Assembly (NCBI GenBank): GCA_963402885.1
Contig: OY727094.1
Location: 5,954,501-6,018,500 of the forward strand
Direction of reading: 5' to 3'
Length of the DNA: 64,000 bases
DNA from: Antedon bifida
Taxonomy: Eukaryota > Echinodermata > Crinoidea > Comatulida > Antedonidae
The position numbers were made by a program, and so were the translations under genes. The notes under the pieces are model-generated. The model ran no database searches, was not told the DNA's origin, and was given only the letters and a program-made list of their open reading frames with translations. Numbering within the stretch: the first letter of the stretch is position 1; every line of letters starts with the position of its first letter. Below, piece by piece: positions 1 through 64,000 of the stretch.

Positions 1-295
1 AAGCCTATGTGCTTTCCCATAAACAGAAGCGTATTGCAACGCTTATTATATTGTTCTTAGCGATCATGACGTCATTTGATGGGATTTTTAAAAATATTAT
101 ACCGTATAAATGGTTATATTATAGGATGAAAACTTTTATAATTTCTTTTTGTTTTCTATAAAAAAATATGCATATTTATATTGTATTATATCTATTTATC
201 ATCGTTTGTTATCGTCGGTATAAGCAAGCCTTAATTAAAGCTTTTTGAACAATATTTATTTATACATTTTAAAAATCATATTCAATTTATTTTAG
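1..295. other. Intron upstream of the first visible p53-family exon
   Basis: AT-rich sequence with no supported coding exon. It ends in a polypyrimidine stretch and AG at 294-295 just before coding sequence, so it is the 3' end of an intron whose upstream exon (transactivation region and start codon) lies left of the window. Confidence 0.7.
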
Positions 296-3200
296 TACTG
301 TGACACCAACGCTTGCAGAACCAATTAACTATAATTATAATGAAATAAACGATCCCAACAGTGTGAACAGGTGTTTAGAGGAAAATTTGCAGTTGGATGG
401 TGTCCTATATGACCTCCAGCCAAATGTCCATCCACATTTCCTTTCGATGATGAACTCGTCTGAATTTCAGTCACAAAACTACTCTGTAAGTAAACAGTTT
501 GTCATTTTTTCAATTAATGTTCATGTTTTTTTAAATTTTTTTATTTATTTTATTTTTATTTCAACAATATTTAATGAGGGTGATCCATCCAGCATTATAA
601 GCTGATCATTAGGGACGCTCAAACAATACAAACAGTAAATACAAAATAAACTATAAAAATAAAAAATTAACAAAGATATAAAAAATTAAATATATATATT
701 TGTTAACATTGTGAATATGGTGGGTATGATTCCATTATGTTTTCATTCCATCTACATATCATGTTTAAAGCTACCCATTTTATTTATCAAATTTGTTTCA
801 ATTTCAAAAGGTGCAGGTCTAGTAATTAATAAAGACACTAAATCCAATATAAATCTGATATATTTCTCATAATTTATTTATTGTTTTTATTTATTTGTTT
901 ACTTCAATAAAATAAACAAAAACACATTAAATGGAAAATATATATATATATATAAATGCATAAAGAAAGTTAATCAACTTAGGTACATGTTATCCAACCA
1001 CATCCGATCCTCAAACTCCTAAAATCATTTTGGTAGTAATCAACTAATAATATTGTTTATATTTATATCTGAAAATAAACAAAAACATCATTTTGGTATT
1101 TCATCATTAAAAAATGAAAAATTATGAATTGAGTGAAGCGAGAGAAGTTTTTAGTATTCAAATCATTTTATATATTGCAGTACTTTTTTTTATATTATTC
1201 ATTGAAAAACAGCATACAAAATTATTCCCAGACATGACTTTATTATGCTTTTACTCAGATTTGCACATGCTCAGATCGTATTCATTAGGTTACCGATTGT
1301 ATTGACGTCGTCTGCTATTAAACAGTACACGTATCTATTGTCGTCTGCTTCAAAACTGTACGCATAATTAATGTCAAATATAGTTCACATTATAATTTTG
1401 ATCTAGGAATTGGTCAGTTCATTTGTTAATTGTAAGCTTCTGGTTTCAAGGTAGTTGAATAATTATCTTTTATCTAGAGTTAGTTCTGTGTTATTTATAG
1501 CGATGATTCACTAAGGTATTATGATTCAACCAAGATTAATATTTTGATCACCCCTGTCTGAAAATAGACTAACCCAGGCAAGTTCAGACTTGCAAATTTG
1601 AATCTGTTCATAATCTGATGAGTCATGATTGTATATTATAACTACCCTGTAGTTAAAATGGAATAACCTGGGCCTGTCTGTTCTTGTAGCTTACTGTTAG
1701 AGGAGATTGGCTGAAACGTTGTTTTTAGCTTTGAAAGTTAATACATTGATTTAAAGCATATGCACGAAAACCCTATTTCTTTCATCATATATGAAAATAA
1801 ATTTTTGACACTTGCGAAATTCATAGAATTGTTAGTTTTTTGGAAGACAATACTTTGTTATTTTGTCATGAGACACACGTCCCTCAATAAGGCTCTAATT
1901 TGGGACACATCTTGGATAATTAAGTGCCTTTTGAGAGTTGAACCCTGTTTCCTACATTAGTGCTATTTCGCAATAATGAAGCACCACGTGATCAGTCAAG
2001 TAAGTAGGTGTCTTTTATTTTTGGCGTCCCATTCCCGCCGATAGTTTTACCACGAGGTGTTGGTCTGTCTGTGAGTGGGACTAAAATTTTCTTGTTGGTC
2101 ATTTTTCTAATTGGTAGGTAGTTTTTTTGCATGTAACAAGTTTAATAATCTACTATCATATCTATATCATCCCAATATTTTTTAATAATTTTATTTATGA
2201 TGGTGTTTTATTAATTATGTACCAATTATAAGTATAGGCACTAGAGTCGCAAGCACAATATAAGTTATTTGACCAATCACAAGTGATGGATTTTTCGAAA
2301 TGTCGCTTGTCATTGGTCAACTCGCTTGCATTGCATCAACAATAGTGGGAACTAAGCTTTAGTATGACCCTACTTTAAATTCTTTTCTTATTCATTAAAG
2401 ATATAGTGTCCCCTGAAAAAATAATTTAAGAATTGAGTTGAATATGCCATTTTAATGTCACATAACATAGTTATTCACTTTGACTAAAAATTGGATTGAA
2501 AAAAAATTTATCTGAATAAACTGTAATTTAAAGTAAAAAAATAGTCAAATTGGCTACCTGCCAGTGGGTTTTTGGTTGAATTTAACCATTTATTTTGTGA
2601 ATTTAACATTATTTTGTTTTGGTAGTCTGAATTTATAAACTTTTAAAATACATCTTTAAATTGATTTATGGTTTCAAAGAATGGTTAAAATTATTTTACA
2701 TTTTTTAAACAAAAAGAGTGAGTTATTGTCACTGGGTTTTTCCAACTTTATATTTTTTTCCCAAGTTATTAATTACTGAAATTAAATGCAATATGCTCTT
2801 ATAAATTATGTTCATTGAACCATGACCAACACAAATTACAAAGTTTACTTTATTTACATTATGTCAGTCTGTGACTCCTAATAAATAGTTATATTATATC
2901 TGCCAACTGTCGCATGAGGGCCGATTTTTTTATGCCTATTTCTCAACCATCCATAAAAATATTCAGAAAAGCATTATTTAATTATTTTATTTAAAGTGCC
3001 TATTTTGAGAGGAAAATTAATTTGAGCATTATTAGCCTGTGGTTATAGGTATTTTATGGTTGATCTAGTACAGGAAAGCCTAATTCAATTTGGTGAAAAA
3101 TTAAACATAGAGGGCGTATTTCACGATTATTTTGAATTATTACAATTTTAATTTTATTTAATGTTGGCCACCGAAAAATTTGGCAGTTATATGATATTGA

Positions 3201-6200
3201 TATAACTTGCTGTAATGCGTTATGACATTGAATTATTAAAAACAAAATTAATATTTTTGTTTGCATAATAATTGCTTCATTGTATTAAATTTTTACTAAA
3301 TGATTCATTTCTGGTTATTGTATTAAAGTGTTAAATCGTGGAGGCCAAGATTTTGCAACAGTTAAAATGATACCTAGATGTTACGTAATAGTAAAGAAAG
3401 TCATAGAATATTTTAACTAGCTAGAGGTTTTTTTTTATGGGGACATCTCTGGACCCACCAAAATCTCCCAGGGCTGTATATTGACTGTAGTGTTAATCTC
3501 TGCCTACACTATCAAACTAGTTTGACAAAAAAAGTGTGATGTGCCCAAATATAGCAGTGATATACCCAAATATGGTAGTAATATGACATCATTATGTCCA
3601 TATATATGGGAACATCACTTTTTTTTATTCAGCCAAAGAATTTAATTTAGTTACATCTTACGATCGTCATTCACAATGTTCTGAGCGCGAATAATTAATT
3701 AATTTTGGGTTTTCCCCTCTTCTGTTTGATATAGGAGAGCATTTATTTTTATTTAATAACTCATGTAGTTAAAACAATAACATTTGTTATATTATAATAT
3801 ACTTCCTAATGATGTATGCTATTGTAGTTTTGGTTTACAGATTATGATTACTGATTTAGGATTTATTATTTTTTGCAGCCACCACCAAACGTGTTGAGTA
3901 TGAACGCTGTTTCACCAGGAGGAGGGGGAGGAGGAGGAGGAGGACCGGCAACAATGGGAGGTGATGCTAATTACCAACAAGGGGATGCCATGCCGCCCCC
4001 ACCGTACTCTCCGTGTGGGGCGGCCTCGCAGTTTATACCCTCAAAGTAAGTAAAGCAGAATGTTGTGGGACAGGCAGACAATGACAGAAGAAAGGGAATA
4101 CAGTAGAACCTTTATTTTTTGCGTACCCTGAGTTTACGTTCCCTGGATTTTACGTACGCATAAAATGACAGTCATCATTATTAGTAATTTATTACATAAA
4201 TAGTGTTATTTTCTTACATTGAAGGTGCAATTTATCATCAACAAATTACAAAGCCATGGAATCCCATGTTTTACGTACTTTCGAATATGTAATGCTTTAC
4301 TAAGGCTCTATCAATCTTAAAATCCATTTTCGCATTGACCAAAACAACTCCACTCCACTTAATTATAAGGCTATTTATGTACACCATTTGTCAATGTTTT
4401 CTACTGCCAGTGATGATGAAATTTGCTATTGGCATTTTGCCTGAAAGATCATTTGTAATTTGATTAAGTGGTGCTTGATTCTGAAATGTCAATATATTTT
4501 ATTGTAATAAACCATAAAACTATGAACAAATCTACTATAAAATTGCTGGTTTGCAGACATGAATTTTGAGCCATAAAGTAATAGATATATGCATTATTAC
4601 CCCGCAAAGTTTATATTTTGCCTTTTTTTGTGTTCTTTCTAGTACCGACTACCCTGGAGATGCTAATTTCCAGATCTACATGGGGCAGCATGCCCAGACA
4701 GTGGCAAAGAGTGCAAGTTGGACAGTAAGTATACGTTTGGAGACTTTCTTGTCATACCTTTGTATGGGACTTCTTGGATCTGGGTAGATAAATGCACTTA
4801 TAAATGGTAGTGAAACCAGAAAGCTATTATAAGTAGCCATCTCTTGGTGTGTTTCTTGGTAAGATCTGAATTTCCAGTAAACTAGGAAGTTACTTTGGAG
4901 ACTTTCTTGTCATACCTTTGTATGGGACTTCTTGGATCTGGGTAGATAAATGCACTTCTAAATGGTAATGAAACCAGAAAGCTATTATAAGTAGCCATCT
5001 CTTTACGCTAAAAATATTAATTATTTTTGTAGTTTTCTAGCCGCCTGAACAAACTGTACGCAGATAAGGATAAATCATTCCCCATCCAGTTTAAGGCGGA
5101 ACTGAAACAGAGGGAGCAGTTTTACATTCGTGTGATGCCTGTGTTTAAGAAGCCTGCACACGTACAAGAAATTGTTAAACGATGTCCTAATCATACTGGA
5201 GAGGACTCAAAAGGTATAGTATGACAAAGGCAATCTAACAACAGGACACTGAGGTCGCCTTTCCAAGATAGGAACTCGTAACAATCCTTTGATATTATGT
5301 CTGGCTGCGAGAATTACCAACAGTATGTACATATTCTCTGTGGCATGCAGTGTTTGATAACTGGAACTGATCGTGTTGCAGCCACAGATAAACTCTTTGA
5401 TCTCCAGAGCTCAGCATCCTCTTAGGTTGCCTTAGTATGATTATTTGGATTGGCTCAAGATGTAAAGTCTAGTCTAGTAAAGTCTTTATAATAATAATAA
5501 TTATATTCTGGATTTATAAAGTGCTTATTGTTGTGAAACCTCTAAGTACTGTACATATTACTACCCCGGTCATTTTTTGATCAAACTTGTATGGAAACAT
5601 ACTCCCATAATATAGCTAGTAATTTGTCACATAAAGTTTGATAGTGTAGACAAAGCTTTACACATTTTGTTTTATTGCCACAGAACCGTGTGCTAAACAT
5701 CTACTTATATGCGAGCACAAACAGGCGGAATACTGCCAGGATCCGGGTACAGGACGTCTTAGCATCCGGGTGCCTTATGAAAACCCGCAGGTTGGGGCCG
5801 AATACACAACATATTTATTTACTTTTAAATGCACCATTTCGTGTGTTGGCGGCATGAATAGGAGACCTGCGATGCTGATCTTTACATTAGAAGATCAAAG
5901 GTTGGTTTTTTTATTTAATTTTCATTTATTATTAAAAGTCATATACGTTTAATTTGTTTACTTGATAGCAATATTCGTTCCATGTGGGATACTATAGTAT
6001 ATTGAGATTATTTACAGGGTTAGGTTAAAAGTTTTAATTTTCTGTTATCATTTCTGTTATTCAGCGGTACTACATTGGGAAGGCGAGTAATTGAAATCCG
6101 GCCATGTGCTTGTCCAGGAAGAGACCGAAAGAATGATGAGGCCGAGTCTAATAAAGAAAAGAGATTGAAAGACAAGGGAACGAACAAAAGAAGTTAGATT

Positions 6201-9200
6201 AACTTAATTATTTCAAAGTTTGTTAAAATTGATAAATAATATATGATAGTGAACTTTACTTTATTGTGCGAGAAAGAGAATTTATTATTTGAATGGAACA
6301 GTAGCATGATGGCTTACTTACAAATCAAATTTGACTCTGCTTTGTTCAAAGACCATCTGCAAAGACCATCTCTTCAGATAAATACAAATAAAAAAAAAAG
6401 ATTTTAGCCTAGTCATAACTAATTGTTTTATTATTTATAGCAAAAGTGACGACGACACAAACAAAAACAATTTCGCAAGTTGGCAAGAAAAGAAAGTTAA
6501 ATGCAGACGATGAATTGTTTACCATTACTGTAAGTAGCCGACAAAAGTAAACTAGGCTTAAGGAATAATGATCGATTGATATACAGTTTATAGGGGCAGA
6601 TTCAAGGGTGACCCGGGCCCTCCCACAGTTTCGAAAATTGAATGCAAAAGATAACACATCAAATTCAACTTCATTTCACCATTTTTAAGCACTGCCAAAT
6701 CTTGGATCTGCCAGTGGTTTACAGTACATAGTTTACATACTTGCCCCAGTGTACGTAGCTCACACAACCATTGTCATAGACGAAATAGCGCCGTGGTTGG
6801 CAGCACCTACTTGACATGGTCCTTAGAGGAGAAAGCATGTAGTTAAAAAGTGTAATACCTAGTCCACAGTGCATTGAAATGACATTTTGTTTGTGGAATG
6901 CCCTATATAAATACATTAACATTATAAATACATTAACATTACAAAATGATATTATTAATTTTAGGTTAAAGGAAGAGAGAATTATGAAATGTTAAAAAAA
7001 ATAAATGAGGCTCTGGAGTTGATGAGAAGTATACCACCAGATCTAAGGAGGCAGTCCAGTGGTATACATAGACATCTTAAAAAAGAGTAAGTATTGATTC
7101 AAACCAATTCCTCTTGAAACCAAACTTTTTGAAATTACCAGAATGTATTCCAAAATCCGGAATTCACAAACTAATGAAAATACGTTCTGAAAGGAAGGTT
7201 TTACAGAAAACCCCAAACTAACTTTAGTTTTCATCTCCTGTACAAAATAAAGTTAGTATAAAACAGTATTTTAAACATTTTGGATTCTTCAGTTCAATAT
7301 ACTACGATTTGGGCATTTTTCGAAAAAAAAAACCTGTACTTGCTGGTACGACGATGCTGGAAATTTTTTGATTTTCGGTAAATATCAGTAAAATCGACTT
7401 GAAATACCATGTATTCAGCTTGATCAATTGGTCACTCTAGTGGTTTTTTTCTGTGTCTTTGAGTGGCAGTATTGAGTGATGTGAGTGAGTGAAAAAATAA
7501 AGTTTGTTTATTATTATGAGATAATTTAAGGTTGTATATTGGTGTTGTGTGAAAACAGCACTATTGATATTAATAATAATATAAACTTTTCTGGCTGTTT
7601 TACTTTATCGTTTTGATTTAGCTTATTCGCTTTTTTTGTTGTATCTCCATTGAGATCCAGCCACGGATACCCACAGCATTGTCATTTTTTCACTATTTTT
7701 CCTTTGTATTTATGTATAATTAATGATAAACAACCAGGTATTAATAACATAACAACCATGTTATGATGTATATTGTGTTTAGAAAAAAGCAACATTGAAA
7801 TTACTTGTGAACTCTGACCATCTTATGGCATTGGAGAAACAGGACACATTGCAATTAGTTTAGTGAATAGTGAAATAGAAGCTAGATCGCTCACTTAGGT
7901 TCTGTTGCATTTTCAATATATGTAGTAGGTAGTAAAGACAATGGACACGTTCATATCAATATCATGATATCCATTATGATAAGCTTAGCATGATAAAACA
8001 TATAGGTTACACAACATCAGGCGCCTAATAAATCCAGGGTATTATAAACTTGTTGACATACAGATCGTAATCTAATATGGTGTTTTGTTACATTGGAAAA
8101 AAGGAAGTATGGTACAGTATTGGCCAATAGGGTTAAGTGCAATAGAACTAAAAACATGGGTTGAAACCAAAACTAGCAAGTACATGCAGAGCACCTAACC
8201 AAAAGACCATCTTTTAGCAATGTTGTCTCACATCATAGCTTTAACAGTAAGATTCTTTTAATTACAACTGCACAATCATCAGTGGGCATCGTGAGGCCCA
8301 CTGATGACTTTCGGTGAAAGTGCAGAAAATAGTTCTTACTGTATTGCCACAATTGAATCATGTACAAAGTAGCTGATAGTTAAAATCATGACATCCAGTC
8401 AGCTTTTATCGGATTCTATGATAAGGTCATATTTTTCACCTGTAATCAATCAAGCCTATCCTCTTTCATAAAGAACAATTTTTAAAGGTAATTTCAATTT
8501 TTTACCTTTTTCCAAAACTAAGTTTAAAAAATAATGTACTAAAAAATTGATGATTGAAATTGATGATTGAAATTGGTTTAAATATCTTTAAAATTATTCT
8601 TATTTTTGCAAATTTTTCAGATTAAAGAGGATAAAGAGAGAGAATAGCGATTTGATTGATTGACATGTGTCAAATAAGCTCCGCCCATCTGATATCAAAT
8701 ATGCTATTATCCATTCGACGCATTCCAGATATTAAGTTTCCAAGTTGTTCAAAAACTCCAGGTCAAAGGTTACAAAAAAAAATCTCAAGGCTGAAATTAG
8801 GATCTGTTCAAATTCGCGGCTTAACGGAAGAGTTATGCATGCGGCATATATAGTTTGTGTTTATTATTTAGCTAATACGCCATCTAGAGTCCGTACTGCA
8901 AGCTGTAGAGTATTGATTTACAAACATGTTTATTTGTTTTTGATTGGATCCTGGCAGACAGATGAACAGACATGACTGTTTTTTACGTTAACCAATGAAA
9001 ACAATTTAATTGCATGCCTGAACACCTTGACTTTTTATGCACCAGATTACCTTGTGCTAGATTTTCGTTGTAATGCCGCCAGTCTGAACATAACCTTATA
9101 TTATAAACGAGAGGATGAGTTAAGGGTCGTATTCAAGTTTGTTAAGGAGTTACTAAATTTTAGGGATTAAGGGGTGGTGAGGGATGGGCATCAGTCAAGT

Positions 9201-12200
9201 GCTATTCAGTCTAAGATGGGGAGGGATGGGTGAGTTATTGCTTGTAAAATCAGGTTTAATTCATAATTTAAAGATAATAAAATGTGTAGTAAATTAAACT
9301 AAATTTTCTAAAAATGTGTTGAAAGGTAAATGCATATATTTTAAATAAAATAGGGCATTAATCATTCATTCAAAAACTAAAAATTCATAATTATTTTTGA
9401 TACAAAACAAGGCCATATACATGGCTGCAGTTGCGTGATCAAATTTTAGTTAGTGTTTACCGACCAACCGACCGACATAGTGAGCTGTAGAGTCGTGTTG
9501 CACGCGACTAAAAATCATGTGTACAATTAAGAAAGGAAAAAACAGAAATGCGGGTATATGAAAGTTTACATGATTTGAAATGAAATGCAAAAGGTATACA
9601 TTGCAGTGCATGTATTGCCCTTAGTCAAGGAGGCTAGGCCCTATATTTTCACATTTTGACCCAAAACTACCAGAAAGCGAGCTTACTTAAGAATCTATGT
9701 GCAACACTGTGGTTAGTAATATAGCGTACATTTCATGTTATGTAACGGTGCTTTCATTAGGTATAGTAACATTTATTAGAAATGTACACATACGAATTGC
9801 TATAGCCTTGTTGTGCTTGTACTACTAATATTTCTATTATACTGACAAAACCAGTTACCAAATTCACCCTATCAAATCAACTGGACAAGCAATTTTCTAG
9901 TGGATTTTTTCTAATTGCTACTGCTAGTTGAAAATTTTGAAACTAGCTAATTATGTTCGCTTTAGATCAAGACACAACTTTGCGCTGATTAGCTGCATCA
10001 TGGGAGTATGTTTCCATAGGTTTCCACACAAAAAATGACCGGGGTAATAATGCTCAGTGCTTAGAGGTTTCACAACATTAGGAGCTATATAAATCCAGGA
10101 TATTATTATTATTATTATTATTACACAGTAATTTTGGTCTATAATAACATTGACCAATAATAGCATAAGTATGAATTATTTGTTTTGTCACTACAGTTTT
10201 TCTGTCAGAAGATGGACTGATCTTTTATTTTTGTAAATGAAATATATTATGCTGTCTCATTTCTCAATTTTATTTTGATATTTCATTTTATGTCACTTAA
10301 AGATGTATTGTCCCCCTGAAAAAATAATTTTTAACAAAATTTTTTTTTAATATGCCATATTAATGTAACATAATAGTTATCCACTTTGACCAAAAATTAA
10401 ATCGAAAAAAAATGTATTTACCTGAAAAAAATGTAATTTAAAGCAAAAAATGGCCAAATTGGCTGCCAGCCAGTTGATTTTCGGTTGAATTTAACCATTT
10501 ATTTAGTAAATTTATAGGTGAAAACATTATTTTTTTTCATTCTTTTTTCTATGGAAGTGATTAACGTTATTAAAACTACAAAATAACATATTTAAAGTCT
10601 GATTTAATTAATCTTCATTTTTCATGTTTTTGGGGGACAATACATCTTTAATTAATCTTTTGTTTTAATATTTGTAAAAATTGTGTTTTTTACTTTTATA
10701 CTGTGTGCATGAATTTCCTTATTTGGACAAGTTGATGAAATGTGTAGGCTATAATCTTTATTTTATCCTAGATTATTTCACTTTTTTAATATTTTTATAT
10801 GGTATATATTCCATATTAATTAAAAATTGTTTATCACCCTGTAATTGGTGTTTATGCTGTTAAAAAAAACAAAAACATTCTTGTGTTGAGCTAAAATGAT
10901 TAATGTTACATTTTGATTTTAAGAAAGTTTTGATTTTTAGGTATCCTAGGTATTGCTTGCTTTAGTAGCATTATGATGACCTATGGATTTGAATTACCTT
11001 AATTATCTTAAACTTATTGTTTTTTTAATGTAGAAATATCCACTTTTTGTATTTCAACGTTCTATATTTTTAGTAATTTTGTTTATAATTTGTACCTATT
11101 ATTCAAATATACAGTATGTATGTTTAACTAGGCATTGGACCAAATACCTAATTAGTTTGAGATGTTGTGTTCAGATGTTTTTTCCAAAAAGATTTTCTGA
11201 AAGGTCTACTGGGTTATTTAAAGTGCATGTGAACTGGTCCTCCAGTCCAGAAGTGTACATTGGAATTCCAGTTTTAAGTTCTTATCAGAAAAGACTTGTT
11301 CTACCACCAGAAATATGGCCGAGTAGTACCTTAAGTCTGTAGCGATTTTATGAAATCATTTTTTGATTTTATGATGTGTAGTTATTTATTAACCGTGAAT
11401 TATTTAAGTAAACAACCTCATTTATTTGTAGTTTTCTGTAGATCAGAATTTACAATGTAGCTAGGTTTTATAGTTTGTAGATTTTTGTATAGATTGTTTT
11501 ATATAGTACTAATTTGTGTGTGCTGGGCATGGACAGGGAAGATATAGGAGAATGGGATAGCTGAGGAGGATATTGGGATCGCTAAGAAGGAAAATTATGG
11601 GACGGTTAAGGGAAGGGCATATTATTTGAATGGTGGCTTATAAGTGGATCGAGATACTAGGCTGGAATAGCTTAAAAATGGATAATAAAAAGGGGAAAGT
11701 TGATACGGGAAGGGGAAAGGCTGTAATAGCCTAGAAGGAGACATTTGAAAAGGGAAGGCTGGAATAGCAAAGAAATGGGTATTGGGAAGGGATGAAGTGG
11801 GTGGTTGTGTAAAATAATTTACTAACAAAATATTTAATTATTTAAAATAAACTATTGTGAAGGAGAAGAGAAGTGTATTCTCATTTCTGTATTTTTTGTT
11901 AGCATTGCTGTTGTATTTTTTGGTTGAAGCTGCTGCTTTTGTAGTTGCTGTTGTGTTGCTTTGTCTGTAATTGCAACTGTTCCTGTCGTGGCTGTGTTGG
12001 TATCATTGTAGTTGCTGTTACGTTTATGCCTTTGTAGTTGATGTTGCTGCTGTTGTGTTGCTGCCTTTGTAGTTGATGTTGCTGCTGTTGTGTTGCTGCC
12101 TTTGTAGTTGATGTTGCTGCTGTTGTGTTGCTACCATTGTAGTTGATGTTGCTGCTGCTATGCTGCAACTCATGCGTTGTTTTTATCTTTTTAGGTCTTC

Positions 12201-13528
12201 TAAACAGTCACAAGCGCCGACGCTTAGTTCATTTCCCAATGGACCCGTCCTAAATCCCATGCCTTCCATGCCATCATTCCCGTCTTTCGGTAGTTTGCCG
12301 TCATTCCAGCATATAGAAACGTTACCAGTTCAACATACTGGTGGAGATTTCGCAGATTCGGCACAACCCACGACAAGTGCGGCAGCCGTAACGAATACAA
12401 AAACTCCAATGGATTTGACTTGCAATGAGGTTTCGTCTAGCCAAGAGCATCCAGAGTCGACGCCAGTCAAAAGGGAGGGGCATGGACAGCACTACGCACA
12501 AGCTGCTATGAGTATAGCAAGGTAATTATATTAAATAGGAATAAACACACATTTTTACCTGAACTTTGAACTCTGAACTTCGACCCCTGTGTCTCATGTT
12601 ACTATTGATGATATCAACAAGTACATTGTTCCAATTAGGCATTTATGGAAATGTAGTGGAAATGTAGCTTGGTGGTTAACATGCTTGCCTTCCAATTTCA
12701 ATGTCCAGGGTTCAATCCTGACCTAGAAAGAAAATATACACTTAATATATATATATGCACTTTTTAAACTTTTATTGTAGTTGGTTATTGTCCATTGGAT
12801 GTGAAGAATGTACCAAGTACTTTCATGATCGAAACATAATGTATCTCTACCAACTTGAAGAAATTCAGACTCCACAGGTAAGCACAACATAATCAATTCA
12901 AATTTTCATAGCATGAATGCCCCTTAAACTGTTTAATAATGACTCTATAGTTTTGGTAGTGGGACTTTAGAATGGAGGAAAACCACTTGGCTTGGATAGT
13001 TGTAATGTAGTTGGGAGTATATCTTTGGTATTACCACTGTAGCTTGGGTAGTTGGACTGTAGTTTTAGTACTGGAATTGTCATTGACATGTTTGCTTAAT
13101 AAATAATTTCAAAAGATAAGAAGCAAAATTATTCAAATGTATTGAACCTTAGCAAAAGTCAGAAATTTTCTAAAGCTCTGTCTACACTATCAAAAAAAGT
13201 GTGTTGTTTTTTTGGTCACATAGAGTTTGATAGAGTAGACAGAGCTTAAGTTTTCTATTTATGTGTCACTTTTTTTCAGGATATTGCTGATTTAGGAATT
13301 CCAGAAAACAAACGAGACACAATCCGACGTGCCATCATCAACGTGCGAAGCAGTGACCAGTTAAATCTGTCATCAACACCGACCATTCAAACAGGAAGCA
13401 GCATTTCATCAAGTATGCGTGGGAGTGACTTCCCAGGGTTCATAGCGACAAGATTTACATTGAAGCAAACCTTTTCATTCCGGGTCGAAGAGGAGGAAGA
13501 CGCGAGAGGAGATGAAGAAGAGCGTTGA
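296..13528 (+). CDS. TP63: p53-family transcription factor, p63/p73-like (5' end outside window)
   Basis: Sequence-specific nuclear tetrameric transcription factor of the p53/p63/p73 family. Exons read: 296-485, 3879-4045, 4643-4724, 5033-5213, 5684-5900, 6065-6192, 6441-6529, 6965-7086, 12195-12521, 12781-12877, 13280-13528. They join in frame to 615 residues ending in TGA at 13526-13528. Visible in order: N-terminal region with a Gly run; DNA-binding domain starting at TDYPGDANF with RCPNH, GGMNRRP and CACPGRDRK; basic GKKRK; oligomerisation domain VKGRENYEML; a proline- and serine-rich linker; a SAM domain; and a C-terminal RFTLKQTFSF resembling the p63 inhibitory segment. SAM plus this segment makes it p63/p73-type, not vertebrate p53-type. 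Being a single ancestral-type family member is inference. The gene symbol is by similarity. Confidence 0.95.
486..3878 (+). other. Large p53-family intron with dispersed repeats
   Basis: About 3.4 kb, AT-rich, with no supported exon. It holds a partial MITE-A copy near 3493-3630, an ACAAGTGA/CCAAT-type palindromic repeat near 2245-2345, and a diverged copy of the GATGTATTGTCCCC repeat near 2395-2700. A short TA run lies at about 940-955. An internal promoter for an N-terminally truncated isoform, known in vertebrate p63/p73, could lie here but none can be shown. Confidence 0.6.
4643..6192 (+). CDS. TP63: p53-family DNA-binding domain exons (four exons)
   Basis: Exons 4643-4724, 5033-5213, 5684-5900 and 6065-6192 encode the core domain. 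The zinc ligands are present: Cys and His in RCPNH, and the two Cys in FKCTISCVGG. The DNA-contact arginines corresponding to human R248 and R273 are present (MNRRP; IRPCACP), as is the CACPGRDRK loop-helix. Each donor is GT and phases are continuous. All key residues are intact, so the domain should bind p53-type response elements. Confidence 0.95.
4739..5003 (+). repeat. Direct duplication of about 107 bp in the p53-family intron
   Basis: The block starting GGAGACTTTCTTGTC at 4739-4845 recurs at 4897-5003 with only a few differences, offset 158 bp. It lies between exons 4643-4724 and 5033-5213, and the second copy ends about 30 bp before the acceptor. Confidence 0.85.
6441..7086 (+). CDS. 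TP63: p53-family nuclear localisation and oligomerisation exons
   Basis: Exon 6441-6529 encodes a basic stretch, GKKRK, followed by DDELFTIT. Exon 6965-7086 encodes VKGRENYEMLKKINEALELM, the beta-strand and helix of the tetramerisation domain, followed by a basic tail ending HLKKE. The split codon GA at the end of this exon can join either the 12195 exon (SAM form) or the 8621 exon (short form). Confidence 0.92.
8621..8663 (+). CDS. TP63: Candidate alternative 3'-terminal exon of the p53-family gene
   Basis: A strong acceptor (AT-rich, T-rich tract ending in CAG at 8618-8620) sits in the long intron after the oligomerisation exon. Completing the split GA codon gives ELKRIKRENSDLID then TGA at 8661-8663. 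The peptide is short, highly basic and continues the LKKE helix, as expected for a C-terminal regulatory tail after a tetramerisation domain. Use of this exon would give an isoform without the SAM and inhibitory segments. A possible poly(A) signal lies at 9276-9281. No transcript evidence is available here. Confidence 0.45.
9430..9515. mobile_element. Fragment of the AGTCGCGTG/TCGGTCGG element
   Basis: ACCGACCAACCGACCGACAT followed by GAGTCGTG and CACGCGACTA, the inverse of the end of the 46560-47315 element. Confidence 0.6.
10000..10125 (-). repeat. Dispersed repeat with an (ATT)n end
   Basis: GGAGTATGTTTCCATAGG, AAATGACCGGGGTAATAATG and CTTAGAGGTTTCACAACATT, ending in a (TTA)n run. The inverse copy lies at 5487-5612, also next to an ATAATA run. 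A simple-repeat tail suggests a SINE or LINE 3' end. Confidence 0.5.
10298..10655. mobile_element. Palindromic element with GATGTATTGTCCCCC ends
   Basis: TTAAAGATGTATTGTCCCCC on the left and GGGGGACAATACATCTTTAA on the right, about 355 bp. A related, more diverged copy occupies about 2395-2700. Confidence 0.75.
11525..11810. repeat. Purine-rich low-complexity tract
   Basis: G/A-rich sequence with loosely repeated GGGAAGG and GGAATAGC motifs. The open frame on the minus strand here is a by-product of the base bias. Confidence 0.6.
11900..12165. repeat. CTG/TTG-rich minisatellite just upstream of a p53-family exon
   Basis: A unit of about 33 bp, containing GTAGTTGATGTTGCTGCTG, is repeated at least four times at 12030-12160, with degenerate copies before it. 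It ends about 30 bp before the acceptor of exon 12195. On the minus strand it reads as Gln/Asn/Thr-rich sequence with no sign of being a gene. Confidence 0.85.
12195..13528 (+). CDS. TP63: p53-family C-terminal exons: linker, SAM domain, inhibitory segment
   Basis: Exon 12195-12521 encodes a Pro/Ser-rich linker with SMPSFPSFGSLPSF and a possible SUMO-type VKRE site. Exons 12781-12877 and 13280-13528 encode the SAM domain (WLLSIGCEECTKYF, then DIADLGIPENKRDTIRRAI). The last part has RFTLKQTFSF, close to the p63 transactivation-inhibitory segment, and an acidic tail ending in DEEER. These domains are present in p63 and p73 alpha forms and absent from vertebrate p53. Confidence 0.92.
12655..12725 (+). 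repeat. tRNA-like sequence, probable SINE or tRNA relic
   Basis: TGGTGGTTAACATGC resembles a pol III A box, and GGGTTCAATCC about 40 bp later matches the B-box/T-arm consensus. The acceptor stem does not pair convincingly, so this is more likely a tRNA-derived SINE or decayed tRNA than a working gene. Confidence 0.35.
13172..13250. mobile_element. Short internally deleted MITE-A copy
   Basis: Both ends are present (AAAGCTCTGTCTACACTATC and AGTAGACAGAGCTT) but the middle is missing. It lies 30 bp before the last p53-family exon. Confidence 0.75.
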
Positions 13529-13548
13529 TTGATTTTAGCTGCAAATAA

Positions 13549-13645
13549 AGCTGCAACATTGGCTGAAGTATTAGCTGTGACTTGAGCTACAACAGCAGCT
13601 GCAACATTGGCTGAAGTATTCGCTGTGACTTGAGCTGCAAATTGA
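13549..13645 (+). repeat. 48-bp tandem duplication directly after the p53-family stop
   Basis: CTGCAACATTGGCTGAAGTA starts at 13551 and again at 13599. The two units differ at few positions and begin about 20 bp after the stop codon. Confidence 0.8.
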
Positions 13646-14900
13646 GTTGCAATCCTTTTTAATCATGGCATTATCAAATATTTCTGAACACTAAAATATA
13701 TAATGTATTTGTTTTAATCGGTCAAAAACAAATAACCTACATTTTTTCATCTGACCCCTAAGCTCTGTCTCATTCTTTCACATTCTTTCACATTCTTTCA
13801 CATTCCCATTAATATTTCACACTGTTTCAGTTCAATTCAAAGGACATTTATTTACGTCCACAAAAAAAATAGTAATGAAAAAACAGTAATGACAGATTGA
13901 GATTATTGAAAAAAAGTAATGGACAAATCTGAGGTGTGCTATAATATACATTGAGGGTTCATAGTTCAATCCTTCCTTCCTTTACGCCATTACTTTGTCA
14001 TAATGCTTTAAGGATGTGTATATGAATAATAAACCCTTCATTTTCAAGAAGCACTACACCACTTTCGAGTCAAAAAGTCATTCTGTGAATTCTCAAAAAC
14101 ATTTAAAGAATGCACAGAATGACTGTTAGACTCAATAGGTATGTGACATGCTGTGAAAACAAAAAGGTCGCTTATATACTGTATCTCTACTATAAGTCTC
14201 CAATTATGTGTTATCAATTTATATATTTACCTATAGTTTTAGATAAAACTGTTCATTTTTGAAACAAATTTACTGGCATTATTAAAAGCTTAAACCAGGG
14301 TAATTTTTCGCTACTTTGTGTGTTCAATAACATGATTATACAAGTACAGTATATTTAGCATTATAAAGAAAATTCAATTTATACTGTTATATACTTGGAT
14401 TATTAGTATAGCTACATTTATATATTTATAAAGTAGATATATTTGTATTTTTTACATTGAAACCTGTTTAAAATTTATAAGCAAATTCCTATTGCTTCTA
14501 AATTAGAATTTCAAGCAAATCAAACTTGAATGTGAACCTCAGTCTCCCCAGGCATCTTGTTTCAGTGTATGTATATATAAAGTTGCTTCAATAAGTTGTG
14601 CATATAGTCTACATTACATACCTTGCGATACACAATTTTTATATCATTTACCTTTTTACATTTGTTTTTTCAAATTACTTTTTAATACAGTATTCATTTT
14701 TTACAAAAAGTAGAAAAACTGTAACGATAAAATATTGTAGCAAATATTTATCGCAATCAAAAATCCATGCTTTCAACCATGTATGTTTGCTAATTAAAAC
14801 ATTCTCAACCGAAATGTAGCCAACCATTCATAGTGAGGTTACTGTACGAGGATCTAGCTCTATATAGGTACTCAAATCTAGATTAACAAAATCAATCTAT

Positions 14901-15070
14901 AAAGCTCTGTCTACACTATCAAACTTTATGTGACAAAAAATGTGATGTGCCCATATATGGACACGATGACATATCACTACCATATTTGGGCATATCAATA
15001 CCATATTTGGGCAAAACATCACACTTTTTTGTCAAACTACAGTAGTTTGATAGTGTAGACAAAGCTTAAG
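14901..15070. mobile_element. MITE-A copy downstream of the p53-family gene
   Basis: AAAGCTCTGTCTACACTATC on the left and GATAGTGTAGACAAAGCTT on the right, with an extra internal CCATATTTGGGCA unit. Full-length. Confidence 0.85.
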
Positions 15071-15321
15071 TCTACTAGAAATTGTAGTAGTTACGGAAGT
15101 TATCACAATGGCATTTAATTGGCAAGGTCCGTTGAGCTGTTTTCATATTACATAGTGCTATTACGAGGGTTCTCTAATGTATATTTTGTATATTTTTTTT
15201 TGCTAGCCTGGCCAACTTTGTGTTTAAAGCTATAAAGCGATTTTGTTTTAATTTTTTAGTTAACTTAATACTACTAATGATTAATCGTTTAAAATATATT
15301 TTAATTATCTATCTCTCTCTC

Positions 15322-15462
15322 TAAAGCCTTGTCTACACTATCAAACTGCATGTGACCAAAAAATGTGATGTGCTCATATATGAACATGATGATGTCATAT
15401 CACTACCATGTTTGGGCACATTTTTTTTACAAACTAGTTTGATAGTGTAGACAGAGCTTAAG
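15322..15462. mobile_element. MITE-A copy downstream of the p53-family gene
   Basis: Full-length copy with AAGCCTTGTCTACACTATC on the left and GATAGTGTAGACAGAGCTTA on the right. It lies in the possible long 3' UTR and could fold as a hairpin in RNA. Confidence 0.85.
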
Positions 15463-15821
15463 GAAACGATTGGTACAGTAGCTAAATAAAGTGAATATTA
15501 ACTGTAAATGCACCACATTTCTGGGGGTTTTTTTGGGGTGTGGGGGAGAAGATAATCATTGACCATAGATAGGATAACTGAGAATGACTACTACATTTTC
15601 AATTCCATCTTTTTGTGAGAAAAAAAAATTGTAGATGAATGATCATGTGTAATTATGTTGGACAATGTTTTTGTGGAGAAGAGGTGGGGTACGGTATCTA
15701 TTGCAGAAAAGACTAAATATAACCATTTTATATAAAGATTTTTGCATTGTATGTGTTATATTAAGAGAAGAGAGTTTGTATATATAAAATGGATGAAAGA
15801 TAACTTAGTTGCTTTTTGTAA

Positions 15822-15827
15822 AATAAA
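15822..15827 (+). terminator. Probable poly(A) signal of the p53-family gene
   Basis: AATAAA after a long AT-rich UTR and before T/GT-rich sequence. It is the last such motif before the convergent REV1 gene. Confidence 0.45.
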
Positions 15828-15939
15828 AAGAAATTGTTTTATATACTTTTGGTTTTGTTTTGTATGAATTTTTTCAACAAATCAAGTCAATTGAAATGTC
15901 TTGGACAAAAAGACTACATACTGCACTTGCATTTTCAAA

Positions 15940-15945
15940 TTTATT
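15940..15945 (-). terminator. REV1: Probable poly(A) signal of REV1
   Basis: TTTATT on the plus strand reads AATAAA on the minus strand, 120 bp after the REV1 stop. It lies only about 115 bp from the distal p53-family signal, so the two genes are tail-to-tail and nearly abut. Confidence 0.5.
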
Positions 15946-16064
15946 CATGATCTTAAATTTTTAGGCCTATTCAAATACTGTATTATATTTATGTAGGTAA
16001 TCCTATGACCCTTAACCTATCGCAATGATTTTAAAGAAGCTCAACAGATGTTAGTGAATTAATA

Positions 16065-19000
16065 TCAACTTATTTTTAACTGGCTGTTGTAAACTTGATG
16101 AACTCGGTCTTGCACAAGTGCCAAAGCAGTAGTGTAAGCTTTCCTCCATTTATCATCTCCAGTTTTGTTAGTGTACCTAGAAAACAAAACAAAAATGTTG
16201 GCAATTTTCTTTTGATGTAGTAGGGTGGTGATAGTTGCCTTTATATCATTGTACAGTATATACTTGCACCCAATCCCAGAATAGCTTTACTTTGAGCTGC
16301 AAAGGGATCAATGCTGGAATGAAGGCAGTACTGGAATGAAGGCAGTGAGAGATATCTGACTGAAGGAAACAAAGGTCAAGAAAAGAGGTTGATTCATTAA
16401 TAAACTGAAAATTAAAAGAAGAAAGACTTACCTTTTCAAAGCCTTCAAAAGAAGATCTACTTTCACCAGATTCCTTTCCAAGACCAACTCTTGGAGGAAT
16501 GATACCACCAGACCTAGATCATCATCTCGAGGGAACTCGCTAGTTTCAATCCACTCTACAATAAGAGCCTTCACCTCCTCTACTTCAATGGCTCCATTAA
16601 GATTTGCTCTCTGTGTTCCTTCTTCATCTTTCTTTTTCTTTACATCATCTTTTATTTCAATTTGTTCCGCAACTTTTTTATCATTTGGTTTATTGATATT
16701 ATGTTTATTGTCATCAGATTTATTAGTATCATTAACAATTTGGTTTTCTTTAATTGGACTACTTTTTATCATAGCATTAATCTTTGGTTGATTCTTTTCA
16801 AACAGTTTCCTAGGACTTGTTTTCTTTGGTCTACCTCTCCGCTTGACAGCAAAGGGGCTGAGTTTCCCTGGTGTAAGTTTGCGTGGAGATGGCGAGTGTT
16901 TGGTCAGACTAGGCTTAGGTGGAAACAGTTTGACTGGACTTTGTTCATTGATGAGTTGTTCATGTTTCAACTCTTTTTGTAAATATGCCTTTTTCAATTC
17001 TTCCTTCATGTCTGGTGGTAGGGCATCCAAACACGATGGTTCAATCTGTAGAGAAAAAAAAGATTTAATTATAATAGATAGAGTTTGTATGTTTGTTCGT
17101 CATAAAAATTGTCCCAACATCATGCATCCATACACATACAGTAGACTATCAAAATGGGAAGGTTTATATGAAATTTGTAGGAAGGTTATCAACTACCATA
17201 GCCTGGGTGCAGAACAGTTAATATACACATTTGCAGGAAAAAAGTATAGGAAAATTTTTTTTTGGTTTTTCTGATAGAGTATACCATATAGAATGTCAGA
17301 AAAAAAATCCCCATCCCAGGGTCTTGGGGAAAATTTGTTACGGCACTTTTAAATTTTGGCCTATATAACACACACACATTCCTATTAACACACACAAATA
17401 CCTATATATAGGGGATAGGGAAAATCAATTAACAGTTTTTGTTACTTTGAGTTGTGTTTTAATGATTAAAATTAGTAGAGGCTTACTTTAATAACTACTT
17501 CTCATAGTAGTCGATGAATCAAGTCGATACGATGACATCATCATGCCAGAATCCAATATGGCGTCCAATTTGGCGGGAAAAATAGGGTATTGCTAAACCC
17601 CGCAAACCCCCGCAAACCTCCAAAAAAACATAGCAAACCCCACCGAACCAACAAAAAAGTGATTGAATCATGAATTGTACGACCCACTGGGTATATAAAA
17701 TATTAAATTTCTACTGTTAACTACTTATTTTGGGGATAAAACATCATTTTTTGGTTAAAAATTAGAAATCATTTTTTACCAAAAAATGATGTTTTACCCC
17801 CAAAATAAGTAGTTAACACTAGAAATTTAATTTTTGTTTACATGGATATACCCAGTGGGTCGTACACTATATGATTCAATCACTTTTATTATGTTGGTTC
17901 GGTGGGGTTTGCTATATTTTTTTGGAGGTTTGCAGGGTTTAGCAATCATTTTTGACCAAAAAATTATGTTTTACCCCAAAAATAAGTAGTTAACAGTAGA
18001 AATTTAATTTTTTTTTTACATGGGTATACCCAGTGGGTTGTACACTACATGATTCAATCACTTTTATGTTGGTTCGGTGGGGTTTTCTATGTTTTTTTAG
18101 AGGTTTGCGGGGGTTTGCGGGAAGTTAGCAATACCCTGTTTTTCCTGCCAAATTGGACGCCATATTGGATTCTGGCATGATGATGTCATTGTTATCGACT
18201 CGATTTATCAACTACTATGAGAAGTAGTTTTTAAAGTAAGCCTCAGCTAATTTTAATCATCATAACACAACTCCAAGTAAAAAAAAACGTGAATTGGTTT
18301 TCCCTATCCCCTATATATAGGTATTTGTGTGTGTTAATAAGAATTTGTGTGTGTTATATAGACCAAAATTTAAAAGTGCCGTAAAAAATTTTCCCCAAGA
18401 CCCTGGGATGGGGATTTTTTTTCTGACATTCTATATGGTATACTCTATCAGAAAAACCCAAAAAAAATTTTCCTATACTTTTTTCACGCTAAATTTGTAC
18501 TGCACCCAGGCTACCAGAGCAGGCTGGAGGAAAGGTACCCACTGAATGGTGGGTATTTGATCTAGTTTTTTTTTTTCCAAAACTAAACTTTTTAAACAAA
18601 CAAATATTTTCACCTGAGAGAGGTTAGGAAGTGCTTCAACTCGTCCTGATAGTTTCTCCTCTTCCATCCTACTCTTTTTATTGGCCAGAAGCTCTTGTAC
18701 AATATCGTCTGGTAATTCCTTAAGAATGCTAGGATCTACATCCAGTAACTCTTCTTTCTTTGGTGAAGCATGTTCTGATTGCATAGCAGTTCTTGAAGTT
18801 GTTGGTTGGTCGTAGTCTGGTTTTGGGAGTTTGGCAGGAACTGGTGTACTCGTCAACGTAGGCTTGTGGTTTATATTTGTTTTTGAGGGTAAAAAGCTGT
18901 TTTGGATTTGAAGCTTCATGTCTGGTGGTAGGGCATCCAAACATGATGGTTCAATCTGTAGAGAAAAAAATATTAACATGAGATTATCAAACAATCAATT

Positions 19001-22000
19001 TAAATTTTTTACCAAAACATAAAATTTGTAACAACAAAAATTGTCACCTGAGCGAGGTTAGGAAGTGCTTCAACTGGTCCTTCTGATGCTTTCTTCTCCT
19101 GGATCCTACTCGTTTTATTGGCCAGAAGCTCTTGTACAATATCGTCTGGTAATTCCTTAAGAATGCTAGGATCTACATCCAGTAACTCTTCTTTCTTTGG
19201 TGAAGCATGTCCTGATTGCATAGCAGTTCTTGAAGTTGTTGGTTGGTTGTAGTCTGGTTTTGGGAGTTTGACAGGAACTGGTGTACTCGTCAACGTAGGC
19301 TTGTGGTTTATATTTGTTTTTGTTGGTAAAAAGCTGTTTTGGATTTGAAGCTTTATGTCTGGTGGAAGTGCATCTAAGACTGATGCGTCAATCTAGAGAA
19401 AAGAAAATACACATATGGTTGAGAAGGGTTGGTAGTGTTTAAGCTAACAGCTTAAACCATGGTGTCAAGTGAACCGTGGAAGATTATACTTTGTTGGTTG
19501 GGAAAATCAATAAATAATAAATTGTCTTCTTACTTCAGCTATAGAAGATGGATAGAAGTCTGACTTTGTAACTGCTTCCTCTTTTGCTGGAGATGGCATC
19601 AGTGTTGGCAACTTTGGCAGAACATCTTCACCACCAATGTTTGATGTTTCAGCTGGTAGCTTGTCTGGTATAGCAACCTCCTTTTGGATCACATTTGTGT
19701 TGTCAATCTGCTTTTGAAGAAAGTTCATCATTGTCTTTGGTGCAGACTTCTTGACAACTGGTTGAACATCAGGAATTGGAAACACAGATGGTGTTTTGTT
19801 ACCAGTTGTTACAAAGTCTTTGAGGGATTTAGTTCCTATTGCGGCTGGATGTCTTAGATCTCCAGATTCTGGAACAAGTTTGTTTATTTGAACACCAACC
19901 TTCAAACAGAAATAGAGAGTTGAGTTTAAAATATAGAGTAGTACAGTAGGGAAGTTGATTATAATGATGTGGAGCCTAGAGCAATAGAACGGCTATTCTG
20001 GTTTGGCATTGATTTTATCGAATTTTGTCCTGGTCATAGGTAAGGTACAAGCAAATAATTGTTACATTTAAATTTGTTGGGTTTATTCACTTACTCCTCT
20101 CATGTCACTAGGCTCAATCTTCATCTGTCTAAGCAGGCCTAATACTGCTTCCTTGAGCACATTCAAGTCATTTGTGGCCTGTGCTAAGTTGACAGATTTG
20201 GCTAAATTGTTGCAGATCCCATGGCCTAGGAACTTGGAGGATTCCTTTGGAGCTCCTGGTTTTCGAACCTTCATTTTCAAAGTGATAAGTTTGCCTTTCA
20301 TAGATATTTTGAGTAAACGACGATGTACCTCTTCTGTGACCTCGCTCACAAAATCTATAGATTCACTTTCCTGTAAATAACAAAAGATATCTTGAGAAGC
20401 ACAAATCATACAAAAAAGCCAACCTGAAAAGAACATTTCCAAGAGGAAACCAATTTTGATATTTATGGAAATCAAGAAATTATTTTACTACCGACATACT
20501 GTACCTTGGTGAATCTAATTCCATAATTTATTTCTGCAGACACAGATTTCCTTTGCTTCTCCGCTTGTATGGCACGATCATCTTTACCTCGACAGAGATT
20601 GTACAAATGTTCACCAGTTTTTGCGCCAAATTCTCTTTGTAATTTGAGCATGGATACAAGCTGCAAATCTTTACATGTAGTAACTTTGAGAGCTTCTAAG
20701 CGCCTCTTTGTAGACCAACCAACTCCTTCAAAGATAATGTTGTTGAGGGTGTAAAAAGGTTATGAAAATTAAAGATACTGGTTTTTATTCAAGATTTTTC
20801 TATACTATAGAACCCTTTTGAGAGGACACCTTCGGGACCAACCAATAGTCCCCTTAATAGGGATGTTCCCTGAATAGTGGTAGGTTGTAGTGTTAAATCA
20901 CATTCCCCATGTTTCTTTGTTGACAGAAAATTATCCCTTTAATATGGGTATCACCGCAATTCGGTTCTCAAAGGAGTTCTATTGAATACTGTACTTCCAA
21001 TTTCTGTACCTGGTAGATTTCCAACTGGTTGTGTTTTGATAAAGTCCATTTCTTGACCAGTTTCCAAGAGATGCTGTCCATTTGGTTTAGCAATTCTAGT
21101 GGACATTCTTGCCAACAAGATATTATGAGCTGAAAGAGTAAAAGAATTTATCTAATAGTATTTTGAATATTGTTCCATGACTACTACAAGTTTAAATTTA
21201 GATTGTGTCAAAATACCAGGATTTTGCTTTTCAGAAAAAATAAAAAACATACCTATACCAATAGAAGCGTTGCACTTTGTTTCTTTGTAAACTTCATCAC
21301 GCAACAAGGATGCAAACTCAAGAGGGGTTGCCATGGTGTCACTTAGCAACTCGGTGATGTCAACAAACATCTCGTCACAACTGACAGCTTCAATATCATG
21401 AGTGTATCTGTGATTTAGAATAAAATATTGTTTTATAAGTCAATGTTATGAACTCTGACCTGTGCTAGGTCATTTTGAGTGTTATTAGCTCATCAGATAC
21501 AGACCTTTAGTCACGTGGCAACAAGGTCACAGCCACTCACTCGCTTAATAATTCTACTGTAGAATGAAACATTCTAATAAATTATATTCCTTGTACAATC
21601 ACATACTTAAAAATAATTAAATAATAATAGTTTTTGGACTGTACCATTTATGGAGAGGGTGTTTAATGAATTTTCTACTTTTTTAGTATATCTCACTCAT
21701 CAAGGAGAACAAGGCCATTGTTGGTTTATCCAGGTAAGCTACAAAATAGACTCAACAATTACCTGGCAACAATCCCATATAGCTTTTGTGCCACTTCTTT
21801 GTACATATCAAAATCATATGGTATTGTCTGAATCGATGGACACCGCTTCTTTGCTTCTCCCATGAACATACCATTCCGTACACCAGCTGCTCTTGCTTCA
21901 TAGCTACAGGATGCTATCTCTGCAGCAGAATTAAACACACCAGGGTTACTTTTACTTTCATCCGATGTCCTTGTGTCATCCATCATTGTTTTCCCATACT

Positions 22001-24116
22001 TGTTTTGATAGTAATCCATTTCATATTTCTTGGCTTCAAGATTGACTTGCTGCATGCCATTGCCACGAGAGTGAGTGACAGCAACTGGTTTTCCTCTTAA
22101 CTCTGGCCGATTGATCAATCCAACCGATACAAAGAAGCAGTCCATGTCCACATGCATAATGTAGCGTTCAGATTCTTTCCTCTTAGTGGAGGAATCAGGC
22201 TTATGACTCATCAATTTTGGTGGCTTCATGCTATCTTTCTCTCCCAGAGAATCATCTTCTTCCAAGACATCTTCTTGGTCTACACAATCTTCTCTAACAT
22301 TATTCCTTAAGGAATCTCTTGCTGGAAACGTTCCATCGCCTTGTTTTTGCAACTGCATCACTAGTTCTTTAAACTCAGCTCCCCAGCTGGATATGTGGTG
22401 AAGTCTAGAATTATTATAAAACTCTGCAACAAATCTTGGATCACCAGCTTTTGCTGGAGAGGTCTTTTTAACATCACTTGGTGGTGAGGGCAATTTCTTG
22501 GTATTCTCCACATTTTTCTGATGACTATCTTCAGTATTCTGATCTGGATATTCCAATTCTGTTGTGCCTTCCAGATTCTGCTTGCTGGGCAATGCATTAA
22601 AAATGTCGCTATGATTTACTTCTTCAGAGGTGTTCTTTGGCAAGTCGTCATGATTTGTTGTACAGTTTACAGAATTTGTTGACGATTGTTGAAAAGATAA
22701 CGACTTTTGTAGAGATGTTCGGTTTTCATAGAGCTGGTAGGAGTCACATGGTAATAGACGGCCTGCTTTGATACTGCAAATATAATTTTGAAACATATTA
22801 CATATTTGACAATATCAAAACACTTTGGAAACTAACCTACATTTAAATGTATTGTCTTCATAAAAAAAATGATTTAAAATGAAGATAAATAAATCAGACT
22901 TTGAATAGGCCTAATAAAGTTATTCACAATTGTTTTTGTTCTTTAAAGTTCACAAACTGACAGTAAGCCTACTGGTTTATAGATATTAGGTAGCTTTCGA
23001 TTTGAGAATACCGACAGTCAGGTCAATTGATGTGTTGTCGGTTGTCACAGTCATGACCCCCGTAAACTCCCGTTGGATTAACACGGTCTTGGGTTGTTAT
23101 CAAAAACTCTATATTATTTGATTCACCTGTCCAAAATCCACTCTGGTCTGATAACTTTTTCATCGCTAAGCTTCCTAATCTTGGCATGTGGCAAGTTGGT
23201 AGCGATGATGTGTGTCACTTGTGTCTTTCGATAGTAGTGTACAAACTTCCCTCCATGAATCATCATTAGTCTTTTGAGTTCATCTAAAGATGGCACTATC
23301 AAGAACAATAATTTACTGTAATTAATTTGTATAATAAAAGTATAATTTTACCAGTACCTTGTTTTTTATAGGGACCTAGACTCACACAGACTAGTGAGTG
23401 GCCAAGCGGTTAAGAATATGGAAGTAAGTATCACTCGCTCAATGGTTCTGTTGGTAGAACAAGTCTTCTCGGAAAATGTGTTAGGGCCGTGAAGGTTTCC
23501 CTTTAATAGGGGTTCTACCAGATACCTGTGTAGCCATTCACATGGATTGCAACGCCCTCAAAGATGGTGGATCCAGCGCAAGAAATTTCCCGGTTGCGTG
23601 GCTGTTCTTTTGTAAACTGCTCGTCAAGTTTATGTTGCTTGGCTGCCATGTAGCCTCCCTATGAGGGAATGAAAGAAAAATGTAAAGTGGACAAATTAAA
23701 GAGTTTATGTCTGCAAGGGATATAACTGTGCTGAGGACCGTGTGTACAGTAGGGCCTAACTAAAGGGTCTTTCACATCTGTTCCGGTACGTTTCCAGCCC
23801 GGCGCCGGAAAATCCAATCGAACGTCAATGTTTCGTTTTCATGCGGCTACGCGCACATCGATTGGCGCATAGCCATGTGGAGCGTTGTGAAAACGAAACA
23901 TTCATGTTCGATTCGCCGGACCGGAACCGTGCAGGAACAGGTGTGAAAGACCCTTTCCTAAGGATCCCTGTGATTTTGAATAAAAGATTGAATTAAATAA
24001 TGAGTGCATGTATTTGTTTATTTTTGCTACAAAAAAATATGAAAGAAGAATTGTACTAAAGCACCCCAGCCGTCATCTTGGCCTCCACGTTTCTGTCCAG
24101 TTCCTCTTCGTGACAT
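16065..24116 (-). CDS. REV1: REV1 translesion DNA polymerase / deoxycytidyl transferase
   Basis: Y-family polymerase that inserts dCMP opposite lesions and scaffolds other translesion polymerases. Coding exons on the minus strand: 24116-24057, 23658-23526, 23295-23127, 22773-21763, 21407-21253, 21129-21010, 20725-20505, 20370-20095, 19899-19534, 19392-19048, 18955-18614, 17045-16432, 16176-16065. They give 1307 residues (human REV1 has 1251). Order: N-terminal GGYMAAK; BRCT (about 50-125); N-digit with SRLHHIS; catalytic MHVDMDCFF (Asp near 330) and SCDE (near 467-470); little finger; five UBM-like LP motifs (about 838-1085); C-terminal interaction domain ending LKIS, matching human LKVT. The ATG at 24116-24114 follows an acceptor, so a noncoding first exon lies upstream. 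All catalytic residues are intact. Confidence 0.96.
16432..17045 (-). CDS. REV1: REV1 exon: last UBM, basic linker, C-terminal domain start
   Basis: Starts with EPSCLDALPPDMKEELKKAY, matching human UBM2. A Ser/Pro/Lys-rich linker with KRRGRPKK (AT-hook or nuclear localisation-like) follows. It ends in VEEVKALIVEWIETS, the start of the helical C-terminal domain that binds REV7 and the inserter polymerases. The domain is completed by the last exon. Confidence 0.92.
17199..18513. mobile_element. Long foldback (inverted-repeat) element in a REV1 intron
   Basis: About 1.3 kb with near-perfect inverted arms of several hundred bp. The left end is TAGCCTGGGTGCAG (17199) and the right end CTGCACCCAGGCTA (about 18500-18513). 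The arms share the ATATATAGGGGATAGGGAAA block and the CCAATATGGCGTCCAATTTG block. The centre holds a second palindrome near 17735-17815 and a partial duplication of the inner arm (17955-18120). CCA flanks both sides and may be a target duplication. No transposase is visible, so it is non-autonomous; the superfamily is unknown. Confidence 0.85.
18614..18955 (-). CDS. REV1: REV1 UBM exon, duplicated chimeric copy
   Basis: A phase 0-0 exon of 342 nt, separated by a 92-bp intron from its sister. From about codon 15 it is nearly identical to exon 19048-19392, including DPSILKELPDDIVQEL. Its first 42 nt and its acceptor instead match the next exon (17045-16432), giving IEPSCLDALPPDMK. The switch lies inside the shared UBM core. 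The exon adds two UBM-like motifs and keeps a full open frame with good GT/AG sites. Confidence 0.9.
19048..19392 (-). CDS. REV1: REV1 UBM exon, original copy
   Basis: A phase 0-0 exon of 345 nt (115 codons). Two UBM-like motifs are visible: SVLDALPPDIKLQIQ near its start, matching human UBM1, and DPSILKELPDDIVQEL in its second half. UBMs bind ubiquitin through the invariant Leu-Pro and recruit REV1 to ubiquitinated PCNA. Because the exon has symmetrical phase it can be duplicated or skipped without a frameshift. Confidence 0.9.
20806..20994. mobile_element. MITE-B copy (CCCCTTAATAG-type) in a REV1 intron
   Basis: An inverted repeat beginning TATAGAACCC and ending GGAGTTCTATTGAATACTG, with internal GTCCCCTTAATAGGG. 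Related copies occur at 26884-26965, 30890-31110, 37228-37402, 39935-39985 and 61021-61200. Confidence 0.6.
21763..22773 (-). CDS. REV1: REV1 large exon: linker, N-digit, first part of the palm
   Basis: A 1011-nt exon. It starts in the end of the BRCT segment (IKAGRLLPCDSYQLY), passes through a disordered Ser/Asp/Lys-rich linker, then FYNNSRLHHISSW. In this motif the Arg matches the human residue that pairs with incoming dCTP. It continues into MHVDMDCFFVSVG with the first catalytic Asp pair, and on to AEIASCSYEARAAGVRNGMF of the fingers. REV1-specific insertion sequence (NLEAKKYEMDYYQNKYGK) is also present. Confidence 0.93.
23395..23430 (+). repeat. Half-tRNA-like fragment in a REV1 intron
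   Basis: GTGGCCAAGCGGTTAAG matches the 5' half of Leu/Ser-type tRNAs. No 3' half with GGTTCAA follows, so it is a fragment or a SINE head, not a working tRNA. Confidence 0.3.
23762..23957. mobile_element. MITE-C copy (TTTCACATCTGTTCCGG ends)
   Basis: About 196 bp palindromic element: AAAGGGTCTTTCACATCTG on the left, its complement on the right, and internal CGTTTTC/GAAAACG arms. It is notably GC-rich for this locus. A second copy lies at 28318-28482. Confidence 0.75.
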
Positions 24117-24120
24117 GTCA

Positions 24121-24732
24121 GCTGTGAAAAATAATCGAACAAATGTATGTTTTTTAATGGAAGTCAAGCACTAGACCTTATTTTGATTAATAATAAGTTA
24201 GGTATGCTCTACTAGCTATTAGGACAGCCTAAAATTCAAATTTACATAAACACATACTTTACCTATTAAGTTCTACTCTTTAGTTAGGGCCAGGGAATTG
24301 CAACTCTTTGGTTACTGTGTAGGCCCCACACCCGCTCCTTGCTGCCCCTCTTTTTCAGCCCTGCTCTGGCTGGTGCCGGTGGTGGCTTGTTATTGTTGGT
24401 TGGTTCTAAATCTAGCTAGCCTATACTTAGGTAACGCTTAAACAACAACAACTAGGCAACATTTTAACAGGGATATTAGCGCACAATTATTAAACTTACA
24501 TAGTATGCATAATAATTTTACAGAAATACACTGATATTACATTACGATTTACATAATATTAACAAAATTCGCGCGAGTACAGACTTGAGAAATTCCTTGG
24601 CTCAAATCCCATGTTTACGTTTTTAGACTGTTCCATTTATATGGATGGGGAAGAAAGGGAATCCCACCGCAGAAGTAAGACCGATGGTGGCAGTATTTAC
24701 TTTGATTTTGACAGGCAGCCAAAACATCGAAA
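24121..24732. promoter_or_regulatory. Head-to-head promoter region of REV1 and the CLC gene
   Basis: Only about 610 bp separate the divergent REV1 and CLC coding starts. The part near 24565-24590 contains clustered CpG (TTCGCGCGAG) in an otherwise CpG-poor, AT-rich window, as expected for a shared bidirectional promoter. REV1 must have a noncoding exon here because its ATG follows an acceptor at 24122-24126. Its exact position and the start sites cannot be read. Confidence 0.55.
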
Positions 24733-27700
24733 ATGGCGTTACAACCGGAACAAAAACAGCTCGGATACGAGCAAACTCTGGTAAGATTTTTAAAAGCAAC
24801 AACTTGTATACACTCTTTTAAATACTACCTACAATATGAGGCAATTATATGAACAAATATCGTTTTTAAAAATGGTATAAATCAACTCTATGCGTAGGCT
24901 ACTTTCACTCTTCCTGTCATGTGCACAGCATGAACGATGTGTTTGGGTATCTTTGATGTCCAAATTTAGAGAAAGTCAAGTCAATTCGTCCTTTTGTTAA
25001 ACACATTATCATCATATCTTTAAAACATACAAATCATCCATGAATCAATTTAAAATAAGACATCAACATCTTTTATTATTGAAGATGATATTTATTCAGA
25101 CTGTGTTTTTAATTAATTAATGGCACATGCTCTGCTGCAAATTCTAATTTTAACCAAATTTTAAATTATTAAAAATATAATAATATAATTTAAAATATTA
25201 ATTTTGACAAAATCCATATAATGTAGATGCATGGCAGGTACACTAAGGAACTAGGTCAATTTGCGAGGTCAGAAGCCGCAAGATTACGAGTTGAACGTCA
25301 ACGAAAATCAAAAGAGGATGAATTTAGGGAATACCGAGATGACACATGTTGCCAGAAATGTAAAAGTAAGAATACAAATTTTTATTCGAATAGTCAAAAA
25401 TATTATCATTTATGCACGCAATTAAAAACACATTCAGAATTTCAGGAACACGGGACATATATTTGGCCAGCCGCACAAATGGTTGTTATCTCGTATATAT
25501 CCATGACATTTCTATGGTTGTTAATGCATAAAATATTCTTTGATACGTTAATGACGTCAATTCATATATTGTGAAATCAATATTGAATTCGAAAATGAAA
25601 GTTTAATCTTTAATTATATTTCAATCATGCCATCTTAATTACATAGAAGTCAAATGTTTGCATTAGTTTTATTTATTAATTAGGTAGAGTAGAAAGGAAT
25701 AGTAATTTATTATTATGTGTATTGTCAGTATTTCTTCAGTATGGTGGTTAATTTTGTACACTACATTTTTTCATAATTATTTAGTTTTAAACATTTTATA
25801 AACACTTTATTTGGAATAGAAATATATTTTTAAGGAATACAAGAATTTCTGTAAGAAAAAAAAATAAATTCATAATTTTATAACTAATTTATTGCAAATA
25901 AATAACTATTTACAGTATTGTATTTAAAAAAATACATAATTTATATTATTTTTTAGACTCTTAATTTTACTTTTTGATTTGGGTGATAACTGTCAACCAT
26001 TAGTTTTGTTGTTTTTTTTTCAAACAGAAACCAGATTTAATTTTTTTTTTAAAGAAAAAATTAAATACTTGATTATGTTTTTCAAATTCAACTTATTTTA
26101 AATTGAGTATAGTCCCATATAATTCAGGATAATTTTAACACAAAACATTGGTAAAAATCATAGTTATTGCAATCTCCTATCCCTAATTTAGGATAAATTT
26201 GAACAATAGTATGTAAATTCATTATTAATTCATGTTAGCATAATCGCAGATCCTAATAAGTTTTGTTCCCAAGACCACTGGAACTATACGCACTCACAGC
26301 ACATAACATAACATACAGATACATCATACATAATTATACAGAACAGTATTGCATGTTGTAATGTTCAAATACTGATAGTGATGCAGTACTGTAGTTAAAT
26401 GAATTGAAAACAGAATGTCAATTTTAGAAAATACTTGTTGCAACTGCAGTTGGTAAACTCATTAATGGTAGTAGTCTCTTGAGAAAGGTTAATCTAGACG
26501 ACATGCAGCTGTAGTACTAGCATAGCAGCAACTTTACATAAATCATTCTATCCCAATATTCTAAAATTGCATTATGAAACCTGTAAACATTACCACAATT
26601 ATGTTGTTTGCATAGCACTTATCAAGTCGTTAATCATGAGGAGAACATTAATTAAAGGAGTAGATAGATGATTGCAAGACAAAGTTGCATTAAAGCCCCT
26701 CTCCTTTTGGACATCATTACAGGTACTGGTTCAAATAACCATCTCACAGAGACATCTGGTAGCCATTGACTTGAAGTTGGCATTTGGATGTGTTACTTTT
26801 AAATGTACAGTATGAGAGTGACCACTACCAAATTGCACAGTCACAAAACAACTTATAAAACATTATGGACATTATATTATGATTACCCACGTTCAGGGAA
26901 CATCCCATTAAGGGGACAACAAAGGTTTGTTGAAATCTAATGTGTCCCCTTAATAGGAGTTTTTCTACAGTATATGCCACTTCTGTTATGTATACCGAGT
27001 ATTGTACATAAACACTGTTTAATATTAAACACTACAGATACTGTAATAGGTGATATTGATTTTACAAATCAGTATTTTTTATCACTGCCACAAGCAATTT
27101 AACCAATCACAACGCGACAGATCATCCAAACTGTCACTTGTGATTGGTCACCTCACTTGTACATACGCCGTCTCGTCCTAGTGTGAACCAAGCATTAAGT
27201 CATAACATGCTTTTCTTTTCACACAGCAACTTCTTAAAAGATACCGACACTTAAATTTACTTTTTAATGAAAACATACCTTTGGAAAGTTTATACCTTTG
27301 GAAAGTTTATACCAACCTACTTTATTTTAGTCGAGATAAAATATTAACTCTGAATATGTTGCCATCTTTCTTGTTTCACTCAACGATACATCATCCATCG
27401 ACAATTAAACATTCACCTTCCGGAACATTCTATTTGTGTAAAAAAAACTTCGAATGACGTTGGAATTACGTCTAAACTACAAACCAAATATTGATTTTCA
27501 ATTCGTAATAATATTATCAATTCCATTAGGGAATATCTGACTTTTTTAAACTGAGGTGTTAAGTTGCTAATTTGTGGAGCTTCTGCCCACCAGCTGTCTA
27601 TGAAGGAATTCATATGTTTGTTTTTTCAAATCTTCCGAATTGGTTAATCGTTTTCTAAATTTATGTGTTCTGGATTAGCTGATGAAAGTTTTATTCCGTC

Positions 27701-30700
27701 TGCTGATAACTCTTGTGGCAGTCATAATTGGTTGAGTTCGGTATTCTAGACTTTTGAAAAATATTTTAACACCAAGATAAAGATACCACTCCGTCGTCTT
27801 CTGTGTCTATTTTGATGTATTTGGTTCTGGATGTTTTACACGCTTCCCAGAACATTTTCCATCAAGATTCATGTTAAGGTTTATTTCTTTTCGTTGCGGA
27901 TTACCTCAATTCATGTGTTTGAAAAAAGAATCGTTCTTTGGTAAGTTAATTAAATGTTTTTGGTTGGCATGGACTCAGTCATAGTCAGATCTCTCCTCCA
28001 AACTCACCTATTTCAATAGTTATTCTTTTCATGTTGTGCTATGAGACTCTGATAAAGAGCGCTATATAAATGTTTGATATTATTATTATAGTGAAGCAAC
28101 CAGAACACTGTCAACTTTGCCAACTGATTCCACTATCATACCAGTTGAAAACATACAGAAAGATTTATCAGTATTTACTGTAATTATGACGTCACGTGGG
28201 TACAAAATTTAGCAAAAATTAGGCTGGGATTATACTGTAGATGGATTTATTAGCAATGTACCAAAGTTTGATAGAATGGGATTGATTGTAAGTGCTTGAG
28301 CATGAGATTTTACTCATAAGGTTTTTTCACACCTGTTCCGGCACGGAATCAAATCGAATGTGACTGTTTCGTTTCCACGCAGATGCGCATATCAATAGGC
28401 ACATAGACAACGTGTTGAACTTTGACATTAGATTCGCTGGAGCGGAACCATGCCGGAACAGATGTGATTGTGAAGGACTCTTAATACAGTATACTTTAGT
28501 CTTCTACCGTATTCATAGTTGTTTATCCTAATTTTCTTTATCACCTTTTTTCCTCAGCAAACTTAATTTGGATTCGTGATTGGACGTTTGGTAAAATTGG
28601 AGAAGACTGGATCTTTCTCTTCCTTCTTGGAATCCTAATGGCTCTATTGTCCTTTGGACTTGACTACACAATAGCAAAGTTTCAAACAGGTAAGGAAAGG
28701 AAATAATAGCCTTGTTAATGTTTCAATCATAAACAGTGAATGACATTTTAATGTTTCTTTTGAAACCGGATATTTGGTACAGGAAAATTATTTGTTGCAT
28801 GAGATCTTCGCCTTTAATAGATTTTATTATATTATAAATATCATTTTTTACTTATAAATTACAAAAACAGTGACATTTTATCAAATGTGTTTCAGTTAAT
28901 TGATATGTATTGATATTTATTAATTATTAATGTTTTGTATCGATATGTATTGATCGTTATCGATATGATATGTAATTATGCATCTATGTATTGATATATG
29001 TTTATTATGTATTGATGTATCGATATGAATGATATGTTGGTATGAATATGAGGATATAGTATTTTTCGTCTTTTTTTCTGCTTTATTCCTCTCATTTTTA
29101 TGTGGATATTTACACTTTTTTCCAGTTCTTCTCACCTACAGTACTACAGTATTTACTTTTCAATCATAATTTGGAAATTGTACGATCATATAATATTATT
29201 TCAATTATATTATAACTTTAATTCAGACTAACATTCTTCTGTACACATCTCATTCACATTGACAAATTCTTATAAAATGTATTAAGACTAATAGTAGTGT
29301 AAATCTACGCTATGCTGTGTTGATTAAACACAAACTGTACAGTGAGAATTAGGAACATAAACATCTATTAGCTGGCGTGATCTAGTATTCTCAAAAGACC
29401 AGTAGTCAAAATATCACACACTTTGACTTTGATGCAGATAATGTAAGCCTTTAATCTATAGAGACGTAGCTTATTTATTTTGTATGAATTTCAAAGCATT
29501 TTTTACACTAATGATAATAAGTTGAATTCATCAATAATATGAAGGTAATTTGCTTTTTTATTGGACACCATTAATACACCGAATATTTCTGAGTGTTATG
29601 CTTCTCACCACCTAATGTAGGATAATTACATTGTCAATTCCATTGTTAATGCAACCCTATATGCCAATTGTGCCATATTTTGTCATATATTTTGTACCTG
29701 GTAAATATATTGTTTATAAATACTTATACAGTAACATTTTATTACCTGTTTAGTGTTACTGTTAGAAAATTAACACCAAATTTACAGTAGGATAAATTCC
29801 AACACAGGCATTATATTTTTCAACCCTACTGTATGTAAGCCTACATCAGTTATTGTAAAACTGTAATGGAATTTTGGCTCGAAAAATTCATGGAAATAGC
29901 TCACTGAAAAGTGTATAAACCTTGTGTTTTAAAGTCTCCCTGGTTAAACACAGCATGGGAACGATGGTCTCAGTTTGTATAATAAAGATTACCAATGCAT
30001 AGTTTCCTTCTATTTTATTTATCCCCCCCCCTCCCCCCTTACTGTATTTAGGCCTACTGTTATTGTAAAACTCATGGAATTTTGACTCGAAAAGATGAAA
30101 TAGCTCACTGAAAAGCATCTGAAAAGTGTATAAACCTTGTGATTTGCTTCCCTGGTTATTACAGTATACACAGCATGGGACCAATGGTCTCAGTTTGTAT
30201 CTGTATAATTGATTACCAATGCATGGTTTCCTTCTATTTTATTACACTTTAATACCAATTGATTATTTTACCATCTTAATTTTAGCAGGCTTTTTACTAC
30301 CCTCTGATTATTATACAGTACAGTGAATAAATGGTCAAAATTAAGTTTTCACAATATAAAAATATATATAAATACAGTATAAAAAAAAATATATAAAATT
30401 GTTATAGGTCCATGTTCAGATGTTTTGTAGGATACTGTATGCTAAATGCTGTGATGTAGCCTTGGGAAAGAAAAGGGAACAATCTCTATTCAAGCCACTG
30501 GGTTGTCAAAGACATACTGTATGGTCAGGTTGAAACCCTACCAACTGTACTGGTGGCTACAGCCCTGAAATGTAGGCCTAGAATTTTAAACACAGATAGA
30601 ATAGGAAAATTATTATGTTTTTCATGGTTGCAATGTGTTTGTTTAGTTAAATGGTCGAGAATAGATCAATATTATTGAAATGAGAATGCATTCTTTACTT

Positions 30701-33700
30701 TCATTTATCGGCATAAATAATACTGTACATTATGGGTCAATGATTAAACATGGTCTCAATGATCACAATCAATGTATACAATTTTTTTAGCTGGTATACT
30801 TGCATTGTTCCCTGACATCTTAGATTTCAAAATGAAAGTTTTATTAATAATAATATTAATAAATAAAATATGATATCAGTAGTATACCTATTACAGGGGA
30901 CATCTTCAAGACCCAACAAAAAGTCCCCTTAAAGCTGCTTTCATATCGTGCCCAGATTCGGTACGATTTGAATACTTGCATTGTTCCCTGACATCTTAAA
31001 TTTCAAAATGAAAGTTTTATTTAATGAAAATAATATTGTGCTTATAATAAAATATGATATCAGTAGAATACCTATACCCCTTAATAATAGGGATGCCTTT
31101 TGAATAGTTTATATCTGAAAGAAGGGTTTCTCAAAATGTTGTACTGTACAAGTATTCTGTCTGTCTGTCTACACTAGTATCAAACTTTATGTGACAAAAA
31201 AAATGTGATTTGCCCATATATGGACATGATGATGTCATATCACTACCATATTTGGGCACATCACACTTTTTTGTCAAACTAGTTGATAGTGTAGACAAAG
31301 CTTAGTGCTATCAGTTATATTCAGTAATTATAAACTAGCCTGCTAAAATTCTTGTAACATGTAATTTTATCTGATCGTGTCTTTTTCAAATTTATCTCCT
31401 ATATTCATAGCTAAAATTAAAAATCATCCCGTACCATACTATACATACTTAGCCATTGATGTAGACTTATGCTAAATGATGTTGTTATTTTATTAGTACT
31501 GAACGAATGAGACTTTGTAAGCAATCCCATTTTCCAATATAAAACATTTAATGCTGAAATTTTACCGAAGTGCTGTTAGGTTTGTATGTCTCATGTTGAT
31601 GTCTAAATCATCCATCCTGTTGAGTCACTGAGATGAAAGAGAAAAAAAAAAGAAAAAAGAATTTGTTTAAAGTTTCACACATTTAAATAATAAATGCACT
31701 AAAATTATTATAATTAATTACATGAATTTATGTATAACGCCAATTCAAGGCGCTGTGGGAAAAAAATCAAACTTATATACAATAAATAAATATATAAAAT
31801 ATATTTTTAATATAATAAAATAAATATAAATAAAAAATAATATACAAAATACACTATCAATCATTTATGTGTGCTTAACGTTCTTCTAAAAGCATGTTTA
31901 AATTTTGACAAATATTTCCATTTTATTATAGATTTAAATAAATAATATATAATATTACTAACAATAATAGTAGTTGAAAATACACAAAACTCTCTTATTA
32001 AGTAAAACTGACCATCTGGGATAAATTCTGGTTTTTACATTTTTAATGGGTTTTTTTTTCAGCTCATATCTGGGTATATCGTGAGCTGTCTGGTCATCCA
32101 TTCTTACAGTACCTTGCCTGGTGCTTTTATCCAATCATATTCGTCGTATTTTCAGCAGGGTTCGGACATTTAGTGGCACCCCAGGCTGTGGGTAAGTTTC
32201 TCAATTTTGTTTTAGGACAATGGGGTACTGTAATATTGTAATATATTTACATGATTTTTATTATAATTTTGATTTATTACAGTAGTTGTGTAGTGTAAAG
32301 AAGATATGAATTCTACCATCATGATAATGAAGTTTGCGCAATATTGCTCATGGCGCTAAGGAAGAGATGTTACACCTTTTCAACAACATTCTGTCCACGA
32401 GTCTCGAGATGTCCTAGGTTCTTTTAAAGTGCACACAAGCATTTTGTGTACACTGAACCTTTATGGCCTGCTCTGTTGGTTCATGGTTCATGTACAGTAT
32501 TCAACAGTTTCTGAAAACCATCAATTTAAATATTCTATTTTATTTTTCTTCAGGGTCTGGTATTCCAGAAATGAAAACAATTCTACGAGGTGTAGTTTTA
32601 AAAGAATATTTGACTTTTAAAACGTTAATTGCGAAAGTAGTTGGCCTTGCGACGTCCGTTGGCAGCGGTCTTCCACTCGGGAAAGAGGTACATTTACATT
32701 TGATTTTGGAGTTAATAAATTTTTCAATTCCTCCATTGTATGATCATAGAGATATTATACTACAGTATATCTATGGCATGATGTGGGGGAAAGGGAGTAG
32801 TTCTCCAAGGAGATAATTGTCCTAGGGAGGTATTTGTCCTAGAGGTAATTATCTGGGGGTAGTTGTCTGGGTGGTGCAGTAGTTACCTGGGTGTTATTAG
32901 TCCTAGGGTGGGGGGGGGGGGGGGTAGTTGTTCTTAGAGGTATTTTTCCAGGTGGTAGTTAGAGTGGTATTTATTGTAGAGGGTATTTGTCCTGGGAAGA
33001 TAATAGTTCAAAGGGTAATTGTCCTAAGTAGGTGGTGGTACAGTAGTTGTATATACAGTTATGATAAAAGGCTGGATGATTTGCTTGACAAAATTGATTA
33101 ATTTTTTTCATTACCACTGTAAGTATTACAATGTGCATTTATGATTGGATATGGTAATGTAATAATTGATTTTTTTTTACATTATTGGATTATTGAATAA
33201 ATGATGCCATTTCGATGCTTAGAATAACATCAGTAATTGACAAAAGCATTCATCGTTTTGTAATAATAGTGAAAATGATTTAGTAATGAAAATGATATGC
33301 TGTGGTACTCTGATGTTTATATCCATGTCTGTATTTCCGTAAACTAATCTACAAGCATTTTTTATTGCGTTCAATTGTCAGATTACAGAACAGGTATCAT
33401 GTGACCTTCAAGTGACATCAATACATGCTCCCTATACTCTCTAGAAATCTAAAGTTAAATGCCTTTTCTAATGAGATACTCTCCTTAGGAATCACTATAA
33501 ATTATTTTTTTTATGTAATAGGTATTAAATTATCTCTAAAAAATGTATTGTCTTAGCTATTCTCACTTTAAGAATCACTTAAAATTAATTTATTCTATTT
33601 AATCAGATCTCTAGAAATCTTGAAAATTTAAATGTCAATACTACTAATGAGATACCTAATTTATGAATCAATTAATTTGACGCTGATCAGATAAAATCTC

Positions 33701-36700
33701 TTGAGTATCCATAGAATTTAATTGACTAATCTGATACTCAATTCAATTCAATTCAAAGCAACATTTATTTTCTCCTTTCATATACAAAACAGATTATCAA
33801 TGAACAATATATATGTAAACAAAATTTCGAAAGAAGAAGGTACACGTCCAGAAAGATGAAAAACACATCTTGTGGAGGACGTACCTATTACAGACAATGA
33901 AAATTTAAAAAAAAAAAAAAAAAAGAAAAAATGAATAAAAAATAAAAAATAAAATTGACCGAGGAAAAGTTAATATTTGGAAATAAGGTGACTTTTAAGT
34001 TTAGATAAAAATGATTTGCTAGAAACAGAGTTTAAGATGGGAAGTGGCAGATCGTTCCAAAAAGTGGGTCCGGAATCGTTAATCAAGAGGAGTTGTAGCT
34101 TGATTTGGATTGTTTGCCTAACGGTCCTGGTTCTTGGTTTGAATCCTAAAAAACGCCATCATTATTTTGAAACCCCAATTTCACTCCCAAAGATTTGAAT
34201 TAATTATGTATAGCGAAAAAGAGAAAAATAGAAGAAAATAATGAAAAAGGAAAAAAGTGAAAATTTAAAGATGCATTAACCCCTTCTCTGCGTATACCCG
34301 GTACTACCGGGTATAAACAAACGTCGTTGAAATACGTATACCCGGTAATACCGGGTATGGGCAAAACAATTATTTAATCGTATTTGCCTATAATATATAG
34401 CACCCTCTATATTCCTTCGATGAACTTGAATATTTTTGCAAGTCATTAAAAAAATTTTCCAGCAAAAAAAACGGCCCTCTATAGTTGTATTATCGTCTTG
34501 AAAATAATGCGCCCTCTATAGTTAATTAATTAATTAATTATATACAGTATAGTATATATAATAGTATTTCTATCTTGGAAAGTTGTTTTGAGTAGCGTAA
34601 TGGCGGCAATTTTGAAAGTAACAAAAATTTACCAGCCCCAATAGGGCAACATCGTGTTTATCACAACACCCAAAAAAAAAATTCTGAAACAATAGGTAGA
34701 TTTTGTACTATAGTGAATTTTTGGAAACTGTCATTATTTTCACGATTTTGCCCCAAAACTTTGATTTGTGCATAATTTTTATAAAACAATCAAAATAATT
34801 CAATTTTTTTTTATATTTTTATTTGTTATACGTATCTTCATCAATATCCAGTTGGAAAAACGTATTCCATAAGAATTCTTATAAAAAATATAGTTTTTAT
34901 CATTGATTCGATAAAAAACAAGAAATCCAAAATACCTGTAATGACGTCACATGACGTCATCAATATGCAAATTACTTTTTTTTTTTATACCTAACTGTAG
35001 ACTAACCCTTTGCCCATCACACACCACAAAAATGATTACACAATTATCTCAATTAGTATTTTTTTGCAATTTATTAAAATATCATGTTTTTCTTAAATAT
35101 ATATTACGCACAGAGGTGGGAATAATGCTCCGCAGTGAAAGGGTTAATTATTGTACTGTTGTTCATAAATGAAATTCAATCAATTTATTAAAATCAGAAT
35201 CAATTTATAGTTATGATAATATTGATAAAATTTAATAGAAGTTGTGGTTCATGCCACAAAAGAAAAAAAAAATTCACTTCCAAAAAAATCTTGCTTCCCA
35301 CTAGAAACACAATGCAAGAACGTAGATGCAATGCAAGTGAGTTGACCAATGACAAGCGACAGTTTGAATAAACCATTGCTTGTGATTGGTGAAATGATGA
35401 TCTATTAATGGTTGTCTTTTATAGCACCTAATTAATACAATGTTTCTTTACACTTTACACACAAAAATGGTTCATAAAATATCCTAAGATAACCAAAGAG
35501 AAGATGACACAGAGGAACCAAATTATCACTTATGTCTAAGCGTTGCATCTCTAGTGTGAACCAACCATTATGCAGAGCAGCTTGCATTTATGTTTGTCAT
35601 GTGAACAGGATGTTGAAAATGTGCTCAATCTTCACCCTTTTGTAATTACCTCACCACCAATCCGTTGAATCTGTTTGTTGTTTTTTTTTTCAGGGCCCTT
35701 TCGTTCACATTGCTAGCATCGTATCAACTCTTCTAAGTAAATTTATTGTAACATTTAAAGGTATATATGAGGTAAGTTAAACAATTGTTTCTTTTTCTAA
35801 ATAATTTTTCCAATTCTGTCTTAAAAACATATTTTTATATCTTTTCTACTTTATCCAACATTTAAATCAAGTTAATTATACTTTTTTCTTGATTATTATA
35901 ATAAAATATTTTTTTGCCCAAATTTGTTTATATTGTATGGGATCAATATAAAATATATTTATTAATCGTGAAGTTTTTTTCTGAAACATGTTTTTCATAA
36001 ACAAGTGTTTATTGATTCATTTATACCATGGAATGTGTTTTCTTGGAATCGTTTTGCAACTTTTTTCTCTCATCTTTTTGCGGGTTTTGTCTCTAGCAAG
36101 AGACTCAGCAGCGACCAAGTCGAAGTAGGAATGTAGTAAGTGTAAGGGTGACATTGTGATACACGTCCCTTTGTAGTGTAGCTGCGTTGTGCTCTACCTA
36201 CTAAACCATTAAATGCATAGGTTCAAATCCACTGTTTTGTATTAAATTGCATGCAGATACAGAAATGCATGTTACAATATATAATAATCAATTATTCTTT
36301 TGCCGTTCAGAAATAAAAACCCTATAGAGTATCACGGTGTGACGTCACAACGATAGAGGGCGCTGCATGGTTGCTAGCCAACCAAAAAATGCGTTCAACG
36401 CTACTATGTTGATAAACAGTAAAGATCTGTATTTCTATCAAATTATGTATCTTAGCTTGATTTTTTTTAACTTAAACTGTAGTTGAAGAATAAATAGATT
36501 ATTAAAAACAAATATTTAGTGATCTTTTAAAATTTTAGTGTGTTTTTATTGAAAATTATTAAGTTTTAAAATGACTACTTCAATAAGCCTATCAAACCAT
36601 TAGTGATCTTAGAGTCACTCAGGCAGGTTGAACGCAATTTTTGGTTGCGCTAGCAACCACGCAGCGCCACCTACCGTCGTGACGTCAGCACCGTGATACT

Positions 36701-39700
36701 CTATAAATTATTCCTAGTAATACTATATTACTCTTCTAAGTTTAATTGTGTTTTTTCCTACATTGATTAGTTTTTCTGTGTAAATTTTAGATATTTTCTT
36801 TAAATGAATAGTGTAAGCTTTTAAAGTACCTACTTATTGGTATATTATACAAAACATTTGTCTATAGAAATAGATTATCAGAGTGATATCATCTTTTTTG
36901 TAATTCAACTTTAGTAGTTTAAAAATAAACTGTGTTGTTGTGCTAATATTATTAGCTATAGGTTTGAAATGGCTTTTTTCAAAACAAAATATAGCATGTT
37001 CGATTTTGTGTTCAGTTTTCTAACATTACAATTTGATAAAAGTTTGTTTATTTTAAAATACAGTATAACGGATGAAATTAATTTTATAAATTGCTTATTT
37101 AATAATTTATATGTCTATATATTCCAAATTTATTTGTTGTAATTCTTTATTATTTTGTATAAATTTTTATATAAAGGAAATATGAATAATGAAAAAACAA
37201 AAGTTAAATTTAGGTTTAATCAGTAATACAGTATAACCTCTATTAAGGGGACATCTTTGAGACCCAAAAAAGTATCTTTATACTATACAGTAGGTGTGTA
37301 CCTGAAAGAATTGACTTCAGTGTTTAAACATAATATTGCCCTTGTTTGTTTCATAGGAAAAAATCCACTATGTAGGGGTGTCCCAATGGAGGAGTTCTAC
37401 TATAAAAGTGACCATGAAACTGTGAGATAAGATAAAGTTATAACTACCTGTATAGACATTACACATTTCCGAGGTTTACACAAAAATACTGTTATGAAAG
37501 TTTCCAAAAATAAAATAAATTTAAACAAATTTAAATTAAAATAAAGTTTACTTCCAGATTCTATCCACTATATAATTTCACTTTTATTATGACGAATATT
37601 TTAATATTTTCAGAATGAATCTCGGAACATTGAGATGCTCGCTGCAGCCTGTGCTGTTGGCGTATCGTGCAACTTTGCCGCACCGATAGGTGGCGTTCTT
37701 TTTAGTATAGAAGTAACTTCAACATATTTTGCTGTTAGGAATTACTGGCGTGGGTTTTTTGGTGCTGTGTGCGGTGCTTTTGTATTCAGACTTCTTGCAG
37801 TGTGGAATCAGGAAGAAGGTATCAACTTTATGTGACAAAAAAATGTGATGTGCCCATATATAGACATGATGATGTCATATCACTACCATATTTGGCATAT
37901 CACTACCATATTTGGCATATCACACTTTTTTTGTCAAACCCGTTTGATGTGTAGAGCAAAGGGAGTGGGAGGGTGCGGAAGGGAGTCAAAAGGGAAAGAT
38001 CAAGGTTATCTAACAACAGTAGTCTGAGCTTGCCTTGCCAAGATAGGAAATCGTAACAGCCCTTTGATCTTATGTCTGGCTGCTACAAATATCAGAACAG
38101 TTAGGCCTACTGTACATATTGTAATTGACAATGATATGCATGGAGAGCTTATGTTATGTTAATTTAGATTTAAAGTCACCGTGGAGAGTTGAATGTGTTG
38201 AGATTTATTCATCTGCTGATAAAAAAACTTGAAGAAGATGACATGAAGTGCTTAAGAAAACGTTCAACTCTACGATTTATTTCACTTATTAAGTTGTTCA
38301 TAATGAAAAGTTGTATTGTAGTGTAAAAAAAAGCAAACATTATTACAAATAAGGCAAATTAAAATTATCCTTTGAAAAATGTTGAATTTAAAAAAAGGAG
38401 TAATAATTATTAGAATTTTGACATTTTATTGCTGTTGTATTTTAATAATTTTTTTTTAATTTTTTATATTTTTTTTAGTATTTTTGTTTGAAAGGTACTT
38501 CTAAATGCCAAAGCTGTGTAACAAGAAAACACAAATTAATATTAATTTTCATCAAATCATTTAAAAAAAAAGTATAATGATTAAATTATTTTATGGAATT
38601 ACAATGAAATTATTCTATGTTAAATTTTGTTGTTCTTTTCTTCTTTCAGAGACAATCACTGCATTGTTTAAAACAAATTTTCGAGTTGATTTTCCTTTTG
38701 ATCCACAAGAGTTAATTGCTTTTTCTTTCATTGGGTAAGTTAAAATAAAAATCTGTGGTACTATCATGTTAAGGCCAATTTACAACGATGAGCGGTAACG
38801 GTAGCTTGTCCCATGTAGAATCTGTCTCTATCCTGAGCGGAAACTGATCGTCCACTCCGCATATTGTATAAATGGTCATAAGAAATAACATAGATTCTAT
38901 ATTTTTCGTTACCAATCGTCTGTGTAAATTTACCTTTAGTGATATACTTTCCTGAAACTGATTTTGTCATCTTGCAATTTTTTTTTTCTCTCACAGTGTG
39001 GTTTGTGGATTTGGAGGCGCTTTGTTTGTTTATATTCATCGAAAAATTGTTGATTTTAACCGAAAACATAAAAAGTTTACAAAAATCCTGTTAAAAAAGT
39101 AAGTAATTTTTATGGATTTATGAGTTATTTTCAATATGAAAAATAGATTTATTGTCATTTCATTATTTTATTTCATTGTTATTTAATATATCATTATTTT
39201 TATCAATAATAATATACAGTAAAACTAGTTTTCAATTCACTATGCAACAAACAATATATGTTTTAACACTTAAGCCACAAATCAAATCAAAATCAACATT
39301 TATTTCCAAAAAGGTGGCGTCACCAAAAAAGCAAAAGCTTGTGTCAGGGACGCCAAAACAAAACATTCATAAGCAGAACAGACACTCTGTTGTGTCCAAA
39401 AAGTGTCTCTTAATATTGGTTCTACTGTATGATAATAGTTTTTGCATTGTTATTAAATAGATCACCATTCCTGTCATCTAATAATTATCATATCACATTA
39501 TCAAGATCAATATACTGTAGATCGATGTACCGTATTCCATACCCATTCAGCGTTGTATTATGATTTACCACTTAGATAATGATTCTTCACTTTTTATTTT
39601 TGTTTTCAGTCGTTTTATTTATCCAACATTGGTTGCACTTGTCATCACATCCGTCACATTTCCACTTGGACTTGGACAGTTTATGGCAGCAGAGGTCAGT

Positions 39701-42700
39701 ATAATGTATATTAGTATGTGTACAGTATAACGTGCCTAATTTACATTGATAAACTGACAAAGGCCTTTTCCCTTTCTAGAGAACATAATTTGAAATAGAA
39801 TTAACACTGTGAACGCCCCTCCAAGACAGTGGTATAGTCTGTGAGCCATGCCATCATGTGGGTCTCACTCATGTGTACCTCGCCATTTCATGTGTACCTA
39901 ATTGTTAATATATTATATCTTATCTATTTGATATTACAGTAGAACCCCTCTTTTGGACACTCCTATTAAGGAGACACCCCTATCTGAAATCTTTGTAGAA
40001 CTAGAAAATCCTTCGTTGTAAATAGCATTCATATTTTTAATTCTTATGTAAGATGATAATGCAATTTTTAAATAGTTTTACATTTTTAACAGTTTTTTTT
40101 ATTTTTAACTCTTTATCTTGTATTTTAATCTGTTATACTGTAATACTGCACGTTTTAAATTGTTGCAACATTTTTTATGTTTGTTTTTTATTGTTGTTTT
40201 AATCTACCAAGCAAAGTGAATTTCCATTTTTATAGACAAATAAAATTTCTTGAATCTTAAATCTTCTTGAATCTTGAATCTATTATAGGACCATATCTTG
40301 TGTCCCGAGATGTTCACCTGGGGGTTGTACAGTATTGAATTAATCAATGTTTTTTCATTCTTCTTTGTAGCTGACACAGAAAGATCAAATAGATGAATTA
40401 TTCAGCAATACCACGTGGGTTTTAAAAGAGAAGATAGATGTAGCAACCAGACAAGATCCGGCCACGTACTGGGAAAACCCAAATGTGTTTGTAACCCTTG
40501 TTAGCTTTATAGTCATGCAGGTACATTTATAAATTATTATTTATGATTTGAAATTGTAAATGTACTTCAAAGTTGTTGTCCTACTAACTTGTAAAAGTGC
40601 AAATATAAAAGACACTTTTCCAATCTGCAAAAAGTAACAACTTGTAACCAGGTTTGTATTAACAAGGCACTTTTGTGGGAAAACACACCAGTGGGAGCCT
40701 TTTTATTCCGAGTTGTTACTGCACATGTGCAATTGCCTTCATGTTTAACTGACCAATGACAGTACATGCATAATAATTAAATAGATCCTAACTATAGTTT
40801 CTCTCAAGATTTCAAAAGATTTGTGTATGTAAACTTGTAAAGCTCTGTCTACACTATACAACTAGATTGACCAAAAAAAAGTGTGATATGATATCATCAT
40901 CTCCATATATGAGCACATCACATTTTTTTGTCACATAAAGGTTGATAGTGTAGACAGAGCTTAATAATTTATTCAGTGTGAAAAGGGTATAAAACAGTTC
41001 TGTTTACATTTTTAGTTTTGGATGGTGGCGCTTGCCATCACGTTGCCTGTACCAGCTGGTGTCTTCATGCCTGTATTCATCATTGGCGCTGCTTTTGGAC
41101 GTCTTGTTGGTGAGAGTATGTCCGCATGGTTTCCAAACGGAATTAACAGTGGCCCTTTGGTAATAAATAATATCGTTCCTGGCGGATACGCTGTTGTAGG
41201 TAAGTTTAATCCGGTCATTTCTCGTACATTTAAAATATCGAAGTATCAATGGCTACCATGCAGTTACTAATTATTCTCAAACAACACAGGTTTGTAGTTC
41301 ATCATCAGTGGTATTGAATGTGCATAGAAATTGTTTGTTTTTCTGGTAGTTTGATCAAGTATATAAAATGTGCTATTTAATAATTATATATTTGTACTTT
41401 GTTTGATGCCCAGTTTGCTACAGCTACCCTTCTTGGTTTCACAGAGATTATTGCAATTCCATAAGGTTCATCTAATCCACCATCATCATATATTCGTTTG
41501 AGAAAAACTCCATTTTGATCAAATAATTGAAGTTTGTTATCACTTGATACCAAGAGGTTTTCCTCAGAATCTATAGCTACATAATGAGGATATTGAACAT
41601 GACCATCTTCCTCACCTTTGCCTACAAGAATTTTCATAAACTTATCATTTGCATCAAACATTTGTATTCTGTGATTTCTAAATTCTACAACAATCAGGTT
41701 GCCCTCCTTTGTCAGAGCAAGTCCATCTGGGCAATACATTTCTCCTTCTTTGCTACCTTGTGAACCAAATTTACCAACAAGTTCACCACTATCAACATTA
41801 AATTTAAACACACAATGACATTTCCAATCTGCAACATACATGGTTCTAGTTTCCTTATTCACTGACAATCCACGTGGTTGTTTTAATGTTCCTTTACCAA
41901 ATGTACGAATTTGTTGAAATTTATCATCACATTTGACAACAGTTTTGTTTAGGCTATCACTATACACCATTTGGCCATTACTCATTTGATGTATACGAAC
42001 AACCTTTACATTGTCTGGTATCTCTATTCTACCAATGAATGAACATTCTTGATTGAACTTCAATAAGTCTTTACTAAAACTAGTTACAATTAAATTGCCT
42101 TCTTTATCTAATATTACATCATTTACTTTTGCATCCTTGTTATGTACTTTAAGCTTTCCTATCTTATCAATGGTATGCACAAGTCCTAGCGCTTCCACCT
42201 TGATATTCACTGGTGATCCTTTGATTTCTTCTCTTCTAGCAGTAATCTTCATCTTCCAATCTCCTTCTTTATGACATCTTCCTGTTATTCTGTACTCTCC
42301 ACTTCCTTGATGTTTCACTTCAGCTGATTCTTCACCTGATTCATTAATTAAAGTTGCAGCCAATGCAGATTTCTCACTTTCTACTGAACTTGACACAACT
42401 TTCACTTCAAATGGCTGTCCTTTTGTGACTATAATAGGTACTTTATCTTCAGCAACCTCATATGCACATTCAAAATTTGCCATTTTACCAATGCCTTCCA
42501 AATCTATTAATTTATCCAAGTTTTTAGATGGAATGAAAATAGGTACTTTTATCTTGATTGAGACATCATACTTTGATTCCAGAGTTTCTTCTTTAACAGC
42601 ATCAATATTTTCCTCATGAGATCTAAGTGTTTCTCTTTCTTCTGGTTTGTTCATCATTGTGTTAATTAATGGCAACATCTCATTAACTTTCAACAGCTTT

Positions 42701-45700
42701 GAGTCAATATTTTTAACTCTATTATCAATAAGCTCTTTGTTTTCTTTGTCAATTTTGTCAAGGTCCATCAACAGTGCTCTTGTTTTCTCCTGAGCCTTTT
42801 TAATAATGTTTTCTTCTTGTAATTCAATCGCTGTTCTGCATAATTTTAATTTTAATTCAAAGTCGGATCTTTCTTTCATGAAGCTTTCCCTTGTTCCTTT
42901 TAGTTTTTCTTTAATTTCTTCCGCACTTTTTATAACTTCTGTAGCATTTTTATTAAACTCGTCTACAGCCATCTTGAATGGAATCACATTATGTTCATTT
43001 TGATAACAGCGTAAAACGTGTTCACATTTCTTACATCCACTTTTAAGACAAATTCTGCAATAAAATTCAAGCATGCAGTCCCTGTGATATATGCATTTAT
43101 GTGGCAGATCTTTACCTTCTCCTTGAATTTTGTCCAGTGTGTACAATGGGTGGTTTTTCAATACAGGAATGATTTTATGATGTGTAATACATTGTCCACA
43201 TAGATACATTTGACATTCAGAGCAGTAGTATTCAGGTTGCTTATCACAGCTTGAGCACTTTGGTGGTTTTTCAGATTCAATATTCCCAACAAATTTAACT
43301 TGATAACTTAACATTTCATTGGTAGTAAGATCTTTCAAATCAAATTGATTTAGGTCATCGTATGTCTTACAACATTTTGGACATTTTATTTTGCCGCTTG
43401 TTTTAATCAAACTCTGCAGGCAATGAAGACAGTAACTATGGAGGCACTCAAGTGTTTTTGGTTCTGTCAGTCTTTCTAGACAGATTGCACATTCAAGATC
43501 ATTCTTGTCTAAGAATTGTAATGCTTTTTGTTCCGACATCTGTAAAAAATGAAAGTCTATAATTTATAAATAAAGCTATCTATTAAATATCTTAATATTA
43601 TGTTATGTGCATATATTGAACAATTTGTGCAATTTAAAATTGTGCAAGGATAAGTGTACAGATTATTTTGATTATTAAAAAAAATGCTACAGTACAATAA
43701 TAATAAAACTTACTATGATTAAATAAGTTATAAGAAACAAAGGTGACAAAAGCAGCTAGACATTAGTATAAATTTGAGCTAATCTAGGCACAGAAAACCA
43801 GGAAGTGATGTCATAGTCTAAAAATACTTTAATTTCCAAAATATTCAGTAGCTGTTGCTAATTGGCTAATGCAAGGATAGTTATGTTGTATTTATAGAAG
43901 AAGGTTTATTTGTATATTAAGTGCTTACATTTTTTTGCACATTTGGCGTATCATAAGATTTTGTGGACCATGACCGAAGCACTTCCGCTTTCGATCGATC
44001 TGACAAAATCAAAATAAGCTGATCACTTTTTAGGTGATCATTTAGAATAAAATGATCACCTATTGTTATTGTATAAAATCTTTATTATTATTTTTTTTCT
44101 TTTTATTGTTTCTGTACACTATTTTGTGTAACAATTATCTCAAAAAGTTTAATGTCAATGATTACAAAAATTTCAGAATATCTTTCAAATAATATAACTT
44201 AATCCTAATAAGCTTTCCAGCGTGATCACTCATCCGTGACGACATTTATACGCCATTTTGCGAAATCACATTATCAATCATATCTCCATAATTCATTATC
44301 TTATATTAATGAAATTCACTACACGTAAACTTCAGATCAAGGGTAAAAATATTAGCAAATAAAAACGCACGCGCACGTAGGTTCATGCGCGTGATATCGC
44401 GCGTTAAAAATTTAAAACGCTCAAAATTAAGTTTTGATCAATTTAGAGCATGAATTAAGGCCATTTGCGTGTTTCAAAAAATTACTGCGCAAAAATGCGT
44501 TTTTGCGCGCGCGATACTTAAAAAGCGTAAAAAATATGAATTTTGTTTACAAATCTCATTCTACTCACCATCCTTAGTACATTCACCAAATTTGAGTCAG
44601 TTCCGACTTAAAATAACGCTATACGAGCACGTTAAAAATGACAAAATGCGCACATTAATTTTACAAAAGTTCTGAAAATGGTGAAAAATAGGTCTTTTTT
44701 AAAATGAAAATAATTCTTCAGAATGCAAGATGACCCCCGATTTTTTTAACTTATTCTGGAAGCCATTGAGTTGTAGATATGAATTGACGTCATCAAATGG
44801 CCACTTGAATTTAAAAATTAGGATTTGTTATCTTTTTGTGTAGATTATCACATTCAACAGAGCGCATCTTGGTTATGTGTGCTCGAATTTCGCACAACTT
44901 TCAGTATGTGCTTGCTTAATTAATTATCTTTATCATGAGTTGACACTATCTTCATTTTAATGACGTCATCACGCGTAAAAACTTGAATAACGTAGGCCGT
45001 GTAATTTCACCTTCGCAGTAAATTTGAATATCTTACAGCTCTTCAGAATTGAAGGTTACCTTGATGATTATAATTTATTATGAAAGCTGATGAAATGTAG
45101 ATATTAATTCATATAAAAATTAAGCCTATCGGATGTTGTGACGTTAACATATGGCCAGTTAAAGTGAAAAAGTAGTTTTTTCATATTTTTCGTCAAAGTT
45201 ATTCACAATTCAAAGAGCGCGCACAGCGCTTCTACGTGCCAAATTTTTTTCCAAATCTTATATTTTTTTGCTCAATTAATTATCTTACGAAATTGTCATC
45301 TTAAAGTTTAGTTTGATAACGTCATCATGCCAAAAAATTAGAACATGTGTGTCCCGTAATTTCACCTATGCTACACTGTATATAGATATACAGTATATAC
45401 TGTACATATTGTATATGGCATATAGGCACAACTCAGCACTATAAGCATATAATAGGATGGCATACATCAACATTTTCCGATCGTATGTTAACGTACGTGC
45501 ATGTTTAAAAAAAAATTAATTTCAGTAAAATGATAAAAATGATCACCTATAATTCGTCAAAGTGACGAATTAAATTCTAGTTTACTTTATTTTTCAAATA
45601 ATTATGTAATGGTGATGTAACAACAGGGATATCGATACATTAAATATTGTTGTTTAATACAAGCATATTTTCTTTATATAAACTGTATTTTTTTAAATGA

Positions 45701-48700
45701 CAATAGAACTTAATTTTGCAATAGTACTTAATTTGCCGCCTTTAGATGCCAAATTAAGTGCGGTACCTAAAATGGCAGTGGTACATAATTTGGCGTGACA
45801 CGCCCCTTCTGGTTATTTTATTTAATAATGCATAGTCTTTTTGACTTAATCAGTTAAACCAGATTGAAAGGATTGAAAATTGCGCAAGGATAAGTGCACA
45901 GATTATTTTGATTATAAAAAAAAATGTTACATTACAACAATCGGCAATAAAGAATAATAATACTTACTATGATTAAATATAAGAAAGATGAAACAAAGGT
46001 GACAAAAGCAACTAGACGTTAGTATTGTAAAATTTGAGCTAATCTAGGCACAGAAAACCAGGAAGTAATATCAAATTCTAAAAATAGTTTGTTGGACTTT
46101 CCAAAATATTCAGTAGCTGCTGCTGATTGGCTAACGCAAGGATAATTATGTTGTATTTATAGAAGAAGGTTTATTTGTATATTAAGTGCTTATTTGTGTA
46201 AAGTTTGATTACTACAACCCCATGAAATATTTTTGTAACTTTTTAATACAAAATTAAATTTAAAAACTTTAAAAACTTTACTTACATTTATTGTTCAAGT
46301 TTCAAATATTCCATAAAAAGAAAGGATTCAGCTATTTATATTTGCAGTATAAAGTCTACTGATACACATTGCTGTCTTGTCTGATTGGTGGGTTCAATGG
46401 GAGTGGGTGAAACCATTATCATATAGGTGATAACATACTGGTTTAATAACAGCTACATTATTTCCCATATTCAACTCCTTGCTAAAACTGTATCCAAGCA
46501 TAGTCCTACAGATGTTTACATTTTTAAATAACAAATCATTAAACCTATTACATCACATGATGTATTTTTAGTCGCGTGGACGCGACTCTATAGTTCACTA
46601 TGTCGGTCGGTTGGTCTGTCTGTCTGTCGGTCCGGTATCACTATGCGTTTTATCGCTTTGTGACCTTATCTTGATATCAGTTTAATCTAGCTAAGTCAAT
46701 TTTTTACAGAATATTCCTTATGGCCAGGAATCGATGTGGTTATGTTTTCACGGTGCGCAATAAAAAATTACGCGGTCTACGCACGATTTAACGAAATCAC
46801 GTTTGTAATCATATCTTCACAACCATGAATCACAATTAAATAAAATTTGGTACTCATAAATTTCAGGGCATGAATCATCATATGGCAATACAATTACGTG
46901 CGTAGCGCATTTAACACATGCGTACGCGCGCTTACAATTTTCAAAATTTATTTTTGATGAAATAAGAGTACGTTTCAGGCAATTTTAAGCGTTTACAAAA
47001 TTTCCATGAGTGCGCAGGTTTTTGCGCACGCACTGCGCGTTAAATGTTATTGCGCACTCTTTTTGCCCGATTTCTGTTTTCTTGACTTACTTTTTAACTC
47101 GAAATTATGTTATACGAGCACGTCAAAAGTGACAGGCTACGCACGTGTAAATTAAAAAAATATAAATGTTTTTAAACATTTCAACATTTTTAAACATGTT
47201 CAGTAATTTCGGTCAGTATAGTTCACTATGTCGGTCGGTCGGTCTGTCGGTCGGTCGGTCTGTCGGTCTGTCTGTCGGTCCGGTATCACTATGCATTGTA
47301 GCACGCGACTTAATGGCTGTTGGCCTTGTTTATTCACAAACCTAAAAAATATAGTGTTCAATTTATGTTTTAATTAATAAGAAACTAAATACAAAAGTTA
47401 CAATATATAAACTAAAATGCTGAATAATGAGCATATATTAATTTTACCCAGTATACATTATCAATAATTATATATTTTGACTCTGTTTCCTCCATATTCT
47501 ACAACAGCTACTCTCCCTCCATAGATATTATGTTGATCTTTTTTCATAGATATTATGTTGATCTAATGTAACCCAACATTATTGATTTGTTTTATAAAAA
47601 CACAATTGTTATCAAATTGCTGTAGTCTGTGTCTACTTGATACCAGTATGTTCTCATCACAATCATGGCTATATTCTGAGGGTAATAAACCATCTATTCT
47701 ACCGTGCTCTATGAGAATTCTCATAAATTTACCATTTGGATCAAACAGTTGTATTCTGTTATTCGAATGATCTACAACAATCAGGTTCCGTTCCTTTGTG
47801 AGAGCAACATCACTTGGTCACCTCATTTGACCCTCTTTGCTACCTTCTTCACCAATTTAGGCAAGAAAGTCTCCATCACCAACATTAAACTTAAGTGCAC
47901 AGTGAGCTTCTCTGTTGGCCACATATATGGTTTTAATTTTCTTATTTACTGTCAAGCCTCCATGATGTTTTATTATGCAATATATTGTCACAGAAACAGT
48001 TTTGTTTAATAAATAACTATAATATTAGAAAATTATAAATTTTTTTAAAGTTACAAAATTATGTTTTATAATCTTCATGTAATGCGCAATTGATTCCCAG
48101 CCTTTCAAAACAATTGATCAGGTGGTCAGGCCTTAATATTTACTTTACATATTTTGATCTCATTCAAAATCTTTTTTTGTTGAATGTACAAAAAATAAAT
48201 AATAACAAATATGCTTGGTTACATTTTAATAACTTTTATTATTTACTTGATACTATAATTTTATTATATCTTGTTCATATCTAAGAAATGTTGATTTGAT
48301 AAGTTTTACATTATTAACAAATTTAAATAAATTACTAATTATTCTAACAGCACAGGTTTGTTGTTCATCATCAGTGGTATTGAATGTGCATATATAGAAA
48401 TCGTTTGTTTTTCTGGTAGTTTGATCAAGTATATAAATGTGCTATTTAATAATTATATATTTTTACTTTGTTTGATCTCCAGTTTGCTACAGCTACCCTT
48501 CTTGGTTTCTTCGATATTATTGCAATTCCAAAAGGTTCATCTAATCCACCATCATCATATATTCGTTTGAGAAAAACTCCATTTTGATCAAATAATTGAA
48601 GTTTGTTATTACTTGATACCAAGAGGTTTTCCTCAGAATCTATAGCTACATAATGAGGATATTGAACATGACCATCTTCCTCACCTTTGCCTACAAGAAT

Positions 48701-51700
48701 TTTCATAAACTTATCATTTGCATCAAACATTTGTATTCTGTGATTTCCAAAGTCTACAACAATCAGGTTGCCCTCCTTTGTCAGAGCAAGTCCATCTGGG
48801 CAATACATTTCTCCTTCTTTGCTACCTTGTGAACCAAATTGACCAACAAGTTCACCACTATCAACATTAAATTTAAACACACAATGACATATCCAATCTG
48901 TAACATACATGGTTCTAGTTTCCTTATTCACTGTCAATCCACGTGGGTTTTTTAATGTTCCTTTACCAAATGTACGAATTTGTTGAAATTTATCATCACA
49001 CTTGACAACAGTTTTCTGTAGGCAATCACTATACACCATTTGGCCATTACTCATTTGATGTATACGAACAACCTGCACATTGTCTGATATCTCTATTCTA
49101 CCAATGAATGAACATTTTTGATTGAACTTCAATAAGTCTTTACTAAAACTAGTTACAATTAAATTTCCTTCTTTATCTAATATTACATCATTTACTTTTT
49201 GATACTTTTCATGTACTTTAATTAGCTTTTCTATGTTAATATCAGTGGTATGCACAAGTCCTAGCGCTTCCACCTTGATATTCACTGGTGATCCTTTGAT
49301 TTCTTCTCTTCTAGCAGTAATCTTCATCTTCCAATCTCCTTCTTTATGACATCTTACTGTTATTCTGTACTCTCCACTTCCTTTATGTGTCACTTCAGTT
49401 GCTGATTCTTCACCTGATTCATTAATTAAAGTTGCAGCCAATACAGATTCCTCACTTTCTACTGAACTTGAAACAACTTTCACTTCAAATGGCTGTCCTT
49501 TTGTGACTATAATAGGTACTTTATCTTCAGCAACCTCATATGCACATTCAACATTTGACATTTTACCAATGCCTTCCAAATCTATTAATTTATCCAAGTT
49601 TTTAGATGGAATGAAAATAGGGGCTTTTATCTTGATTGATTCATCATACTTTGATTCCAGGGTTTCTTCTTTAACAGCATCAATATTTTCCTCATGAGAT
49701 CTAAGTGTTTCTCTTTCTTCAGGTTTGTTCATCATTGTGTTAATTAATGGCAACATCTCATTAACTTTCAACAGCTTAGAGTCAATATTTTTAACTCTAT
49801 TATCAATAAGCTCTTTGTTTTCTTTGTCAATTTTGTCAAGGTCCATCAACATTGCTCTTGTTTTCTCCTGAGCCTTTTTAATAATATTTTCTTCTTGTAA
49901 TTCAATCGCTGTTCTGCATAATTTTAATTTTAATTCAAAGTCAGATCTTTCTTTCATGAAGCTTTCCCTTGTTCCTTTTAGTTTTTCTTTAATTTCTTCT
50001 GCACTTTTTATAACTTCTGTAGCATTTTGATTAAACTCGTCTACAGCCGTCTCGAATGGAATCACATTATGTTCATTTTGATAACAGCGTAGAACATGTT
50101 CACATTTCTTACATCCACTTTTAAGACAAATTCTGCAATAAAATTCAAGCATGCAGTCCCTGTGATATATGCATTTATGTGGCAGATCTTTACTTTCGCC
50201 TTGAATTTTGTCCAGTGTGTACAATGGGTGGTTTTTCAATACAGGAATGATTTTATGATGTTTAATACATTGTCCACATAGATACATTTGACATTCAGAG
50301 CAGTAGTATTCAGGTTGGTTATCACAGCTTGAGCACTTTGGTGGTTTTTCAGATTCAATATTCCCAACAAATTTAACTTGATAACTTAACATTTCATTGG
50401 TAGTAAGATCTTTCAAATCAAATTGATTTAGGTCATTGTATGTCTTACAACATTTTGGACATTTTATTTTGCCGCTTGTTTTAATCAAACTCTGCAGGCA
50501 ATGAAGACAGTAACTATGGAGGCACTCAAGTGTTTTTGGTTCTGTCAGTCTTTCTAGACAGATTGCACATTCAAGATCATTCTTGTCTAAGAATTGTAAT
50601 GCTTTTTGTTCTGACATCTGTAAAAAATGAAAGTCTATAATTAAAGCTATCTAATAAATATCTTAATATTATGTTATGCGAATATATTGAACAATTTGTG
50701 TAATTTAAAATTGTGCAAGGATAAGTGTACAGATTATTTTGATTATAAAAAAAAAATTTACAGTTAATAATAATAATACTTACTATGATTAAATAAGTTG
50801 TAAGAAACAAAAGTGACAAAAGCAGCTAGACGTTTAAAGGGGGGTTCCGGGTTTAAAATGAATAGTAAAAAATGTAAAATATATTTGTTTGTCTCTTGAA
50901 CGGTAAAAGTTTCAATTTATAAAAGCGCCCAGTGAAGCAGAACGAAGGCTGTGAAATGAGGCCAGATTACAAGTGCAGCTACGGCGATATGACACTGTGT
51001 TACAGAATAGGAAATTCGTAAAATGGTCAATCTTCCGACGACTCGTTATCATTAACCATATCAATTACTTTTGTAAAATTATACTTATCTGATGTAATTT
51101 TAGTCGGTCTTCCCATTTATGAAGTCAATTTTCTATGAAAATTTATCAAAACAGTGAAAACTTAGATATGTTTGCACTTTACGTTTGCCGATTTTCGCAC
51201 TGACTTAGGGAAAGCCTTCAAAATCAATGAAGCGTAACGTATACATTCCTGCTGAGCGAGGAGAGCGAGACGACGATACACGTGCTCTCTCTGCCCATGC
51301 TTGGCATCGTCACGTGATAAGCAGATACAGTATACAATACCAAACTGGTCGGGTCGAGTATACCCCGTCTATAATCACAACATGAACGATGTACAGTATT
51401 TGATTGAAGGTCGACTCGACCTACCGGAATGGTATAGATAACATAGCTCGAATGAGAGAGTTGGAATATTTGTAAACATAAGTATTGCTAATTTTAACAA
51501 GTGTAGCCTATAGTAAAAGGCCTGGTAGTATCAATTCGCATAGGGTCTACTACACTAGCTAGCTCAATTTTTAACTGGGCCGGATCGGCCAGGTCTCCTT
51601 CCTACTACCTGGTCTACTTGCTTGATGCAGTATCCGCTTTTTTGGAGAGTAAACTAGGCCTATTTTAGGCCTACTTAGACGATCGGGACACCATACGTGC

Positions 51701-54700
51701 GGACGGCGATCGGACCTTGTTTTGCCTCAATATTTACAGCCGATTTTGTAAAACGTTTTAGGTTTAGATTGTTTAGGAGTTTGGTTGATAGGATGGATTT
51801 GGATCCACTGAGTTTTGTTATTTATGGGCCAATCGTTTAGTAGTAGGCTAGCTAGGCCCATGATGGGCCCCAATGTTTTAAAACGTAGGGTAGCCATCGT
51901 GGCATGGAATCCCTAGTCAGAATGGCTCTCACCCATGACAAAAACTGATTTAGGCTAGGCCTAGCCTAGTACTTGAAGCCGATAATACGATCTGAACTAT
52001 TCGAGGTATAAAAATAGTATAACTGTATACAATCTATATATAATCTGTACTAAATTTTGTATTTCATTAAATGTCAAATAAATATATGCTACTACTGTTA
52101 TTATTACACTTTAGGCCTAGCTTAGAAAATCTACAAAAAATGTATTTCACAATGATCGGGTGGTCGTCGTTTGACAGGGGAGAGAGATGTAAATTAGTTG
52201 ACAAACACAACGTACATGACGTCGCGAGTTTGGAATCCACTGATGACGTGATTTTGTGAATATCTCATGAATATTAATGAGCTTCCCTAAGCTGCTGAAA
52301 AACAGACTTTCCATGAATTTACCCTAAAATGTATATGAAATTTAATTTTTTTAATTTCTCGTTATTACTTCTTCATTCTGACATGTCTATATTGTTATAA
52401 TATTTTTTATTTAATAAATAAACGATATTTAAAAGCAATTTTAAACCCAGAATCCCCCTTTAAGTATTGTAAAATTTTAGCTAATCTAGGCACAGAAAAC
52501 TAGGAAGTAATATCAAATTCTAAAAATAGTTTGTTGGACTTTCCAAAATATTCAGTAGCTGCTGCTGATTGGCTAATGCAGGGATAATATGTTTAATTTA
52601 TAGAAGAAGGTTTATTTGTGCTTATTTGCAGTATAAAGTCTATTGATCACATTGCTGTCTTGTCTGATTGGTGGGTTCAATGGGAGTGGGTGAAACCATT
52701 ATCAAATGGATGATAACATCACTGATTTAGTAACAGCTATTATTTCCCATATTCAACTCCTTGCCAAAACTGTATCCAAGCATAGTCCTACAGATTTACA
52801 TTTTTAAATAACAAATCATTAAACCTATTACATCACATGATATATTTGTTATTTACAAACCTAAAAAATATAGTGTTCAATTTATGTTTAATTAATAAGA
52901 AACTAAATATAAAAGTTACAATATATAAACTAAAATGCTGAATAATTAGCATATATTGATTTTACCCAGTATACATTATCAATAATTATATATTTTGACT
53001 CTGTTTTCTCCATATTCTGCCACAGCTACTCTCCCTCCATAGATATTATGTTGATCTAATGTAACCCAACATTATTTATTTGTTTTATAAAAACACCATT
53101 TTGTTATCAAATTGCTGTAGTTTATGTCTACTTGATACCAGTATGTTCTCATCACAATCTATGGCTATATTCTGAGGGTAACATAACCATCTATTCTACT
53201 ATGCTCTATGAGAATTCTCATAAATTTACCATTTGGATCAAACAGTTGTATTCTGTTATTCAAATGATCTACAACAATCAGGTTCCGTTCCTTTGTGAGA
53301 GCAACATCACTTGGTAACTTCATTTGACCGTCTTCGCTACCCTCTTCACCAATTTCACCAAGAAAGTCTCCATTATCAACATTAAACTTAGTACACAGTG
53401 AGCTTCTCTGTTGGCCACATACTTGGTTTTAGTTTTCTTATTTACTGTCCAGCCTCCGGGATGTTTTATTATGCAATTTATTGTCACGGAAACAGTTTTG
53501 TTTAAATAAATCACTATAATATTTCCAAAATAATAATTTTAGTTACAAAATTATGTTTTATAATCTTCATATAATGCGCAATTGATTCCCAGGCTTTCAA
53601 AACAATTGATCAGGTGGTCAGCAGGCCTTAATATTTACTTTACATATTTTGATCTCATTCAAAATCTTTATTTTTGTTGAATGTACAAAAAATAAATAAT
53701 AACAAATATGCTTGGTTACATTTGATTAACTTTTATTATTTACTTGATACTATAATTTTTATTATATCTTGTTCATATCTAAGAAATGTTGATTTGATAT
53801 AAAGTTTTACATTATTAACAAATTTAAGTAAATTACTAATTATTCTCAAACAACACAGGTTTGTTGTTTTTCATCAGTAGTATTGAATGTGCATATAGAA
53901 TTTGTTTTTCTGGTAGTTTGCTCAAGTATATAAAATGTGCTATTTAATAATTATATATTTTTATTTTGTTTGATTTCCAGTTTGATACAGCTACCCTTCT
54001 TGGTTTCACAGAGATTATTGCAATTCCATAAGGTTCATCTAATCCACCATCATCATATATTCGTTTGAGAAAAACTCCATTTTGATCAAATAATTGAAGT
54101 TTGTTATTACTTGATACCAAGAGGTTTTCCTCATAATCTATAGCTACATAATGAGGACAGAGAACATGACCATCTTCCTCACCTTTGCCTACAAGAATTT
54201 TCATAAACTTATCATTTGCATCAAACATTTGTATTCTGTGATTTCCAAATTCTACAACAATCAGGTTGCCCTCCTTTGTCAGAGCAAGTCCATCTGGGTA
54301 ATGCATTTCTCCTTTTTTGCTACCTTTTGAACCAAATTGTCCAATAAGTTCACCACTATCAACATTAAATTTAAACACACAATTACATTCCAAATCTGCA
54401 ACATACATGGTTCTAGTTTCCTTATTCACTGTCACTCCACGTGGTTGTTTTAATGTTCTTTTACCAAATGTACGAATTTGTTGAAATTTATCATCACACT
54501 TGACAACAGTTTCGTTTAGGCTATCACTATACACCATTTGGCCATTACTCATTTGATGTATACGAACAACCTCTACATTGTCTGGTATCTCTATTCTACC
54601 AATGAATGAACATTCTTGATTGAACTTCAATAAGTCTTTACTAAAACTAGTTACAATTAAATTGCCTTCTTTATCTAATATTACATCATTTACTTTTTTA

Positions 54701-57700
54701 TCCTTGTTATGTACTTTAAGCTCTCCTATATTATCAATGGTATGCACAAGTCCTATCGCTTCCACCTTGATATTCACTGGTGATCCTTTGATTTCTTCTC
54801 TTCTAGCAGTAATCTTCATCTTCCAATCTCCTTCTTTATGACATCTTCCTGTTATTCTGTACTCTACACTTCCTTGATGTTTCACTTCAGTTGCTGATTC
54901 TTCACCTGATTCATTATATAAAGTTGCAACCAATACAGATTTCTCACTTTCTACTGACCTTGACACAACTTTCACTTCAAATGGCTGTCCTTTTGTGACT
55001 ATAATAGGTACTTTATCTTCAGCAACCTCATATGCACATTCAACATTTGACATTTTACCAATGCCTTCCAAATCTATTAACTTATCCAAGTTTTTAGATG
55101 GAATGAAAATAGGAGCTTTTATCTTGATTGATTCATCATACTTTGATTCCAGGGTTTCTTCTTTAACAGCATCAATATTTTCCTCATGAGATCTAAGTGT
55201 TTCTCTTTCTTCAGGTTTGTTCATCATTGTGTTAATTAATGGCAACATCTCATTAACTTTCAACAGCTTTGAGTCAATATTTTTAACTCTATTATCAATA
55301 AGCTCTTTGTTTTCTTTGTCAATTTTGTCAAGGTCCATCAACATTGCTCTTGTTTTCTCCTGAGCCTTTTTAATAATGTTTTCTTCTTGTAATTCAATCG
55401 CTGTTCTGCATAATTTTAATTTTAATTCAAAGTCAGATCTTTCTTTCATGAAGCTTTCCCGTGTTCCTTTTAGTTTTTCTTTAATTTCTTCCGCACTTTT
55501 TATAACTTCTGTAGCATTTTGATTAAACTCGTCTACAGCCGTCTCGAATGGAATCACATTATGTTCATTTTGATAACAGCGTAAAACGTGTTCACATTTC
55601 TTACATCCACTTTTAAGACAAATTCTGCAATAAAATTCAAGCATGCAGTCCCTGTGATATATGCATTTATGTGGCAGATCTTTACTTTCGCCTTGAATTT
55701 TGTCCAGTGTGTACAATGCGTGGTTTTTCAATACAGGAATGATTTTATGATGTGTAATACATTGTCCACATAGATACATTTGACATTCAGAGCAGTAGTA
55801 TTCAGGTTGCTTATCACAGCTTGAGCACTTTGGTGGTTTTTCAGATTCAATATTCCCAACAAATTTAACTTGATAACTTAACATTTCATTGGTAGTAAGA
55901 TCTTTCAAATCAAATTGATTTAGGTCATCGTACGTCTTACAACATTTTGGACATTTTATTTTGCCGCTTGTTTTAATCAAACTCTGCAGGCAATGAAGAC
56001 AGTAACTATGGAGGCACTTAAGTGTTTTTGGTTTTTTCAGTCTTTCTAGACAGATTGCACATTCAAGATCATTCTTGTCTAAGAATTGTAATGCTTTTTG
56101 TTCCGACATCTGTAAAAAATGAAACAACTAAGTCTATAAATAAAGCTATCTAATAAATATCTATAATATTATGTTATGCGAATATATTGAACAATTTGTG
56201 TAATTTAAAATTGAGCAAGGATAAGTGTACAGATTATTTTGATTATAAAAAAAATGTTACAGTACAATAATAATAATACTTTCTATGATTAAATAAGTTG
56301 TAAGAAAGATGAAACAAAGGTGACAAAATCAGCTAGATGTTAGTATAAATTTGAGCTACCGTAATTTAGGCACAGAAAACCAGGAAGTGATGTCATAGTC
56401 TAAAAATACTTTAGTTTCCAAAATATTCAGTAGCTGTTGCTGATTGGCTAATGCAAGGATAGTTATGTTGTATTTATAGAAGAAGGTTTATTTGTATATT
56501 AAGTGCTTAAATTTTTTTGCACATTTGGCGTATCATAAAATTTTGCGGACCGTGCGGCCGTTCCAAGGCAAAACCACGTAACTCGCATTTTGGTCAATTT
56601 TGAGATTTTTTCATTTGGGGAATTATTACAAATTTTTGAACAACCTGTAAAAATTTCAGGTTTCAGAGATCATTATTTTTAGAGATAGTACCACGTATCT
56701 TTAAGCAAAAAACAAATAATTCTAGTATTTTCCAAGGCAAAACAACGTATCTACCAGATACGTTGTTCTGCCACGGAAATGCATACGATTTTCGCTTCAA
56801 ATTCTCACAATCAGCTAAGTTACGTAATTTTTAGACAGAAACCGCTGATGCATGACAATATGCATAGCAACGATCTCAACTAAAAGTAAAAGATATATTA
56901 AACAATACTAGGCTTATTAGGCTAGACAACTAATTTAATGTATTAAAATTTATTCTAAGAATTAACTATATTTACGAAAAAGTTCAGGCAAGCTTGAAAC
57001 TAGGCTAGGCTATTATTTTTGACAGACCTAGGCCTACCTAATCTAGCCTAGGCCTAGTATCCCAGTACTGTGAATGGAACTAGGCTAGGCCTAGGCTAGT
57101 AGGACGGCCGTTTTTGCATTGTTGTACGTGGGCCTTGTAGTAGCAGGTTAGTACCGTAGTAGGTAGGCTATAACATAATAATGTAAGTCTATATCATAAA
57201 TAGTAGATCAAAATGGCTAAGCCCAGCTTCAAATGCACTCTTTGTTAAGCCAACCTAGTTGGTAGGCATTATTAGTGATTGCAGCCCTCCCTGTTGTTCA
57301 AAAAGAGTTTCAATCCATTGTTTTAAAAATCATCACAGTTACGTTGTTTTGCCATGGAATGACCACAGTTACGTTGTTTTGCCACAGGATATCGCAGTTA
57401 CGTTGTTTTGCCTAAGAAATGACTTTCATTCTATACACGTCATTTCCAAGGCAAAACAACGTATCTGTTAAAAGTGGTAATAACTTTTGATAAAATTGTT
57501 TAAATTATTCAACATTTCGTATTTACTAATAATTATTATTTAGATATACTCATGCAAAATTTCACATCATTACGATAATTTGTTGCTGAAATGCAAACAC
57601 TCAAACTTCAATTCAATTTTTCTCGAAAAGCAACATTTTGTAGTTACGTTGTTTTGCCTTGGAACGGCCGCGTGACCGAAGCACTTCCGCTCTCAATCGA

Positions 57701-60700
57701 TCCGACAAAATCAAAATAAGCTGATCACTTTTTTACTTTATTTTTCAAATAATGATGTAATGTTGATGTAACAACAGGGATATCGATACATTAAATATTG
57801 TATTACAAGCATATTTTCTTTATATAAACTGTATTTTTTTAAATGACAATAGAACTTAATTTTGCAATAGTACCTAATTTGCCGCCTTTAGACGCCAAAT
57901 TAAGTGCGGTACCTAATTTGGCAGTGGTACATAATTTGGTGTGACTCGCCCTTCTGGTTATTTTATTTAATAATGCATAGTCTTTTTGACTTAAACAGTT
58001 AAACCAGATTGAAAGGATTGAAAATTGCGCAAGGATAAGTGCACAGATTATTTTGATTATAAAAAAAAATGTTACAGTACAATAATAATAATACTTACTA
58101 TGATTAAATATAAGAAAGATGAAACAAAGGTGAGAAAAGCAGCTAGACGTTAGTATTGTAAAATTTGAGCTAATCTAGGCACAGAAAACCAGGAAGTGAT
58201 GTCATAGTCTAAAAATAGTTTGTTGGACTTTCCAAAATATTTAGTACCTGCTGCTGATTGGCTAACACAAGGATAATAATGTATTTGTATATTGTTAGTG
58301 CTTATTTGTGTAAAGTTTGATTACTACACAATCCCAGGAAATACTTTTAGAAACAACTTTTTAATACAAAATTAAATTAAAAAAAAAACTGTCTTTTTTT
58401 TATTGTTCAAGTTTCAAATATTCCATAAAAAGAAAGGATTTAACGATTGTTTGCAGTCTAAAGTCTACTGATACACATTGCTGCCTTGTCTGATTGGTGG
58501 GTTCAATGGGAGTGGGTGAAACCATTATCAAATAGGTGATAACATACTGATTTAATAACAGCTATTATTTCCCATATTCAACTCCTTGCCAAAACTGTAT
58601 CCAAGCATATTCATACAGATGTTTACATTTTTCAATAACAAATCATTAAACCTATTACATCACATGATGAAAATATAGTGTTCAATTTATGTTTTAATTA
58701 ATAAGAAACTAAATATAAAAGTTAAGTGCTCTATGAGCTTAAGTGCTCTATGAGCTTGTATGTCTTTCTATAATCTAAAACAAAAAAAGAATTTTTTGTA
58801 ACTTTTGTAACTTATTACTGTTCATTATTATGAATGCATTTCTTTAATCATGGACCATTTGTAAGAACATTATTTTTAATGAAAATGTCATCCATGTAAA
58901 ATAAGTTTATAAATAAATAAAAAATAAATAAATAAAAATGAGAATTCTCATATAAATTTACCATTTGGATCAAACAGTTTTATTCTGTCATTCAAATGAT
59001 TTACAACAATCAGGTTCCGTTCCTTTGCGAGAGCAACATCATTTGGTAACCTCATTTGACCCTCTTTGCTACCCTCTTCACCAATTTCACCAAGAAAGTC
59101 TCCATTTTCAACATTAAACTTAAGTAAACAGTGAGATTCTCTGTTGGATAAGCATATATGGTTTTAATTTGCTTATTTTCTGTCAAGCCTCTGGGATGTT
59201 TTATTATGCAGAAACAGTTTTGTTTAATAAATCAATCTATAATATTTCAAAAATGATAATAAGTTATAAAATTATGTTTTCATTTTCACACTTGTGCTAC
59301 TGTAAACAGCGCATAGAGTCTATTTGTATTTTGCGCAATATAAATTTAAAACTATTAAACCATTAAGATCGTCGTTCTGCATATTTGTATTCGAGATTCA
59401 AAGTCTGACCTTTCTTTAGTTATAGTATCGTTTGTTCCTTTTCAAAACTTCTGTAACATGTTGATAAAACTCATCTACAACTATTTTGAAAGGAATCCCA
59501 TTATGTTCATTTAATAACAACTATTACTGTAGCTCTACAATCAATTGGAGTACCAATTTATACTCTTTATTATTATTTTATCAGGTGCGGCAGCATTGTC
59601 TGGTAGTGTTACACATACTATCTCAACGTCTGTTATTGTTTTTGAACTTACTGGGCAAATAACGCATATTCTTCCTGTTATGGTAAAGTATTTTTTTGTA
59701 CCTTATGGTGCTTATAATTTATTTTATTTCCAAGTTTTGTGTACAATATAATATATATGATTAATTTTATGAGTGCAGGGCTTAAAAATTCACCAAAATA
59801 AACTAGCAATTTTCTTGTAGATTTGTGATATAAATTACTATTTGAAATTTTAAAAACTAGTTAATTTGCTGGTTTTTTTTTTGTAGAATTAGTTAATAAT
59901 TTACCAAAAAAATGTCTTGTTGGCTAGTTGGATTATTTACAGCCCTATATGTTTCCATATGTGCTTCTTCCAAAAACGACCAGGGTAAAGATATATATTC
60001 TAGAGGGCCCCAGTGGAAAGCAGTGATATCACTGACCTGGGATTCCCTCTCTAAATAAGATTAATTAAAAAAAATAAAAAATTATTTATCTTATATCAAT
60101 TATTATTTAATCATCAATTATTCTTTTTACAATCGAACATTTTTTCATTTTTCCTCTTTCAGATTGCTGTATTAATAGCCAACGCAATATCCCAGCTTCT
60201 TCAGCCTTCCATATATGATAGTATTATTCAAATTAAACGTCTTCCATATTTACCTGATATCAGTAGCTCTGGGCCTAGGTACGAATAATAATTTTTTTTG
60301 AGAAATTGAATTTATGGCATTGAATAAGTTAATCCTATGATCGAGTGTAATCCCACCCCCTTTTGGGTAAATTCAAACATAATACTTTGGTAAATCCCAT
60401 TGTTAATTCAAGTATAATCCCATTCCCTGAGACTATACTCAATAATATACAGTGCAGTTCTTTCTTTTAATGTAAAGGATAAATACTTACCACTTATAAT
60501 ACTTTATAGACATATTTTGAGATAACTGGTCAATTCAAGTGATAGAGTATACCCCCAAGAGTCGAATAAGACAAAAATCTCAATTTCGAAAAAAATATAG
60601 TTAAGCCCTTTTCTCAAAGTAAAGTATACAGTTTTGTTTTTTAGAATATATAATATATATGACAGAGTAATCCTATCATTGTGTTTATACCCACCCTAAT

Positions 60701-63700
60701 ATAGGATATTCAAACTTTAGTAAATCGAGTGTAATTCTACTCCATGGGACTATACATGATAATATACAGCACTTTTTTCTTTTCAGAATTCATAATATAT
60801 ATGTAGAAGATATAATGGTGCGCGGTGTCAAGTTTATATCATGGTTATCACATTATGAGGAGTTGCGTGACCTTCTGGAGCAGTCAAGCCTAAATTCATT
60901 CCCATTGGTTGATGCTCCAGGTAAATATTCAGCAAATTATACACATCTTTTTGTAATTCATTTCTGAAATATTTATTTCCTAGTGTTAATTGAGAGTAAT
61001 ACCGTAAATTAGTTACTATGGTAGAACCAATCATTTGTGACAATCCTTTTTAGGGGACACATTTATTAAGGGAACACTTTCATGTGAAACGAATCAAGGG
61101 AAATGTATGTTTAAACAGTCAGCAGCTATATGGTAGAAACCCCTATTAAGGGTAAACTTTAATATTGTGTGTCCCCCCTTAATAGAGGTTTATATAACTA
61201 TATAGTGTTAAAAGTATATTATTTAAGCTTGCCAGATGATATCCAAGTTACAACTCCCTTATATGTTCTTGTCAGCTAACTTTAAAATTACCTCCAATAG
61301 GTTTTTATTTATTTTTATTTGTTTATTTTTTATTTATACTGGGTGACCTCTTCAGTCAAAGACTGGTCTCCCAGAGTCCAGTTATGATCAGTGGCTGAGT
61401 GACTTGTGTGTGTACTAGCGCACCGGGGTAACCCCCTACTGGTCTCGAAACATGTACTAGGTTCTTTAAAGTGCACATACTGGACCTACGGTTTATATTC
61501 CTTATCCGAGAAGACTCGTTCTACCACCAGAACCATGAAGCGACTGAGCCTTAAACCCTTGCCGATGTTATGGCTACGGAATTACGGTTCCACTGCATTA
61601 ACTGCGGCCCTGAGTGACTTGTGTGTGTACTAGCGCACCGGGGTAACCCCCTACTTGTCTCGAAAGATGTACTAGGTTCTTTAAAGTGCACATAAGCTAG
61701 ATATGTATACTGGACCTACGGTTTATAGTCCTTAATCCGAGAAGACTCGTTCTACCACCAGAACCATGGAGCAACTGAGCCTTAAACCCTTGCCGATGTT
61801 ATGGCTACGGAATTACGGTTCCACTGCATTAACTGCGGCCCTGAGTGACTTGTGTGTGTACTAGCGCACCGGGGTAACCCCCTACTTGTCTCGAAAGATG
61901 TACTAGGTTCTTTAAAGTGCACATAAGCTAGATATGTATACTGGACCTACGGTTTATAGTCCTTAATCCGAGAAGACTCGTTCTACCACCAGAACCATGG
62001 AGCAACTGAGCCTTAAACCCTTGCCGATGTTATGGCTACGGAATTACGGTTCCACTGCATTAACTGCGGCCCTGAGTGACTTGTGTGTGTACTAGCGCAC
62101 CGGGGTAACCCCCTACTTGTCTCGAAAGATGTACTAGGTTCTTTAAAGTGCACATAAGCTAGATATGTATACTGGACCTACGGTTTATAGTCCTTAATCC
62201 GAGAAGACTCGTTCTACCACCAGAACCATGGAGCAACTGAGCCTTAAACCCTTGCCGATGTTATGGCTACGGAATTACGGTTCCACTGCATTAACTGCGG
62301 CCCTGAGTGACTTGTGTGTGTACTAGCGCACCGGGGTAACCCCCTACTTGTCTCGAAAGATGTACTAGGTTCTTTAAAGTGCACATAAGCTAGATATGTA
62401 TACTGGACCTACGGTTTATAGTCCTTAATCCGAGAAGACTCGTTCTACCACCAGAACCATGGAGCAACTGAGCCTTAAACCCTTGCCGATGTTATGGCTA
62501 CGGAATTACGGTTCCACTGCATTAACTGCGGCCCTGAGTGACTTGTGTGTGTACTAGCGCACCGGGGTAACCCCCTACTTGTCTCGAAAGATGTACTAGG
62601 TTCTTTAAAGTGCACATAAGCTAGATATGTATACTGGACCTACGGTTTATAGTCCTTAATCCGAGAAGACTCGTTCTACCACCAGAACCATGGAGCAACT
62701 GAGCCTTAAACCCTTGCCGATGTTATGGCTACGGAATTACGGTTCCACTGCATTAACTGCGGCCCTGAGTGACTTGTGTGTGTACTAGCGCACCGGGGTA
62801 ACCCCCTACTTGTCTCGAAAGATGTACTAGGTTCTTTAAAGTGCACATAAGCTAGATATGTATACTGGACCTACGGTTTATAGTCCTTAATCCGAGAAGA
62901 CTCGTTCTACCACCAGAACCATGGAGCAACTGAGCCTTAAACCCTTGCCGATGTTATGGCTACGGAATTACGGTTCCACTGCATTAACTGCAGCCACTCA
63001 CTTGCAGTTTCAAGATTATATCCAATCAGTAATCAGAAGTTTATCAAAGTATTGTATTTCACTTATTCTACAGAATCAATGATACTGTTAGGATCGGTAC
63101 AGCGTGAAGAACTTGAAGATCTTATTGACAAGCACCTCGGTCGCCACGCAAGAATTCAATACAAAAAAGACAAACGAGAAAAAGCTGCCGTCGACTCCGG
63201 TCGTCTACCAGTACAGACAATAACGCCAGCAAGCAGATTCACGATCGTTGCGTACCATGTAAGTTGTTTTGTGATAAAAACATTATATCACTGGTGAGTC
63301 ATGTGGCCGTGAGTTAAGACAAGGGGCATCAAACAATATAATAATGATGGTATAGTCTTATATAGCACATAATACAATGTTTCTAAGTGCTTTACACACA
63401 AAAATGATCCATAAGATATCCTAAGATAACCAAAAAAAAGGAACAAGTAGAGGAACCATTTACACCGCTCCGTTCTGCAGCACATTGAAGCTCACATATG
63501 AGAGCTCGCTGGAACAGAATTCACAGGAGCTCGAGTGAAAAAGATATCTGTCTACCCTACCCTACCAAAATAAGAAGTAAAAAGATGTTGCAATCTCACA
63601 CTATTGTAAATGTTTGCATACTGTTTTTAGTGGATTAATTAATTAATAGCAAAATTATTAATTATTGTTATTAATTAATAGTTATTTGTATGTCTTTTCT

Positions 63701-63922
63701 TGCAATATTATTTATAATAAATATATAAATGTTCTCTTATTTTTAACACCATCAAAGTTCCTCCACAACAAATGCATTTTTAATCAACTTATCCTTGTTG
63801 TTAGTGTATTTTGTGACAATAACATGAAATGGAATAAAAAACTATTTTGAAAGAATTTATTTTTATTTCTTTTCAGTCAAATGATGGAAATGAACCTAAC
63901 TTAACCATTCCTGTAAGAGATG
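24733..63922 (+). CDS. CLCN2: CLC-2-type voltage-gated chloride channel (3' end outside window)
   Basis: Plasma-membrane dimeric chloride channel. Exons: 24733-24780, 25227-25365, 28558-28689, 32063-32191, 32554-32687, 35694-35771, 37614-37818, 38650-38734, 38997-39098, 39610-39694, 40371-40520, 41016-41199, 59585-59682, 60163-60278, 60787-60920, 63074-63258, 63877-63922. They join in frame to 683 residues. Key motifs: YEQTL and [12 protein letters not shown] (CLC-2 N-terminus), GSGIPE, GKEGPFVH with the gating Glu across the exon 5/6 junction, [62 protein letters not shown] with the pore Tyr, then CBS1 from [12 protein letters not shown]2 should lie beyond the right edge. CLC-2 is closest among CLC-1/2/K paralogues. 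Confidence 0.95.
25366..28557 (+). other. CLC intron 2
   Basis: AT-rich, with no supported exon. It contains an ACAAGTGA/CCAAT-type palindromic repeat near 27085-27185, a MITE-B piece at 26884-26965 and a MITE-C copy at 28318-28482. The open frame that runs on past 25365 is read-through beyond a good donor (GTAAGA). Confidence 0.6.
28318..28482. mobile_element. MITE-C copy in CLC intron 2
   Basis: TTTTTTCACACCTGTTCCGG on the left is matched by CCGGAACAGATGTGATTGTG on the right. It is more diverged than the copy at 23762-23957. Confidence 0.65.
29852..30245. repeat. Diverged tandem duplication of about 190 bp
   Basis: Two adjacent blocks share GTGTATAAACCTTGTG, CACAGCATGGGA and GGTCTCAGTTTGTAT in the same order (about 29852-30035 and 30058-30245), with indels. 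A C-rich run lies at the junction. Confidence 0.75.
31160..31304. mobile_element. MITE-A copy in CLC intron 3
   Basis: Family of about 150 bp with ends TCTACACTATCAAACT and the complement, and an inner palindrome around ATGATGATGTCATATC. Other copies: 3493-3630 (partial), 5626-5660 (fragment), 13172-13250 (short), 14901-15070, 15322-15462, 37821-37957 and 40839-40963. Confidence 0.85.
32554..35771 (+). CDS. CLCN2: CLC selectivity and gating exons
   Basis: Exon 32554-32687 encodes [20 protein letters not shown], containing the selectivity loop, and ends in PLGKE. Exon 35694-35771 starts GPFVHIAS. The gating glutamate is the last codon before a 3.0 kb intron. It is conserved, which argues for a gated channel (or transporter-like gate) and against a CLC-K type, where it is replaced. 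Confidence 0.93.
32800..33055. repeat. G-rich minisatellite with a poly(G) run in CLC intron 5
   Basis: Degenerate repeats of GGTAnTTGTCCTAG-like units surround a run of about 17 G near 32906-32922. The tract begins about 110 bp after exon 5 and has G-quadruplex potential on the coding strand. Confidence 0.7.
34276..35147. mobile_element. Non-autonomous piggyBac-type element
   Basis: TTAA flanks both ends (34276 and about 35144). The inner ends are CCCCTTCTCTGCG on the left and, read inward on the other strand, CCCTTTCACTGCG. TTAA target duplication with CCC-starting ends is the piggyBac hallmark. The left end carries two CCCGGTAxTACCGGGTAT palindromes at 34301-34355. No transposase frame remains. 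Confidence 0.7.
36097..36135 (+). CDS. CLCN2: Candidate 39-nt cassette micro-exon of the CLC gene
   Basis: A long pyrimidine tract ending in CTCTAG (36091-36096) precedes 39 nt that are open in the required phase 0 and are followed by a consensus donor, GTAAGT (36136-36141). The insert would be [13 protein letters not shown], between GIYE and NESRNIEML, in the loop before helix H. It carries an RPSRS basic-Ser motif. The reference splice (35771 to 37614) is in frame without it, so it would be a cassette. Not supported by homology known to me. Confidence 0.4.
36172..36245 (+). repeat. tRNA-like sequence in a CLC intron
   Basis: GTAGCTGCGTTGTGCTCTACC and GGTTCAAATCC are spaced like A and B boxes. 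No good acceptor stem is seen, so this is probably a SINE or tRNA relic. Confidence 0.3.
36322..36707. mobile_element. MITE with 75-bp inverted arms and TGACGTCA motifs
   Basis: Left arm starts TATAGAGTATCACGG and continues with GTGACGTCAC and GCTGCATGGTTGCTAGCCAA. The right arm is its complement and ends CCGTGATACTCTATA. The flanking TA would fit a Tc1/mariner-type TA target, but the superfamily is not proven. It lies in the CLC intron, 190 bp after the candidate micro-exon. Confidence 0.75.
37228..37402. mobile_element. MITE-B copy in a CLC intron
   Basis: ACCTCTATTAAGGGGACATC on the left and AATGGAGGAGTTCTACTATA on the right, with internal GACCC. Diverged. Confidence 0.5.
37821..37957 (+). 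mobile_element. MITE-A copy truncated at the CLC exon 7 splice donor
   Basis: The exon 7 donor GTATCA (37819-37824) runs directly into ACTTTATGTGACAAAAAAAT and the rest of a MITE-A element. The left terminal part of the element (GCTCTGTCTACAC) is missing because the exon ends there. The donor therefore appears to be built at least partly from element sequence (family consensus at this point is CTATCAAACTTTATGTG). Confidence 0.6.
37985..38130. repeat. Dispersed repeat shared with the p53-family intron
   Basis: TATCTAACAACAG, CCAAGATAGGAA, TCGTAACA and TTATGTCTGGCTGC follow in the same order as at 5218-5420. Single diverged copies. Confidence 0.5.
40839..40963. mobile_element. MITE-A copy in a CLC intron
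   Basis: AAAGCTCTGTCTACACTATA on the left and TTGATAGTGTAGACAGAGCT on the right. It lies 50 bp upstream of exon 41016. Confidence 0.8.
41377..43539 (-). CDS. TRIM-NHL E3 ubiquitin ligase-like protein, copy 1
   Basis: Single coding exon of 720 residues, similar in architecture to TRIM2/3/56/71. RING: C17, C20, C32, H34, C37, C40, C53, C56. Two B-boxes (about 94-125 and 139-178), coiled coil (about 195-300), filamin/immunoglobulin-like segment (about 340-450) and C-terminal NHL beta-propeller repeats ending in IYNY. RING and B-box metal ligands are intact, so ubiquitin ligase activity is likely; the target is unknown. The start is MSEQKALQ because an acceptor, TTTTTTACAG, lies immediately before the ATG and a donor, GTAAGT, lies at 43713-43708, giving an intron of about 174 bp in the 5' UTR. 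It lies antisense in the CLC intron. Confidence 0.93.
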   Translation of the reverse strand: MSEQKALQFLDKNDLECAICLERLTEPKTLECLHSYCLHCLQSLIKTSGKIKCPKCCKTYDDLNQFDLKDLTTNEMLSYQVKFVGNIESEKPPKCSSCDKQPEYYCSECQMYLCGQCITHHKIIPVLKNHPLYTLDKIQGEGKDLPHKCIYHRDCMLEFYCRICLKSGCKKCEHVLRCYQNEHNVIPFKMAVDEFNKNATEVIKSAEEIKEKLKGTRESFMKERSDFELKLKLCRTAIELQEENIIKKAQEKTRALLMDLDKIDKENKELIDNRVKNIDSKLLKVNEMLPLINTMMNKPEERETLRSHEENIDAVKEETLESKYDVSIKIKVPIFIPSKNLDKLIDLEGIGKMANFECAYEVAEDKVPIIVTKGQPFEVKVVSSSVESEKSALAATLINESGEESAEVKHQGSGEYRITGRCHKEGDWKMKITARREEIKGSPVNIKVEALGLVHTIDKIGKLKVHNKDAKVNDVILDKEGNLIVTSFSKDLLKFNQECSFIGRIEIPDNVKVVRIHQMSNGQMVYSDSLNKTVVKCDDKFQQIRTFGKGTLKQPRGLSVNKETRTMYVADWKCHCVFKFNVDSGELVGKFGSQGSKEGEMYCPDGLALTKEGNLIVVEFRNHRIQMFDANDKFMKILVGKGEEDGHVQYPHYVAIDSEENLLVSSDNKLQLFDQNGVFLKRIYDDGGLDEPYGIAIISVKPRRVAVANWASNKVQIYNY
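43540..43713 (-). other. 5' UTR intron of TRIM-NHL copy 1
   Basis: Minus-strand donor ATCATA|GTAAGT (43713 downwards) and acceptor TTTTTTACAG ending at 43540, adjacent to the start codon. The same arrangement is intact in copy 2 and in the orphan promoters, but the donor is altered in copy 3. Confidence 0.6.
43714..43935 (-). promoter_or_regulatory. 5' UTR exon and proximal promoter of TRIM-NHL copy 1
   Basis: A block conserved upstream of all copies: GGTGACAAAAGCAGCTAGAC, a CAGGAAGTGATGTCATAG ETS/CRE-like segment and an inverted CCAAT box (GATTGGCTAATGCAAGGAT in the other copies; ATTGGCTAATGCAAGG here). Function is inferred from conservation and position. Confidence 0.45.
44026..45586. mobile_element. 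Helitron-like insertion behind TRIM-NHL copy 1
   Basis: About 1.55 kb missing from the matching place in the copy-3 unit (57735-57750). The right end has a short hairpin, AATTCGTCAAAGTGACGAATT, a few bases before CTAG, the layout of a Helitron 3' end. The left end has a TGATCACC hairpin. The interior is rich in GCGCACGCG-type runs and shares CTATACGAGCACGT with the element at 46560-47315. No Rep/helicase frame is present. Confidence 0.4.
45860..46200 (-). pseudogene. Orphan TRIM-NHL promoter copy 1
   Basis: Repeats the promoter block (TTGCGCAAGGATAAGTGCAC, CTTACTATGATT with an intact donor on the minus strand, GCTGCTGATTGGCTAACG) but no TRIM coding sequence follows it. It is probably left from a deleted gene copy. 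Confidence 0.6.
46560..47315. mobile_element. Element with TCGG/TCTG tetranucleotide ends
   Basis: Starts with a hairpin, AGTCGCGTGGACGCGACT, and CTATAGTTCACTATGTCGG, and ends with a second TTCACTATGTCGGTCGG block, a (TCGG/TCTG)n run at 47228-47280 and GCACGCGACT. It is absent from the matching site of the copy-2 unit near 52850. A fragment of the same family lies inverted at 9430-9515. Confidence 0.65.
47461..48030 (-). pseudogene. Decayed TRIM-NHL copy (NHL part), pseudogene 1
   Basis: The minus strand still reads [19 protein letters not shown] then a stop at 47463-47461, and [21 protein letters not shown] NHL repeats. Frameshifts and stops interrupt it, and there is no RING, B-box or coiled coil. 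It resembles pseudogene 2 more than the intact genes, so both descend from an older, diverged paralogue. Confidence 0.8.
48446..50617 (-). CDS. TRIM-NHL E3 ubiquitin ligase-like protein, copy 2
   Basis: Single coding exon of 723 residues, nearly identical to copy 1 through the RING, B-boxes and coiled coil. More differences occur in the filamin-like and NHL parts (for example [20 protein letters not shown] and the C-terminus [20 protein letters not shown]). All RING and B-box metal ligands are intact. The acceptor TTTTTTACAG directly before the ATG and the donor at 50783 define the same 5' UTR intron. Expected role: cytosolic E3 ligase or RNA/protein-binding scaffold of the TRIM-NHL class. 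Differences in the propeller suggest ligand-face divergence, but this is inference. Confidence 0.93.
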   Translation of the reverse strand: MSEQKALQFLDKNDLECAICLERLTEPKTLECLHSYCLHCLQSLIKTSGKIKCPKCCKTYNDLNQFDLKDLTTNEMLSYQVKFVGNIESEKPPKCSSCDNQPEYYCSECQMYLCGQCIKHHKIIPVLKNHPLYTLDKIQGESKDLPHKCIYHRDCMLEFYCRICLKSGCKKCEHVLRCYQNEHNVIPFETAVDEFNQNATEVIKSAEEIKEKLKGTRESFMKERSDFELKLKLCRTAIELQEENIIKKAQEKTRAMLMDLDKIDKENKELIDNRVKNIDSKLLKVNEMLPLINTMMNKPEERETLRSHEENIDAVKEETLESKYDESIKIKAPIFIPSKNLDKLIDLEGIGKMSNVECAYEVAEDKVPIIVTKGQPFEVKVVSSSVESEESVLAATLINESGEESATEVTHKGSGEYRITVRCHKEGDWKMKITARREEIKGSPVNIKVEALGLVHTTDINIEKLIKVHEKYQKVNDVILDKEGNLIVTSFSKDLLKFNQKCSFIGRIEISDNVQVVRIHQMSNGQMVYSDCLQKTVVKCDDKFQQIRTFGKGTLKNPRGLTVNKETRTMYVTDWICHCVFKFNVDSGELVGQFGSQGSKEGEMYCPDGLALTKEGNLIVVDFGNHRIQMFDANDKFMKILVGKGEEDGHVQYPHYVAIDSEENLLVSSNNKLQLFDQNGVFLKRIYDDGGLDEPFGIAIISKKPRRVAVANWRSNKVKIYNY
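50618..50833 (-). promoter_or_regulatory. 5' UTR intron and first exon of TRIM-NHL copy 2, cut by an insertion
   Basis: The conserved 5' block is present as far as AGCAGCTAGACG, where a 1.6 kb element begins. The rest of the promoter block (TAGCTAATCTAGGCAC, GCTGATTGGCTAATGC) resumes at about 52463. The proximal promoter of this copy is therefore split from its first exon. Confidence 0.6.
50834..52463. mobile_element. TTAA-flanked DNA element inserted in the TRIM copy 2 promoter
   Basis: About 1.63 kb. The left end is TTAAAGGGGGGTTCCGGGTT and the right end is TTTAAACCCAGAATCCCCCT followed by TTAA. These inverted ends match at most positions over about 22 bp. The uninterrupted sequence is present upstream of the other TRIM copies (for example near 46015 and 58145), so this is a clean insertion. 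TTAA flanks suggest a piggyBac-like target, though the ends start AGGGGG and not CCC. No transposase is recognised. Confidence 0.75.
52463..52640 (-). promoter_or_regulatory. Displaced promoter block of TRIM-NHL copy 2
   Basis: Continues the conserved TRIM upstream block after the insertion, with CAGTAGCTGCTGCTGATTGG (inverted CCAAT) and AGAAGAAGGTTTATTTG. Confidence 0.5.
52979..53520 (-). pseudogene. Decayed TRIM-NHL copy (NHL part), pseudogene 2
   Basis: The minus strand reads [18 protein letters not shown] then a stop at 52981-52979, and NHL-type [17 protein letters not shown] upstream, with frameshifts. A fragment, [20 protein letters not shown], matches the intact genes' [18 protein letters not shown]. 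Collinear with pseudogene 1, so it was duplicated with the unit. Confidence 0.8.
53944..56109 (-). CDS. TRIM-NHL E3 ubiquitin ligase-like protein, copy 3
   Basis: Single coding exon of 721 residues from MSEQKALQ. An in-frame extension of six codons upstream is open but spans the conserved splice acceptor and starts at TTG, so the ATG at 56109-56107 is used here. RING, B-boxes, coiled coil, filamin-like and NHL parts are all present and open. It differs from copies 1-2 in the RING (LKKPKTLKC in place of LTEPKTLEC), a charge change beside the metal ligands, and at scattered NHL positions. The 5' UTR intron donor that is GTAAGT in the other copies reads GAAAGT here (56283 region), so splicing of the leader, and perhaps expression, may differ. 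Confidence 0.92.
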   Translation of the reverse strand: MSEQKALQFLDKNDLECAICLERLKKPKTLKCLHSYCLHCLQSLIKTSGKIKCPKCCKTYDDLNQFDLKDLTTNEMLSYQVKFVGNIESEKPPKCSSCDKQPEYYCSECQMYLCGQCITHHKIIPVLKNHALYTLDKIQGESKDLPHKCIYHRDCMLEFYCRICLKSGCKKCEHVLRCYQNEHNVIPFETAVDEFNQNATEVIKSAEEIKEKLKGTRESFMKERSDFELKLKLCRTAIELQEENIIKKAQEKTRAMLMDLDKIDKENKELIDNRVKNIDSKLLKVNEMLPLINTMMNKPEERETLRSHEENIDAVKEETLESKYDESIKIKAPIFIPSKNLDKLIDLEGIGKMSNVECAYEVAEDKVPIIVTKGQPFEVKVVSRSVESEKSVLVATLYNESGEESATEVKHQGSVEYRITGRCHKEGDWKMKITARREEIKGSPVNIKVEAIGLVHTIDNIGELKVHNKDKKVNDVILDKEGNLIVTSFSKDLLKFNQECSFIGRIEIPDNVEVVRIHQMSNGQMVYSDSLNETVVKCDDKFQQIRTFGKRTLKQPRGVTVNKETRTMYVADLECNCVFKFNVDSGELIGQFGSKGSKKGEMHYPDGLALTKEGNLIVVEFGNHRIQMFDANDKFMKILVGKGEEDGHVLCPHYVAIDYEENLLVSSNNKLQLFDQNGVFLKRIYDDGGLDEPYGIAIISVKPRRVAVSNWKSNKIKIYNY
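56110..56535 (-). promoter_or_regulatory. 5' UTR and promoter block of TRIM-NHL copy 3
   Basis: Same block as copy 1, with CAGGAAGTGATGTCATAGTC, TTGCTGATTGGCTAATGC and GAAGAAGGTTTATTTG. The predicted leader intron keeps its acceptor but has lost the donor GT (minus-strand ATCATAGAAAGT). Confidence 0.55.
56558..57670. mobile_element. DNA element with CGGCCGTTCCAAGGC ends and repeated ACGTTGTTTTGCC motifs
   Basis: About 1.1 kb. The left end is CGGCCGTTCCAAGGCAAAAC and the right end GTTTTGCCTTGGAACGGCCG. CGTG flanks both sides, and deleting the element plus one CGTG gives GGACCGTGACCGAAG, matching the uninterrupted copy-1 sequence near 43960 at all but one base. The core motif ACGTTGTTTTGCC or its complement occurs about eight times (ends, 56735, 56760, three in a row at 57340-57410, 57450). 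No transposase frame. Confidence 0.8.
57960..58320 (-). pseudogene. Orphan TRIM-NHL promoter copy 2
   Basis: A second promoter block (TTGCGCAAGGATAAGTGCAC, TACTTACTATGATT with the donor intact on the minus strand, CTGCTGCTGATTGGCTAAC) with no TRIM coding sequence in front of it. Collinear with the block at 45860-46200. Confidence 0.6.
58935..59525 (-). pseudogene. Decayed TRIM-NHL copy, pseudogene 3
   Basis: 58935-59225 matches the NHL part of pseudogenes 1 and 2. 59366-59525 matches the coiled-coil/B-box 2 part of the intact genes (plus strand CAAAGTCTGACCTTTCTTTA; ATCCCATTATGTTCATTT). The middle is deleted and both parts are frameshifted. It ends about 60 bp before CLC exon 13. Confidence 0.75.
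60787..63258 (+). CDS. CLCN2: CLC first CBS domain exons
   Basis: Exons 60787-60920 and 63074-63258 encode [20 protein letters not shown], then [20 protein letters not shown], the two strands and helices of CBS1, followed by a basic linker. They are separated by an intron that contains the 231-bp satellite array, which ends 76 bp before the second exon. Confidence 0.9.
61021..61200. mobile_element. MITE-B copy in a CLC intron
   Basis: GGTAGAACC at the left, CCCCCTTAATAGAGGTTTAT at the right, and an inner GGTAGAAACCCCTATTAAGG. Diverged. Confidence 0.5.
61397..62997 (+). repeat. 231-bp tandem satellite array, seven units
   Basis: Units start at GAGTGACTTGTGTGTGTACT: 61397 (215 bp, lacking AAGCTAGATATGTAT), 61612, 61843, 62074, 62305, 62536 and 62767. 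The last six are 231 bp and appear virtually identical. Each unit contains TAGCGCACCGGGGTAACCCC, TAGGTTCTTTAAAGTGCACA and GACTCGTTCTACCACCAGAA. Diverged single relatives of part of the unit lie near 11130-11345 and 32340-32460. The array lies in the CLC intron between the two CBS1 exons. Confidence 0.95.
63335..63480. repeat. Dispersed repeat shared with CLC intron 5
   Basis: TATAGCAC, TACAATGTTTCT, TTTACACACAAAAATG and ATCCTAAGATAACCAAA match 35405-35560 in order. Confidence 0.55.
63877..63922 (+). CDS. CLCN2: Last visible CLC exon
   Basis: Acceptor CAG at 63874-63876, then [15 protein letters not shown] in the expected phase and donor GTACGT at 63923. An alternative donor, GTAAGA, lies ten bases earlier (63912). 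This is linker after CBS1, poorly conserved in the family. Confidence 0.6.
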
Positions 63923-64000
63923 GTACGTACACAAAGTAAAAAATATAGTAGCACACCATGTAGCCATAATAATACCATATTCCTGGTCTTGCAAAAAAAT

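Follow-up and report, generated by a model that had tools for sequence, protein, structure and literature searches.

The DNA polymerase REV1 reaches damaged forks partly through its UBMs, which bind ubiquitinated PCNA (accessible parts of PMC8468184 and PMC11309488). Human REV1 has two UBMs, as the preliminary description of the present locus had stated; this is the number given in the accessible part of the review PMC8468184, and the REV1 chain 5vzm_B was matched twice in our searches. In UBM2, residues V1019, F1020, L1023, P1024, L1027 and E1030 contact ubiquitin, L1031 and Y1035 being located closer to the end, and the same part of the review gives it as the general consensus that only UBM2 binds ubiquitin directly in REV1 (PMC8468184). 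In Drosophila, REV1 is described with a single UBM besides its BRCT, transferase and C-terminal domains (accessible part of PMC11309488), so the number of UBMs varies among animals. Tandem duplication of exons, on the other side, affects about 10% of animal genes according to a report cited in the accessible part of PMC9013439. In the open-licence literature we found no reports on the UBMs of echinoderm REV1 or on a REV1 with three UBMs, nor, among the papers listed, a description of a hybrid exon that arose when copies of the same motif exchanged sequence.

Here we describe a REV1 gene on the minus strand of a 64,000-nucleotide stretch of DNA from the crinoid Antedon bifida (the window), in which one of two adjacent, near-identical exons appears to be a hybrid of its two neighbours.

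The REV1 gene and its UBM-like motifs

Upstream of the UBM region, open frames at 19534..23347 (minus strand; these are open frames, not spliced exons) matched the Pfam models BRCT, IMS, HhH and IMS_C in this order. The E-value was 4.3e-6 for BRCT, 8.7e-25 and 5.6e-11 for IMS, which was split over two open frames, 1.8e-21 and 3.6e-8 for the HhH/thumb models and 4.6e-7 for IMS_C, and among the PDB chains the IMS piece matched the REV1 structure 3gqc with 9.1e-52. The chains of 3gqc and 5vzm are presumably human REV1. No Pfam match was found for the open frame 19510-19992, which is located between the polymerase core and the UBM region. At the 3′ end of the gene, the last coding exon (16065..16176, minus strand) holds the remainder of the C-terminal domain and the stop codon; when exon C was spliced to it, the product matched Pfam REV1_C (3.9e-12) and the structure of the REV1 C-terminal domain, 2lsi (4.6e-15), and exon C alone scored 26.3 bits against REV1_C, just below the 26.5-bit Pfam cut-off. 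In NCBIfam, a prokaryote library, the REV1 core piece retrieved only relatives of DNA polymerase IV/V, far below cut-off, and exon C retrieved a single chance-level match. BRCT, the Y-family polymerase core and the C-terminal domain are therefore present in order, and the UBM region, including the counterpart of UBM2, sits between the polymerase core and the C-terminal domain. The earlier assignment of the gene to REV1 is confirmed by this domain order together with the 3gqc and REV1_C matches.

The UBM region is encoded by three exons, referred to as A, B and C, all of which have AG acceptors and GT donors. Exon A (19048..19392, minus strand, phase 0-0, 115 aa) encodes the motif A1, which is the counterpart of UBM1, then a middle UBM, A2, and the lead-in ALPNLAQ. 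Exon B (18614..18955, minus strand, phase 0-0, 114 aa) encodes B1, a putative hybrid with the front of UBM2 and the back of UBM1, followed by B2 and the lead-in ALPNLSQ. Exon C (16432..17045, minus strand) encodes the counterpart of UBM2, followed by a linker and the beginning of the REV1 C-terminal domain. The copies A and B, spaced 437 bp apart, align over 345 columns, of which 319 are identical and 23 mismatched, with one 3-nt gap. The near-identity and the phase reported in the preliminary description hold, at 93% and with the splice sites as claimed, with the qualification that the similarity is uneven along the exon. There were 5/234 mismatches in bases 43-276 and 9/66, besides the gap, in bases 277-345 (Fisher p = 0.0006), and the longest identical run was 98 nt (permutation p = 0.02). 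Synonymous differences between A and B are too few to be decisive, with one among 52 core sites and one among 15 sites of the 3′ part. The uneven mismatches and the long identical run suggest, short of proof, that gene conversion may have homogenised the exon core. As A and B are adjacent, similar and frame-compatible exons within one gene, as in a tandem exon duplication, exon B looks like a genuine duplication with a hybrid front end, as far as can be judged from the sequence.

Translation gave two UBM-like motifs in exon A, two in exon B and a fifth in exon C, in agreement with the earlier reading, and the Leu-Pro signature is present in 5/5 of them. Motif C, with its lead-in ALPNLSQ, aligned to UBM2 of 5vzm_B (ALPAFSQVDPEVFAALP..., residues 80-110), by a narrow margin over UBM1 (20.2 against 18.9 bits; 9/21 against 8/21 identical residues). 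It is the lead-in (ALPAFSQ in 5vzm_B), the order of the motifs and the shared Glu and Tyr that identify C as the counterpart of UBM2. A1 aligned to UBM1 of 5vzm_B (residues 9-30), with 10/21 residues identical to UBM1 and 5/21 to UBM2; the match was weak (chain E 0.22) and was the best PDB match of exon A. Among solved chains, A2 likewise had weak matches at best (E 0.24 to 0.98), to UBMs of DNA polymerase iota and HUWE1; the next one, at E 1.2, was to a lac repressor chain and is surely due to chance.

Against the Pfam UBM model (PF14377, cut-off 23.3 bits), each of the single motifs A1 (8.8e-5), A2 (5.5e-5), B2 (7.7e-5) and C (0.021) remained below the cut-off, and B1 alone gave no match at E up to 10. 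As whole exons, A and B passed it with 36.1 and 27.9 bits, respectively, and exon C gave no UBM match in Pfam. A genome-wide UBM search did not flag the REV1 gene and returned three places on contig 16 only; these lie close together, and their sequence is HUWE1-like by eye.

At the position equivalent to E1030, Glu is found in A2, B2 and C (3/5 motifs), and Gln in A1 and B1 as well as in UBM1 of 5vzm_B. Position 1035 is Tyr in C, Phe in A1 and B1, and Lys in A2 and B2, position 1019 is Cys in B1 and C, and B2 has the same residues as A2. The AlphaFold model of exon B, built from a two-sequence alignment, was poor overall (mean pLDDT 67, pTM 0.21); its best 10-residue blocks, with 84 and 86, coincide with the two motifs, and one linker block reached 71. 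In this model B2 shows a helix (76-79), the Leu-Pro and a second helix (83-103), as expected of a UBM, and B1 shows the second helix only (11-20) with no first helix. Judged by their residues, A2, B2 and C seem capable of ubiquitin binding, and A1 and B1 seem weak. Given the Glu in B2 and the Gln in B1, the probable contribution of exon B is a single competent UBM, B2, along with a doubtful hybrid, B1. The preliminary description had put the motifs at five in place of two. Five UBM-like motifs are indeed seen, but the count before the duplication is three, since exon A already holds the middle motif and A plus C without the duplication make three; the step is thus from three to five, and A1 and B1 among the five carry Gln.

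The hybrid front end of exon B and its history

Alignment of the three exons at the nucleotide level bore out that the middle exon is recombinant, that its acceptor matches that of the downstream exon and that the switch falls inside a sequence shared by the exons. The first 42 coding bases of B are identical to those of C at 41/42 positions, and from base 43 B matches A at 286/300, with 14 mismatches plus the 3-nt gap; chance resemblance was rejected on these two figures. The 15 intronic bases before B and before C are also identical (15/15), and the genome search joined acceptor and exon start of B and C into one 57-base match (98%). Taken alone, the 15-base acceptor match is weak, as it lies in a pyrimidine-rich tract whose local alignment score was reached by 58/1000 shuffles, and the acceptor before A also matches 11/15 of those bases. 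Hence the real evidence for what appears to be a hybrid is the 41/42 exon bases, against 32/42 between A and C over the same bases 1-42, and not the acceptor tract.

The switch region of exon B (CCACCAGACATGAAG; 18914..18928, minus strand) corresponds to bases 28-42, which read CCACCAGACATRAAG in exons A, B and C, where R is A in exon A and G in B and C. The last base at which B agrees with C against A is base 39, and B is A-like from base 43. As these bases are common to the three exons apart from R, the junction would fall after base 39 and before base 43, provided that base 39 has not mutated since.

The A-B intron (18956..19047, minus strand) is 92 nt long, and the B-C intron (17046..18613, minus strand) is 1568 nt long. 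The latter contains a 1.3-kb foldback, MITE-like element (17199..18513, minus strand) with 14-nt terminal inverted repeats starting with TA. On the donor side, the two introns can be aligned over about 38 nt, with 1/1000 dinucleotide shuffles as good; this comparison was one of six intron comparisons run together. As a control, no alignment was seen between the donor of the A-B intron and that of the intron before A (735/1000 shuffles as good). On the acceptor side, the last 15 nt of the A-B intron are those found before C, and upstream of them no homology was detectable between the A-B and B-C introns (684/1000 shuffles as good). The middle 39 nt of the A-B intron match neither the B-C intron nor the intron before A beyond chance.

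We consider it probable that a single 437-bp in-frame tandem duplication made the hybrid exon B, which would mainly provide an extra ubiquitin-binding arm with a modest gain in avidity. In one misaligned exchange or template switch, the UBM2 codons of C would have been joined to the UBM1 codons of A, with the junction at codon 14 of C and codon 14 of A, inside a 14/15-nt match. The product would be an in-frame repeat of the back half of UBM1, the linker, the middle UBM, the lead-in and the front half of UBM2, and the outcome would be A, hybrid and C, with both introns derived from the old A-C intron. The donor-side homology of about 38 nt agrees with such a derivation of both introns. On the other hand, the missing homology upstream of the acceptor counts against a single event, after which the introns should still be homologous at this place unless indels or insertions had erased the similarity. 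The difference between the core (2%) and the 3′ end (14% plus the gap) may also require later gene conversion or, alternatively, exchange between diverged alleles; by the latter, which is our own speculation, old allelic differences would have been turned into differences between the copies. Since classical homologous exchange usually needs matches far longer than 15 nt, crossing-over and a replication-linked template switch are equally likely.

Another history takes two steps: duplication of the whole of exon A, and a later gene conversion in which sequence from C replaced the front of the copy. The homology of the introns before B and C ends 15 bases upstream of the exons, as in a short conversion tract, and A and B also seem to have been homogenised in their exon core. 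However, this history requires two events, and it predicts that the A-B intron resembles the intron before A upstream of the tract. Such resemblance was not found, as on the acceptor side of these two introns 153/1000 shuffles were as good with the pyrimidine tract included and 961/1000 beyond it. We regard the two-step history as unlikely.

Splicing and assembly as other accounts of the duplicated exon

Skipping exon A, exon B or both leaves the reading frame open, so splicing could vary the number of UBMs. Perhaps A and B are used as mutually exclusive or as skipped exons, so that five motifs would never be present at once and the duplication would serve splicing choice. The open frame on skipping and the phase 0-0 of both exons would fit such a role, as would their donors, which are GTGA in both A and B as against GTAAGT in C. 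Nevertheless, the A-B intron has ordinary splice-site dinucleotides and, at 92 nt, is long enough for splicing, the minimum intron length lying below this value, and we find it doubtful that splicing choice is what the duplication serves.

It is very unlikely, in our opinion, that the region is an expandable UBM array. In such an array, unequal exchange would add or remove a module of about 115 residues, the copy number would perhaps vary among individuals, and splicing would set how many ubiquitins of PCNA (one per subunit or in a chain) each REV1 holds. Gain or loss of the module in frame would be possible because the codons of UBM1 and UBM2 are alike and phase-0 introns lie at the same place of the motif.

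We consider it very unlikely that the duplicated exon is an assembly artefact, made when divergent haplotypes of a single A-C region were concatenated. In an animal of very high heterozygosity, two alleles could differ as much as A and B do (2% in the core, about 14% at the 3′ end), and a join at a short overlap would yield the same hybrid; yet the window's contig, contig 7, is chromosome-sized (36.7 Mb), there is no N within the window, no second copy was found in the assembly, and the introns are mostly unalignable, a divergence that alleles usually do not reach. In the DNA search of the assembly (315.6 Mb, 27 contigs), which scores the best candidates only and skips very common words, no further copy of the A-B stretch turned up; the matches were the stretch itself and the beginning of exon C. 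On this result, we rejected a second genomic copy or a pseudogene as the source of exon B.

Function and comparison with known systems

If a single duplication gave rise to exon B, this exon would mainly be one extra ubiquitin-binding arm on a flexible linker, by which the avidity for ubiquitinated PCNA would be modestly raised, possibly with little effect on fitness. It is plausible, reasoning from the motifs, that with more competent UBMs the protein could bind PCNA with higher avidity when PCNA bears a ubiquitin chain or as many as three ubiquitins. In the fly, mutation of the REV1 UBM alone caused no MMS sensitivity, and the same mutation together with loss of rev3 caused slightly greater MMS sensitivity (accessible part of PMC11309488). 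With so mild a phenotype, a large effect of an extra UBM should not be assumed. A natural REV1 with more UBMs would offer a ready test of valency as a limit on translesion synthesis, and exon B would neatly exemplify how exchange between two motif copies can produce a hybrid exon.

Compared with mammalian REV1 (PDB 5vzm, 6asr and 6axd, which we take to be mammalian), the gene is the same, with the same domain order, counterparts of both UBM1 and UBM2 and an ALPxxSQ lead-in to UBM2. The difference lies in the number of motifs, as there are two UBMs in the mammalian protein, whereas the extra middle UBM and the duplicated exon make five motifs here. HUWE1 (PDB 2mul and 9plr) also has multiple UBM-like stretches in one protein, but it is a ubiquitin ligase and not a polymerase. 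In Drosophila REV1, as here, the UBM accompanies BRCT, transferase and C-terminal domains, but it is single, as far as the accessible part of PMC11309488 describes it. Like the tandem exon duplications of animals treated in the accessible part of PMC9013439, exons A and B are head-to-tail copies within one gene; unlike them, the REV1 junction would lie inside a repeated motif, and the new exon would be a hybrid of its two neighbours. Tandem exon duplication is already common, and the special point of this REV1 is the hybrid exon from exchange between two motif copies.

Possible older origin of the UBM1 and UBM2 exons

A phase-0 intron precedes both the REV1 exon with the UBM1 counterpart (from 19392, minus strand) and that with the UBM2 counterpart (from 17045, minus strand), at the same point in the motif, and the starts of the two exons are identical at 32 of 42 bases. 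This common intron position, together with the shared bases, hints that UBM1 and UBM2 may be products of an earlier exon duplication.

Repeats within and around REV1

Inside the intron between the hybrid exon B and exon C (17046–18613, minus strand), a 1.3-kb, almost palindromic foldback element was observed at 17199–18513, with 300 nt arms of 93% complementarity and 14-nt terminal repeats opening with TA. Its RNA would fold into a hairpin with a predicted energy of −860 kcal/mol, and the element could influence the splicing of exon B or serve as a target of RNA editing.

We also detected 10 copies of TGTCTACACTATCAAACT in the window with at most 2 mismatches, on both strands (at 3501, 5635, 13179, 13224, 14908, 15044, 15330, 15436, 40846 and 40939), while none was found across 100 shuffles of the sequence. 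Thus, these copies are likely the termini of a short inverted-repeat transposon family.

Neighboring genes and UBM matches elsewhere

Elsewhere in the window, a gene for a CLC-type voltage-gated chloride channel has an exon at 37605–37832 (plus strand; Pfam 2.5e-15), and a long TRIM-type open frame (41380–43563, minus strand) gives RING, B-box and NHL matches above cut-off and a filamin match slightly below it. A second NHL-like open frame was noted by eye at 47563–47817.

In the genome-wide six-frame UBM search, at which 7 candidates were scored, the REV1 exons fell below threshold. The sole matches above cut-off were three loci on contig 16 (L001–L003), which, judged by eye, appear to resemble HUWE1.
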